This document shows, one piece after another, positions 1 to 64,000 of a DNA stretch of 64,000 nt. Under the pieces are notes generated by a model. That model had not been told where the DNA came from. It saw only the letters and a list, made by a program, of their open reading frames with translations, and did not search any database. The stretch is from Diphasiastrum complanatum. Taxonomy: Eukaryota > Streptophyta > Lycopodiopsida > Lycopodiales > Lycopodiaceae. Position 1 is the first letter of the stretch; each line of letters begins with the position of its first letter. The stretch spans positions 42,621,723 through 42,685,722 of the forward strand of contig CM055095.1 of NCBI GenBank assembly GCA_029204225.1. The letters are read 5' to 3'. Position numbers and translations under genes: made by a program.

Positions 1-1012
1 ACATAAAAATGATATGAAGCTAAAATAGAAAAATCAAAATTTGCAACATCGTTGTATTTTGAGGGATAATCCAAAACAACAAATAGAGTTACTATGGCCT
101 ATGTATGATCTTTAAATTTTATTTTTAGATTATGTACATGTGTCTCATTAGGTTCTCTTACTTCCATTGGCCTATCTCCTGTTATTGGATCAACACGTGG
201 CCTATCACACTGATCTATATCCAAAATTGAAGTTGTTTCTCTAATTTTTTTTGTTTTATAAATATCTTCTCTTAATTTGGCAATCTCAAAACTGTCTTGT
301 AGAGAGCGGATGGAAGCACCAAGTAAAGACAACGAGGATTCATTCACATTTTTTTTGCTTTAAGTTGAAGGAATGAATTTATGGTGATGTGTAGCCATGG
401 TTTTTGGGTTGGACTTGGGCTGGGGACTTGGGTTTGGTGGGTGAGGATTCAGTAATATTGTGTGATCTTTTTTTTTGGGATGAGGGGCAACTAAAGTGGC
501 CTCAACATTTTTAGTGACTAGTTTTGTGACCTGAGTAGTGGTAGAAGCAGGCTTGCAAGGTCCCAGAGATATAGATTTAGAACTTCATAATGAATATAAT
601 GGATCTTTTCCCTCTGCAATATCAGCTAGCACCAGTTTTAAGCATTGCTTCATGCTCTAGACAGAAATCAAAAACAAGTTTACAATAGAATGAGCAAAGG
701 AGTTTATATTAGCTATGTTCATCATAGAACTACTCAATTTTGATAAGAGATCTTCTACTTGCAAGATGCTAGGAATTTTATATTTAGTTAAACACTATGC
801 TAAGCATAGAACACTTGTTAATATATATGAGTGAAAACATGTTTTATGATTGCATACCAAAGTCACAAGAACTCTATCAAAGTAAGTTTTGATGGCATCA
901 TCTTGGCATAGTCGAATCTTAATGATACTCTGATTCATAATGAAAATAGAATGAGACTAATCCTTCTCACAAAACCCACTTCCTCATCCTCATTTGGCTA
1001 ATCAACAACAAT
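1..1012 (-). pseudogene. Methyltransferase-module gene, copy A (5' exons only)
   Basis: Read on the reverse strand this matches the first exons of the methyltransferase-like gene at 22,965-25,190. One exon ends at about 858 and the next begins at 656, with a GT...AG intron (657-857) in the same place as in the forward copy. The second exon starts with the same SMKQCLK motif. Beyond about 360 a further open frame (347 down to 99) follows, with no family I recognise. The intron carries a perfect CTATGCTNAGCATAG palindrome near 797, the motif that forms arrays elsewhere. Frames contain stops, so it is a remnant, and it runs off the window edge. Confidence 0.6.
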
Positions 1013-1099
1013 TATTCTTGAATATGAAAGATTGTAATGCCATTTATTTTGGCGCATTATAAAATTGCAACAAGAATTATACATGGCTTAGACGGGTAA

Positions 1100-1950
1100 A
1101 GACTAGGGTGAATATAAAAAGCACTTGCTTAAAGCTCAATTGGATGGCATTACGGCTGGCCTAGGGAGACCTATACAAATTGATCATGCAGGTTTGAATG
1201 AATGGATGGAGACTATTCTGAAAAAAGAAATTGCTGATAAACCATATTTGTTGATTGAAGACAAAATTTGTTGAGGGAAGAATTTTTAAATAGAGATGGA
1301 ACAAGCAACTATCGTTGAGAAACTAAACCTAAAGGTGTTGATACTGAAAGCAAGCTCTTTGTAAGTCAATGTAAGTACTAGTTTTTGTATTCATACTTAT
1401 GTGGTTTATATTCCCACGTCAATTTTATTTAATTGAATATGATTGAGCATTAAATATTAATGTAGTTTGTTTGTTTGTATTCATGCAGACTGGATGTCAC
1501 AACGACGACGAGTAGATTAGGTTTATAAGTTGTAGTTGATGCGGTCTTTAGTTGATGTTAGATCTAGAAAGACTCATGCGAAATTAAATCACCAATTTTG
1601 TATACATTGGTTGATATTATTAATATATTATTTTTGCAAATGACTGTGCTATATTGCCATTGCTTTTATATGTGCAATGTTCTTTTTTCAAAAATTGAAA
1701 TGTTGAATTTCCAGATGTGGATTGACGTAATAACCAACTAGGAATTCAAACCATGTGCAATGTCGGATTTCAGAACAAAAATCAATATCATTCATAATGC
1801 ACATGAAGTAATGCAATAAAATATAGAATGAAAAATACCTCATGCTTAGCTTGTTGTTTGATCCAAATGTTGATTGCAACTCAAAAATATTGTTTCAAAA
1901 ACAATTCACGAACATCGCTTCTCCAAGAAACTAACTCCAAGAATAGCCCG
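1100..1950. other. Stretch without recognisable gene
   Basis: Short broken open frames only. A stretch at 1,130-1,290 reads as protein for about 45 residues but matches nothing I can name. It may be the decayed interior of the DNA transposon whose repeat-rich edge follows at 1,960-2,470. Confidence 0.4.
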
Positions 1951-1959
1951 ATAAAAATA

Positions 1960-2470
1960 TGCGTGCTGTTTTTTACGTATTTTTTATTTTATTCTTATCT
2001 AATTTGGGATGTCCAACATCCAAACGCGTCAGACACACGTCCTCGACCTTTTTTTTTATCATTCTGTTAACAAACGTTGGATTTCGACACATATTCGGGA
2101 CATCAGAATCTGACATTCAAGTAGACGTCGGATGGATGTTGGATGGGCGTCAGACATCCGTCGGACAATTTTGGGGATCATTCTAGATTTACAGACGTCG
2201 GAATCCGACTGCTTTTTTTAAAGTCACATTTCAACATCCACATCGGACGTCGCAATTTGACGCTTATGTCGGATTCATTTTCATTGACCGGGAAGTGTCG
2301 CTCCAGATTCCGACAACTTATGTATATCGGATTGTGACATGTTAAGCACATCGGATTCCAATGACCTTATAGCGACGTATTTTTTCGATGTTTGCAATGA
2401 ATTAAAAAAAATTAAACTCACAATTTAATTCGGGAAACACGTCGCAAATCGCAGCGGATGTTGTTGTTAT
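1960..2470. repeat. Cluster of CGTCGGA/TCCGACG-type short repeats
   Basis: About ten variants of a short motif (ACGTCGGA, its reverse complement and single-base variants such as ACATCGGATTCC) occur in both orientations within 500 bases. Dense, bidirectional short repeats like this are the usual subterminal structure of CACTA and some other plant DNA transposons, where transposase or accessory proteins bind. No terminal inverted repeat or coding region was found to confirm a family. Confidence 0.5.
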
Positions 2471-2626
2471 ATATAGAAAGACGTTATTGTGTAACTATGT
2501 ATTTGAGCATATAAAAAATTCTCTACTATGGTGAATGTTAGTTGCTATAAAGCATTGTTTGATGTAGTTAGCGTGCTTGTTTTACAGCTAAAAAATTGTT
2601 GTTTTAATCATCTAATGCAGTAGTTG

Positions 2627-2630
<4 letters not shown>

Positions 2631-2675
<45 letters not shown>
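2631..2675. repeat. (AG)n microsatellite
   Basis: Uninterrupted AG dinucleotide run of about 45 bases. A CT run of similar length lies at 10,607-10,638. Confidence 0.97.
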
Positions 2676-2679
<4 letters not shown>

Positions 2680-3154
2680 CATCACATAGTCCCTCTTGAC
2701 AAGTCAAGACGAAACCCTTTGAACCCTTCAATTTATAGCATAATAGGTTAAAACATAGTAGAATAATGTCTTACAGGATAGAGTACCATAAAGCAAAGTA
2801 AGTTTTAGGACACCCAGTTATTACCTGCCACTATCTTAGAAAACAAAATCGCACAAGTTAGTTTCGTGAGGAAGACATATGTCATAGTTGAGCATCAGTT
2901 GTTATTCATGTCCGAAACAAGATTCACTACTTTATCAGCATAATTGTGATTAAAAGTAATCCTTGCAATCTGCCCTATTAGGCGCTTCATAATTAGCAAT
3001 ACATTCTGCCCTTTAACAAAACCGTATCAGGGCAGATGCCATACTGATCAATATAATTAGATAAAAAAGAATGTATTGAGTTCATGATTAAAAAAACCAT
3101 GTAAGAAGCTATTTTTCAATACACAAATGAAAAGAGATGTGATTTTGGCCAAAG

Positions 3155-3372
3155 TGTTAGATTTTTTATGCTCAGCCTTAAACAAATTGTTCAAGTAATG
3201 AGCATCTTGAAAAACGAAAGCCGACTACATGTTTTGGACTTTCACATCATCTCCCTTTGAGATTCTTTTTGCCTTAACCATTTTTTGGCACCTTAGCCTT
3301 TTTCGCACCTTAGCGAAAAAAGCGACACAATGGCCAAGTGGCCAGAATGCCTTAGAAACCATTCTTAAGGCA
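3155..3372 (+). repeat. Copia LTR, 5' fragment
   Basis: Begins TGTTAGATTTTTTATGCTC and matches the first ~218 bases of the LTR at 3,687-4,705 with few differences. It stops abruptly at AAGGCA, and unrelated sequence fills 3,373-3,686. It is either a broken LTR or the product of unequal recombination. Confidence 0.8.
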
Positions 3373-3686
3373 GTTTGTGCAGAAATCAAACACTGTTTCA
3401 GAGGCAATGTCAACACCTAACGTTAATCAAGAAAAGAGCAATGCATCTTTTAACGAGAATGGTTTAATTTCAAACTCAACAAACTCGAATTTTATTTCCA
3501 GGCTGTATCGAATCCCTTCATAATCATCACCTTTTATGTAGATAATATGTTACTATTTAGTAATAATCTGAATTTATTGAAGGATTAAAAATGCATGTTA
3601 GCTCTATCAAAAGGAGCTTCATCTCAGACTTAACGATATGTTAAATCTGAAGATCAAAGTTTTTCAGGATCCATATCAAGGAGGAG

Positions 3687-4705
3687 TGTTAGATTTTTTA
3701 TGCTCGACCTTAAACAAATCGTTCAACTAATGAGCATCCTGAAAAACGAAGGCTGACCACATATTTCGGACCTTCACATTTTTCCCTTCGAGATTCTTTT
3801 TGCCTTAACCATTCTTTTTGACACCTTAGCCTTTTTTCGCACCTTAGTGAAAAACTCGACACATGGCCAAGTGGCCAGAATGCCTTAGAAACCATTCTTA
3901 AGGCACCTTCGCCTTTTTTGTACCTTCGTGAAAAATGCAACAAAGTAGCCAGAATGCCTTAAAAACCATTTTAAGACACCTTCGGCCTTGTCAGTTTTTT
4001 TGATGTCTTTAATCTAAAGCACCTTCGACTTTTTCGTTGTCTTTAGTCTAAGACACCTTCTGCTTTTTCGTTGCCTTTAGTCTAAGGCACTTTTTCGCTT
4101 TTTCACCTTTTTTGTCTTCTTCGTTGTCTTAAATCTAAGGACACCTTTAGGATTTACAAACCTTAAGTCTAAGGGCACCTTTATGATTTGCATACCTCCA
4201 GTCTAAAGGGCACCTTCGGGTTTTTTGGGTTTTTCGGGTTTTTCGTGTTTTCGCTACATTGGCAGACCGACGTCGCCAACTTATCATCAACTCTAAAACA
4301 GTTGGACAAACAAATATCCTAAGTGAGGTTAACAACTTTGTATAGATACAAAACTGGAATAAATGGCAGTTAAGGCATAAAATATTTCTCTTGACACTTG
4401 TAAATATATATACTAGCTGAATCAAGTTATGTAAGTGTAAAATTGAATTTTTTTCTCAATCAGAGTTTTTTGTAGCCAGCATTATCACACTCAACAAGCT
4501 AAAGTTATTACTTCAAGTCATTGTACTCACTGTTGATATTAATCAGAGTGCAATTTTTGTCTCACTATTGTGTTGTACATTTGCACAATTTGTATGAATT
4601 CTTTTACTTGAATAATTATGCTGCTAACTGTTGCGTTTCCGTTCCTACAAGCCACACTCAAATCCTCGAGCTTCCGCTACCGCTCACACATGTGATTTTA
4701 TGACA
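3687..4705 (+). mobile_element. Ty1/copia long terminal repeat
   Basis: Starts TGTTAGA and ends TTTTATGACA, immediately before the primer site TGGTATCAGAGC. The end is fixed by comparison with the reverse solo LTR at 9,483-10,559, which ends TTTTACGACA at the equivalent point. The 5' half contains degenerate ~40-bp repeats around a TCTAAGGCACCTTCG core (3,900-4,215), probably in U3. A purine run (AAGGAGGAG, 3,678-3,686) that looks like a polypurine tract lies just upstream, unexpected for a 5' LTR. Confidence 0.85.
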
Positions 4706-4717
4706 TGGTATCAGAGC
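4706..4717 (+). other. Primer binding site (initiator Met tRNA)
   Basis: TGGTATCAGAGC directly follows the LTR end. It is the standard minus-strand primer site of plant LTR retrotransposons, complementary to the 3' end of initiator Met tRNA. Confidence 0.9.
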
Positions 4718-4811
4718 GGGCATTTCAATAATCTGCATTTCTACTTTGGATTATTAGTCTTGTTTCTACCAACAATCTAGTCTAACCAGAATATATTCAT
4801 CATCTAGTTCA

Positions 4812-5179
4812 TCTCTCATTGACAAACTCGATGGAGATAACTACCATCTCTGGAAATTCAAGATGGAGGTTATACTTCCAGCCAAAGAACTGTGGGACAT
4901 CATTGATGGCACAGAGCTCAAACCAGAAGGTGATGCAACCATCATCATTAAGTGGATATTGAGAGATGGCAAAGCATTTGCCATGATCACCCTCAACATC
5001 AAGGATACTATGTTGGTCAGATTGCTAAGGATGCATGGGACATCCTAGCAACTCTCAAAGACATTAGAGAGGTTACTTCCAAGCTTCATCTGAGGAAGAA
5101 ATTCTTCACTCTCAAAATGTTTGATGCAGATAGTGTTTTGAATCACCTCAACACCTTAAGCTCACATATATGCTATTGA
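4812..5179 (+). pseudogene. Copia gag (UBN2-type) fragment
   Basis: The reading frame downstream of the primer site contains DGDNYHLWKFKME, the hallmark opening of copia Gag proteins. It continues as an AW..L...Y-type capsid region with KLHLRKKFFTLKM, interrupted by a frameshift near 5,020. Homology stops at about 5,180, where unrelated sequence begins, so the nucleocapsid, integrase, RT and 3' LTR are missing. Capsid protein in an intact element, non-functional here. Confidence 0.8.
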
Positions 5180-5189
5180 TCAGAAGTAT

Positions 5190-7180
5190 TTTGTGCCAAT
5201 TCGCTATCAAGAGACAATATTCAACATGAAAGGATGCATGTCATACATGTGACTAAATTCACGGCTGAGACATCACCTTTTTGAAATAGCTTTCAACAAG
5301 TATTTGGAAGCCAGAACACAATACCAATCTATGATAATCACATCTTGTGAGTATTACTTGCTATACAACATGGCTAGCAGATGCTTTTTTCCAAAAGCCA
5401 ACAATCTATAGCTTCTTACCTTTGATTGAAGTATCCTTCACATGACTACTCTTCCAATGGTTTTCACAGATCTCCTCTCCTCCAAGCAGCAATGGTAGCA
5501 GTAGAGAACCAAGCCAAGAGTTCTAAGGTAGAAAGAGAGGGAGAGAGCAAGAAGAGTGAAACTTAGGGTTGTAGTCATCTTCCCTTTTATAGAAGTATCA
5601 GTACCTCTTAGTGCACTGGTATTTACAAATGCTCACCGCTAGATTGAATCCCTATAATGTGCACAGATCATAGCCATTCAATGAAAAACAAGTTTCCCAC
5701 CAAAGGAGGTTTTTTATAAAACACTTCTTAAAGGGACATGTAACTAAGTTTAGGAAGCAATCATGTTGCGTTGTTATCATGAAACGTATCGTAAAATAGG
5801 AAAATTTCTTAAATAGTTGTCAATATTGGTTATGGTAGTGAATATCTTAGCTATGATTCTAGAATCTTGCCTACATAATTGGTTCATAATCGAGAAACTA
5901 TTTTTCTGTGTTATAAAGATACACTGAACCCATTTTTGGTCTCTTGACTTGGTTTGTTGATGTTCTGGAGTGTTTTCATCATTGGATTTCTCAGGTTCTA
6001 TCTAGCATATATTAAAGTTTTATCTCTTTCAGCTTCTTATGTCAATCTAGCTTAGTTGATTTCTTCCTCATCTTCGAAGCGAGGGTTGCATTCACTATAA
6101 GGCAAGATGTGGCTGTGAATAGCATTTGCTAGCATGCACTTTTATGTTCATAAGCTCACTCAACATAAGTTTCACTAGAATCATTTCTCAAAACATTATA
6201 TCAATGATCAAGATGCTACGATATAACAAGCTACAAAAGCTTTAAATTCATGTAACATGGTGAGCATTGTTGAACCTAACATTTGAACATTGAATGAATA
6301 GAGTCATTTAAGTTAGGAGTGTAGAGCATCATCCATGCCTACCATCCAATCAAAGGAACCGTGAAGGTACTAATGAGGTATCACATGTGAGCTAAATAAT
6401 TTAGCTTTCATAGGAGAGTAGTAAATGACTCCAAATGGAAAGATGGGAGGCAAATAAATGTGTGAGGCATAAATCATGTTGTCAAGGTATAGTTGAATGA
6501 TGTATGATGTGATAAGATCGTGAGGCTACGTTGTTATGATTGAACATTATTGTCTTACAAATACATAATTTTCATTTATCTCACAATGATTGCACATAGT
6601 GACATCATTCACATGCTCTTCCATGGAACATTCTATTGCGTGTGCTCCCAACTTTCAAAGAAATTGCAATTTACACCACAAATGATTGTGGTATGTCCAA
6701 ATCACCCACAACTTTGACACATTCTCTAACTTGGGTAGTGCATGAACAAGTGTCCTCCTTTTCCATATCGGAAGCATGCCATGAAATCATCAAGCATGCT
6801 TCCCTCTTTCTTGATCCTCAAGCATTGAGCTATTTATTATTATCATATATCTCTCGTGATGGTTGAACCTATGAAAATTAAGCAAATATGAACTTAAGGC
6901 CGACTTGGAGGCCTACAAAATAGTTTGACAATAAGTCAAAATTGACAACATAATCACATGGATTCAGGCAACAATTATAGACAAGTTGTTCACCACAAAA
7001 CTGAGAGAGATTGGCATAAACACTATATGTGCTCATCATACTAAGTCGACAAGTGTCTATTACAATGTCACACATTCAATGGGTCCAAATATAGCAAATA
7101 TACAATGACACATGTGCTAAGATAACTTAAGCTTATCTTAACCACAAAAATGAGAAGTTAACCGATATTTTAACTCTAAC
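5190..7180. other. Gene-poor stretch with scattered LTR-like sequence
   Basis: No coherent open frame. The part near 5,460-5,600 (AG-rich run, then CCCTTTTATAG) resembles an LTR promoter and transcript start but could not be paired. The end below 7,181 is the reverse-strand LTR start of the copia fragment at 7,219-7,445. Confidence 0.4.
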
Positions 7181-7218
7181 ACCATCCCTTAAAAACTAGC
7201 TAACTTTTAACTATGGAG

Positions 7219-7445
7219 AGTGTTTCCCTAACCTCCTCGAACTTATCTTTACATAAGGGTTTGTTGTGAATATGTGATGCGCTAGTTATTCTTCACACCT
7301 ACAATGTCAAACACTAATATCTTCACTTAGAAGTCTCTTATAAATGAAGTGATACCTCACTTTAATATGTTTTGTACAACCATGGTAAACCTAAATTCTT
7401 GTTAGTTGGATTCCACTTTGACTATCCACATGATATTTTGGTTGC
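7219..7445 (-). pseudogene. Copia RNase H C-terminus and LTR start
   Basis: On the reverse strand the reading CDSQSGIQL, then TKHIKVRYHFI and, after a frameshift, an LADIFTKPL-like end (here LAHHIFTTNPY) is the invariant C-terminal part of copia RNase H. About 40 bases downstream a TGTTAGAG sequence at 7,181 fits the start of its 3' LTR. Several stops and frameshifts are present. The rest of the element is absent. Confidence 0.75.
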
Positions 7446-7469
7446 TAACTCAGGTAGAAATGAACTTAT

Positions 7470-8466
7470 TCCTGCATCAGGTGCAGGTTTATAGCCAGAC
7501 CTTGAACAACTACCAGACAAAGTTTGACAAATATAGAGCAAGTGCCTAGGCCAAGCAAGCCCTCAAGGCTTGTCAAAGGTTCATGGAGCATAAATCCCAA
7601 CCAGCCCCTATGGTAATTCCAACGTCACTTGTCTTCGATGCTGCACAGGTCAGCTCCAGCCAAGACAAGGGTAAACAAGTAACAAGGGCAAGCAGTCCAG
7701 ATCAATGCTTGGGTGCACAAGATTAGGGTCCCCAAGACACCACAGGAGCTGACACCAAGGGGCAAAATACAGGCCCAGATACGAGCCAGACAGAAGTCTC
7801 ATCCTCACAGGGCTCCAGATTGATCTCCACCAGCAAACATGCATTCAGAAAGCCAACCTCAATAGAGGACGAAATCAACTTCTATGTGGAGTAGTTTCCA
7901 CGTGAAACCTCTCGCGGCGGCTGGCAGCTTTCAATAAGAATCAAGGAGATCAAGGGCAATGAGTTGGCCTATATTCCAACCTTAGGCGTTTAGCCAAAAT
8001 GGCACAAAAGATTGTCTGAATAGGACCCTGTGGCCATCAGGGCATACGTCACCAGTCCAGACAGTTACAGGTCAACGCCCACTACCTCCCCTACCCTCGA
8101 AGATCTACATGGGCAGAGTGTGGCACCTTCTTGGACAAAATCACAATCAACACCAGGAATTGGCCGAAGATAGAATCACAACATGGGTGGCAAATGGACG
8201 TAGACGACATGAGGTCTCTCGTTCAGTTTTTACAACAATTTCTCACCTGCCTAGATCCAATAGTCCACGTGGCCACAACATATGCCCGAGACTTAGAATT
8301 TTTGATGGGAGTCCCGACCAAATGGGACAACTTTTTGTTGGCTGTTTGTTTTGATCCCAATATTGCCTTGGTCTGGAAAAAATTTGAAGGCCAACTACCA
8401 GTGGCACGAGTGTACTATAGAGCGAGCTTACTCGGTGATCCCTGGCCAAGCAGACTCCAACAGTGA
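7470..8466 (+). pseudogene. Unidentified decayed ORF, probably transposon-derived
   Basis: A mostly continuous forward frame with several stops: a helical segment, a Ser/Gln-rich linker (7,620-7,840), then about 110 uninterrupted residues (8,131-8,466) containing PTKWDNFLLAVCFDPN. No cysteine knuckle, protease or RT motif is visible. The position directly before a tandem LTR-like dimer (8,656-9,305) suggests a retroelement structural or accessory protein. Family unknown. Confidence 0.35.
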
Positions 8467-8655
8467 ATTGACCAAACTTGGCTAACCGGTGTACATAAGT
8501 CATTCCTTATTCATAAAAACAAGAAAAATCTAGAACGATTGGAATTCATGGAGGACGTCACCGGATATCTCATCCATTAGAGACGAACCACGAGAACTTT
8601 GTATTAAACTGGCAGAGTGTCGAGGGACCGGCACTACTTCAAGCCATGGGTCCTA

Positions 8656-9305
8656 TTGGGGGTCTTTCCAACATATTGTAAATTAATAAAATCGGAAGTA
8701 GAAATAGTTGCAAGGGTCGTGGCATCCTGCGTGTATAAGCTCATGGCCCAATGAGCACGCAAGTCAAGTTGTAAATAGAATAAAAGACTTGGGCCTTTTA
8801 TTAATTAAATAAAACTTGAGGCCAGAATGTCAAGTTATTAAACTTAGTCTAAACTTTCAAAGTTGGGTCCAAATTGAAACTCACATGTATCATGTGATTT
8901 CTAATGTATTTTTTTAAGATCGTTGGATTAGATCAAGGTGAACGGTGTAGATTAAATCTTATATTTTTAGAAGTAGTGTTGGGGGTATTCCCAACATATT
9001 ATAAATAAATAAAATCGGAAGTAGAAATAGTTGCGAGGGCCATGGCATGCTGCATGTATAAGTCAATGGCCCAATGAGCATGCAAGTCAAGTTGTAAATA
9101 GAATAAAAGACTTCGGCCTTATTATTAATTAAATAAAACTTGAGACCACAATGTCAAGCTACTAAACTTAGTCTAAATCTTCAAAGTTGGGTCCAAATTG
9201 AATCTCACATGTATCATGTGATTTATAATGTACTTTTAAAGACCCTAGGATTAGATTGGACCCAAGATGAATGATGTAGATTAAAACTTATTTTTTTAAA
9301 AGTAG
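8656..9305. repeat. Tandem dimer of a ~325-bp unit
   Basis: Two head-to-tail copies, 8,656-8,978 and 8,979-9,305, agree at most positions. Each opens TTGGGGGT.TTCC(C)AACATATT, itself an imperfect palindrome. The dimer is bracketed by a perfect 9-bp inverted repeat, TCCTATTGG (8,651-8,659) and CCAATAGGA (9,306-9,314). It may be a duplicated part of an LTR or a small non-autonomous element that inserted as a dimer. Confidence 0.85.
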
Positions 9306-9482
9306 CCAATAGGATTTTGGGGCAAGGGTCTTCCCCATTGATTCCATGTGTAATGAGAAGGAGAAAACTCTACCATTTTTTGGAAGAGAAACATCCTCAT
9401 TTGCTATTCAATGCTTGCTATTGCTATTGTTGCTCTCCATTTGCTTTCAAGTTCATACTTTCTGGGTTTCATTAGTTTATGT

Positions 9483-10559
9483 TGTCGTAAAACGTGGGGA
9501 TGATCGGCAGCGGAAGCTCGAAGCTTTGAGGCATGTAGGAACGGAAACGCAACAGTTAGCAGCAGAAATATTCAAGAAGAATGATTCATACAAATTGCAC
9601 AAATGAACGATACAATAGTGAGACAAAAATTGCACTCTGATTAATATCAACAGTGAGTACAATGGCTTGAAGTAATAACTTCAGCTTGTTGAGCATGATA
9701 ACACTGGCTACAGATAACTCTGATTAAAAAAGAACTTACTTACATAACTTGACTCAGCTAGTATATATATTTCCAAGTGTCGAGAGACAAATATCTTATA
9801 AGCTTTAAATGCCTCTAGAGTGTAATTTTTACTCAAGTTTTGGCATTTAAGGCCTCTGATTAAATGCCTCCAAAGGTGCAATTTAATCAGAGGCATTTAA
9901 GCCTTATATATTTTTTTAAATGCACTTAAGGCCTCTGATTACTCAAGTTTTGTATATGTACAAAAGTTGGTAACCGTTAACCGCCCTTGAGATATTTGGT
10001 TGTCCAGCTATTTTTAGGGTTGATAATAAGTTGGTGACATCGGTCTGCCAATGTAGGAAAAACCCGAAAAACCCAAAAAACCCGAAGGTGTGCTTAGATT
10101 GAAGGTATGAAAAACCCAAAGGTGTCTTTAGACTGAAGGTATGTAAATCCCAAAGGTACCTCTAGAGTGAAGACAAAAAAATGCAAAAAAGACAAAGGTG
10201 TCTTTAAAAATGGTTTCTAAAGCATTCTGGCCACTGTTTCACATTTTCTACGAAGGTGTGAAAAAGGCAAAGCTACCTTAAAATGGTTTCCAAGGCATTG
10301 TGTCGCGTTGTTTGCAAAGGCACGAAAAAGATGAAAAAGACGAAGGTGTCTTAAAAATGATTTCTAAGGCATTCTGGCCACTGTGTCGCATTTTCCTTGA
10401 AGGTGCGAAAAAGGTGAAGGTGAGTTGAAATGGTCTAAGGCACAAAAAAAATCTCAAAGAGGAAAAATGTGAAGGTCCAAAAACATGTAGTCGGCCTTCG
10501 TTTTTAGAATGCTCATTACTTGAATGATTTGTTTAAGGCTGAGCATAAGAAATCTAACA
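9483..10559 (-). mobile_element. Copia solo LTR with target-site duplication
   Basis: The reverse complement aligns end to end with the LTR at 3,687-4,705, beginning TGTTAGATTT and ending TTTTACGACA. It is flanked by a perfect 5-bp direct repeat TATGT (9,478-9,482 and 10,560-10,564), the expected copia target duplication. No internal sequence remains, so it is a solo LTR formed by LTR-LTR recombination. A local inverted repeat (CCTCTGATTAAAT with its complement, 9,855-9,894) makes this copy slightly longer than its relative. Confidence 0.92.
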
Positions 10560-10602
10560 TATGTTTCTCCTTTAACAAGTAAAATGAGCAGGTGACCTAA
10601 CC

Positions 10603-10606
<4 letters not shown>

Positions 10607-10638
<32 letters not shown>
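10607..10638. repeat. (CT)n microsatellite
   Basis: CT dinucleotide run followed by further CT-rich sequence to about 10,678. Confidence 0.95.
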
Positions 10639-10641
<3 letters not shown>

Positions 10642-11089
10642 CTTCTTCTATCCATCTAACTCTCTCTCTCCGTCTCTTTTTCACTACAAATCATGATGTA
10701 TGTGTGGTTAGTGTAGGGGAGTGTAGTATTAAAGGTGGTAGTGTTAGTATGAAGGGTGGAAAGCAACTAAAAGTAGCATCTAAGCATAGTTAGGCTCCTA
10801 TACAAGTGTTCTGACCCTCTTTGATAGGCGAAAGGGTTGCTCACTGACTAAATCTACACCCTGCACACACTCTAATGCCAATGCCTCTTCTTGGCATTCC
10901 AGCCAAAAAAAGAGAGATCGTAGGAGGAGTCACCTCAGCGGTGACTCTTGTTGTGGTGTTGACTCTTGTTGTGGCGGTGACGTCGATGATGTAATGCTTC
11001 TTGTGGCCTCGATTCCAACACATCCATCTAGCAGGCTTCGTCGTAGGGATTTGTTACTTTGAGAAATCCTAACCCAGGAAGCAACGCAG

Positions 11090-12110
11090 ATGGCACATGA
11101 TATTTTGACTCTTGCATCTGTCACACCTGATTATCCTGACACCCCCACACTCTCTCCTCACATTTTTTCTTCTTTGGTACCCACGTCCCCTATGGGGTCT
11201 CCATGGCACTGTGATCCCTCTTGCCAAGCCACTCCACTCCCATTTAAACCTCTGTTGGTTACACTCTTGCTCAAACTCCTCCCCAACCTTCTCCTTTTCA
11301 TATCCCTCTCCACTCTTCTCGTGATCACCTTCAAACTAGTCCCCAAATTTTTCCTATTGTAGTCAACTCCCCAACTCCTCTCGACACTCCCTTTGCCACT
11401 CTCCATCAGCTGATGTCTTGCCATCCTGTGACATAGATGCAGAGAAGCACATAGTAGAGGATGGCAGCGGTGGTCGTGTCATCACTCGCATGAGGCAACT
11501 CACGCATGTGGTCTTCAACAAAGACATTTTCAAGGACTGCTGCAAACAAAGTGATGACGACAAGAATTATGTCGTTGACTAGCTGTATAGAGAGTTTCTA
11601 GTCCCCTTTGGTAATATGCAGTTTGCTCAAAAATGGATGGTGGGCCGCATGGGAGGCATGATGAGCCACCACAAATCGGAGATCCGAGATGCGGTGAGAG
11701 CTGACAAATCTAGGCCATACAACATGCACAAGGACAATTGGAAGTCTGCAACGAAAGAATTTTGAGAAAACCCATATCGTTTCAAGCAACAAAGAGAGAC
11801 AACTAAGAAGTGTCTAAAGACGGCAGGGCCCTTGCACCTGGGCAGTGGTGGCCAAGGTTCTTTTCATGCCCATTTTGTAAGTCTCCCCATCCATAAGTTC
11901 AATTTGATATTGTCATAATTCATATTTTATTTGTAAATTTGTTTAAATTAAATTACAATCACTGATTTGTCGGTTCATGCATAAATCTACCGTAAAGTGG
12001 TCTCCCACAAAAGAGGAGTACAAGTATGCAAATTCCAACAACATACAATCATTACTCAAATTATTGGAAAGGCAAGGAGTGAGAATTGACTGGGATGGAT
12101 ATTCTGAGGT
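11090..12110 (+). pseudogene. Plant Ptta/En/Spm-type transposase fragment
   Basis: A Pro/Ser-rich leader (11,090-11,400) is followed by MRQLTHVVFNKDIF, a Lys/Trp-rich helix with SHHKSEIRDAV, and an ENPYRFKQQRE-type segment before an intron-like GT at about 11,880. This order matches the plant transposase family (Ptta/En/Spm) found as an accessory ORF in CACTA elements, a DNA-binding protein. Frame-internal stops occur near 11,580 and 11,763. A short further exon (EEYKYANSNNIQSLL, 12,015-12,110) ends at GTATGT. Confidence 0.65.
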
Positions 12111-12425
12111 ATGTATTATGGTTTCAACATATATTTTGACTTCACCACATTCATTCGGTCGGACACTCTACCAACATCACTTACAAAATTTATACATCTT
12201 CATTGCACGCATGTATCACAGTCCCAGTCTCATGCATCGCAATCACATGAGTCTGATGACCATGACAGACGGGGGGACGATTCAGTCTAATAATTAGGTG
12301 TTTCATTCTAATATATGTTTGTAATTGAAACATTTATGTATCAATATATATAGTTTGTTTAAGTTAAGTCCTCTACATGGATCTTCAATTGCATGGAGTC
12401 CATTTTCAGGACAGAATGGAGCCAT
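12083..12425 (+). repeat. Duplicated transposon segment, copy 1
   Basis: Sequence from GGATGGATATTCTGAGGTATGTA to about 12,425 recurs at 12,598-12,930 in the same orientation with many substitutions, including the ATTTATGTAT.AATATATAT block. It is an old direct duplication inside the CACTA-like remnant. Confidence 0.7.
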
Positions 12426-12477
12426 TTGACAAGGTTATAACGATGTCCATGGGAGAACCTGGCCACCATTTACAAAG

Positions 12478-12595
12478 GTGAGATGGTCCCTAAAGTCTCC
12501 TGTAGCTTCTTAGCCGCCTCTCGTGGTTTTTTGAAGCGATTTGGATTTTCGCGGAATCCTTTTTTCACAAACTTCAAGTCTTCCTTGTGCCTTGA
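12478..12595 (-). pseudogene. Inverted copy of Ptta/En/Spm exon
   Basis: Reverse-strand reading HKEDLKFVKKGFRENPNRF followed by KKPREAAKKLQETLG is homologous to the forward segment at 11,735-11,845 (HKDNWKSATKEF.ENPYRF). It lies immediately upstream of the second copy of the duplicated segment, but in the opposite orientation. The repeat therefore arose by duplication plus a local inversion. Confidence 0.65.
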
Positions 12596-12597
12596 TT

Positions 12598-12930
12598 CGA
12601 ATGGATATTCTAGATTTGAGGTATATATGGCTTCAAGATATACTTTAACTTCACTACATTCATGTGGTTTGACTTTCATTCTCATCACAGTTTTCAGATA
12701 ACCGACTCATCTTCATTGGATGTAGGTACTATAGTCTCAATCCCATGCATCACAGTCACATGAGTTCGATTGCAACATCAATGGCTAGGACGAGGACGAC
12801 TCAGCTGGATCTAATTATAATTAGGTATTTCAATAATCCAATTTGTAATATATCTTTGTATTTGGAACATTTATGTATGAATATATATTCGTTGAAGTTA
12901 AGTTTTCTTCATGAATTTTTAAGTGCTTAA
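12598..12930 (+). repeat. Duplicated transposon segment, copy 2
   Basis: Partner of 12,083-12,425. Further similarity to the sequence after copy 1 (GGAGTCCATTTTCAGGACA) is seen at 13,030-13,060. Confidence 0.65.
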
Positions 12931-13382
12931 AATGTGACTCAAACAAATTTTGCAAATTTTTTTATTAACAATTATGAACAAATGATTTTGCTTACCAAAT
13001 TCATAAGAAGTGGTGCAAAAGATTGCTGGGATCGGATGGAGTACATTTTTAGGACATAATGGAGCCAATTTTGGCCCTATTATTTTTTTTAAATTTTTTT
13101 CATCCCTAGGAATAATCTTTAGAATAGGGTGCCATTTGGAAAGGGATATATCCCTTGGTATATCCCTCAAAAATGACATGCCACTAATTGCTTTTTGGGA
13201 GGTAAACACCAAAGTCCCTCAGTACATGCCTCGGTAAGTTCGTGTTATAAACAAAGCAAAAATGAGATGAAGAAGCCTGGATTACCGAGGTAATTATCGA
13301 GGATCTCCTTTTGAGGCATACTTCATGGTGTATACTGAGGTTTGTGATTTTTTTTCAAAAATAAATTGTTTATAAAAGCCTC

Positions 13383-13720
13383 GGTAATAGGATCAGAAAT
13401 TCTCCAGAACGTTGTAGTGAATTCAGGACAAACCTCATATAATAGTTGCAATGTCCCATAAATATATATCTTTCACGTACAATTCCTGGTTCAGACAAAG
13501 AAAATATTATACAGAGTTTGTCGACGTCAGTAGCGATACCATGCCTCAAAACTACGTGGCCTAGCACTATGCCATGCATCATCATAAAGTGGTATTTGGC
13601 CCAATTTAGATACATACCAAATAATCAACATTGGATGAACACTTTCTCTAAGCAAGCTAGGTGTTGGGCTCTAGAGGAGTGGACACACAAGTCATCTACG
13701 AAAATTAGTCCTTGAAGTAT
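13383..13720 (-). pseudogene. Ty3/gypsy reverse transcriptase fragment
   Basis: Reverse frame reads VDDLCVHS (catalytic YVDD-type box with the first residue changed), then a stop, then HGIVLGHVVLRHGIATD and FMGHCNYYMRFV, the conserved connection between RT and RNase H of gypsy polymerases. The N-terminal half of the RT is missing, so a deletion lies between this block and the one at 13,762-14,223. Confidence 0.85.
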
Positions 13721-13761
13721 TATGGCATGTCATGCACATGCTTTGGTTCTTCAACGACGTC

Positions 13762-14223
13762 TCATTTGATTTGCTTGTGCAATTCTTGGTTGGTCAACAA
13801 CTTGGTCTTGATCCCTCGTTTATTACTCTTAGCCTTCCATTTAGTGGTTTTAGCCTTATACATGGTCTTGAGTTCTTGAAGTAGGCTGGTGGCTGGCTTG
13901 TTGTCAATTCCCATCCTTTTCAAGGCTTGGTCAAATTTCTTGACACTCTTAGATGGCTTCATACCAAGATCTGCGAAGGTGATGGGAGCTTTTTCTTTTG
14001 GAGAGCCTCCAGATGGGAAATCCAAAGTAATCGGCTCTTTTCCCTTCACGTGCTTTGGTGAATTGGATCGTTGGGGATATTTCACCATCTTAATGCTATT
14101 GTCCCACAATGACACTTCTAACTTGAAAAGAGCTTCATCCTCAGCTAGGTCCCAATTTATGCATTCTCGCAAGAGATCGATTACAGTTATTGGGACACTA
14201 GTAGTGGATATGTCGATTACCAT
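13762..14223 (-). pseudogene. Gypsy polyprotein linker between protease and RT
   Basis: A 153-residue open frame, Lys/Ser/Pro-rich, with SPKEKAPITFADLGM and a C-terminal basic helix. It lies in order between the protease block (14,611-15,330) and the RT block (13,383-13,720), so it is most simply the poorly conserved spacer of the same polyprotein. No catalytic motif is visible. Confidence 0.5.
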
Positions 14224-14610
14224 ATTTATTCGGCCTACTACAACATTGCCTTGTTGGATTCTACTATTTCTATGAGATCTTTGTTCGCTAGAGGCTTTCG
14301 TGGATCTAGTACTTCAAGATTTTGGCGTGAGCTTGAAATGATGCGGATCTACATATCGGAGGAATTCTTCATCCTTGTATTCTCAATCTTATTCTAGAGT
14401 GAACACCTGAAGAACTTCTATCTCTTTCTTATCACAAACTCCTTGTAGTGGCTCTAGATCTTGGGGTATAGCCTCTAGGCCCATCATAAAAGTGAAATGA
14501 AGTCTTGATGACATTCGTTAGATTTCTTTATTGGTTCCATTAGCCACTGGATCGGGATCTCATCTTCATCAGAGAATGTATCTATGGAAGACCTTCTATT
14601 TGGTGATCGC

Positions 14611-15330
14611 TCAACTAGATGAGACATCAAATTGAAGAAAATCAATTGTAGCTAAGGCTTCAGTCCAGTTTACTACATTGGTTTTTGAATCATCATGTAT
14701 GAAAATTCTCCACCAACGACATCCGTCATTTGACTCCTCGTCAGAATGGATTATAATGATAGAGCTTGCAACCATGGCTCTTAGGTCAGTGGGTTTTGTG
14801 ATCCAGTTATCCGAAGCAATCTTGACTATGGAATCTGAGTTCTGCAAGATGATAGGATTTTGTCCCCAGTCGTGATGTGCTTGTGATAGTTTGAGCCAAG
14901 GTCTACCTAGTAGGACACTATAGGATTGAGAGGATTCGGACAAGTCTAAGACTACGAAATCTAGCACAAAATGAATTCATGTTACTTCGGTGTGTACTTC
15001 CTCTGCTATGATGGTTTCACACTAGACTAGTCAACTAGTTGGATCATAAAAGGAGCACTTACCATACGAGTAAGTCCTCATTTGTGATATAGCTTGGAGG
15101 AGATGATATTCACTCATGATCCTCTATCAACTATGGCCAATTATTGTGGAAACCCTCGATGCGTGATGGGGATGGTTATGTGTTTGGCAACTTTATCCCA
15201 TCCTACACCTACTTGGTGGATTGGTTGTAATCCCTGTACTTCTACACTCAGCACCAGATTGGTAGGGTGCACTTTAGGTCCATCAGTGCCTGGCCCATCT
15301 ATGTAAATTTTCAATCCTTCCTAGAGGGTC
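14611..15330 (-). pseudogene. Gypsy aspartic protease region
   Basis: Reverse frame gives LAIVDRGS.VNIIS near 15,100, a degenerate D[ST]G-type active site with stops, followed by FVVLDLSESSQSYSVLLGRPWL, the typical C-terminal protease signature of plant gypsy elements (14,870-14,960). The active-site glycine position is changed and two or more stops are present, so it is dead. Confidence 0.75.
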
Positions 15331-15339
15331 GGATGCGTT

Positions 15340-16650
15340 TTGAATAGAGTGCCTAAGGGTATTCAAAAATCACCTCTCAATGGATTGACTAGGATAGTAG
15401 TATGGTCCTTTTCCACTTTCTTGTTGTGGGAAGGGACTTTGAGTTCAAATTGAAAGCTTTGAACATTGAATGCTATGTAGGTCTTTAAATTAGTTGAGTT
15501 AGAAATGCACGTATTATCTACATGGATGAAATCAAACTGACAAGATTGCCAAGAAGTTTGGATTATAGTACTAGTAGATTCGAATTGCAAGTTCAGGATA
15601 CTTACTAGCGATTTAGGACATGTTTAATATTATACTAAATTAGCTCAAATTTAAATAATGGATTTTCGGTCGAGTGATTTTGGTGAAGGTTTTAAAGAAG
15701 AAGACAAATATTATGTTAAATTTCAAATCGAGGAAGCTATTTTGATTACTATAAGAGGCCATATGGACAATATCATTTTCAGGGCATCTTTATGTGTTGC
15801 CCCACCCAAGCAATATCTTTGATATCAATGATAGATTTCCAAATGTTACTAGAATATTAGATTTTCATTAAGCATAAGTAAAATATCCATAGATTAGATG
15901 TTGGCATGTCTTAAACAAATTTTATTACATACGGTCTCATAATGACTACTTCTAGTGTGGCATATTTGTTGAGTACATATGGTCTCATAATGACTACTTC
16001 TAGTGTGGCATAGAGTACTTTGCTACAATGTGTATATGTCATCGACAATGTCATCATCATTACCTAGTGATTCATCTTACGATCGCAACAATAGCATAGG
16101 GATATATTGTTATTGATATTGACAACAATTACACTTTATTTGTTATTTGAATATGATTGTATAATAGTACATTTAATTTTTTTATTTGGTGTTCTCTTGC
16201 AAATTTATTCTTACAATGACAATTGAATGGAATTATGAATTCTAGGAAAATTAATGTACCTCCACGTGATTTAGATAAAGAAAAAACTAGAGATCTATCA
16301 TAGAAGAAAAGAGCAAGCAAGACTAAAGTTCAATGAACAACTATTGACTGGTTCATCTTCATCTTCAAGCTCTTCCACCAGTGGACGATTTAGACCATTT
16401 TACTAGCGATCCATCACATTTATGTCATAATCTTATTTGTAATAGTGGTGTACTCCGATTTAATTGAGAATAGTGAAATAGTATCTTGCTCTTTGGAAAG
16501 CCAAGACACCACTCCATCACAAATGAAGGTTGCAAATGCATTAAATGTACAAAGACTATTTTGTCAATTTTCAGTTCGTGACATGCCAGAATTTGTCAAT
16601 TTTCACATGAATGACATGAAATAATGTGTGCTACAATATCATGTATGAAA
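15340..16650. other. Stretch with short direct repeats, no gene
   Basis: A 48-bp tandem pair built on GGTCTCATAATGACTACTTC lies at 15,925-16,010, and three copies of ATGAAATAATGTGTGCTACAA lie at 16,612-16,690. A reverse open frame at 15,363-15,590 may be the N-terminal neighbour of the gypsy protease. Nothing else is recognisable. Confidence 0.5.
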
Positions 16651-16679
16651 TAATGTGTGCTACAATGACATGAAATAAT

Positions 16680-19600
16680 CTGTGCTACCAAAATATGATG
16701 AAAAGATACCATGTACATGCACACAATGCAAAGACCTTAGGATTCGAACAAGGTGGATTGCCAACGATCATATTTGGGCCAATGGAGTGCACTCAGAGGA
16801 TCCAATAGTATGAGAGGTAAAATCTTCAAATCATAAAATATGAAATTTACATGAGATTTTCTTTTTATGCTCGATGTGTTTTAATGTGTATTTCAAACAA
16901 TGTATGTGTACATGCTCATTAGATTTTTTGTAATGTGATGATGTGCTCCATTAAAGAGTTAATACATCATAGTGCTTAATTGAAATCACATTTTTTTAAA
17001 AGTTTTATGAGATTGAGATATTAGCTAGTCCTTACTCTTGTGGTTTACATTAGTGGTTTATAGTTTGTGAGGCATATAATGTTTTGTAGGTGTGTAATAC
17101 ACCTTGTTTGAAAAGAAACAGATACATCTAACATTTTCAACTTTTGCAAAAGAAGGAACATAAGCTGGTTTCAAGGAAAAGAGTTGCAAGAGATATTGAG
17201 AATATTGTTGACAAGAAAGATCACATGAATATTGATTTTGGATCATCATTGGCCTTGGATGATGTTGTTGTTGATGATGATCCCTTGCATGATAGTTCAT
17301 CATTTTGTGATTCAATCCATGTCCCCAAATTTCCAGAGCATTCTTACCACCCAACCACTTCTCTCTTATTCCTTACATTGATGCATGACTCATTTCAAGA
17401 ACATGCCCTCTTAATCAAGTTTTGCAAGATCTCCTATATCTGGCTTAGGCTTATTAAAAGAGAATCAAAATACAAATGTCTTGAAATCCTCTATATTCAT
17501 GAATCGGTAGATTGTCAACTTCTGATATGATCCGATACAGGGAGGAAAAGTTAAAGCATGTAGATTTATGGTCATAAAAAACATTGTATCCTATTGATCC
17601 ATATCACTCATTGCTACATCCAGATTTTCATTCGGTGAGTTAATTAATAATCTATACGTGTCATGGCAAACATGGCCTTTTGGGTTACTGTGAGAATTTG
17701 ATGCTCTATGGGAATGCACATTCAATGCAAAAAATACATTATTTGGAAGAGGAATCAAGGAAAATATCAAAGGAGTGCAAAGAAAAATCTACAAAGTTGA
17801 AAACTTGTTGGGAAGAAAACGAGATGTTCAAGAAAGAGATCTATAGGTTGAAATCTTCTTTGCATCATTTTACAACTACTAATGATGAGATCAAAATTGC
17901 ATTTCAATCCATGCGTATCTCATATTTGTCTCTTGTTAGAGATATGGATGTGCTCAATAAAAAGGTCAGAAGCAACAAGAGGAAAAGACTGGTAACCAAG
18001 GATATATGTGATCTATCATCCAGAGGAGGTTATAGAAAAAGACGAATCTGTGCATTTAAGTAAGTTATAGCTTATTTGGTAAGGAACTTTTTGATTCAAT
18101 CATAATCACTAGTTATGTTATTTATTAATTTCAACTTTCTATTGATTTTTTTATTATGCTGCTGTGAATACTATGAGTGTCCTAATTTCTACTGATATTT
18201 TCATGAAGATTATGTTTGCAATGCAGATTAGCATTGGTTGCTGAATACCATTTGGCCGATGAGATTTCTATCGGAAACTCACTGGGTTCTATCTTGACTT
18301 CTAAATCTATGAAATCAACGTTAAACAATAACAAAATAAAAAAGATTAAGGCTTCAGTTACTGATAGCATTATGAATGTTGGCAAAATATTAGACACTAC
18401 ATTGGTTCAGGGGGCATGTGATTTTTTTAGCATCAGTAGAGAAGCATATGCAACAATGTTTAAGATGATACAGGATGCATTTGCACAGGTAAGTATTAAA
18501 AAGTTTCCAATCCCACGACCATTTCATCTTTTAAAAAAAAGACATCTTAAACCAAGGTATGCATACAATAGTTGGTAATCCATCTCATATCAATGAAGTG
18601 TTTTCCGCGAAAGGAGAATGTTTAGCATATAACAATTCCAACAATCTATTTATTGATATTAATCAGCTACTAATATTCATCATAAATTTGTATGATATTA
18701 AAAATGAGAATGTTAATAACAAGTTGATAGCTGTTCTCAAGTTAGATGAGTCTGAAATTATAAAAGGACAAAAAATGGAGAGAGTCAGTCTTACAATCAT
18801 GAATGGAACACTTCCAAATTCAGAAGACTCATAAGGCCTCAACTTCAATGTTCAATCATAAAATGATATATGGTAGTTGGCAGCATTTCAGGTATAGTAG
18901 TTCTTTCGCATAATTAATAGGGTTAATCATTTTAATATGGATTTCATTTGGGAAATCTTCTCTGTGCTGATATTATGTGGCTAAATCATGTTTTTGTTTT
19001 CTATGATAGGTGATGAAAGAAGACCATGACATTCTCTCATGGATATTAAATAGAACGTCATATCTTGCAACCATAAAAAATCACATGGAGTGAGTTCCAC
19101 TCAATATTCCTAGAATTGGCACTTTCAAGATATAATGGCATTTAGCAGGAGATCTAAAGACATTAAAATGTATGTTCAATGTATCCCATGGTGCTAACTC
19201 TAAACATCCTTGTTTGTATTGCATGAAGACAACAAAAGACATGACAAGGAGTGTAGAAATATCAAGCGATCGAGAAGATCCTAATTGGAAACCCATACTA
19301 CCGATTCCTCTTCAAATATTCATATGTGTACATTGCATGCAGAGGTGCGTATAATAGAAAAAATAATATACCTTCACATCTTGTTTGCATGGAATTCCGA
19401 GCCAAAGGCAGCTGTGAAGAGAGCTATTTCCAGATTAGAGGATGTGTTGTCTAAAGTAGGCTTACATAAAGGCCACGTTAAAATAAAAAAAGACGACAAG
19501 CTATTAGGTATAACAAGAAATATTCCATGCTAGTCGAGCATTGGAGGATCCAAAGCTCGTAGATTTTTATCAAATTATTTTGGCAAACAATCCAAGATTC

Positions 19601-20220
19601 AATACTCAGTTTGGAAAGAGATAATAGCTGCAACTCAAGATTTCAAAGAAGAAGGTCCTACTCGTGTACACAAAGTAACGGTTTGGAGAAAATTAGACAA
19701 CATGGTGGAATACTTGAGAAAAGATAAATTTTCAAATACTGATGTACAAATAATGTAGAAAACACCTAGTGAATTTGTGAATGTAGTTTGAAGTGCAAGG
19801 GGTTTAGATCATATAACTCATTATATGGTAAGATTTTGATGCTGCACTAGTGTAGATAGTGCAATTAATTTAGATACTTTTGGTAATAATTTGTATTTTG
19901 TTTTTATGACATGCAGCACATGTTACGACATCATTCGACATTCTTTGCAAGAAATTGTGAAAGTCTTAGCATATAGTCATCGCAAGGAATGGAAAAATTT
20001 CATTGGCAAGCAAGAGCGGCATTTCATAAAAGTACAGAACATGGTGGGACTGGCATAAAGAACAGTTATTATTGCAACTTTTCAAATGGTTTCATAGAAG
20101 AATCCAAATTCGTCATAATACAAAATCGACGGATTATAAAAAAAATTCAAAAAGCATGCAAATTTATACAAGCCAATAGGCAATAGACACATAGAGAGAT
20201 TTTGTATATTAAATGAAAAT
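16680..20220 (+). pseudogene. Transposase-like gene, copy 1 (two-gene element)
   Basis: Pieces in order: a Cys-rich start (CTCTQCKDLRIRTRW with a following H, 16,700-16,790); an acidic segment (17,144-17,530); a coiled coil (17,680-18,059); an intron ending at 18,226 with matching phase; a helical exon (18,227-18,600) with a one-base slip in an A run; LKLDESE...ERVSLTIM (18,740-18,800); intron 18,892-19,009; KEDHDILSW; GDLKTLKCMF with PCLYC (19,150-19,225); TLHAEVRIIEK; intron 19,828-19,916; and SSQGMEKFHWQAR with HGG (19,975-20,045). An acidic residue, a CxxC insertion, a His-bearing motif and a late QGxE resemble RNase H-fold DDE transposases of the RAG1/Transib kind in order, but I cannot assign a family. 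Several stops; relative at 56,674-58,202. Confidence 0.55.
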
Positions 20221-20225
20221 TTTAC

Positions 20226-21815
20226 AAAGTTCGGTTATCCAATATCTGCTCTGCTTTGATACTTTCTCTAATAAAAGTTGCAATTTAGAATCATACAACA
20301 GTTTCCTTCTCTCATAAGAATCCAAAAGCTCTTAGTTTTCATGCTTACTCAGATCAACATAGACTGCATACAATGCAAAATGAGATTATCTGAGCATGGA
20401 ATTCACTGGACCATATCCTAAAATCTTAAGTGCAACATTTTTCTTAACAAAAATTATTCTATGCACCCTATTAAAATTATGTCCTCCAAGAAAATGAGAA
20501 AGTGCCTTGATTGCCATAATCATTGTATCACCATCTTGATGAAACTTTGAATGAACACTTATCTCATTATTCTTGAAGAACTTCGGATAATCCCTAGTGC
20601 ATGATCTCTTGAAAATTCTCCAGCAAAGGATTTTTGCCCACCATCAAGCAAAATCATCAAGAAAAATTGTTTCCTGAAATGAAAAAATGCAAAGTAAAAT
20701 CCAGTATAAAATCTAGCATTACGGATCTATTAGTACAAGATAAGATACAAAACTTATGCATTCAGCTTTGTCTTCCTCGATTACTGCCTCTCCATCAATA
20801 TTATGTCCACCTTTTGATGTCAATATGGTGAATAAACAATTGGTTTTTTAAAACCTAGTTGACTTTGAAATCTGAAGAACTCCTCGTCAGAAGGAAGATC
20901 ATTTTCTTTTTGGCACATTTCCTCCACATCCATTTTCAAACAATTTTTTCCTGAATAAAACTTATCCTTATTTACATCGTCAACACTAGGGAGAAGATCA
21001 TCAGCATCATAATCAATTATATCTGAAAATTCATGAAGCTCTTTGCCCATAATGCAAAGAGTGTTGGCCTCTGTGACACCAAAAAGATTGGATATATCCG
21101 ATAGTGTCAAAAAAAATTTATTATCTATATTATAAGTAGGTAATGTGATAAGAAATTGATTAGAAGAAAAAAGAGTATTAGTAATTCTAGGGCCTATAAA
21201 CGATACCCTATTTTGTTCACGATAAAAAACTGTACAATCATCTAAACTAATGCTCATATCAATAAATAGAAAAATTAATATCTACAGTCTTCGACTTTTC
21301 AGATTTTGTACCATTGGAAAAAACAGCTTCAGAAGTAAAAAGGCTAGCCTCCAAATCATCAGAAATATTTAACAAAAAAAAAAAAATAATGTAGATTGAA
21401 ACTCTACAAATCTACATTTTTTATTGGAAATTGGACAATCATCTATAGACCTGAAATCATTATGTAACTTGGTGAACATTCTATCAAGCTTAGCTTTATA
21501 GCTATGTTTGTCGAGTGGCATCAGATCCTGATAATGAATCATGTTCTTATTATGAGATCTGAACAAGGGAGTACTGAGTAGAGACTTGAATCTAAGATAA
21601 ATCTCTGAAAAAGCTTCCACACCAGGACCCTCAGAAATAGAAGGAACAGCAAAACTAAAAGAAGAAAAAAGAGATTTGAAATACTCCATATTATCACTAA
21701 TACCAAATTCATGAAAAAAAGATAGCAAACTAGAATCGAAATTAGACATTTCAACAAAAAAAATACGGAAAGAAAGATTTTGAATATTGGACTCAGGCGC
21801 AAAATGCAAGTTCAA
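20226..21815 (-). pseudogene. Convergent second gene of the two-gene element, copy 1
   Basis: Reverse-strand open blocks at 21,369-21,815 and 20,820-21,257 and a decayed block down to 20,226. The middle block has LITLPTYNIDNKFFLTLSD and an acidic YDADDLLP stretch. The 20,226-20,580 part aligns with the intact frame at 58,210-58,488. Its end meets the end of the transposase-like gene (convergent). Function unknown: no membrane segment, zinc knuckle or enzyme motif is evident. Presence in both copies, in the same relation to the first gene, suggests it is a real component. Confidence 0.45.
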
Positions 21816-22182
21816 ACAAAACTACAACACCCTATACGCTCGAAAGAGATATCAAAAAATCGAGTATCAGATCCGAGTGCGCTCGAGGTCGGCGTGAGGT
21901 GAGGTGAGGTGAGTCACGGCAACACAGTCCCGACGCAAGCTTGAGGTCGACAAGAAGTGAGTTGAGTGTCATGCTCCAAATCGGCGTGAGGCGAGGGTCT
22001 TGAAAAAAAAATATATTTAAGGACCGTAGTCCAAGCATAACTCACCTCATCTACGAATTCAGAAGCATACATATTGCCAAAGCTCTCGCTATGATAAAGT
22101 CACGGATTTCTATAGTATATTGCATACGTTCTCGCTCACACATTTCTTGACGGTAAGATTATTGTCATTTTCTAACTTTGTT

Positions 22183-22680
22183 CTATGCTTAGCATGGGTA
22201 CTAAATTGTTGCATTACTAAATATCCAGGTTTTAGCTAGTGTTCATCTTCTTAAAACTTGGGTGACATATGCTCAGCATAGGTGGCTACACGAGTCCTCT
22301 CCTCTAACCTATGCTGAGCATAGGTTGTGTTCGGGTCCTAAGTAACAACCTATGCTCAACATAGGAAGCTGGCGGGATATTTCTATTCTTACCACGTTTC
22401 AACATATGTCGAGCATAGGTTGTATCTCTAGTCCTCTTCTAACCTATGCACAGCATAGGTCGTCACTCGCATGCTTGAGTCCCACCTATGCTCAACATAG
22501 GATGTCTTCGCATGCTGGTTGCTAACCTATGCTTAGCATAGGTTAGAAGAGAACTAGAGATGCAAACTATGCTCAGCATGGGTCGATAGGTGATAAGAAT
22601 AGACACATCACGCTGACATCTTATTATGAGCATAGGTTGTTACTCAGGACCTCAACACAACACATGCTCAACATAGGTCG
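22183..22680. repeat. Array of CTATGCTNAGCATAG palindromes (left)
   Basis: About eleven copies of a 15-bp perfect-to-imperfect palindrome, usually extended to ACCTATGCTNAGCATAGGT, spaced irregularly at 30-60 bases. It ends about 280 bases before the first exon of the methyltransferase-like gene. The same palindrome occurs inside that gene's introns (23,995 and 24,085) and in a mirror-image array at 27,925-28,265. It looks like a bank of dimeric protein-binding sites or subterminal repeats. Confidence 0.9.
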
Positions 22681-22964
22681 TTACTCATATTTTTCTCGTT
22701 TTACAAGGCTTAGTCTAAGAAAAGTGAAACTTTTGAGATGTTTTAGTAAGAAAATGTGTTGAATTTTTAGTTATGATTTTTAGAGATTTTCCACAAAAAC
22801 TGCTTGTCTAATTTAAGTTTTCGGTATTTTCATTAAAGTAATGTTTGAAATTTTCCTAAACAATCTTTTTCTCTATAGATTCTCAATTGTCTTTGATAAT
22901 CTTCGAAATGTTGAGGATTTTTTTTAAAATTTCGCGTAAACCTCAAGCTATTCCACTGAACAGT

Positions 22965-25190
22965 TCAAAATTCAAGGAAGATTGCTTGCTGATCAACCAA
23001 ATGAGGATGAGGAAGAAGGTTTTGTGAACGTGCTTTTAAAGGAGACGGATAAGTCTCGTTGTATTTTCATTATGAGCTAGACTATGACAAAGATTTGATG
23101 TTGCCAAGATGAGGCCATCAAAGCCTATTTTGATAAAGCTCTAGCTACTTTGGTGTATAATTATAAAACATATTTTTATTCATGTATGTTTACATTTGTT
23201 TCATACTTAGCAGTGGTTACTAAATATAAAATTCTATGAACTTTTAAGTAAAAAGCTTTTTTTGTAAATTGAGTTGTCATGTGTTGTGAGCATAGCCAAT
23301 ACGAATGCCTTTACTCATTATATTTTAAACTTATTTTTTGTTTCTGTCCAGAGCATGAAGCAATGCTTAAAAATGGTTCTAGGTACTATTGTTGAGAGGA
23401 AAGATCCGGTCTACTCATTACGGAGTTCGAAAGGTGTATCTATTAGACCTCGCAAGCCAGCCTCTGAAAACGTTGAGGACAAATGAAAAACTTTTCAAAG
23501 GCCAACCTGCTCAGGGTGCCTCAAAGTCAAAGAAAAAAGTTGTCAATATTCAAACTCTGAAGCCAATCCCTACAGAAATGGAAATATCAGAGTGGACGAA
23601 CATGCAAGGGATTAGCTCTTCATAGCTAATAACTTTCTAGAGTTGTTGATGGTCAACTTTCTTTGGCAGAAATGGGGAAAGAATTTGAAAGGTAATAGTC
23701 ATAGTCTAAATATCTATTTTCATGTTCCTTTTTGTAATAAAGTGATTTCCATGATTTTGTTGGATTTTTAACAATTATACTTTTGAAATGCAGGCATGAA
23801 TTATCTATGAAAGTTCAATAAGCCCTTGTGACAAGGTTAAATTGTCAAGATTTCGAAGAGTGCCAGAGGCTTTATCCTCTGAGCAGCCGAAATGAATCTT
23901 TGAGTCCATTTCTGGTTTTGTTTAGAGACATGGTATTTATTTCACCCACATTTAGCATAGGTGTTTATTAATTGTTTCTTTTTTATATTTTATGTCTCCT
24001 ATGCTAAGCATAGTTTTTTTTTAATTTAATTATTTATTTATGATACTGTAAGTCTCCTATTCTGTTTTATATTTTATGTCTCCCATGCTAAGCATAGCTT
24101 TTCTTTTTTCAGTCTCCCAAAGATAAGCAAAACAAAGTCCTTCTAGAGCAATTCAAGAGACATATTTTGAAGTTAAGAGCAAAAAAAATGGACAAGGAGA
24201 GATTAGCACGAGGTGAGACCATTGCGGAGGAGGATCCATTAGAGACCTACCTTCCCAAAAGTGTTGATGATCAACCATGCTTTTACTCAGTTGAGGAGGG
24301 CAATTGCAGAGAAATTTCAATTTTTTTAAAAAAAAGGCCTTATACACTCTGCATTGCCGATATACCATATGGATTTCGGATGAAGGAATCATTAAATGAT
24401 GATTTCCCCTTCAAAATCACTGAAATCTATAGTTTCATGCAGGGTTTTCTCGAAATCACAACTTCTCCAATTTGGAGAGTTGTTATTTTTCATTCTCCTT
24501 GGCAGACAGCTTCAGTATAGAAAGCTCTACTAACTTTTTGTAATGTAGAAATAGGAAATATTGTGTGGTAAGTTTTTAAGTTCCTGAATTATTAATTTGT
24601 ATTTTAATTCATAATTATATTTTAAATTTTTTATTTTAAAGTTAAAATTATTTATTTATTTAACTTGTAATGTTCCATGTCATGACTTGGGAGGAGCACG
24701 ACTTTGCAATGAAATAGAATACATAACCATCGGTTATTATTCTTTGGATGTCAAACGTTCAATGCTTCATTACAATGCTTCCGGACTGACAAGTTTTGAA
24801 AACTTGTTCCAGTATCCAACCGTGACCAAGAAACTCCAATGACGGGTTCCATGGCTTGTCCCTACCAAAAGTCACAACAATTAATTAATCATTTAATTGA
24901 TATTTTTTCTTACCCGGCTGATTCAGTTTTGGTTTGATTTAGCGGTAGCGGTACTACGAGCGCATGTGATGTTCAGAAAGGCAGATATGTTGTTGTAGTA
25001 GATTTAGATTCTGATTTAGTGTTTTTGTAAAAATGAGAATGAAATCTCTTTCAGTTTTGCCAAATGAACAATGAGGTGGGAAAGAATTTAGATAGCAAAG
25101 ATTCAGTAATTCCCTTGTCCAAGGAACCTCAGCCTCCTACTAGCGGAAAAGTAAGTGATATAAGAGAATTTGCTGATGTCTTGGTTTAAG
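22965..25190 (+). pseudogene. Beta-class DNA methyltransferase-like gene, copy B
   Basis: Exon-like blocks: about 22,965-23,152; 23,352-23,691; 23,794-23,932; 24,113-24,567; about 24,690-25,030; and a Pro/Lys tail to 25,190, most joined by GT...AG introns in phase. Motif IV appears as ADIPYGF (24,356-24,376), preceding WRVVIFHS. Motif I comes later as FSGSGTT (24,938-24,958), followed by GRYVVVVDLDSD. The order IV then I is that of beta-class N6-adenine/N4-cytosine methyltransferases. Just before FSGSGTT the expected Asp-x is replaced by a stop, and a frameshift lies near 24,840, so this copy is probably inactive. It is flanked upstream by the palindrome array. Copies: 1-1,012 and 26,500-27,060, both reverse. 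Confidence 0.65.
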
Positions 25191-25199
25191 ATTATAACG

Positions 25200-25800
25200 T
25201 GGTTACAGTAGTCAAGGAAATTGTAGAAGAGGTGCCACTTGAAACTACAGTGGCTACTCAAAAAAAAAAAAATGTAAATGACCTTGATGATTTTTGGAAA
25301 CAAAGAATTTTCTTTTGTTTCAAAAAATAATAGCATTTACTTTTTTTTGATGTATTGTGTTTTGAAACCTTTTTGATTGATTTAATGTTCTTAAATTTGT
25401 TTTTTTAATGATTTAAAATTAAGAATTTGAAGTGATTTAAAAATTTTAATATTGATAATCATTACCAAAACTAAAATTGTAACGATTTGTCAGGTTTATC
25501 ATATTTTAATTTTGATTGTGTTTATATATTATTTATTGTAAAAAACATATTGTTAGAAATTTAAACAAGTGAAAAGATTTTTTTTAGGGTGATTTAAATA
25601 TTTTCACAAATCATTTAATCTCAATGATTGTAAAGTAATTTGATTTGCATTTATTTAATGTTTAAATATTCAATGAACTTACATAGGTATAAATAAAGAT
25701 TCGAAAAAATTTTAAACTTTAAAAAATACTGATTAATATTTTTATTATAATTTAAAAAATATTTTTTTCGATACAAAAATTGTAATTTAAAAAACTTTGA
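25200..25800. other. Very AT-rich stretch
   Basis: Long A and T runs, no open frame. It is part of the junction between the two tail-to-tail methyltransferase modules. Confidence 0.6.
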
Positions 25801-25809
25801 AAATTCAAT

Positions 25810-26110
25810 GCACATACATTAATGGTACATTGATTTTCTCATTTCAACCATCAAACATATTCATTTTCAATATTTTTGGGTCTCTTCGGGCAGTGATGAG
25901 CTGGAAGGGCAGGCCTCAACTACCAATAGCATTTTCACATGCTATTCGACGAAATAGTAAAATATTTAAAAAAAAATTATTTTATTTATATTTGGAGAAT
26001 TCTACGTTACATAGAACCTTGATATCAAAGTTTCAATTGGTCCACATGGCTACGAAAATAAAATAAATAAATAAAAAAACATCTGTTTCAAGGGCCCTCG
26101 TCGAGCTCTA
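25810..26110 (+). repeat. Dispersed ~290-bp repeat, copy 1
   Basis: Matches the reverse complement of 35,625-35,905, including GTGATGAGCTGGAAGGGCAG and the GGTCCACATGGC block. Non-coding. Probably a short mobile element; ends not defined. Confidence 0.75.
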
Positions 26111-26499
26111 AGAATTTCTAATGATCCACCTTCAACCCTAGACCCTAGCACATGCAAAGCGTCAATAGATGAAAAGGATTCTAACATGTCGCACAGAGAT
26201 TCGTTTCCATGAGAGAGATATCATAGTTTAGATTCAAGCACATGCTTATGATTCAATATCTAACACTACAATCATATTAACCCTAATCCACCACAAGTTC
26301 AAGCTTACTTTTCTCTCATAAAAAATATAATAATATTCAATGCCAACAATTAGCAAAACCAATTAACATAAAAATCCAAAGAAAACATGAGAGATCAAGC
26401 AAGAAAGAAGAGCAAGGCCATCCAAATCCAATTTGATAGAAGTTCCACCTTCTCCATTAGAAATGAACATGAAAAATGAACAACAAAGTACCACTATCT

Positions 26500-27060
26500 A
26501 TAGTGGGGGATTGAAAAAGAAGAAGCTATGCTTAGCATAGGAGATATAAAGTTTAAAACATTATTAAAAAAGAAACAATTAATTAATACCTATGATAAGC
26601 ATGGGTGAAGTAAATACCATGTCTCTAAACAAAATAAAAAATGACGTCAAGGATTCGTTTCGGCTGCTCAAAGGATAAAGCCTCTTGCACTCATCTAAAT
26701 CCTGGCAGCTTAACCCTGTCACAAGGGCTTCTTGAACTTTCATAAACAATTTATACCTGTTACAAATCCATCAAAATCCTTTAAATCATTTTATTACAAA
26801 AATTGACATGAAAACAAATATTTAAATTATAAATATTACCTCTGAAATTCTTTTCCCATTTATGCTAGGGAGAGTTGACCATCTACAACTCTAGAAAGAA
26901 CACTTATTATTAGCTGTGAAGAGCTAATCCCTTGTATGATCTTCCATTCTCATATTCCCATTTATGTAGGGATGGGCTTCAAAGTTCGAGTGACGGCAGC
27001 TTTCTTTTTGGCCTTCGAGGCACCCTGAGCAGGTTGGCCTTTTATTTAAAATCAAAAATA
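26500..27060 (-). pseudogene. Methyltransferase-module gene, copy C (middle exons)
   Basis: The reverse complement is close to 23,490-24,100: KGQPAQGASKAKKK exon, intron, then a VQEALVTGLSCQDL.ECKRLYPLSS exon ending at GACATG and the start of the next intron, with its palindrome at about 26,530. The catalytic exons are missing. This copy opposes copy B tail to tail. Confidence 0.75.
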
Positions 27061-27193
27061 GTTTTAATCATTAAATAAGCAATTTAAGAAATATTAAAAT
27101 AAAGTTCAAAATTTTAGTCTAATAACAAAAATTAATGAAGAGGATAACATAAATTTTGATCAAAGCATTCCATGACAAGCATAGCAAGAAGAA

Positions 27194-27439
27194 TTACCTG
27201 GCCACTATGGAAAGCAAGTTGAAAAAAATTATCATATTTTGTAAGGCTCTACGTAGGATTTTTTGAATCAAACGACAAGCCTGTCTCTTGAGCACAAAGT
27301 GCTTGTAGCTCCAATTGTTTACATCTCCAGCTTTGGAGACTCTCATATATTTTTTATGAAAAAATCGGATCCTTTGTATGACAGTCATGTTCATGTGAAA
27401 ATCTTGATCAATATTATGATCCCATGCGAGTAAATGCAA
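27194..27439 (-). other. Open frame upstream of copy C
   Basis: An 81-residue reverse frame (IQRIRFFHKKYMRVSKAG) lies where copy B has the SMKQCLK exon but does not resemble it. It could be an exon unique to this copy or chance. Confidence 0.25.
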
Positions 27440-27920
27440 TGAACACGAAAACTTTTGAAACGGAAAATGTTTGAGGACTCATTTTTTTTAAGCCCTTACA
27501 ATTTTCTAGTAATTCATGTAAATTTTGAATCTTAAATTTAAAAATTAATGAATTATTTGTGAGATGCTACATTTTGCAAATATTTTAAATTTGGACTAAG
27601 TGACGCAAAATATTTTAAAAATTCTATATTCAAATCGCCAAAAAAATACAAATATTAATTGTGTCCAATTTGTTATTATGACTAATAATTGTTAAATTAG
27701 GTGAATCTAAGATTTTAAAAAGCTTACTTTTTTAATTTTATTTTCAAAGTGCAATTTGAAAGATTTTGATATAAATTTAAAAGCGTATATGCAATTTAAT
27801 GTTAATATTTTAACATTTAAAAATATTCTAAAATTTTAAAATTCTAAAATTTTAGAAAATATTAGAAAATTTAAAAAGTCAAAAATTTTAAAAACCGTAA
27901 AATAAAAAAAATAAAATAGA
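27440..27920. other. AT-rich stretch without gene
   Basis: Runs of A and T with TTTTAAAATT-type repeats (27,790-27,910). Nothing coding. Confidence 0.6.
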
Positions 27921-27924
27921 TAGG

Positions 27925-28265
27925 CATAGTCGAGGACCTATGCTCAGGATAGGTCGAGAGAGGACCTATGCTCAGCATAAGTCGAGAGTGGACCTATGCT
28001 GGTCGAGCATAGGTCCAGTGGGCACGTATGCTTAGCATAGGTCGACGGAGGACTTATCTTGAGGATGGGTCGAGGGAGGATTTATGCTGAGCATAGGTCG
28101 AGTGAGCACTTATGCTCAACATAGGTCGAGAGAGGACCTATGTTAACCATAGGTCGAGGAAGAACTTATGATGAGCATAGGCCAGGAGAGAAGTTATGTT
28201 GAGCATAGGTCTAGTGACCACTTATGCTGAGCATAAGTCTAGTGAGCACTTACGTTGAGCAACGA
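27925..28265. repeat. Array of CTATGCTNAGCATAG palindromes (right)
   Basis: About twelve units of roughly 30 bases, each a GAGAGAGGA-like spacer plus CCTATGCTCAGCATAGGTC or a decayed version. The array is more regular than the left one. It lies upstream of copy C, as the left array lies upstream of copy B. An isolated variant follows at about 28,512. Confidence 0.9.
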
Positions 28266-28269
28266 AGGC

Positions 28270-28860
28270 AATCGTCGACAATAGCAATGAAGGCCCATTT
28301 TGGCCTAATCTATAGATCCTCCTTCCAAGAATGAAAGTTTAAAGGACAATAATTCTATTTACATTCTTTAATTGTGTTCCTAAGGGGCCTATTCAAGGGC
28401 AAGTCTTAAAACAAAGATCTGAAGCCTTTTTTTTTTTTTTTTGGGTAGGGGCGTAGAAAAATCTTTTTTTTTTAATCAAAAAGATTCTTTGCAAAGCAAG
28501 AAGATTTACCTTTGCTAAGCATAGGTGAAAACCTTTTGCTTCTCTTTCTCTCTAGCAGGCGCGTGTGCTGAGGGAAGCCTCATTCATAAGGAAAATTGAA
28601 GCGGCTTCTCTTCACTTTTGAAGCAATCAACAATAGAACAAAGCTTTCGAGTGCCTACGTTAAGCATCACGTTAAGGAATGCTTTGGTAAGAATTTCATC
28701 GCTGCACGGAAAGTTTAAGATTCCAAAATAGGGATTAATTTCTTGAGTGATGTTTCTTGTTTCCTTCTAGTAAAACCTGATTAGATTAGGTGTACATGCG
28801 TTCTTGCCTCCTTGAGTGAATTATCATCAGTTTCAAGGTAGAGCAGAATCAAGCTACTGC
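28270..28860. other. Stretch without recognisable gene
   Basis: A T run (28,428-28,442) and short frames only. One palindrome variant lies near 28,512. Confidence 0.5.
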
Positions 28861-30088
28861 CCCAAGGAAGTGCTGATCAGTTCCTAGATAGGAAAAAAAA
28901 AGAGTTTTTCATCTAGAATGAAATACACATAACTAGGAACTGTGCACACTAGGAAAAATGAAACAGTTCCTAGATAGACAATCTAGGAAAACTTTTCCTA
29001 TATAGGAAAGTTTTGACAAAGAATTTCCTAGAATACCTATTTTCCTGTATAGAAAATTTTTGAAAAAACAGAATCAGTTTTCCTGTATAGGTAAATAGGT
29101 TCCTCCGATCAACTGCAATATAGTAGCCAACTCTACTTGTCCCAAAGCATTAAATACGTTAAATATGGTGTCAGCGGTTGAATTTCTTTTTCTGAATATG
29201 CCTCCTCCCCTTTCTTTCTCTTCATCATTGTCCAATGATATTGTTTTCGCTTGATCTGCATTTTATCATTTTCTAATGGTATCAACTCTGTGAGATTTAA
29301 AACTGGGAGGGATTGCCAACTTCCGACAATAACCAGTTTGCTGCTATCAGGCAGCTTAAAGATGGTGTATGCATTTAGGTGCTGGTTAATACAGCCTCAC
29401 AGAGCAGCCATTCAGCATATACTGATACTTTCTCAATGCCCTCGACGACTGAAGTGATCTGTGTAAAAAAAACATCGCAGATATGATGATCGAAAAATTC
29501 AAAGAATGAACTTTAAATAATCAGCAATACAGTGTCTATGGCAAAGTCCTTGATTACGAGAACTTGCTATTATATGTGGCCTACGTCTCTGACGTATACA
29601 ACTAGTTTGCTCGGCTGCGTTCAAGATCGATTTCATGATCATGCGGAACCATTTCCATAGTGGAAACAGTAAACTACATAGAAGAAGAGGTATCCCTGCA
29701 ATGGGAAAATGGAATAGAAATCATTTTGCTTTGGAACTTAATTCAACAGTCGTTCGACTTTACAACATGTCTCTGTATACTGTGATATATACGATCCTCA
29801 AATGAGGACAAGTAGAAAAGTAGCTCAAGTGAGAAATGGTTTACCTCAGGATAAACAGCAGGATCAGTCAAAGACCGAACATTTGTGTTCAATTTGTAAT
29901 GCTCAAGTATTCCTAACTGAACCATTAATTGATAGGCACAAAAGGGATTTAGTCATGCTAATAGTATCAATAAAACATCATATTCTTGTCATTAGTCTAT
30001 GGAATTTATCAGCAAATATTTAAATCCCAGCTCCAACATCTTAGAGAAAGAGCACACATCAAACATAAGATAAATAAAAAAAACATAC

Positions 30089-30225
30089 TTCCAAAGATCC
30101 ATCGACGCTATTTAATACGGCGGCTTCAATGAAGGAAATGGCAAAGTGGGGATAACCATATGAAACTCCTGGACCTCGTCCATGATGAGCAGATGCACCC
30201 CATGCAATCTTTTAGCTAAGAGATC
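30089..30225 (-). pseudogene. Exon-like fragment of unidentified gene
   Basis: Reverse strand: CAG acceptor, then a frame reading HHGRGPGVSYGYPHFAISF and ending at a GTATGT donor, with one stop near its start. It reads as a conserved enzyme exon, but I cannot identify the protein. A second exon-like piece (EHYKLNTNVRSLTDPAVYPE, about 29,820-29,900, donor GTAAAC) follows on the same strand. Both lie inside the inverted-repeat-bounded segment. Confidence 0.35.
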
Positions 30226-30978
30226 CTGCACTTAGCTAGATTAATTAATGTCAAGCAACTGATGAAAATCATAACGCAAGCACTAAGAACTGAGAGACAT
30301 GACTGTCGTGCCAGGGAGACACCTGCAATAGAATTGAAATTTGATAACTGAGCCAAGAAAAAATGAACTGATCCGAAAATAAGAATCCACTAAGTTTTAA
30401 CTGTCATTTGTAAAAGCATGAGCAATGGAATATCGTCAAAGAGAAGCTAAAGTATATTGAAAGTATGAAATAATTATCAAGAGACTGCAAAAGAGATCCA
30501 GTCCAGTCGCACGTGGATGTGAAAGCTGAACTAGCAAATTCTTTGATGTCAGTAGCGAATTATGGTAGGATCATGGTTATTGCTGCCCTTTAACATTCTT
30601 TGCACAAGATCTTTTAGGTTCTGGAATTATATGTTCAAACTACTAGACAGATATGCCACTAGTATTCTAAAGTTAGGCAATGCAGCTGATAGATAAGTTT
30701 GCCAATTCTACATCCTCATGACTAAAACCCATATGACCATATAGGCATCGGATGACGAGAGCTGTTGATGAGCTGAAACCCTATGTGTCAAGTGATTCAT
30801 ATCCTGTAACATCGTCGAAAATGCAACTGTCACTGAAAGAGTAAGAATAGCAAAACCAACTTGATGTACGAATTGCTAGTTTCGTGAGACTCCAGTATTT
30901 TTGTCGTTCTGAAAGAAAGTACAAGGATTGATTTAAACTATTTGACTTAATAAACTGCAGTCTCGGTCTAGATTCTAC

Positions 30979-31383
30979 CAATGCAGCCATTCTCTCATTG
31001 TAGGTTCAATGGGACCTGGAGCATCTGAATCTGTCATGACCTGAAAAAAAGCTGAATGTCAAGTAAAGCAAAGGCCAGCATATGTTCTAAATGGGCATTT
31101 TCCTAAATCAGCGAAAACGATAAATATTTAGAGCCTCTAGCATTTGCACCTTTGAAAGATATCAGACTTTGAACTTTATCTGCCTCACCAGTGTATAGAA
31201 ACTATTTTGATCACTGTTCAGCTGGACTTTTGGAGCCATCGTTGTTTCAGATGGTTTTAGCTCACATCCGTTACCGATCTGCCGAGGGCCGTACTAGACA
31301 GACATCTCCACAGATAGCACGAACATGTCGATCACATTTCCAATCACTCTACCAACCACCAGAGTTTTTACTGACCTTTCCAT
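30979..31383 (-). pseudogene. MFT-like PEBP gene, exons 1 and 2
   Basis: Exon 1 (31,383 down to 31,189) reads LVVGRVIGNVIDMF, then MSV-stop-YGP and NGCELKPS, then PKVQLN and YTL. Exon 2 (31,040 down to 30,979) reads VMTDSDAPGPIEPTMREWLHW. Exon 2 is 62 nt, the standard length in plant FT/TFL1/MFT genes; the introns are GT...AG and the phases agree. MREW and NGCELKPS point to MOTHER OF FT AND TFL1 (seed dormancy/flowering signalling protein) rather than FT. A stop interrupts exon 1, and exons 3-4 with the ligand pocket were not found, so it is a fragment. Confidence 0.85.
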
Positions 31384-32059
31384 AGGTACTGGCTTGTTCG
31401 GGATGAATCAAGGAACTCACCTGCAAGGTCCTATTGTAGTCAGTCCCAGGAATTTTCAGTGACAAGCTAATTCCATTTTTCTAATACAAGCTAAAGTAAT
31501 GCCTCAAGTGCTCTGCTTGTGGGGACAACTTCATGCTGATAAGGAGAGCCAAAATTTTATTGTGATGCATATACAAAATTGAACGCATGTTTAAATGACC
31601 TAACCTTTGATGCCGTAAATCTTGTAAGTCCTTGTGAAATTTGGAATGGACTTGAAATGGTTTGATGACAATCTATGTCAAGGATTTTTCACCAAGTTTA
31701 AAAATTAGACATCTAGGTATTCACATAGATCCCAACCATGCATGAGCACTCAAATATGGACTCCTCCCTATTCTAGACACCCAATTGGATCAGAACTTGA
31801 CCCTCACACTCTCACAAAGAAAGTTGAATAGAACTTATTTGAGTTTCATACATACAATGTCAAATTTTGATCAAAAAATTGAATTCATTCACCCCAATTG
31901 GACTCCACCAAGTCCCAATGACTCGACCTCTTTAGAGTTTGAATGAAATTCAAATTTAAAAAAATGCGATGCTTCTTTCTCACTAAGATATGTGCTTACT
32001 GAGTCTAAACCCTAAACCCTAAAACCATGAAGAAGACAAATTTTCCACCAAAGTCAAGA

Positions 32060-32430
32060 AATGAGTTACTAGATCTTTCCTTCTAAAATGGAAGGAACTC
32101 TTAGGATTTGTGGATCAAACACTACACATTTGACTCACACATCTCTGTGACCCTTTTTCAAGCCATACAAAACTCAAGTCTTTGAGTAGGAGTGGAACAA
32201 TGTGACATCGATCTCAAAAAATCACTTCTAGAACTCTCCAACAATGCAATCACCCTAAGTTGCTAGATCTTGCCGTCTCCAAAGGAAGGAACCATTGGTA
32301 TTTTTGGATCACCCTCTGCACATGTGCTTCACACACCTCTATGACACATTTGCAGGTCATTACACACTCAAGAACTATGAGTAGGAGTGAAACAATATGA
32401 CTATGATCTCAAAATCCTATCTAAAACTCT
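32060..32430. repeat. Imperfect tandem duplication (~190 bp)
   Basis: 32,060-32,240 and 32,265-32,430 share the order AGATCTT.C...GGAAGGAAC, GGATCA, CTCACACA and GAGTAGGAGTG.AACAATATGAC. Non-coding, inside the inverted-repeat-bounded segment. Confidence 0.65.
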
Positions 32431-33846
32431 CTAAACCTAGATTGACAATGTTATTTTAAAGTTTTTATCTACAATGAAAATGATTTGGTGCTCTTTGACA
32501 AAAGTCACCAGGTTATGTGCTCTACCTACCTCCAAACAAATGTCAATAATTGAATATAGGGTCAACCATTTTGATTGAAATCATTTGCACCTAAATCCTT
32601 ACTCAAGTAGCTTCCAAAAAAGTGCTCACTTGTTTGATTTGGTTCTACCTTAAGATCACAACAAATACTCGAAGTGGATGGATCTCACATGTGCCTGATA
32701 ACAATAGTTCGTATTGTACCTTCAATGAACCAAAAAAATAGATTTCTGGCCGAGTTAGAACAAGAATCCCATTGGAAACTAGTCGAGATCACAAAATCCT
32801 CTTAAAACTTGATCTTTTGCTCTCACAAATTTGTATGAAGCACAACATTGAAAAGCACTTAGATATGGTGCAAGTACAAGTACAACAACCTCTCGCACAT
32901 GTGGAAAGTTCACTTGAAACTCACACACTCATTTGTACTTCAAATCTAGAGGTAATCATTTGGTTAGACTCGTCCTCTCTCAACTTTGATTTTAGCACCA
33001 ATGCCTTTAACGAGATGGAGAGATCTTGAACATCATCTATGCTCTTAGACTTGGCTTTGATACCATGTCAAAAAATCAGAGAATAGGATTGTTATCCATT
33101 TTTTGAGTTGCTTTAGTATAACATTTCAATCTTGCTACAATGCCCAATAGTAAAACAGAAATTGTAATTTCTTGACGTTCTACTTTTTAACTGAGGGGTG
33201 AAATTGATGCATATGAAAATGATTTTACCTTTCACCTTAATGTTCGACAAAAAAATAAAAGAACCAGGGATTTGTAACCCTTTGGATCAAGGTTGGGGCT
33301 ACAAATCTTTGGACACCTTGATTTGACTGTTTAGTTCTAGAAGTTGTGAACATGCAGTCAATGAACATGTTATTAATTGCTATAGGGGGCTAATGAAATC
33401 AAAGTGTTGATGCCCATGTTATAAGGATGGTGAAAAAAATACTAGCCTATCACCAATTAATGTTAATGAGATAGGAAATATGAGTGAGAGGTTATAATAT
33501 GTAAGAAAACTATTTTATAATTTAAAATGTATATTGGAAATAAAATGATTTCCTATGAAAAATTGAGACACATACATTTTGTAACTAGGAAAAAAATTTC
33601 TAATTTAGAAATGGTAGAAATGTATCTAGGAAAAAAAGGTTTTCCCTAAATGCAATTGATGCACATGCATTTTTTAACTACGAAAAAAGCTTTCCTAATT
33701 AGAAGGGGTCCAAATCCACATTTTAACTAGGAAAAATCATGTGAAACTAGGAAATTTGACATTTTTCCTATCTAGGAACTAATCAGAAGTTCCTTGTGTG
33801 CTACAAAGGTTGCAATAGCATTCATTTCATTATATATCCATAGATA

Positions 33847-34072
33847 AGGGTGTTGGCTCAATTGGTTATCTTGACATCCAAAGTTTCTTTGGTCTCAAGT
33901 TCGAGCCTCTCCTTGGAAACCAAGAAGCATTATATATCCATACATCCAAAGTTTCTTTGATCTCAAGTTCGAGCCTTCCCTTGGAAACCAAGAAGCATTA
34001 TATATCCATTTCGGAGTTCCTTTGGTCCCATGTTCGAGCCTCCCCTGGAAACCAAGAAGCATTATATATCCA
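33847..34072 (+). repeat. tRNA-derived SINE-like sequence with tandem B-box units
   Basis: TGGCTCAATTGG (33,854-33,865) fits a pol III A box, and AAGTTCGAGCC (33,898-33,908) a B box at the expected spacing. The B-box part, ending GGAAACCAAGAAGCATTATATATCC, is repeated three times (from about 33,876, 33,943 and 34,011), each about 65 bases. A related head (GTTGCCTCAATTGGATAGC) lies at 35,137-35,165. Confidence 0.6.
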
Positions 34073-34257
34073 AAGCAGTCTGTACTAGCTTTTAAGAATC
34101 ACAAACAAGAATCCAAAGCAAAATAAAGCCTCTGATACTCTGCAATAGTTGCTCCTCACAACAATTTGAACTCCAAACAGCAAAAGAATGGCCAACAATC
34201 CATGGAAAACAAAAACCTAGACCACATTGACACTTATGTTCTTGTTTCAAATGTTCC

Positions 34258-34790
34258 TATTGCTCTGAATCTTCTTGTTGCTTGACCCCGCGAAAGTACG
34301 CAGTGCTCGCTATGGTCAGGTGTGTTAGCTTATCTTTCTTTACTTCCAGGTGAAGGTTGCCCTTGATGAAGTCGTTGATCGCTTTTGGACTTCCTAGGCG
34401 TCCGCTCTACTGCCTCCTATTCCAATGATACCATGTCCCGGCAATGATAGCAATGTCTCGAGTTCTATGTTTCCATTTTCAAATCCTTTTTCCGAAGGCT
34501 GAGAGGTTTCATTTTTAGACGACCTTATCTAAATTGGATAAATAACGACTTGGGCGTTAGAAACACATCTTCTTCCCTGGATAGGACGTGTTGGACCGAT
34601 TATATGGTTTCACCTATATCGATGACCTTTTCGAGGATGAAATCCCTAGCAATCCTTCTTGCTTTTGTAGACATGAGTAGCTAGGAAGTTGTTTGTACAT
34701 CTTTGGCAAAAGGTAGCCAGTTGAGTGTTTATTTGCTCAGTGATGTTTTTTTGTTGTACAATTGCTCTGAATCTTCTTGTTGCTATTTCA
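34258..34790. repeat. ~500-bp segment bracketed by direct repeats
   Basis: ATTGCTCTGAATCTTCTTG plus TTGCT occurs at about 34,260-34,283 and again at about 34,763-34,786. No coding function is seen between them. Confidence 0.5.
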
Positions 34791-35620
34791 TATCCTCCTA
34801 ATGCTGCATAATCACTTATGGTACAAAATGACTCAAAGAAAACTGATAAAAGCGCAACAAAACCTCATTGAATAAATGATGACCTACCATTTTTGCAGCA
34901 TACATAACTGTCGCTCCTGATGCATTGGCACTGCTTGAGTTAATAACTCGTACCAGACAGTTTTTTATATTTTCTGGCTTCACTCTCATAGAAAACACTA
35001 CTTGTTGAATAATCTATACCCAACTTCTTGTCATTTTCAGCAGTAATGAGCCCTGAAGGTTTTTAGATGTTTCAATATAATAATAAAGCATTTCAAACAC
35101 TATCGCGTCACTATTGCAAAACATTCTAATGGGTGTTGTTGCCTCAATTGGATAGCTTGGCATCCTGAGCTTTTCATCTACTAGCTTATAGAGACTGAGC
35201 CTTTAAATGGACCTTTACATTAAACACATAAAAGTGAAATGTCGCAGCACTCTTTCAGATGATTCTATGATTGAAGGTAGCAATTAGAATGTGAATGCCC
35301 TTTCATTAGCAAGAACCTTAATATCTTGTTTTTTACAACTGAAGCTAGCATCAGTTTGGTAGTCCGAAGGCTTAGTCTGATTGCCTTGTTTTTATCTTGA
35401 TAATGCAACAAGAGAATCAGAAAGTCTTTAATACATTTCAGATTCCTAAAATCTCCAAGAAGAAACTAGCACTTGTAGAAATATAATTGGAAGAAGACAA
35501 CAGAATCAACAAAGAAGTGAAACATATATATAGCTCACCAGAACTTGCAAAACCAATGCATTCAATTGAAAGACAATCATAAAACGAACAAACTTATGAA
35601 ATATACATCAGAGAAACTTA
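34790..35620. other. Stretch without recognisable gene
   Basis: A 60-residue reverse frame (34,816-34,998) and one SINE-like head (35,137-35,165). Nothing else. Confidence 0.45.
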
Positions 35621-35624
35621 GAGC

Positions 35625-35905
35625 CCGACGAGGGCCTTTGAAAAAGATGCTTTTTTTTTTTTTGTTGCCATGTGGACCAATTGAAACCTTGAAATCGGGG
35701 TTCTACATAACGTAGAGTTTCCCAAATATAAATAGAATGAAAACTTTCTAGATATACCACTGTTTCGTCTAGCAACATGTGGAAATGCTATTGGTTGTTG
35801 AGGCCTGCCCTTCTAGCTCATCACTACTTGAAGAGACCCAAAAATATTGAAGATGAATATGGAAAATGGCTGAAATGAGAAAATCGATGTACCATTAATG
35901 TAATA
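35625..35905 (-). repeat. Dispersed ~290-bp repeat, copy 2
   Basis: Inverted relative to 25,810-26,110 and clearly similar over its length, with different A/T runs. Confidence 0.75.
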
Positions 35906-35929
35906 ATTAACCAGAAAGGATCAGAATGT

Positions 35930-37285
35930 AATATTGAACCATGTTGATTTTTCTATTTGAGATCACAAGATCAGGTGTGGATGGTGGTATCCATCTGATA
36001 GTCATGCAAGTCATCCAAATAAATTCTCCAGTGTTCGGAGCAAGAGATAATATCCTATATGGATTATAGGACAACTAGATGATTGATGGATCTCTAGAAT
36101 ATCAGATAAGGTGATTAAGGGTTTTTTGGAAGGAAAAACTGATGGTATGGGACATCAGAAATTTTGGAAAGGGAATTCTAGGACTATAAACATCTGATGA
36201 TCAATGGTGTGTTTTGGTACCTAGTCACGATATGGTAAAAATAAAACCATTTGATCAAATGTGGGGTATTTTGGAAAATTTTGAGGTTCAATCTAGATTT
36301 TAATGTGGTATATAATTATTTACAAAATTAGAAGTCCTCAAATCCATTTCTCGCTTACTTAATTAATCCTTTACTTCTTAATAATTTCTCGAATGCAAGA
36401 CATCATACTGGTTTATATGAATTCTTTCCAGCATGAAATTATTCTTCTGAAAGACTGTTATGTCATATAAATTACTACTTGTGTGAATAGACTTGTAATT
36501 CAGATAAATTCTAAGGTTAAAGTGTTTCAATTTCTTAAACCTAGAATATCTCTTTGTGCATAAATGGATTTTGATGGAATGGTAGTTTCTATCAGTCGGG
36601 TTTAGGGTGAATCTTTTAGTGAAAGCACTTATTACTGACTCTTCTTGGATTTAGATATTTTCATATATCATCTTTCCAGTTAACTTTTATTGAAATTTAT
36701 AATTTCTTAAAAATGAGGGGTGAAGTGGTGGAATAAAATTCTATTTGTGAATCTGTAGGTTGCATAGTCTTCGGAAGGAAACTAGTTGTGGTATAGAAAT
36801 GAGATTTTGATCTGAAAGTAATTTCAGATAGATTTAGAGTAAGATACCTAATTAGAACTTTTCGAATAACATGAATTCACTAGGGATTGTGTGGACAATC
36901 TGGAACTAGAAAAGATTTGAAATTTGAATCATTATCCATAAGTAGTGTAGTAAAAGGTCAAAGGTTACTAATTCCATTTTGATTGGAATAGAAGTAAGTT
37001 TGATCAACATTTGAGTCTGAGAGTTCTATTTTGGGTCAACCTAATCTTAGTTTAAGTACTAGGATAAGAGAGGGGTTGATTTAGTGGGAGAAATTATGTA
37101 ATTAGAGGTAAGTGGGATTGAAAAACTGTTGAGAGTGAATGTTATTCGTCTCAGAGATTTTTCGGATATGTTATTCACTCTTGAGAAATAGAAAATCTTT
37201 TGTAGCTGAGTTACAAGATCTCAGTGAGATATGTGAGTAACATATGTGGGTTCTGGAGGAATCTACCAGATAAGAATGTGTTTAT
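35930..37285. other. Non-coding stretch into which a chromovirus inserted
   Basis: AT-rich, no open frame of note. Together with 40,730-42,000 it seems to be the decayed interior of an older gypsy element whose 3' LTR starts at 42,001. Confidence 0.4.
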
Positions 37286-37290
37286 GTACT

Positions 37291-37648
37291 TGTTACGAGC
37301 TCGTAACCAGTGCTGAACCCTAGAGAACACAGATAGGTCAGATACCACAGTCAGGGTCATGTCCAGCGTACATGACCAACAGGGCAAGACAGTGTGAGTA
37401 GTGTGCCCCAGCACGGTCCATAGCCATGGCGGGCCTAACACAGCCTAGGGACCCTATAAGCAGGATAGGGCCCCCAGTTGGGTCCCGACGTGCAGTCGGC
37501 CACGTCAGTGCCACGTGGCTGACACGTGGCAGTAGCATGCTACCAGTCCTCACACTGGGCTAGGAGGGGCTTACTCTATATCAGGGAGTAGGCAAGGTTG
37601 GGTGGATGAGTTAGTGTTTGCCCTACTGTGGTGTTAGGATCTATTACA
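37291..37648 (+). repeat. Chromovirus 5' LTR
   Basis: TGTTACGAGC...TCTATTACA, 358 bp, differing from the 3' LTR by about 14 bases. It is preceded by GTACT (37,286-37,290) and followed one base later by the primer site TGGTATCAGAGCC (37,650-37,662). Confidence 0.95.
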
Positions 37649-38304
37649 CTGGTATCAGAGCCATCTCCGTCTTTGGGAGCTCAGTTTCAGCAGGGGAGAA
37701 ATCCATCAGAGTGCATAGCAACTATGGTTAATATGCAAAGATAGATAGAGCAGGGTCAACGCTGGAGAACCAGCTATCTATGGTGGAAATCTCCGTAGGA
37801 TTACTTGTTTTTATAGTAAAATTTGGATCAGCTTTCTAGGCCAGGTCCAGCGCTGCCAATCAGGGTTTAAACTTTGATTTTGGAGTGGAAATTCCGGATT
37901 TTGGAGCGTTTTCAAGTCAGAAAGTTTGATGCAGACCAGCGCTGTCAGAGCAGCCTCCTTCCTTGAGTTCTGAGTGGAAATCAGTGACAAATTAAGCAAG
38001 ATTTGAAGCAAATTTCTACAGCAGGTCCAACGCTGGACAGTAGGGGACAAATTTTAGAATTTATCCTTGTATTTCAAAGGTTTTCTAGAAGTCTGAGCTT
38101 CAGACTTGCTTGTCACAGACCAGCGACCTACCAACTGAGGTCAAATCAAAGATTCAAGCGGATTTTTGAGTCTAAATTTGGACAAATCGGGCCAGACAGG
38201 TTGCTGTCCAATCAGTGAGGGCAGAGACTTCAAAATTCTGGATTTCTTTTTGTATTTTTCCGGTTTTTACTCGGTTTGTTGGAGCCCCACATCTGAAATC
38301 AGAT

Positions 38305-39786
38305 CAACGAGCTACTTCAAGTCGTCGACCCCAATCAGCCATTTGTGGTCGAAACAGATGCTAGCGACTTTGCAGTAGGTGCTGTGCTAACTCAGAGTGG
38401 ACGACCAGTTGCGTTTGAGAGTAAAAACTCGAGCCAGCTCAGACTAGGTACAGTGCCTATGAAAAGGAACTCTTTTCTATAGTCCATGCCCTTAAGACTT
38501 GGAGGCATTATTTGTATGGTGCCAACTTTGAGGTCCTGACAGACCATGAGAGTCTCAGATACCTTTGCAATCAACCTGAGCTTAGAAGTCGGAAAGCTCG
38601 TTGGGTAGAGTTGATGCAAGAGTTTGACATGTCTATCAGATATAGGCGTGGAAAATTCAATACAGTAGCAGATGCCCTTAGCAGAATGCCTATGATAAAC
38701 GAGCTGAGTTTTACTCAGATTCGTAATGAGTTACTCGAGTCCTTGAGAGGGAAATGCCAGCATGATGCATTCTTCTCTATTATCTGGAACTCAGTCCAGA
38801 ACAGACAGTTACAGACTCCAGAACCAGTTTCCGGGGCTGGTGCCAGTTCATCCAAGAATACGACAGCTTCCGTTGAGGATGATGATGAGTCCGAGTATAC
38901 GTCGTCAGATGACGTTGAGGATTCTGAGCCTGTATTACCCAAGCAAACCCTAGGGGTTGAGGGTCAGTTGACTCAAGGATTCAAATGGAAACAGTATTCC
39001 ATTCAGGATGAGTACTTGCTCTATAGACATAGAGTATGTGTCCCCAATTCAGAGGATTATAGGCAGCAGGTCCTATATGAATGTCATGACAATCCTAGCG
39101 CGGGACACCCAGGCATACAGAAGACCTATGAGCTTCTTCGTAGGCAATTTTTCTGGCCCAGTATGAAAAAGGACGTCCACCAGTATGTAACCAGTTGCCA
39201 AAAATGTCAAGTAAATAAAGCAGATCATTTAAAGGCAGGAGGGTTGTTGCATCCCTTAGAAATACCAGCTGGTAAATGGGAGAGTATCTCCATGGATTTT
39301 ATAGTAGGCCTGCCTAAAACCCAAAAGGGTAATGATGCTATATGGGTCACAGTTGACCGTCTGACCAAAATGGCTCATTTTATTCCGACCAAAACAACCA
39401 TTAGAGCTCCAGAGTTAGCAAGGTTGTTTGTAGACGGGCTATTTAAATTGTACGGTCTACCTTCCGGCATAGTCAGCGACCGAGACAGTAAGTTTACTGG
39501 AAATTTTTGGAGGGCAGTATTCCATCATCTCCATACTAAACTTAATATGAGTACCACCGACCATCCACAGACGGACGGTCAAACAGAAAGGGTAAATCAA
39601 GTGCTGGAGGATATGCTTTGTGCATACGTCAGCAAGAAGCAGACTAATTGGGAGGAGTATCTCTCGATATTAGAGTTTGCTTACAACAGTACCAAACACT
39701 CAGCTACGAGATACAGCCCATTTATGCTGATGTACGGTTTTCAGCCACGCTCACCCACAGTTGTAGGGTTTAAACAAGAAAGTTGA
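38305..39786 (+). pseudogene. Chromovirus RNase H and integrase
   Basis: RNase H begins VVETDASDFAVGAVL (38,347 on) and has a frameshift near 38,440. It continues EVLTDHESLRYL and IRYRRGKFNTVADALSR, the canonical gypsy RNase H end. The integrase follows with an H-H-C-C zinc site (GHPGIQKTYELLRR, CQKCQ) and the DDE core: SMDFIVGLP, VSDRDSKFTGNFW and TDGQTERVN carry D, D and E. The frame then stops at 39,786, before the C-terminal part. It depends on other elements for the missing polymerase. Confidence 0.92.
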
Positions 39787-39935
39787 AGCAGCCAGAAACT
39801 TTTTAGAAGACCTAAACCAGATGATAGAACATGCTAAGCGTAGCATTAGACAATCCCAGGATCGAGCCAGGCATTATGCAAATTCACATAGACGGGATGT
39901 GCAGTTGACTCCACTGGTGATGTGCAGTTCTCTAC

Positions 39936-40355
39936 TTGAGAGTCCCAGTTGACTCTAAAACCCTCAAATCAGGAGTGTGTGCTAAGTTGTCTCCAAGGTA
40001 TTGTGGTCCCTTTACCATCAGTAGGAGACTAGGCGAGGTCACCTATGAACTAGAACTCCCACACAGCAGTAAGGTTTTTCCAGTCTTTCATGTAAGTCAG
40101 TTACGAAAAGCCTTAACCAGATCAGATAATCTGGTAGGGGACAGTGTTGTAGTTCTCCCATTGGATCCTCAACAACTTCCACATGAACCAGAGGAGATTC
40201 TTGATAGTAGAGAGACGCAGACTCGTCATACTCTATACCGAGAATATCTGGTTAAGTGGAATGATCAGCCTGTTGAGAATGCCACTTGGGAAAGAGGCAG
40301 CGTCCTTCGCAAGATTTTTCCAAACTTTGTCTTAGAGGACCAAGACGGTTCTTAA
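39936..40355 (+). pseudogene. Integrase C-terminus with chromodomain
   Basis: Starts in the GPF-type integrase tail (KLSPRYCGPFTI, FPVFHVSQLRK) and ends in a chromodomain: PEEILDSRE, then YLVKWNDQPVENATWE. Chromodomains of this type direct integration to modified histone H3. It is separated from the integrase core by frameshifts between 39,786 and 39,936. The stop at 40,355 sits next to the polypurine tract. Confidence 0.92.
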
Positions 40356-40366
40356 GGGGGAGGGAG

Positions 40367-40724
40367 TGTTACGAGCTCGTAACCAGTGCCGAACCCAGGA
40401 GAACACAGATAGGTCAGATACCACAGTCAGGGTCGTGTCTAGCGTACATGACCAACAGGGCAAGACAGTGTGAGTAGTGTGCCCCAGCACGGTCCATAGC
40501 CATGGCGAGCCTATCACAGCCTAGGGACCCTGTCAGCAGGATAGGGCCCCCAGTTGGGTCCCGATGTGCAGTCGGCCCCGTCAGTGCCACGTGGCCGACA
40601 TGTGGCAGTAGCATGCTACCAGTCCTCACACTGGGCTAGGAGGGGCTTACTCTATATCAGGGAGTAGGCAAGGTTGGATGGATGAGTTAGTGTTTGCCCT
40701 ACTGTGGTGTTAGGATCTATTACA
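40367..40724 (+). repeat. Chromovirus 3' LTR
   Basis: 358 bp, preceded by the purine tract AAGGGGGAGGGAG and followed by the target duplication GTACT. Confidence 0.95.
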
Positions 40725-42000
40725 GTACTGGGTCATAGTGAGATTATTCACATATGTGCACAATTAATCTTGTATGAATCTACTGTGTATTCCTAGTTAA
40801 TAGGGTTATTTGGTGCACTTAACCTAGTCGGCGAACATAAGCATATGATCAAGTATTGTTTTGACAGATACTTGCAGAGTTAACAAATCTTTGCGTGGAA
40901 GATTTATGAATTAGCTTATAAATAATTTGGGTAAGGATCTAAATGTGGTGTCATACTAGTATAATTGAATTCTTCACCTAGACATTTGAGATTTCTGAAT
41001 TATTGGCAATTAACTTGAGTAGTTGATTACTCTAGAGTAAAGTTAATTGGTAAAATGATCATTGTGATGTGGATTCACAAGAAACTGATGGTTTTGATTT
41101 ATATTGCTTGTAAGACGCATGATTAGTAAATCATTTGGATTCATTAGTTAAAATTATGTGCATTGGATATACAATATTCATGGGATAGAGTATTCCTTAG
41201 TTAAGGAATAGACTCAGCTCATTAGTGGTTGTATTCCTGAGAGCTCAATTGGATAACGAATAATAATGATCCAAAAATAATAACTTAATTGATTTAGCAA
41301 GACTTTGGATATCTAGATTTGATGCTAGATTGTAATCTAAAGATTTTTAATTGTATTGAAGAATATTGTCATTTTGATATGCGTTCAGTCTTTAATTACC
41401 AGTTGTTTATAGCACGTCAGTTAAAGAATCCTATTTGAAGAATATTCCTAAATCCAGTATTTTCTTAGTGAAAAGATTTTGGAATGATTCTTACTTTTCC
41501 TGAGTTATGTTGGACATATACTCTAGTATTCTGTAAATGATTAAGTATGGTTTTGAATTCCAGAAAATTACGATTGACGAATCATACGAATCTAAATATT
41601 TATGATTGACGGATTATAAATAGATACTTACTTATTGTCAGAGGATTATAAGGAATGGTGATGATGATTATTTCTTTAACTTTAATCTCCTAAGTTAGGT
41701 AATATTTCACTCAGTTGGTTCATGTAAGTGTTTTACATGAAGGTGATGTTACTATCTTGTGTTGAGTGTAACCCTGTTGAGAAAATATATCTCTTAGTGT
41801 ACTTTTCAAACTAGAGTTTGTACTCCAGTGCAGAGATTAACGATTGGAAATAGGTTTATCTCTGAGTACTTGTTTGATATGAAAGTCAGACTAAGGATAG
41901 TGATTTTCTTGGTTAATATGGAAAGTTAAAGGAATGGTTCTTATAGTTTTTTCCTGTTTTGAGGAGCTTCTAAGGATAGAAGCAGTTTAAGGAGGAAGAA

Positions 42001-42450
42001 TGTTATGGCCATATTCAAGACCGACCCTCCAATATTCGAGGTTATTGGTCATGCCATTATTTAATTCCATGTCAAGGCTAGTTTGTGACTAATTACCTTG
42101 ATAGGACCCAGACAATCTAATTGAGACATATGGAGTATTGCATGTCTGTGTGATAGATATAGGCAGGAGGACTGCATGAAGAGATGAGACCTATTTATAG
42201 TTGACCTGCATGGGGGTTGCATGGTTTGATGCACATGACTACTCTCTATACAATGAGGTAGAGATTCTCCTGTTGACATATTGGGGTTTAGGTTACCAGT
42301 TTCTCTCTTCTCCTCTTGTTTCACATGGCATGGCTTGGGGGTTAGATCCAGGTTTGATCAAAGAAATGGTTGGGCGGTTTGGCTCCATAGTATCTCTTAT
42401 GGTGTTCTCCTATCCTCATATTAGGGGTTGTCACTTAGAGTCATTACACT
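42001..42450 (+). repeat. Gypsy-type LTR, related to that at 55,883
   Basis: Preceded by GGAGGAAGAA (purine tract) and beginning TGTTATGGCC. Its 3' half contains GGGGGTTAGATCCAGGTTTGATC, similar to the LTRs near 49,790 and 56,260. It is probably the 3' LTR of the element interrupted by the chromovirus. The right end is uncertain, cut by the copia fragment that follows. Confidence 0.55.
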
Positions 42451-42479
42451 TCTACTTCCGATTAATCTGATATGCTTTG

Positions 42480-43300
42480 GCATTTCAGATTAGGCCATTT
42501 GAATTTCAAAAGTATTCACCAAAGTGTCGACTCATAAACTAGTACAAGATATACTTGTTGTTGGCAAGCCAACTTCTTTATGTGAAAGTTGTTTAACCAA
42601 CAAGCATGCAAGAAGCCCGTTCTTTTCAGACTCAGTTCATACTTCCAAGGGCCTACTTGATCTTATACATAGCGATATATGTGGCCCGATGCAGACTGCT
42701 TCTAACGGGAGAGCTCTATACCTCCTAAACTTCATCGATGACTTCTCTCGAAGGACTGCAACCTACTTCTTGAAGAACAAATCAGAGGCATTCAACTTCT
42801 TCACACAGGTCAAGGCGTTTGCTGAAAATCAAACTCAGAGGAAGATTAAAACTCTACGCACAAATGGAGGGGGGAATTTATCTCCACCAAATTTAAAGAG
42901 TTTTGTAAGGCCAACAGAATACATCAATAAATCACAACAAGATACTCACCTCAGTCCAATGGTGTAGTTGAATGGAAGAATCAGACACTTATCGAAAGTG
43001 CCAAGAGCATGCTGGCCCATGCCTCTCTTCCGAAGAAATTTTGGGTAGAAGCTGTTACTACAGCCGCCTACCTACAAAATCGATCCATCACCAAAGCCTT
43101 GAATGGCAAGACACCTTATGAGGTGTGGACAAGGCCAAAACCATCCCTCAAGAACATTAGAGTGTTTGGTTGCATCGCTTATGCATAAAGCTAGATGACA
43201 AAAGCATAAAGTCGATTTTTGTTGGCTACTCCCCAGATCACAAGGCATACAAGCTCTACAATCTGGAAACAAAAAAATCCTTCACGAGTCGATGCTCATC
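42480..43300 (+). pseudogene. Copia integrase fragment
   Basis: GLGHLNF-type pre-integrase region, then CESCLTNKHARSPF (zinc site), then the core: HSDICGPM and NFIDDFSRRT. The second catalytic site reads LRTNGGG where copia has T-D-N-G-G-E, so the Asp is lost. After a frameshift at about 42,880 it continues to the ES..ML.HA.LPKKFW region and GYSPDHKAYKLYN. RT and RNase H are missing. Confidence 0.85.
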
Positions 43301-43479
43301 CTCAAATCCATTCAATAATGAGCATCCTGAAAAACCAGAACAGAAGGCTCAAGGGATCGAAAAATTCAAAATCGAAGTTTACAAAATTTTTCAATACTGG
43401 ATCGCCTCGAAAAACTCTATATTTTTTGAGTCAGTATTTTTTGAGTCAGTGTATATTATTTCGATACCGTTAGCAGTCT

Positions 43480-43876
43480 AAATCCGAACCAACGACTTCA
43501 TGGGGGTTGGCCCACTTTGTACATGCATTAACTGTAATGAGGCGGTTGTAATAACTGCAACATAAGGTAGTTGTAGATTTTTTGTAAGTTATTATCCTAG
43601 AATCTTCATCAGAAAACTTCTCTTGATTTTGAGTTCTATTCAAAAAAATAACTAGCGTTATCACACACAACAACTGTAAGCTGAAGTTATCACTTCAAGT
43701 GATTGTACTCATTGTTTTGATATTAATCAGAGTGCAATCTTTCAGTCCTACTAATGTATCGTTCTTTGTGCATCTGTGAATCTTTTAATTTCAACATTCT
43801 GTTGCTAACTGTGGTGCTTCCAATCCACACACCAAGCTCACTCCCAGCTTCTGCTCATTCCCACTAATTTTCAACA
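43480..43876 (+). repeat. Copia LTR 3' part, diverged relative of 3,687-4,705
   Basis: From ATCACACACAACAACTGTAAGC onward it follows the 3' third of the LTR at 3,687-4,705 (GATTGTACTCA.TGTT, TATTAATCAGAGTGCAAT, GTTGCTAACTG) and ends TTTTCAACA. It directly follows the integrase fragment, so the element lost about 1.5 kb of pol. Confidence 0.7.
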
Positions 43877-43899
43877 CCTTGATCATGTTTGTTTTTCTC

Positions 43900-44480
43900 A
43901 TGATCATGAATGCTCTTAATGTTGCGCTTACCCTTTAGGCCCAAAATGTGTGCATTTCTTGAATTCTTTTGTTGATTTCATTCTCCCCGTCTTCCATTAT
44001 TTTTTAAGTATTCTATTTTCTTGAAGCAATATTTCCGTATGTATGTACCTAATCACAAGAATAGCACTTGAGATCTTTTTTTCACCTTCTTTCCAAGGTT
44101 TCTTCTTCATGCATTCACTTGAGGAGTACTCATGCGATGACTATTCTATATTGCCCACCTAAAACTTCAAGATATTGGACCTACTAAACAAGACTACTTC
44201 ATTTTGGGGTGTCTCCATCTTTCTTGTGATCTCCTCTTGGAGAAGTTTCTCATGACAAAATGAAGGCACAAATTTCCTCCATGCTTTCTACTGACATCAC
44301 TAATGGATCATAACTCTTGGGGATGTTGGTTAGTATGGTGTATAGATATTGATACTTTTCAGCGGATGCACCTTTAGCCTACAACTATTTTTTGATTCCT
44401 TTGAGCTTGTGCAGATGAGTCACCATGTTGTCACTATCAAACATGTTTATACTAAACATCTGATAAGATGGTTTCATTGG
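43900..44480 (-). pseudogene. Copia gag fragment, reverse strand
   Basis: Reverse frames read LVTHLHKLKGIKK, YLYTILTNIPKSYDPLVMSVES (capsid helix ending of UBN2-type Gag) and, further on, a degenerate zinc knuckle (CYSCD...GNIAS). Several stops. Its orientation opposes the neighbouring copia pieces, so it is from a separate insertion. Confidence 0.6.
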
Positions 44481-44704
44481 TTTGTCTATTAAATTGTGGA
44501 AGTGTTTAGTGTGGTCTCTAATAGGTCTTCCCCCTGACTTTGTTGCTCCTCAAGGCTTCCTTGCTCCTTTGAATCGCCATTCACATTTTGGGTGTTTCTT
44601 TTGATTCTACTTTTTCCAACTCTACTTTTCTTTGTTTGGCTCACCAGGGTTCACCTCTCATTGTTCTAGGCTTCAATACCGAATCATGAGCATCCCATTG
44701 TTGC

Positions 44705-46190
44705 TTGAGCTTTTCAATCACTTGTGCTAGAAAATTGTCATGGGGGTATAAAATGAATTACAATGCCGATGGTACCTTAGTGAAATACAAAGTGAGGCTT
44801 GTAGTTCAGGGCTACGCAGAAAGCAAGGGGATTGACTACAAGAACACGTTTGCTCTTGTAGAGAAATGGAATACACTTAGTATGGTGATAGTATTGGCGG
44901 CTTTGTTTAGATGGAGTCTACATCAGATAGACATCAAGTCCGCTTTTCTAAATGGTACACTTGAAGAGGAAGTTTACATGCAGCAACAGAGTGACTTTGT
45001 GTTGCACACATTGGAAGGTCGTGAAAACAATTCTTTGCTATGTGAGAGGTACAACTACTTATGGTCCTATACATGATGGGCAATTTGACATGCCAATGTC
45101 TATGTTGATTCAAATTGTGCATGTTGTGTTGACGACAAGAAATCCACCACAGTTTATATCTTTCACCTTGGTAATGGTGCGATTTCTGAAGAATTTCAGA
45201 TCATTCAGATCCAAAATTGGCTAGAAAGTCGACACAATATACAACATTGCCAATGTAGAAAAATCAGCATCTACTCAATGAAAGAGATGCCAACTCAATA
45301 AGAACTTGATCAAACATCAAATATATGATAAAATGAAGTTGATGTCCATAAAATAACAGTACTTTACTGTACTTCCCATGTGAATCCAAGAATAACAAAA
45401 TATGAGCATTCTACACACAAGATTGCAAGATATTATCAAGATAGTGCACCAATGGATAGATGAATCCAAGAGAACTCATGCACAAGGATGAAATGAGAGA
45501 GAGAGAGAGAGTATAATCTCTTCTCCCATGAATTTACACTATATATAGTCGATCCATGTCTCATTTGGACTTTGGTTTCCCTCCAAGAACTTTCTAGACC
45601 TAAAATCCTATCAACAATATGACTAGATTCAATGCATCTAACATTCAAATTTGAATGTGTCCAAATTCGACCTAATAACTTTCCCAAACTTTCCAAACGT
45701 GTTTATTTAAATGCTTTTAGACTAATATAACTTTGAAAAGTCAAACTCTAAGTCTAATATGCATATTGGCCTAATATTGACAATATGACTAAGCTTGACT
45801 AAACTAGTTGAAATCTTTCACATTTTATTGGCCAAGTAGCAAATAGGAAACAATTGGCTTATCCACAAAAAAAGCCGAATACAAAGCGTTATGGTCAGCC
45901 ACGTAGCAATATAGTTGAGAAGAATATTAGAAGATATTGGCATTCCGCAAAGTAATCCCACCATGATTAGGTGTGACATCCAAAGCGCTATCTAGCTAGC
46001 GAAGAATTTTGAATTTCATGCACGCAAGATGGACATAAAAATTAAATATCATTTCATTAGATAAAAGTTGCTATCTAGTGAAATAGTCGTGGTGCATTGC
46101 AGGATAGAAGACCAGCTAGCAACATATTTACTAAACCTTTCACTGTTGACAAGATGCTAAAAATGGCAGTACTGGTCAAGTGTGCAGATA
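44705..46190 (+). pseudogene. Copia RT and RNase H pieces with an insertion
   Basis: 44,745-45,040 reads VKYKVRLVVQGYAESKGIDY and HQIDIKSAFLNGTLEEEVYM, the N-terminal RT signature. It then jumps to an RNase H piece (DDKKSTTVYIFHLGNGAIS, about 45,120-45,190). About 640 bases of unrelated, LTR-like sequence (45,192-45,835, with an AG run at 45,486-45,502) interrupt it. RNase H resumes at 45,836 (WQVANRK, HARKMDIKIKYHFIR after frameshifts) and ends at about 46,190. Most of the RT fingers and palm are deleted. Confidence 0.8.
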
Positions 46191-46275
46191 AACTAGGACT
46201 TAAAAGAGAGTCTTGAAATAAATATGTCTAGTTTATCTGAACACTTGACCAGTACTGCCATTTTTAGCATCTTGT
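46149..46275. repeat. Near-perfect 46-bp inverted repeat (hairpin)
   Basis: Arms 46,149-46,194 and 46,230-46,275 are complementary at 45 of 46 positions, with a 35-base loop. It covers the end of the copia coding region (left arm) and the sequence just after it. A transcript would fold into a miRNA-precursor-sized stem. Confidence 0.95.
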
Positions 46276-46279
46276 TATA

Positions 46280-46890
46280 TGTCGTTTTCATTTTTACAGT
46301 ATGCGTTAATTTGTGGATAGTGAGTTGGGACACACGTCCCCCATTTTTTCATAACAAGGACTAAACTTCCATACAACAGTACTCTCCAAAATATAGGCTA
46401 TTTATAGGTACTCTACTTTCTCTTCTATGAATAACACTTGCATGCGAGCTTCTCTCAGCTGACAAATTCTTGCTGGCTTAAGCTGTCGAAGAGGCCATAA
46501 CATCAATTTCAAATTTTTATCAAAAATTTGTGAAACAGGCATTTTTCTTGTCAAGATTTACTTTGTTAAGACATTCAGTTGTCAACAATATATGTCTTTC
46601 TCTCACAAATAAGTCATGCACCTGCTTCATTCCAATTATTGCAAAATGTCGAAACCCTATTACATTGTGGGTTTTATGAATTTTTTTAGCATGATCTATT
46701 CACTGCTTATCAATGAATGCCACAATGTCTTCAACTCTATTCTCATAATTCCTTTCCTAGTCACAATACAACTTCAACAAAATTGCATAAGTCAAATGAA
46801 TGTGATTTGAAATAATAGTATACAAGGAATTATAGTTCTCGATACCCAAGATATAAATTCAGCTCGTTGTCTAATGGTTTAAAAATGTTT
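46280..46890. other. Stretch without recognisable gene
   Basis: Probably the rest of the copia 3' LTR region: GTTGGGACACACGTCCC with a local inverted repeat near 46,325, and TATTTATAGG at 46,400. No pair was found. Confidence 0.35.
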
Positions 46891-46899
46891 ACGAATAGA

Positions 46900-48660
46900 A
46901 CAATACTTCTCCATACCATACACATATTGCAACGTGAATAAAATTGTACTTTCTACAAGAATCTCAATGCCTTCAAAAAAATTTGGAAAGCAATATACCC
47001 TTGTAAAATGACCCATGCTCAAACTCCCCGAGATTTAATGTTCAAATCTTGCCAAAAATTATAAAAATTAGATAATAGCCATGGCTCTATCCACACCTGA
47101 ACGGTAATCTCCCTGAATCTTGGTAAAATAATATAACCAATATTCTAGGCATGTTCAACATTCCTCATAAACAACCAAGGTTGCAATGTCTTGTACAAAT
47201 TCATTACCTCTCTCTCCAACGTCAACCTTTGTTGTTTATACCGCTTATTCTTTGGAACTGAAATAGAGTCATCAACTACCACCAAGTTTGTAGGGCTCAT
47301 CTATATCCTATGTTGAATAGCTTTTGCGTACACTACATTGGTGGCCTTAACTTGATCCTTTGATAATCTCACCACATCTGCTTGTAAATATTCTACTTCA
47401 TTCTACAACTTCTGACATGCAGCCTCCTTATTCTACAAATCATCCTATACAACAGCCATTTCTTCTAGAGTAGTACGTAAGTCAACTATCAGATTGGCTT
47501 GTTCATGCATTGATTCTGAATGCCATAACCAACTCTCACATCTCATTGGAACTGGCAAATAGTTATATGTCTTCTCATCGGCATTGGCATCACAGTCGGA
47601 TGATGGTGCTAGATGGTTCATTTGTTCGAGTGCCACTAGACACATGACTAGGAAGTGTGATTGCTTTGAGAACTTCTCTACAATCTATGATGGGGAAAAA
47701 GTCATGTAGGCCAATGGGGAAGAGTGTCAAATTGAGCAAAGAAATCTTGCCCTACTATTTTTACACCATGCAAAGCAGTATGGATCAATGCAAATGACTT
47801 AACAAACATGTTGTGCTCTGTTTGTCTTCCAAAAATTACATGATTGATCCATTTGCAGAGATACTCTAATGTAGAGAATTTACACATTCTTAACCATTAG
47901 CCTTGATCCTTAGCTTGAGCTTCAAGAGGAAAAAATTCAAACATTACAACCATAGGAACCTCTGGCTCTAGAAATCCAAAAAGGTAGTTCCACAACCTTG
48001 TAGTACACCTCTTCAGTTATCACCATGCGGCACCCTCGACTTGTTGTATACAAAGCTCCATCCTCACCAACACCAAGATTAACAATAAACTCATTCGCTG
48101 GATCTTTCACCACCTTGTTAGGTTGAAAAACTGCCGAGTCTTGGAACCCTATTCCCACCAAACAAAATTGAATCACCACAATATTACCTTCCGATCGTTG
48201 AATAATCAAAACCCTTCATCATCATTGTCATAGTAAAAACAATTTTCGATTCACCAGAGCTCAAGAAAATACAATGTTGACAGTTGCGAGTACAGAAAGA
48301 AAAAAAACCATAACATGATTGAATAATATCTTGTTCTATAAGTTTTTCAGTAGTATTAGCTAGTGTCGAAGATGTCACAGAAGATTGTTAGAACCCCATC
48401 AATTGAGGACATATCGAATCCACTAAACATGGAGCAATCCATATCGGTTGTCCCACTGTCACTTGAAATTTATAATTACTAACAAAGTCAGCAATATTGT
48501 CTACAACAATATCAACCAATTCTCGAGAAAAATTTGGTTCTTGATTCCTTTGACATTGCATCATTACCTCCTTGGTAACATTCACCATCTGACCCACATC
48601 ACTATGAGATGTAGCACTTGTACTGAGACCAATATCATTGATCAACACATCCTTTATCAT
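46900..48660 (-). pseudogene. Decayed reverse-strand gene with coiled coil
   Basis: Open blocks on one strand in order: 48,660-48,388, 48,378-48,184, 48,209-47,937, 47,887-47,702 and 47,645-47,445, then a continuation with stops that forms a strong heptad coiled coil (EEMAVV, then KLQNEVEYLQADVVRLSKDQ without its stops, 47,460-47,350). The first block contains VGQPIWIAPCLVDSICPQ. No family recognised. Block sizes and shared direction suggest one former gene of about 500 codons, possibly a retroelement structural protein. Confidence 0.45.
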
Positions 48661-48839
48661 CTCTTAAATTTTATCCTTATTTCAGGTAACTTCTTGAAGA
48701 CAAACGAGAACTTGTTCATCCACAATAATAATTTATGTTGTCTTCTAGTTGATCTGGATGATTATGGACCTACCTCTATAATGGTCATTGTTGCATCTGC
48801 TAACCTTGTTGATTTCTGATCCTTGTAGCCAGGAACCCC

Positions 48840-48990
48840 TCCTCTCTTGCATTCATTCACCATGGCATGGGGGTGAAGTGGTTAGGGAATTGACTAGCCA
48901 TTTCAGGTTGGTTGGGTGGCTTGGTTGCATGCAACAGTCGGATCTTCACTAGGCGATCCTTAGAGTGGTATCAGAAAAAAGGGTTTGCAT
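48840..48990 (+). repeat. Gypsy LTR end with primer-site-like sequence
   Basis: CCATGGCATGGGGGTGAAG resembles the LTR at 42,330-42,360. It is followed by GAGTGGTATCAGAAAAAAGG (48,970-48,989), a primer-site-like TGGTATCAG that loses the usual AGCC. Confidence 0.45.
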
Positions 48991-49589
48991 CATCGGAAGT
49001 TGGAGCTGCTTCTTGTTTTTTCCCTACTTTTTGTTGGTTTCTCCTTGCCTGTTACTTCCAGGTGGTGGAATTGATATCCAAGTGAGTGGCTTCTCTAAAT
49101 TTGGTGTACTTTCAGCCTATTGATCATGATTATGGATTCTCTCCATAAATTTCGATGGAAATCAATGGATTTTTTACGGTTTATTGTGCTTTCTCACCTA
49201 GAATTGAAAATTTTGGCTTGGAGTTTATCATTGCTACTGATCTATGATTGCATGTCGGTTGAAAAGTCAAAAGAGTGCTTAGATAGTGATTTTTAGCCAA
49301 AAATTAGGGTTTTTGGACTAGAAATGGGCTATAAGAACCATAATTGAATGAAATCAAAACTTTTAGTGTTCAAATGTAATGCATTTATAGGGTTTTGGGT
49401 CTGATTGCACTTAATTGTGGATTTGATCCACAAATTATGGTCAAAACTGATAAAAAAATACATGGTTTTTTGATGGTTTTTGGACTAATTTTGAGGATTT
49501 TTATAAAATTCATGGCCAATTTTTTTATGCATGATTTCAAAGGTTTAATGAAGCTGTCCTAAGGTTCATGAAGTTTGGTTAGGATTGAA

Positions 49590-49983
49590 CACCATTAAGA
49601 GTCATTGAGAAACTAGATGACGTGGCCTAGATGAGCTGCAGTGGTGTCCAGTGAGGTGTCACAGTGCACTACTAGTGGTGCATGGGCCTTGGGGGGTATT
49701 TGTATACCTATTGGGCTCTCATTAGTGTATCCTTGAAGACTAGTAGCCGTATGTTGCTGGTGTGATGCTTCATTCATCTTTGAGATTGATCTATAGCTTG
49801 GGGGCTAGATCCGTTTGATCTAGGATTGGTTGGGTTGGTCTTTCCACCATCCGTTTCCCATGTGTTGCCTATTATTGGCATGCTTAGAATAAGATCCAAG
49901 GTTTTAGGACTTTATATCTGTTTCACATGTATTGCTTGTTAGTGGCATGCTTAGAATAGGGTCCTTGGTTTTAGGACTTTATA
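49590..49983 (+). repeat. Partial LTR of the outer gypsy element, with tandem end
   Basis: 49,590-49,880 matches 56,055-56,350 (GCCTAGATGAGCTGCAG, TGTCACAGTGCACTACTAG, GGATTGGTTGG). Its last 60 bases (CATGCTTAGAATA.G.TCC...TTTTAGGACTTTATAT) are duplicated in tandem at 49,858-49,918 and 49,920-49,983. Confidence 0.75.
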
Positions 49984-50727
49984 TTGGTGAGAATTGTGTA
50001 GAGACAATTTCCTGCTAGGTTATAGTAATTTCTCATTGAGAATTTCTTATTGACCTAGAATAGATTTAGAATAAGATTAAATGTGGTGTTTTGGTACCAC
50101 ACCTAGACGTATAAATATTTTCTAAATCTGATACAACTAACCGAGTTAGGAGCGCTACTTCTGAATTAGTTGTTGAATTCAACAATATGATCTTACTTAT
50201 GAATATTGTTGTTGAAATGTATTGCTTATAAGTCACAACCCTTATAGGTCAAGTTTTGATTCATTTAAAGGTCTATGTGCATAGAATACACAAGAACTTT
50301 TGGCCTTATCTTTTCCTAATTGGAAAAGATGGAACACTATCCCGGTGGACTCTGGAGAGTTGGATAGTTGATGGTAGCCAAAATTTAGAGCTTCATGTAA
50401 TCAAGGTATGGTGAATCTTAAGTTATTCTAGATTAGAACTTAAGAGTAAATTCTAGACGTATTCTAGATAGGACCCTAACTTTGGAATGACACTTTGTGC
50501 CATGTCTAGAGTAAGGGAGTACAATCCTTATATAGGCATCACAAGTGAGTTGGAAAAGTCTGAGGCTTTCTTGATAGAAAGGACTTTTTGGAACAACTCA
50601 TGTGTCTTCTAAGAATTGTGATACACTCTTATGAAATCGTATGGTCTCTGGAATCTGGAGAGTTGTGATTGGAAAATTACAACTCAGACTCTAGGATATG
50701 CCTGATCAATAAGAGAGGAATTAGATC

Positions 50728-51010
50728 ATGGTAAGATTAACCCGGATGAATAGACAGAATAGTGGAATTTTGGTAAGGACTGGCCATCTTACCAAATCAG
50801 CTATGTTTATTTGGGTAATGACCGCAAAAACTGCATCTGATTTTGCTCAAGTAGTTGTAGAACATCTGTTTAGACTTTATGGATTACCAAGTGACATTGT
50901 GAACGATCGCGATCCAAGGTGTACTTGTCACTTTTGATCGGCCATATTCGCTAAAATAGTGACAACTTTTAAGCTTAAGTTCTTCTGACCATTGATCAAA
51001 CAAAAAGAAC
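50728..51010 (+). pseudogene. Outer gypsy element: integrase core fragment
   Basis: GHLTKSAMFIWVMTAKTASD and FRLYGLPSDIVNDRDP mark the first and second catalytic regions of a gypsy integrase (second Asp present in NDRDP). The frame stops, and homology ends where the inverted inner element begins. Confidence 0.75.
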
Positions 51011-51059
51011 AAATCAAGTGAGGGAGAAAATTCTTCGAGCATATTTTCATCTGAATAGG

Positions 51060-51790
51060 TGGAGTAGGCTGCTCAGATGAGGCTCTCGCTCTGCTGGTCC
51101 CAGAAAAAAGTTAGATCAAAGCCAAGGCTTGTGAGGATATCCTTGGCCAAGGTGAGCTGCTCGGCGTAAATCTTGATACAAATCATAAAAATATCTCCTG
51201 AATAAGGAGGAGGGGATTTACGGCGATGCAAACTGAACGAGGAATGGCGGGAAGCCATGATAGCAGTGATTTTAGATTGCTCTGAGAATGTGAAAATTTT
51301 GAAAAAATTTGGCATGAACTCGAGAGCAGCAATCTAAATGAACTCGTGGAGAGAAGGGTGGAGGACTATATATAGATTTTTTTTGGCAAGAATTTGCAAC
51401 TTCACTCAGAAATCTTCCTCAGTGTCTACGACTTGGTATTGATGGTCGCAAATTTTGAGGCAACGTTCTGAGGGTCCGCGAATTCTTGTAAGTGATTTTT
51501 TTATGCCAAAAGAGAAAAAAACGACTGACAGTGCAAAACTGGGTCTGATCAGAATTTGCAGAGATGACAAAGAAATCATGGCAATCATTTTGAGCTCCAG
51601 CGAATTGTCTACAAATTTTAATAATGGATATCTGATGAAGAGATCTACATTTCTCTAGTTTTAGAGATTTTTTTCTCTGAGACAGAATTCATGGAGGCCA
51701 AAAATGAATCGTGCTTTGTAGAAAGAGGTCAGGTGAATTCTATCTGACATGGTGTGAAACAATTATTCTAAAACTAATGGCTTTTGTGGT
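51060..51790 (-). repeat. Probable LTR of the inner gypsy element
   Basis: Lies just after the inner element's polyprotein end on the reverse strand. A reverse TATA box (CTATATATAG, 51,367-51,376) is followed by a transcript-like leader and a short frame beginning at 51,315. The partner LTR near 55,000 is not recognisable, so the limits are approximate. Confidence 0.4.
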
Positions 51791-51794
51791 TTTC

Positions 51795-52151
51795 TCAGAG
51801 AAGACTGTTGGTATACCTGATCTGATAGTATCTTGATGGTTTGAACAAGAAAGCACAACAAGAATGTTGTCGAAATGGTAGGTAGACAATAAAAAATGAA
51901 AAAAAACAGTAGGAAAGAAAACAACTAATACATATCAAGATAAAAACAGGTTCATTGTACTTTCTCAATCGGCTCCCATTGACCATAGTGTCGAGGATAT
52001 CGCCTTGAAGGGTTTGGAGTTGTACATATCCAGAGGCAAAGATTTTTTTAATGATGTGAGGTCCTTGGCCAGAAATTTTCAGTCTGCCTTTGAAGGCTTT
52101 GGCCTGGTATAGCAGGACCTTATCTCCAACTTGGAAGTCTCTAAGTTTCAA
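51795..52151 (-). pseudogene. Inner gypsy element: integrase C-terminal domain
   Basis: FQVGDKVLLYQAKAFKGRL and GPHIIKKIFASGYVQL are the G(D/E)KVL...GPF module of gypsy integrases. RLRKYNEPV ends it. No chromodomain follows, as in the Tat/Athila side of the family. Confidence 0.85.
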
Positions 52152-52190
52152 TAATTGATCATGCCATGCTTTTTGTCATCGTTTGTGGAC

Positions 52191-53069
52191 TTATTGAGCA
52201 TGGATGCTGATCCGTAGTATTTCACAGAGTTGCTCCAGATGGAATAACATGTTTGCTAGATTCTGGAATTCCACAGGCATAACGGCTTCTTGGCCATATG
52301 TGAGCTGGAAAGGGGTTAAGCATGTACCTCGCTTGGGGGTGGTGCGATAAGACCAGAGAGCAGCATGGAGTTTAAGGTCCCAATCATATCGGTTGGATTC
52401 TACGATTTTGGTTAGAATTCCACATAGGATTTTATTTGTGGATTCCGCCTGGCCATTGCAGCGTGGATAATATGGGAAACTTTTGCGATGTACCACAAAT
52501 TTTTTTGAAAGGAGATATGCTATGACAGAGTTAAGGAAATGTGTACCCCTATCATTGATAAGCTCTAGAGGACATCTAAAACAAACTATAACCTTTTCAT
52601 AGAGAAATTTGACAGTAGAACGAGCGTCAGCATTGCGAACAACTCTTACTTCAGCCCATTTGGTGCAATAGTCTGTAGCTACTATGATGTAACGAGATTG
52701 TGTGTGTCGAGCAACAGGGCTAATAGGTCCGACATAATCAATTCCCCATTTCTAGAAAGCTTGATCAGTGATTACAGTGTGTAAAGGCATGTAGTCTATT
52801 TTTTGAAAGCGTTTTGTGCGTTGGCAGACATCACAAGCCTTAGTGTAATTGTGCGTATCCTTGAAGAGTGTTGGCCACCAGAAACCGGCCAAGAGGATTT
52901 TCTTAGCATTTGTTTTAGAAGAGAAATGGCCTGCACCAATACCTTCATGAGTGAGAAAAATGACAGAGGGTATTTCACCTTTGGTAATACATCGTCGGAT
53001 GATTCCATCTAACCCTTGCTTGTAGAGTTGTCCTGCAATTAACGTATACGGTTTATATTTGAGGACCAA
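52191..53069 (-). pseudogene. Inner gypsy element: integrase
   Basis: Zinc-binding region HEGIGAGHFSSKTNAKKI with CDVCQRTK, then a stop at 52,752, then the core: GIDYVGP (Asp), INDRGTHF (Asp) and GQAESTNK (Glu). The catalytic triad is present although stops break the frame. Domain style (VARHTQSRYIIVATDYCTK) is that of non-chromodomain plant gypsy elements. Confidence 0.88.
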
Positions 53070-53204
53070 CGCACATTGTTTAGGTTTAGAAGTTAAATAT
53101 TCTATAATTTCCTTAGCCCATACAGGTGTAGAGTCAACTTGGAAAAGGATTGCATCTGGTAAATCATTGTTGACGCCTTGATCAGGGGTAGGAAGGGTAG
53201 GGAT

Positions 53205-54074
53205 TCAGGATAGATGGTCTGCTAGAAAATATTGAACTCCCTTATGAACCACAATCCTAAACTCAAATTCTCGCAGTAATAGGATCCATCTAGTAATACG
53301 GCCTGTGGTGCAGGTCTTGTTGATGAGATACAATAGTGCTTGATAATCAGTGAAGAACGCAAAAACTTTTCCTAGAAGATAATGGTGAAACTTCTGAACC
53401 ACATATACCATTGCCAAGGCTTCACGTTCGGTAGTGGTATAATTGACTTCAGCAGGTATCAATTGTCGACTAAGAAAACGGATTGGGTAGTCCTTTTTGA
53501 ATTCTCCCAGTTGGGTGAGCACTGCTCCAATGGCATACTTGGATGCATTAATAAGCACATGAAATTCTTTAGAATAATCAAGAGTCTGGAGGATGGGTGC
53601 ATTGGTAAGGGCTTCTTTGAGTTGATTAAAGACGATGCGTTGTTCATCCGTCCATTTGGGAACGACAAATACTTTGTAGATTAAGCGTGCTTTGTTAGCA
53701 AAATCGAAAATAAAGCACTGATAGTAGTTGGCGTGGCCAAGGAAAGAGTAAACTTCTCGTATCATACGCGGTTCCGGTAGATTTTGAATGGTAAGGATCT
53801 TTTCAGGGTCAGTGGCAATGCCATTTTGTGAGATTATATGTCCTAACACAATACCATGGGTTATCCAAATCTGGCATTTTTCAGGATTAAGAGAGATGCC
53901 GAAGCGTTGACATTGGATAAAATTTTTTTTGAGCATAGATAGATGGCATGTTTCTTTAGAATGTGCTCCTAAATCATCCAAGTAAACCTCTAAGGTATCG
54001 CCCATTTGCTGAGAAAAGGCCGCTTGCATAACACGTTGGAAGGTGCTAGGAGAATTGCAGAGACCAAAGGGCAT
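53205..54074 (-). pseudogene. Inner gypsy element: RT palm and RNase H
   Basis: MPFGLCNSPSTFQRVM, then YLDDLGAHS (catalytic box, second Val/Asp region as LDD), HGIVLGHIISQNGIATD, FLGHANYY, and RNase H: a degenerate first motif (INASKYAIGAVL, Asp to Asn), FLSRQLIPAEVNYTTTEREA and HKGVQYFLADHLS. Two stops separate it from the N-terminal RT at 54,123. Confidence 0.92.
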
Positions 54075-54122
54075 GACTTTCTAGCATAAGGTTCCCCATT
54101 CTGTGGCAAAAGCGGTCTTATG

Positions 54123-54974
54123 TTAATCTTCTTCAGCGATTTGGATCATATTGTATCCGCTAAAGCCATCTAAGAAGGAGTAAGCCTCATCTCCTGCTAG
54201 ATTTTCTAAGATGGATTCTCCGAAAGGTAATGGAAAATGATCACATTCAGTGACGGCGTTAAGTTTCTTAAAATTGACACAGATTCGAAGTTTTCCATTT
54301 TTCTTGGGAACGATGACAATTGGGGAGACCCACTCAATATGCTCAAGTTCATAGATAAATCCCGCATCTAAGAGGCATTGTAATTCTTCTTTGATCTTGG
54401 CCTTATAGATGGCATTGCATCTGTATGGACGACTAGCAGTGGGCCTCGCACTCGGTTTAAGCGGGATACGATGCACAGCTACTTGGGGTGAGATGCCTTT
54501 CATGTCTTTATAGGTCCAGGCAAAGACATGTTGATATTTTTGCAAGAGCTTTTCAAGCCGTCTACGTTGTTCGCAATTGAGATGAGCTCCGACGTGGACA
54601 AGATATTTGTTGGTTTCATTTGGCTCACTCAAAGAAAGGGTTATGGTTTGTGCAGGGCCTTCGTAGGGTGAATTACCAGTAGGCTCACGTTGAGCTTGGG
54701 GTAATTGGATTGTGACATCCTCGATCGTATAGTCCTTAAAGTATGCAGGAACATCATGGGCTGGAGATTCAAGGGGGGCCTTACCTTTCTCTTGTCGGGA
54801 TGGTGATTGGGAATGTTCGAGGGTTGGTGGAGGACCAGAGGCAATCTCAGGAACTTCCCTAACAATGGTGAGGTCACCTGGCAGTTGAATTGAAGCGGTT
54901 TTTTTATTTTCTCTTTCATAGTATGACCACGTGGTTGAGGCTTTGGTGGTGGAGAGGTGTGGCGGCAATCTCAT
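54123..54974 (-). pseudogene. Inner gypsy element: spacer and RT fingers
   Basis: A Pro-rich spacer (54,974-54,640) is followed by FAWTYKDMKGI, HRIPLKPSARP, IKEELQCLLDAGFI and SPIVIVPKKNGKLRICVNF, the gypsy RT fingers, ending FLDGFSGYNMIQIAEED. Gag and protease are absent upstream, so the element is 5'-truncated. Confidence 0.92.
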
Positions 54975-55179
54975 TGAGAAGTGTATTTGACCTTGGTTAA
55001 GTTGCCTGTGCTAGGGTATCATGTTCTCTTATTGAGTAAAGGACAAGAATCCAAAGAATTATGATTGAGAATCATAGTTCAGATTCTAGTTATACTTGAT
55101 CGTTTGAGAGAAGAATTACCTGCGTGATCAGAAGATCAGATGAAATATGAATTTATATTTTGATTGCAATCTCCTCAAA

Positions 55180-55868
55180 AAGGAAGTTATGCTTGATGGA
55201 GATTAAGTTATCGTAAGCATTTGGCTACCTGTTATAGCCCATTCATGCTTATGTACTATTTTGAACCTATATCACTCATTTTGGAAGAGACTCGTATGAT
55301 TGAATTTCAGAAGGTAGTGGATTTCCTACATGATATGTATGAATGCTATGGATAGCAAGTGAAAATGTCTAGTGTGCTCAAGATTGGGACCGACATTTTT
55401 CTAATCTAAAATGACTACCTTGAGACTTTCAAGTGGGAGATTGGGTATATTTGAGAATCCCAAAGGATTCTAGTGTAATGCGTACCGACAAGCATTAAAA
55501 ATTGTCTCCTAGATACAAGAGGACCGTATTAGACCTTGTAAAAGATCATATCCTTAGCCTACCAGTTGGATCTCCCGGAAGGAAGTCAAATGCATCCAGT
55601 TTTTGACGTAAGCCGACTCAAGAAGAGTCTACATGAAGGTAAGCATCTTGGTTCTAGAGACCAATTGGACCTGTTGGATGAATCACCGGGTGTGTCTCGA
55701 CTTGAACCGAAAAGATCTTGGATAAAAGACCTAAACGATTGAGGAATTGTATAGTTCCCAACATCTGGTTCCATGGAAGAGACGCACAGACAATGATGAT
55801 TCCTGGGAACAGGAAGGAATCTAAAGGAGGAACTTCCCCAGTTTCAAGTTTTGACGACAAAACTTCAA
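55180..55868 (+). pseudogene. Outer gypsy element: integrase 3' end
   Basis: Forward frames with stops read ATCYSPFMLMYYFEPIS, then YQLDLPEGSQMHPVFDVSRL (55,560-55,620), the integrase C-terminus of a chromovirus-like element. It continues the fragment at 50,728-51,010 across the nested insertion. A purine tract (AAGGGGGGAAGAA, 55,870-55,882) follows. Confidence 0.8.
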
Positions 55869-55882
55869 TAAGGGGGGAAGAA

Positions 55883-56350
55883 TGTCATGCCCACGACTGG
55901 TCTCAGATAGCATGTCCACACTAGAGATTGGTAGACCAACTGCCCCTAAGTTAGTTATGACTATAAGGGAATTGGGGCCCTTATGTGTACAAGGTCATAA
56001 TTAATGGTTGTAGGCCTAAGCTCATGATGGTGGATTTGTATGGGTCTATCAAGGAGTCATTCAGGAACTGGATGACATGGCCTAGATGAGCTGCAGAGGT
56101 GTCCAGTGAGGTGTCACAGTGCACTACTAGTGGTGCATGGGCCTTGGAGGGTATAAGTATACCTATTGGGCTCTCACTAGTGTATCCTTGATTGTGAGAC
56201 TAGTAGCCAGCCGTATGCTGCTGGTGTCATGCCTCATTTCTCTTTGAGATTGATTTATAGCTTGGGGGATAGATCCATTTGGTCTAGGATTGGTTGGATT
56301 GGTTTGTCCACAACCATCCGTTTCCCATGTGTTGCTTGTTACTGGCATAA
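55883..56350 (+). repeat. Outer gypsy element 3' LTR
   Basis: Begins TGTCATGCCC after the purine tract. The part from 56,055 to 56,350 pairs with 49,590-49,880. The right boundary is near 56,350, where unrelated sequence begins. Confidence 0.8.
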
Positions 56351-56391
56351 AAATAATCGTCCTCTCTACAGATTGTCTCCTCTTTGTGCTA

Positions 56392-56670
56392 ATCTTCAAA
56401 ATGTCGAGGATTTCTTTCAAAATGTCGGGTAAACCTCAAGATTTATTTTGTTTTAGTTCTTGAGGGCATACACAGTTTATAGGTACGAAAACAACTATCC
56501 CAAGAGTATCCTCATATTCCTTCTTTCTGAACCATTAGTGCCATTAACATGAAAAAAAAGTAACCATTTTTCAATTTGGAAATTTTGCCCAATCACAAAA
56601 ACATTTATTTAAAAAATATCCATTTTGACCAAAAAAATCAATACACCATGTCCAAAAAAATAATTATTTT
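56392..56670 (+). other. Leader-like segment shared with the methyltransferase module
   Basis: 56,392-56,447 resembles 22,897-22,953, the sequence just before the first exon of methyltransferase copy B (AATGT.GAGGATTT, AAACCTCAAG). The rest shows no coding content. Confidence 0.5.
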
Positions 56671-56673
56671 AAA

Positions 56674-58202
56674 TGTCTAGCATATAACAATTCTAACAAT
56701 TTATTTATTGATATTAATCAGCTACTAACATCCATCATAAATTTTTGTGGTATTACAATCGAGAATGTCAATAACAAGTTGATAGTTGTTCTCAAGTTAG
56801 ATGAGTTTAAAATTATAAAAGGACAGAAAATGGAGAGAGTCAGTCTTACGATCATGAATGGAGCACTTTCAAATTCAGAAGACTCAGAAGGCCTCAACTT
56901 CAATTTTCAATCAGAAAATGATATCTGGTGGTTGGCAGCATTTCAGGTATAGCAGTTCCTTCGCGTAATCAATAGGAATAATCATGTTAATATGGGTTCC
57001 ATTTGGCAAATCTTCTATGTGTTAATATTATGAGGCTAAATCACATTTTTTTTTTCTCTTATAGGTGATGAAAGAAGACCATGACATTCTCTCATGGATA
57101 TTTAATAGAACGTCATATTCTGCCACCATAAAAAAACACATGGAGGGAGTTCCACTCAATATTCCTGGAATTGGCACTTTCAACACAGAATGACATTTAG
57201 CAGGAGATCTGAAGACATTAAAATGTATGTTCAATATATCCCATGGCACTAACTCTAGATACCCTTGTTTGTACTGCATGAAGACAACAAAAGACATGAC
57301 AAGGAGTACAAGAATATCAAGAAATCGAGAAGATCCTAATTGGAAACCTGTACTACCAGTTTCTCTTGAGAATGTTCATAATTGTACATTGCATGCAGAG
57401 GTGCGTATAATAGAAACAAAGTATATCTTTACATCTTGTTTGCATGGAATTTCGAACCAGAGGCATCTGTGAAGGAAGCTATTTTCAGATTAGAGGATGT
57501 GTTGTCTAAAGCATGCTTACACAGAGGCTATGTTAAAATAAAAAAAGATGACAACCTATCAGGTAAAACTTTCCATGCAAGCCGAGCATTGGAGGATCCA
57601 ATGCTCGAAGATTTTTATCAAATTATTCTGGAAAACAATCCAAGATTCAATACTCATTTTGGAAAGAGATTATAGCTGCAACTCAAGATTTCGAAGAAGA
57701 AGGTTCTACCCGTATACACAAAGTAGAAGTTTGGAAAAAATTAGAGAACATGGTGAAATGCTTGAGAAAATATAAATTTTCAATTACTGATGTACAAATG
57801 ATACATAAAACAACTAGTGAATTTGTGGATGTAGTTCAAAGTGCATGGGGTGTAGATCATATATCACATTATATGGTAAGATTTCGATGTTACACTACTA
57901 TTGACAACTTTGCAAGAATTAGCGGAAGTCCTAGCATATGGTCATCGCAAGGAATGGAAAAATGTCATTGGCAAGCAAGAGAGACATTTCATAAAAATAC
58001 ACAACATGGAGGGACTAGCATAAAGAACGCTATATACTGCAACTTTTCCAATGGTTTTACAAAAGAATCCAAATTCGTCATACAAAATCGACGGATTATA
58101 AAACATTTCAAAATGCATGCAAATTTATACAAGCCAATAGGCAATAGACACAAAATGAGATTTTGTATATTAAATGAAATTTTTTACAAAAAGTACAATT
58201 GA
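56674..58202 (+). pseudogene. Transposase-like gene, copy 2 (5'-truncated)
   Basis: Collinear with 18,619-20,220. Order: LKLDEFK, QKMERVSLTIM; intron 56,947-57,064 at the same site as copy 1; KEDHDILSW; GDLKTLKCMF; PCLYCMKTTKD (57,270-57,300); HNCTLHAEVRIIE; a one-base deletion near 57,418; KPSIGG; then a long open frame 57,750-58,202 with WSSQGMEKCHWQAR and NTQHGG. The third intron of copy 1 is fused out: a deletion removed part of the intron and the next exon, leaving the frame open. It starts abruptly at the LESEIKC-equivalent region, with nothing of the N-terminal half. Confidence 0.55.
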
Positions 58203-58209
58203 CCAAAAT

Positions 58210-59232
58210 CTACTCTACTTCCGATACTTTCTCTAATGAAAGTTGCAACTTTGAATCATGCAACAATTTTCTTCTTTCGTATGGATCCAAGAGCTCATAG
58301 TTTTCAGGTTTACTCAGATCAACGTATGCAGCATACAATGCAAAATGAGATGATCCGAACATGGAATTCACTGGTCCATATCCTAAAATTTTAAGTGCAA
58401 TAGTTTTCTTTACAAAAATTATTCTATGCACCTTATTAAAATTATGTCCTCCAAGAAAATGAGACAGTGTCTTGATTGCCACAATCATTGTCTCACCATG
58501 TTGTTGAAACTTTGAATGGGCAACACTTATCTCATTATTCTTTAAGAACTTCGAATTATTCCCAAGTGCATGATCTCTTGAAAATTCTCCAGCAGAAGAT
58601 CTCTACCCTCCTTGACAAATTGCAAAATTATCAAGGAAAATTGTTTTCTAAAATAAAAGACATTTAGGGTAAGCTTCAGTGTATAATCTGACATAACGAA
58701 TCTACTTGTACATAATAAGATACAAAACTTATGCATTCGGCTTTGTCTTCCTTGATTACTGTCTCTCCATCAAAATTATGTCTACCTTTTGATGTCAATA
58801 TAGTTGGTAAATAGACAATTGGTTTTGGAAAACCAAGCTAACTTTGAATTTTAAGAAACTCCTCTTCAGAAGCTAGCAATCTTCTTTATTGCGCATTTCC
58901 TCCACAACCATTTTCAAGCAATCTTTTCTTGAATAAAACTCATCATTATATACATCATCAGCACCAGGGAGAAGATCATCAGCATCATAAGCGATTATAT
59001 CTGAAAATTCATGAAGCTCTTTGCTCCAAATACAAAGAGTCACGACCTTTGTGAAATAAAAAAGATCCAATATATCTGATAGTGTCAAAAAAGTAATATT
59101 ATCTATATTATAAGCAGGCAATGTGATAAGAGATTTATGAGAAAGAGAAAGGATGTTGGTACTTATAGGGCCAATCGTATCAATAAAAAAAGTTTCTATA
59201 TTTATAGTCTTCAACTTTTCAGATTTTGTACC
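58210..59232 (-). pseudogene. Convergent second gene, copy 2
   Basis: Reverse blocks 59,232-58,873 (LITLPAYNIDNITFLTLSD, ELHEFSDIIAYDADDLLPG) and 58,488-58,210 (IKTLSHFLGGHNFNKVHRII, LYAAYVDLSKPENYELLDPY). The last block ends 8 bases from the stop of the transposase-like gene, so the two are tail to tail. The block at 58,488-58,210 is intact here and broken in copy 1. Unknown function. Similarity to copy 1 ends at about 59,232. Confidence 0.5.
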
Positions 59233-59256
59233 ACTAGAAGAATGATTATGAGAATG

Positions 59257-59835
59257 ATGGCTAGGACGAGATCCACTGCCCATGCCATTACCTTTGTACA
59301 GCCATCCCATGCCCATATTCCCTTTGGTACTGGACGTAGACGTGGCAAAAAGCAGGTCTGGTTGAAAGAGAAAAGAAGACTCCAAAGATCAATTGAATTG
59401 TTGATCCCTAGAGCTCCTTTCAGCCGATCTGTTAGGATTGTCACCCTGTCACTTGGGCTTGATGTTCGTTTTGCTGTGACAGCCATACAGGCCTTACAGG
59501 GTGCTGCAGAAGACTTTATGTCCCAGTTTTTTGAGGATTCATGTCTTTTGGCCATGCATGGTAAGCACGTTACCATCATGCCTAAAGATTTTGTTATTCT
59601 CAAACGACTTTGGGAACGTTATTCAAATCTTCATGTGGATAACACCAGCACCTCTAGAGACCTGCCTCTGGATAGAACTGACTTGCCAACTACCTCAAGG
59701 AGGAAAAAGAAGCAGGCTGTCCCAAAGAAAGCTGGATCTCGAAGGCCAGCTACTTCTCTTCTTCCTAGAGTTATCCCTGGCAAGAGACCCCGCATTTTTA
59801 TGAGCTCTGAATCAGATGCTGGAGAATTTGATTGA
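59257..59835 (+). CDS. Histone H3-fold protein with C-terminal extension
   Basis: 192 residues from the ATG at 59,257. Residues 36-119 follow the H3 fold with no gaps: QRSIELLIPRAPFSRSVR (alpha-N/alpha-1), DVRF, ALQGAAEDF (alpha-2), FEDSCLLAMHGK and VTIMPKDF (loop 2/alpha-3). LLIPRAPF, AAEDF and KDF are shared with plant centromeric H3 (CENH3), but loop 1 has canonical H3 length. The tail is only about 45 residues, starts MARTRST and lacks recognisable K9/K27 contexts. Residues 120-192 are an extension with a basic cluster (SRRKKKQAVPKKAGSRR), likely nuclear targeting. It begins 25 bases after the boundary of the repeated element. The same frame is open from 59,137, so the start is uncertain. 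A diverged captured or element-encoded H3 is the likeliest reading. Confidence 0.75.
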   Translation: MARTRSTAHAITFVQPSHAHIPFGTGRRRGKKQVWLKEKRRLQRSIELLIPRAPFSRSVRIVTLSLGLDVRFAVTAIQALQGAAEDFMSQFFEDSCLLAMHGKHVTIMPKDFVILKRLWERYSNLHVDNTSTSRDLPLDRTDLPTTSRRKKKQAVPKKAGSRRPATSLLPRVIPGKRPRIFMSSESDAGEFD

Positions 59836-59875
59836 GACCCAGAATCATCCTTTTCTCCTCTTGTTATTCATGTAG

Positions 59876-60337
59876 TTCTTCAGAAGGCTTCTTCATGAAG
59901 CCCAAGAGGAGCTTAATAAAATAACTGAAAAATCTATAAATATTGTGTCTACATCCCTTTCTCTCCCTGTACATAATCTTTTTGTTAGAATTCCATACGA
60001 TCCTAATCAGGTTTATTTTGATTTTGACCATTATAACCAATACGAGGCCTACTTAGCTAATAAAATTGATCAGCTCGACAATTATTTTGATTTCTTTCTT
60101 CTAGATTCAAATAGAAGCTATAGATTAGGTCCCAAATTTTGTGATGTTATTGTAGAAGCTAGCAAAAACTTTTTGCAACATAGTATTAGTTCTGATTCTC
60201 CGAGTGTAGTTTTTGTTGTCAGCCCATTTTTTATGGGAGCAGTGAAGGCAAAAGACGTCAATTTTGAAAGGGCTGCATATTTCATCGAATGTAGTCCTGT
60301 GGCGAAATTTTATTTGATTCCATATGAGAATAAATAA
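59876..60337 (+). CDS. C-terminal continuation or partner of the H3-like ORF
   Basis: An open frame, +1 relative to the H3-like frame, from 59,876 (first Met codon after 59,940) to 60,337. It contains EAQEELNKITEKS, FDFDHYNQYEAYLANKIDQL (helical, acidic) and VVFVVSPFFMGAVKAKD. Between the frames, the H3 frame continues after its stop as DPESSFSPLVIHVVLQ until 59,898. One stop and one frameshift would separate the two, so it may once have been one ~350-residue protein. No domain recognised. Confidence 0.4.
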   Translation, partial: FFRRLLHEAQEELNKITEKSINIVSTSLSLPVHNLFVRIPYDPNQVYFDFDHYNQYEAYLANKIDQLDNYFDFFLLDSNRSYRLGPKFCDVIVEASKNFLQHSISSDSPSVVFVVSPFFMGAVKAKDVNFERAAYFIECSPVAKFYLIPYENK

Positions 60338-60419
60338 GGATTGCTAGTTTGTTTTTGTTGCTTTAATTTGGATGATTACTCCTGTTCAAATGGATTACTA
60401 TTCATAAAGAATCGAGTAT

Positions 60420-61210
60420 TTATAGTTACTTACAAGTTTACCATTGAAAATGAATCTGAAGTCTAAAAGTATATCATCTTGTAGGAGCAATAGTTCCCGC
60501 CTGATGTAATTTAGACTCCAATCTTCTTCGACCTCAACACATGTCAAAACTGTATCATTGTATATGATTTCAAAATTTTTTCATTCTAAATGTCCATTGG
60601 CTTCCAAGTCTTGATCGAGTGGCACCCATTTACCTTTATTTTTTTTCCATTTTTGATAATGGAAGCATATGCTCAACATTTGTTTTTGAATTTGATAACA
60701 AAAGCACATGGAAGACATTTTAATTTTGTATTCTATTTCTCCATCTAATCTTTTGTCCCAGCCTTCATCCATAAGGTCAAATAATAAACTATTTGATAAA
60801 TTTTTGCATACAAACATCGTTGGGGTTTTGTGTACATTGACACGAAAAAAGAAATCCACAAATATATTCAGAGAAATAAACCAACTCAATCTAACTGTTT
60901 TTTATTCTGTGCTTATCTTTAATGAATTTTTTACATCATTATATAGCTTGTAATGAAATGATTTTGAAACTGCAGCATCTGGAGCAACCCATCCATCACT
61001 CCAAAACTAGGTAAGGGAATTGCAAATATTTGTCCAAAACCTCCATTTGTATTAGGAATGTACATCGATTCATAAAAAAAAATCCCACTATCAGCTAGAT
61101 GTTTTGCAGTTCTACCTCTATATTGCAGCTGTCCAATATCAGTGTGAATAACATCTAACACACATGCTCGAGATCCACTAGGCTCCCATTCATTTATGTT
61201 GGATGGATAT
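60420..61210 (-). pseudogene. Unidentified reverse-strand ORFs
   Basis: Block 61,210-60,931 reads VLDVIHTDIGQLQYRGRTAK, then IFFYESMYIPN. After a possible splice at CTTACCTAG it can also continue as SDGWVAPDAAVSKSFHYKLY. Block 60,889-60,581 has TPTMFVCKNLSNSLLFDLMD and a Lys/Trp-rich end. They converge on the H3-like gene. No family recognised; probably two exons of one gene, possibly part of the same element. Confidence 0.35.
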
Positions 61211-61239
61211 AATTCTGCAAGAGAAAAATGATCAGATTG

Positions 61240-61880
61240 GCAAGTTTACTAGTAGATATTAGTGAATGACAAAAATCAAAATATCCTTTACTATATTCGA
61301 CAAGAATCCTTGAATCGAATAAAGAATACTTCTATTTAATAACAATACCCTTCCATCAGTTCTACAAAATTCAACTTTAACAAGAATTTTACTCAAAGCC
61401 TATAGTTGCCATTCTTTAATGATCAAAATCATTGAGAATGAACTGGCAACCTCATTGATTGAAAGTCAAAACATTATGGATCCAAAATCCGTAAACACAA
61501 TTTATCTCCTTTCATTGGGAGTATTCTTACTCCAGAGTTAAGATTGTTAACTCTCTCTCTCTCTCTCGTTTTCTCTCACCTTGTGATGCATCACAGGATT
61601 ATATACCTCATCTCTCTCTCTAAAACTTATCTTTGTACAAGCCTTTAAAAGCACATTCTCTCTAAAATCAAGGTGTGAGATTTTTAAGCCCACTACTTTT
61701 CAAGTACCCTTCAAATGCATTTTAGGGCTAACAAGAAGTTCCAAAACGCATTTTCTCTAGCATAGCAAAACATTCTTCTCTCTTTCACTCAGTCACTCTC
61801 TCTCTCGGTCTATCTCTCACACACACCTGAGTTATGTTTTAGCGCTTGTCATCGTTTTCTACATAAGGAAGCTACTGATG
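61240..61880. other. Stretch with CT-rich runs, no gene
   Basis: CT runs at 61,551-61,568, 61,605-61,622 and 61,795-61,820, which could be 5' leader or promoter sequence for the small gene at 61,886. Confidence 0.5.
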
Positions 61881-61885
61881 ATGAC

Positions 61886-62331
61886 ATGGGTGAACAGGCA
61901 GGGACTCTACCGCAAGAGCAACAATCAGGTTAAAATTTATCTTTTATTCTTTGTACATTTTTAGAGTAACATCATTTGAACGGAAAGATAGAGCGGAGAA
62001 GAAGTATTTCGCTAATAGTTTAGCGATGACCATCACTGGGCGCCATTGATTACAAGGAAAGAGAGATAAAAACCTTGAATGATTAAACTTTGTCGTAGCG
62101 TCATCAGAGGTGTCATATTTATGTTTGAAAAATTAAATGTTTGTGAAGCGGATGTTGCTACAGCGTCAATAGATAGTGGTTGTAAATCTTGACAAAAGTG
62201 CAATCTATGTGTAAACAGGGGGTGGTACTGCAGGTCTCTTGCAGTTCAAGAAGAAGTTCGTCGTAGTTCCTTTCGAAATTGTAAAGCCCATGAGAACTTT
62301 GAACCGAGGATACTTCCATCAACAAAATTAA
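61886..62331 (+). CDS. Small two-exon gene candidate
   Basis: Exon 1 61,886-61,928 (MGEQAGTLPQEQQS) ends at a GTTAAA donor. Exon 2 starts at 62,219 after AAACAG. The phases agree, and the join reads GGGTAGLLQFKKKFVVVP, then FEIVKPMRTLNRGYFHQQN and a stop at 62,331. The total of about 53 residues is basic at the C-terminus. CT-rich leader sequence precedes it and a GC-rich inverted repeat lies 10 bases after the stop. The frame is open further upstream, so the start is uncertain. Protein not recognised; it could also be the edge of a larger gene fragment. Confidence 0.35.
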
Positions 62332-62340
62332 CGTACTACA

Positions 62341-62428
62341 TTTAGGGGCCGTGGGGGCCCTAAATGAAATTGAGGCTCGCCCTCCCGGGCTCGCCTAAAT
62401 TTCATTTAGGGCCCCTCACGGCCCTGAA
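62341..62428. repeat. GC-rich inverted repeat
   Basis: Arms 62,341-62,371 and 62,396-62,428 (GGGGCCCTAAATGAAATT and its complement are perfect; the outer part has small differences) around a loop that itself carries GGCTCGCC twice. It could be a miniature inverted-repeat element or an RNA hairpin in the 3' region of the small gene. Confidence 0.9.
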
Positions 62429-62843
62429 TGTGGCGTTATTAGCCACTCTCCCTCCCTTCATTGCCATTCAATATTTTTATCTGTTCTACTCTGCCCGTCC
62501 TTTCCATTCTCTCATGATAAAATGCTATCGTTCTCGTTCTCGTCCTAGACAGAGAAAGTGGAATGGTAACAGGATGCCGTAAGCGGAGAGTTATCATCTT
62601 ACTCTTGCCTTTCTTTGTTATTACTACCGGATACTACTCGGTTTTTGTACTGCTAGTCTAATTTTGTTTCCAGGAAGCCAGATCTTATTACAGCTATGTT
62701 GTCTCAATCTTGTGCTTGGGTTACTCCATTTCATATTCTTTTGTAGACCAGCATCTGATCCACCGTTGCTCCACCGTTGCTGGTTGTAAAATCACGAGTA
62801 GCAGGAGGTCGATGGGTATCTCGCCAATTGCTCTGATTTATTA

Positions 62844-63046
62844 GAGTTTGATTGCTGCTATTGGAGCTGGCTGATAGCTATGATTTCTGAGAGTTTGATT
62901 GCTTGCATCTCTGGCTGCTTGATTGCTCTGATCTCTGCGAGTTTGATTGCTACGATGTGTGGCTGGCTGATTGCTTTGATTTCTGAGAGTTCGATTGCTG
63001 CGACCTGTAGTTGGCCGCTGATTTCTCTGATTTCTTAGATCAGTCT
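62844..63046. repeat. 48-bp minisatellite, four units
   Basis: Units of 47, 48, 48 and 51 bases built on GAGTTTGATTGCT...TGGCTG...GATTTCT. The period is a multiple of three, and the reverse strand is open through it (63,104-62,841), giving a 16-residue repeat of NQTLRNQSNQPA type. No evidence of expression. Confidence 0.85.
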
Positions 63047-63239
63047 GATCTATCTTGCGATGTGGGTTCAGGAAGTCATCCGACCATGAGGACTCCTGCT
63101 GCACCTGCAGTGGGTTTGCCAGCTCTGGAACTTGCCATGCTGTCGATGATTCTCAGGCTTTCCTCAACACGCCTGTGAGTTTCAGTAGCGAAGGGCGCCC
63201 TTCAGCCTCACTACTAAGAATCATCCGAAGCGCATAATG

Positions 63240-64000
63240 GCATATTAAGCGTCCTCTTTTTATAAAGGAAAATCACAAGTGGCTAATAACGATCACATTG
63301 CGAGCAAGCCACCAATATCAACCCCAACCATACTCCATCCAGACAACATTAAAACAACCTAATTTGATCGTGGGGTGGGATACTTTGGGCTGCCCATTGT
63401 TCATAGCGTAATGATCAAAACCACAGGGGGAGGTTCTATCAAAGTGATTAGATCGGAAGGTGCCGTCAAAAGCGTAGATTAAGATCGATAAAATCTAAGA
63501 GGGATCATTCTCAGAATTTGTAGAGTAAATCTATGTGATTCAGCTACATACTTTCGTTTGGCATGTTTGTTACCAAAGCTTTTGTCTCCACGTTGGCTTA
63601 GTGTTTGGATTAACTTTTCTTTGCGCCCAACAAAATTTTCCTCCCTACTCTTTTACTATTGTCATTCCAGAACGACTGGGATTAACAGTGCCAGAATGTC
63701 ATATTTTCTGGAGAAAGCCCGTTACACATCAATATGTTTTGTTATTGTTTTGGACAAGCTGTTGGTTAGGGAAAAACATAGTTGCAACAACCTTGTGAAA
63801 CATCAGTAGCGTTGGATCAGAACGTAAGAGAATGCGATCCAAATTCCATCAATGATGTGAATCTAAAGTAGACGTTTGATGTGTCTCGCATTCTGTTGAA
63901 TGGGTTTGCATTTTTTATGTTCACTCAACCCATTGTTTGTGGCTTTACACTTATAACATAAGTACCCATTGCAGTGTTTCATTTTGATGTGTCTACCGCA
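63240..64000. other. Stretch without recognisable gene
   Basis: Two overlapping short forward frames (63,535-63,809) without family resemblance or splice context. Nothing else is seen. Confidence 0.45.

Follow-up and report, generated by a model that had tools for sequence, protein, structure and literature searches.

The window, by which we mean the whole 64,000-nucleotide stretch analysed here (positions 42621723-42685722 of contig C4 in the 1.74-Gb assembly of Diphasiastrum complanatum), contains a broken copy of a repeated element that carries a histone H3-like gene. The following features were identified in it:

17511..21840, no strand assigned: second copy of the element, truncated before the H3 gene (right edge approximate)
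56672..61285, no strand assigned: truncated H3-bearing copy of the element, with homology from -2585 to +2028 relative to H3; other copies extend further on both sides
56672..58199, plus strand: remnant of the plus-strand gene (AGDLKTLKC..PCLYC..VHICTLH family), a possible transposase; frame broken
58213..58602, minus strand: remnant of minus gene A, with a dN/dS of 0.32 between the two window copies
58876..59242, minus strand: remnant of minus gene B, cut by a deletion that abuts the H3 start
59257..59835, plus strand: H3-fold open reading frame (ORF) of 192 aa, from ATG at 59257 to TGA at 59833-59835; tail at residues 1-33, fold at about 34-118 and basic extension at about 119-192, ending at the TGA
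59836..60337, plus strand: remains of the linker and C-terminal domain of the H3-fusion protein, placed by alignment to the open frame of copy L020

Several further repeats were seen in the window. Two inverted fragments (25815-26123 and 35606-35902, 80% alike) end in versions of the right terminus of the element (26122 on the plus strand and 35607 on the minus strand), so that two or more additional pieces of this family are present in the window. A direct, LTR-like repeat (37291-37648 and 40367-40724, 96% alike) flanks a gypsy-type pol at 38425-40355 (by eye); we take the retroelements of this DNA to be plant-like. Copies of a palindrome like CCTATGCTSAGCATAGG, some direct and some inverted, are densely packed in 22265-22678. 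Rfam gave no match at gathering scores.

The original prediction had claimed an ungapped match of the 192-aa ORF to the H3 fold, and this was borne out by profile and sequence searches. The ORF matches the Pfam family Histone (PF00125) with an E-value of 6.4e-22 (78.5 bits, where the cut-off is 26.4), and the protein of copy L020 matches the same family with 2.9e-23. When the ORF was searched against the PDB with phmmer, 177 distinct sequences were found at E ≤ 0.01; the alignment with the best of them, an H3 (9.1e-19), spans 86 residues and needs no gap, so that loop 1 has the length found in H3, as had also been predicted. Ten references of H3/CENH3 type (eight standard sequences, one from the PDB and the sequence P0001) are 41-47% identical to the ORF over 86-88 columns. 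With canonical H3 the identity reaches 47%, compared with 97-98.5% for the host's own H3s, which argues for a long evolution as an open frame. Columns that are invariant in the H3 family are kept in 17 of 26 cases and variable columns in 24 of 60, with a p-value of only 0.037. The GC content is 46% in the ORF and 37% in the window, and the chance of an open frame of 250 codons at the local base composition is about 3e-8 per frame tried. The expected short tail without K9 or K27 contexts (about 33 residues) and the expected basic extension (about 73 residues, rich in K and R) are both present, and the window copy begins with MARTRSTAH. The AlphaFold models fell short of the quality needed for fold searching, with a pLDDT of 54 for the window H3 and 39 for another model.

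Searching the genome with the 192-aa protein yielded at least 150 scored matches, all with E ≤ 1e-86. The scored matches were drawn from 7465 first-look candidates, a figure that is not a copy number; the copy number is at least about 150 minus duplicates. Most of the 150 matches are full-length including the extension, with identities of 73-89% (the query itself excepted), and they are spread over every contig from C1 to C23 as well as small contigs. Internal stops are absent from 48 of the 150 rows, as counted by eye with duplicates included. A total of 20 copies were fetched with their flanks, all chosen because they were listed without a stop in the H3 part, and further fetches provided three upstream stretches, then one more, and one later copy. 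Flanking sequences around the H3 gene, over differing lengths, are common to all 20 loci. The idea that this H3 is borne by an element is therefore well founded, and the extension recurs together with the fold in the scored places.

The copy at 56672-61285 has lost two pieces in comparison with longer copies, one of about 1.35 kb that directly preceded the H3 start and another of about 1.3 kb near 60397. The copy at 17511-21840 has blocks that are 84-88% identical to 56672-59175; its left part matches L029 and L030, and window positions 21369-21821 on the minus strand match a third minus-strand gene, gene C (by inspection). Because this second copy stops before H3 and the other is deleted there, H3 had seemed to lie beyond the repeat, a reading that was dropped since other copies show H3 to be internal.

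The two ends of the element, CATTAGAGAAA and TTTCTCTAATG, match each other in inverted orientation along 11 bases, and each contains a palindrome. Both are present in L013 (about 8.4 kb) and L022 (about 8.9 kb), and single ends were found in other copies. The right end, ...GGCCCTCGTCGGGCTCTAAGTTTCTCTAATG, occurs with small differences in 13 rows (some of them duplicates, two in the window), 12 of which have the final G; the left end, CATTAGAGAAAATATGGGCCC..., occurs in five loci, with C before ATTAG in all five. L013 is inserted in a reverse transcriptase gene of copia type (identified by eye), an uninterrupted relative of which lies in L019, and the joined flanks align with it over 798 columns at 84%. 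No target duplication was found at the L013 insertion when compared with this empty site, and none was seen by eye at the flanks of L022; two sites are a small basis for a general rule. Judged from these sequences, this is very probably a high-copy DNA element with inverted ends that resembles TIR transposons.

A Helitron was first suggested by the right end (a hairpin and CTAA-T) and was dropped since the left end is its inverted copy. Helitrons are marked by a 5' TC, a 3' CTRR with a hairpin, an A|T target, the absence of a target duplication and a Rep/helicase protein. The hairpin near CTAA and the lack of a duplication fit this description, whereas the inverted ends and the 5' end disagree with it. 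The element frames tested gave no rolling-circle protein, and no Pfam match to the hAT transposase domain was obtained for the subset of frames tested. On contig C11, a right end of the element was also observed near canonical H3 genes, no more than about 1.5 kb away from them (L033 and L034, near 3007).

Downstream of the H3 ORF, the frame at 59876-60337 had been suspected to be fused to it, and in intact copies both indeed lie in the same frame, so that no splice is needed to join them. In L020, a single frame of 372 codons leads from MARTKSTAR through the H3 fold, the extension and a linker to ...LIPYENK. This fused frame of about 370 aa is open in three of the 24 copies counted (L009, L020 and L049; L011, a near-duplicate of L009 that is also open, was left out of the count). 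The fusion consists of an H3-like tail, the H3 fold, a stretch that is first basic and then rich in serine, and a C-terminal domain (about 137 aa). Compared with L020, the window stretch 59836-60337 is out of frame and has an 11-bp deletion, a second stop and a 33-bp deletion; the first two of these, together with the TGA at codon 193, part the window H3 frame from 59876-60337. The C-terminal domain of L020 has no Pfam match and a best PDB match of only E 0.91, and no relative of the window frame 59876-60337 was found in Pfam or among six protein-database candidates. The first protein search took lengths of 0.55-1.75 times 192 aa, a range that fusions of about 370 aa elsewhere would escape. 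In addition, L020 gave a Pfam match to CENP-T_C at the cut-off (29.1 against 28.1 bits), which makes a different histone-fold complex possible.

The element also carries a gene on the plus strand and the genes A, B and C on the minus strand. For the longer exon frame of the plus-strand gene (L022:901-1680, plus strand), 32 homologues were found (P0003-P0034), the named one being a protein of Ceratopteris richardii. This wide family has the motifs AGDLKTLKC, PCLYC and VHICTLHALCRIIEK, and its D, CxxC and H residues are invariant. Going by this arrangement, the gene is possibly a transposase, and the family may represent an undescribed transposase superfamily; no convincing Pfam or PDB match was found for it. 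Splice-like borders were seen by eye in both window copies (56950-57060 and 18895-19010), and their retention in both suggests an intron in this gene. Gene A recurs in 16 and gene B in 17 of the searched sequences, and genes A-C have no convincing Pfam match. The dN/dS of gene B between the two window copies is 1.05. Pooled dN/dS values of the plus-strand and minus-strand genes (0.42-0.64) are in the range of antisense controls or a little below and above it and do not demonstrate selection.

Selection on the H3 fusion was analysed on a tree of 23 copies, comprising 18 of the 20 fetched copies, four others with stops and the window copy. Since the pooled pairwise dN/dS of the H3 part (0.40) did not separate from antisense controls (0.45 and 0.57) and was thus indecisive, a branch-wise, mutation-corrected omega with controls was used. 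Mutation rates were taken from presumed noncoding element sequence in 17 of the 23 rows (six were left out), and these noncoding blocks are both rate source and control, so that the two are not fully separate. For H3 codons 1-118, internal branches gave an omega of 0.34 and terminal branches one of 0.75; the internal changes comprise 51 synonymous and 45 nonsynonymous ones, distributed 32/18/46 over the codon positions. The corresponding internal and terminal values were 0.55 and 0.78 for the extension, and 0.60 and 0.85 for the C-terminal domain. L014 and L021 stand on very long branches (nearest identity 0.82) and may belong to an older subfamily or be partially misaligned. Without L013, L014 and L021, internal and terminal omega were 0.39 and 0.70 for H3, 0.55 and 0.75 for the extension, and 0.44 and 0.90 for the C-terminal domain. 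The contrast between internal and terminal branches in synonymous and nonsynonymous changes had p-values of 0.001 for H3, 0.03 for the C-terminal domain and 0.24 (not significant) for the extension.

Controls on internal branches ranged from 0.49 to 1.31 for shifted and antisense frames, the lowest value coming from one antisense frame, and from 0.78 to 1.35 for presumed noncoding blocks. On terminal branches, other frames of the H3 stretch gave 0.57-0.88, and the H3 value of 0.75 is therefore compatible with neutrality. No stop falls on internal branches in codons 1-193 and four fall in the linker and C-terminal domain; stop-free copies had been chosen, which favours intact ones and bears on this absence. 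Across copies, the H3 frame appears to be under purifying selection on internal branches and not clearly so on terminal ones. Such a pattern would be that of a gene used while the element spreads and free to decay after insertion. Very probably, then, the window H3 is one decayed copy of a gene residing in a high-copy DNA element with inverted ends, whose intact form encodes a fusion of about 370 aa and was selected while the element spread.

Across the 23 copies, the tail keeps K4 and T3 in 22 copies each, R2 in 19 and R8 in 14. Q5 has become S in all of them, position 9 is A in 21 and K in one, and there is no K27 context; the exact sequence MARTKSTAR, the commonest form, is found in eight. 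The original prediction was thus right about the shortness of the tail and its missing K9 and K27; the tail is nevertheless not featureless. Within the fold, H113, K115, K122 and F84 are kept in all 23 copies, D123 and T118 in 22, R69 in 21, R116 in 19, R72 in 18 and R83 in 16, and E94, K79 and R63 are changed in every copy. Among these, H113, R116, D123, K115, K122, R69 and R72 are presumably positions typical of nucleosomal H3. The DNA contacts and the H3-H3 bundle seem to be mostly kept, although not all of them are; with E94, K79 and R63 changed throughout, R8 kept in 14 and R83 in 16 of 23 copies, a normal nucleosome is not assured.

The fold, the fusion, the copy number, the ends and the selection can be read from the DNA; H4 pairing, incorporation and anti-silencing are inferred as follows. 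The fusion would pair with host H4 and enter nucleosomes or a nucleosome-like complex. Since K9 has given way to A and K27 is missing, silencing methylation of H3K9/K27 would be impossible on it, and the K4 end of the tail would be kept, as R2, T3 and K4 are retained in most copies. Such an H3 substitute might protect or mark the chromatin of the element, which would then stay open, or the C-terminal domain might draw a partner to this chromatin. A replacement or blocking of nucleosomes at the element or at centromeres, as raised in the original prediction, is likewise conjectural. We put this mechanism forward tentatively, as the chances lean against it. The best explanation overall, a selected element-borne H3 fusion with an anti-silencing mode of action, comes close to an even chance and falls somewhat short of it. 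A bolder version appears doubtful, namely that a plant transposon superfamily without a known transposase builds chromatin that cannot be silenced by means of its own H3 fusion, which keeps K4 and lacks K9/K27, or settles at chosen nucleosomes, and has been selected for this over many rounds of spreading. The anti-silencing idea is directly testable because the K4 end is retained while K9 and K27 are missing.

The same residues bear on another explanation, in which the histone fold would act outside nucleosomes, inside a DNA-protein complex of the element, as a dimer partner or DNA binder for transposition. The fusion to a new domain, the K/R-rich extension and the loss of E94, K79 and R63 in all 23 copies would suit such a role, but the nucleosomal H3 positions are mostly kept and so is the H3-like start of the tail, and we consider this explanation unlikely.

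A further explanation is CENH3-like targeting, in which the H3 part would enter or read centromeric nucleosomes and bring the element transposase there. CENH3 chromatin has reportedly been found to guide a retrotransposon in Arabidopsis. The mixed H3/CENH3 signatures that had been noted earlier are real: LLIP..F, AAED and the L at position 110 are CENH3-like, loop 1 is of H3 length, and the tree favours neither origin. In it, a long stem leads to a single group (support 100/99) that unites the element H3s, and 10 of the 13 inner branches of the H3/CENH3 tree are open. Neither a union with canonical H3 (AU p = 0.25) nor one with plant CENH3 (p = 0.315) was rejected, with P0002 inside each. P0002, a fragment from a public 537-bp contig, has the block RFAVTAIQALQ in common with the window H3, and its union with the element H3s is weakly supported (54/78). 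The host has canonical H3 genes as well as H3.3-like genes with introns, and no CENH3 was identified in its genome. The element H3s are similar to plant CENH3s in the MARTK start, LLIP..F and AAED; unlike them, they have no insertion in loop 1 (compared with reference CENH3s and P0001) and possess the extra extension, the C-terminal domain and many mobile copies. The CENP-T_C match in L020 would agree with targeting to centromeres, but loop 1, the lack of preference in the tree and the presence of copies on all of C1-C23, among the matches listed, do not favour it, and this reading is quite unlikely.

The selected element-borne fusion also has to be set against a simple passenger, that is, a host H3 that the element would have picked up a single time and multiplied without any function, as fungal hAT elements did. 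H3 capture by TIR elements is on record (in the available text of PMC3538342 and PMC6710886) and the terminal branches are compatible with neutrality, but the internal omega of 0.34, the absence of internal-branch stops in codons 1-193 and an identity to canonical H3 of 47%, against 97-98.5% for the host H3s, which points to long open-frame evolution, make a passenger improbable. That genes and histone came from a large DNA virus, as an endogenous viral element, is still harder to maintain: several element genes have no known relatives and viruses do carry histones (according to the available text of PMC9145170), but viral contigs contained no close relative of the H3, P0001, P0002, the downstream frame or minus gene A, no H3 relative was found among phages, the plus-strand family has a fern member, and a transposon would account for both the short inverted ends and the copy number. 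Finally, the null of the original prediction, a decayed host H3/CENH3 pseudogene beside transposons, to be recognised by the lack of an H3 match or by a single neutral copy, has next to no probability: the window copy is broken, but there is an H3 fold, at least 150 scored places with common flanks and ends, and selection.

Transposons carrying H3 are known from fungi, where they resemble captured host genes. In the present case, a plant element turned H3 into a part of its own fused protein, seemingly under selection. Searches of open-access papers turned up no description of a plant transposon with an H3 fusion, and the term "histone" is absent, by term count, from the available text of a 2026 review on gene capture by plant transposable elements (PMC13317346). 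The element thus provides a naturally occurring case in which to ask whether mobile DNA that brings its own nucleosome part is able to counteract silencing or to select its sites.

Three known systems can be compared with it. Bracovirus H4 and nudivirus Orf1 are viral histones, sometimes fused to other parts, as described in the available text of PMC9145170. They have in common with the present case a histone fold that is encoded by non-host or mobile DNA and is at times fused; unlike them, the element protein has a single N-terminal H3 fold, belongs to a transposon-like plant repeat and gave no close viral relatives in the searches. In the fungus Pyrenophora tritici-repentis, a hAT element has an H3L gene beside other ORFs, with ESTs reported, and the reference contains 26 very similar H3L genes, as far as the available text of PMC3538342 goes. 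The present element is likewise a DNA element with inverted ends and an H3-like gene next to ORFs, but it resides in a plant and has neither a hAT nor another convincing Pfam domain in the frames tested; in contrast to the very similar H3L genes, its H3 is fused to a new C-terminal domain, its copies have diverged and selection was tested. In Pseudocercospora fijiensis and relatives, a hAT-captured H3 is dispersed in hundreds of copies, with 471 elements carrying it and a full length of about 9.5-9.9 kb; the target duplications there measure 8 bp, and RIP has inactivated copies (available text of PMC6710886). Many dispersed H3-bearing TIR elements are found in both cases, whereas the plant element is distinguished by two copies in which no target duplication was seen, by a fused frame open in three of 24 copies and by purifying selection on the internal branches.
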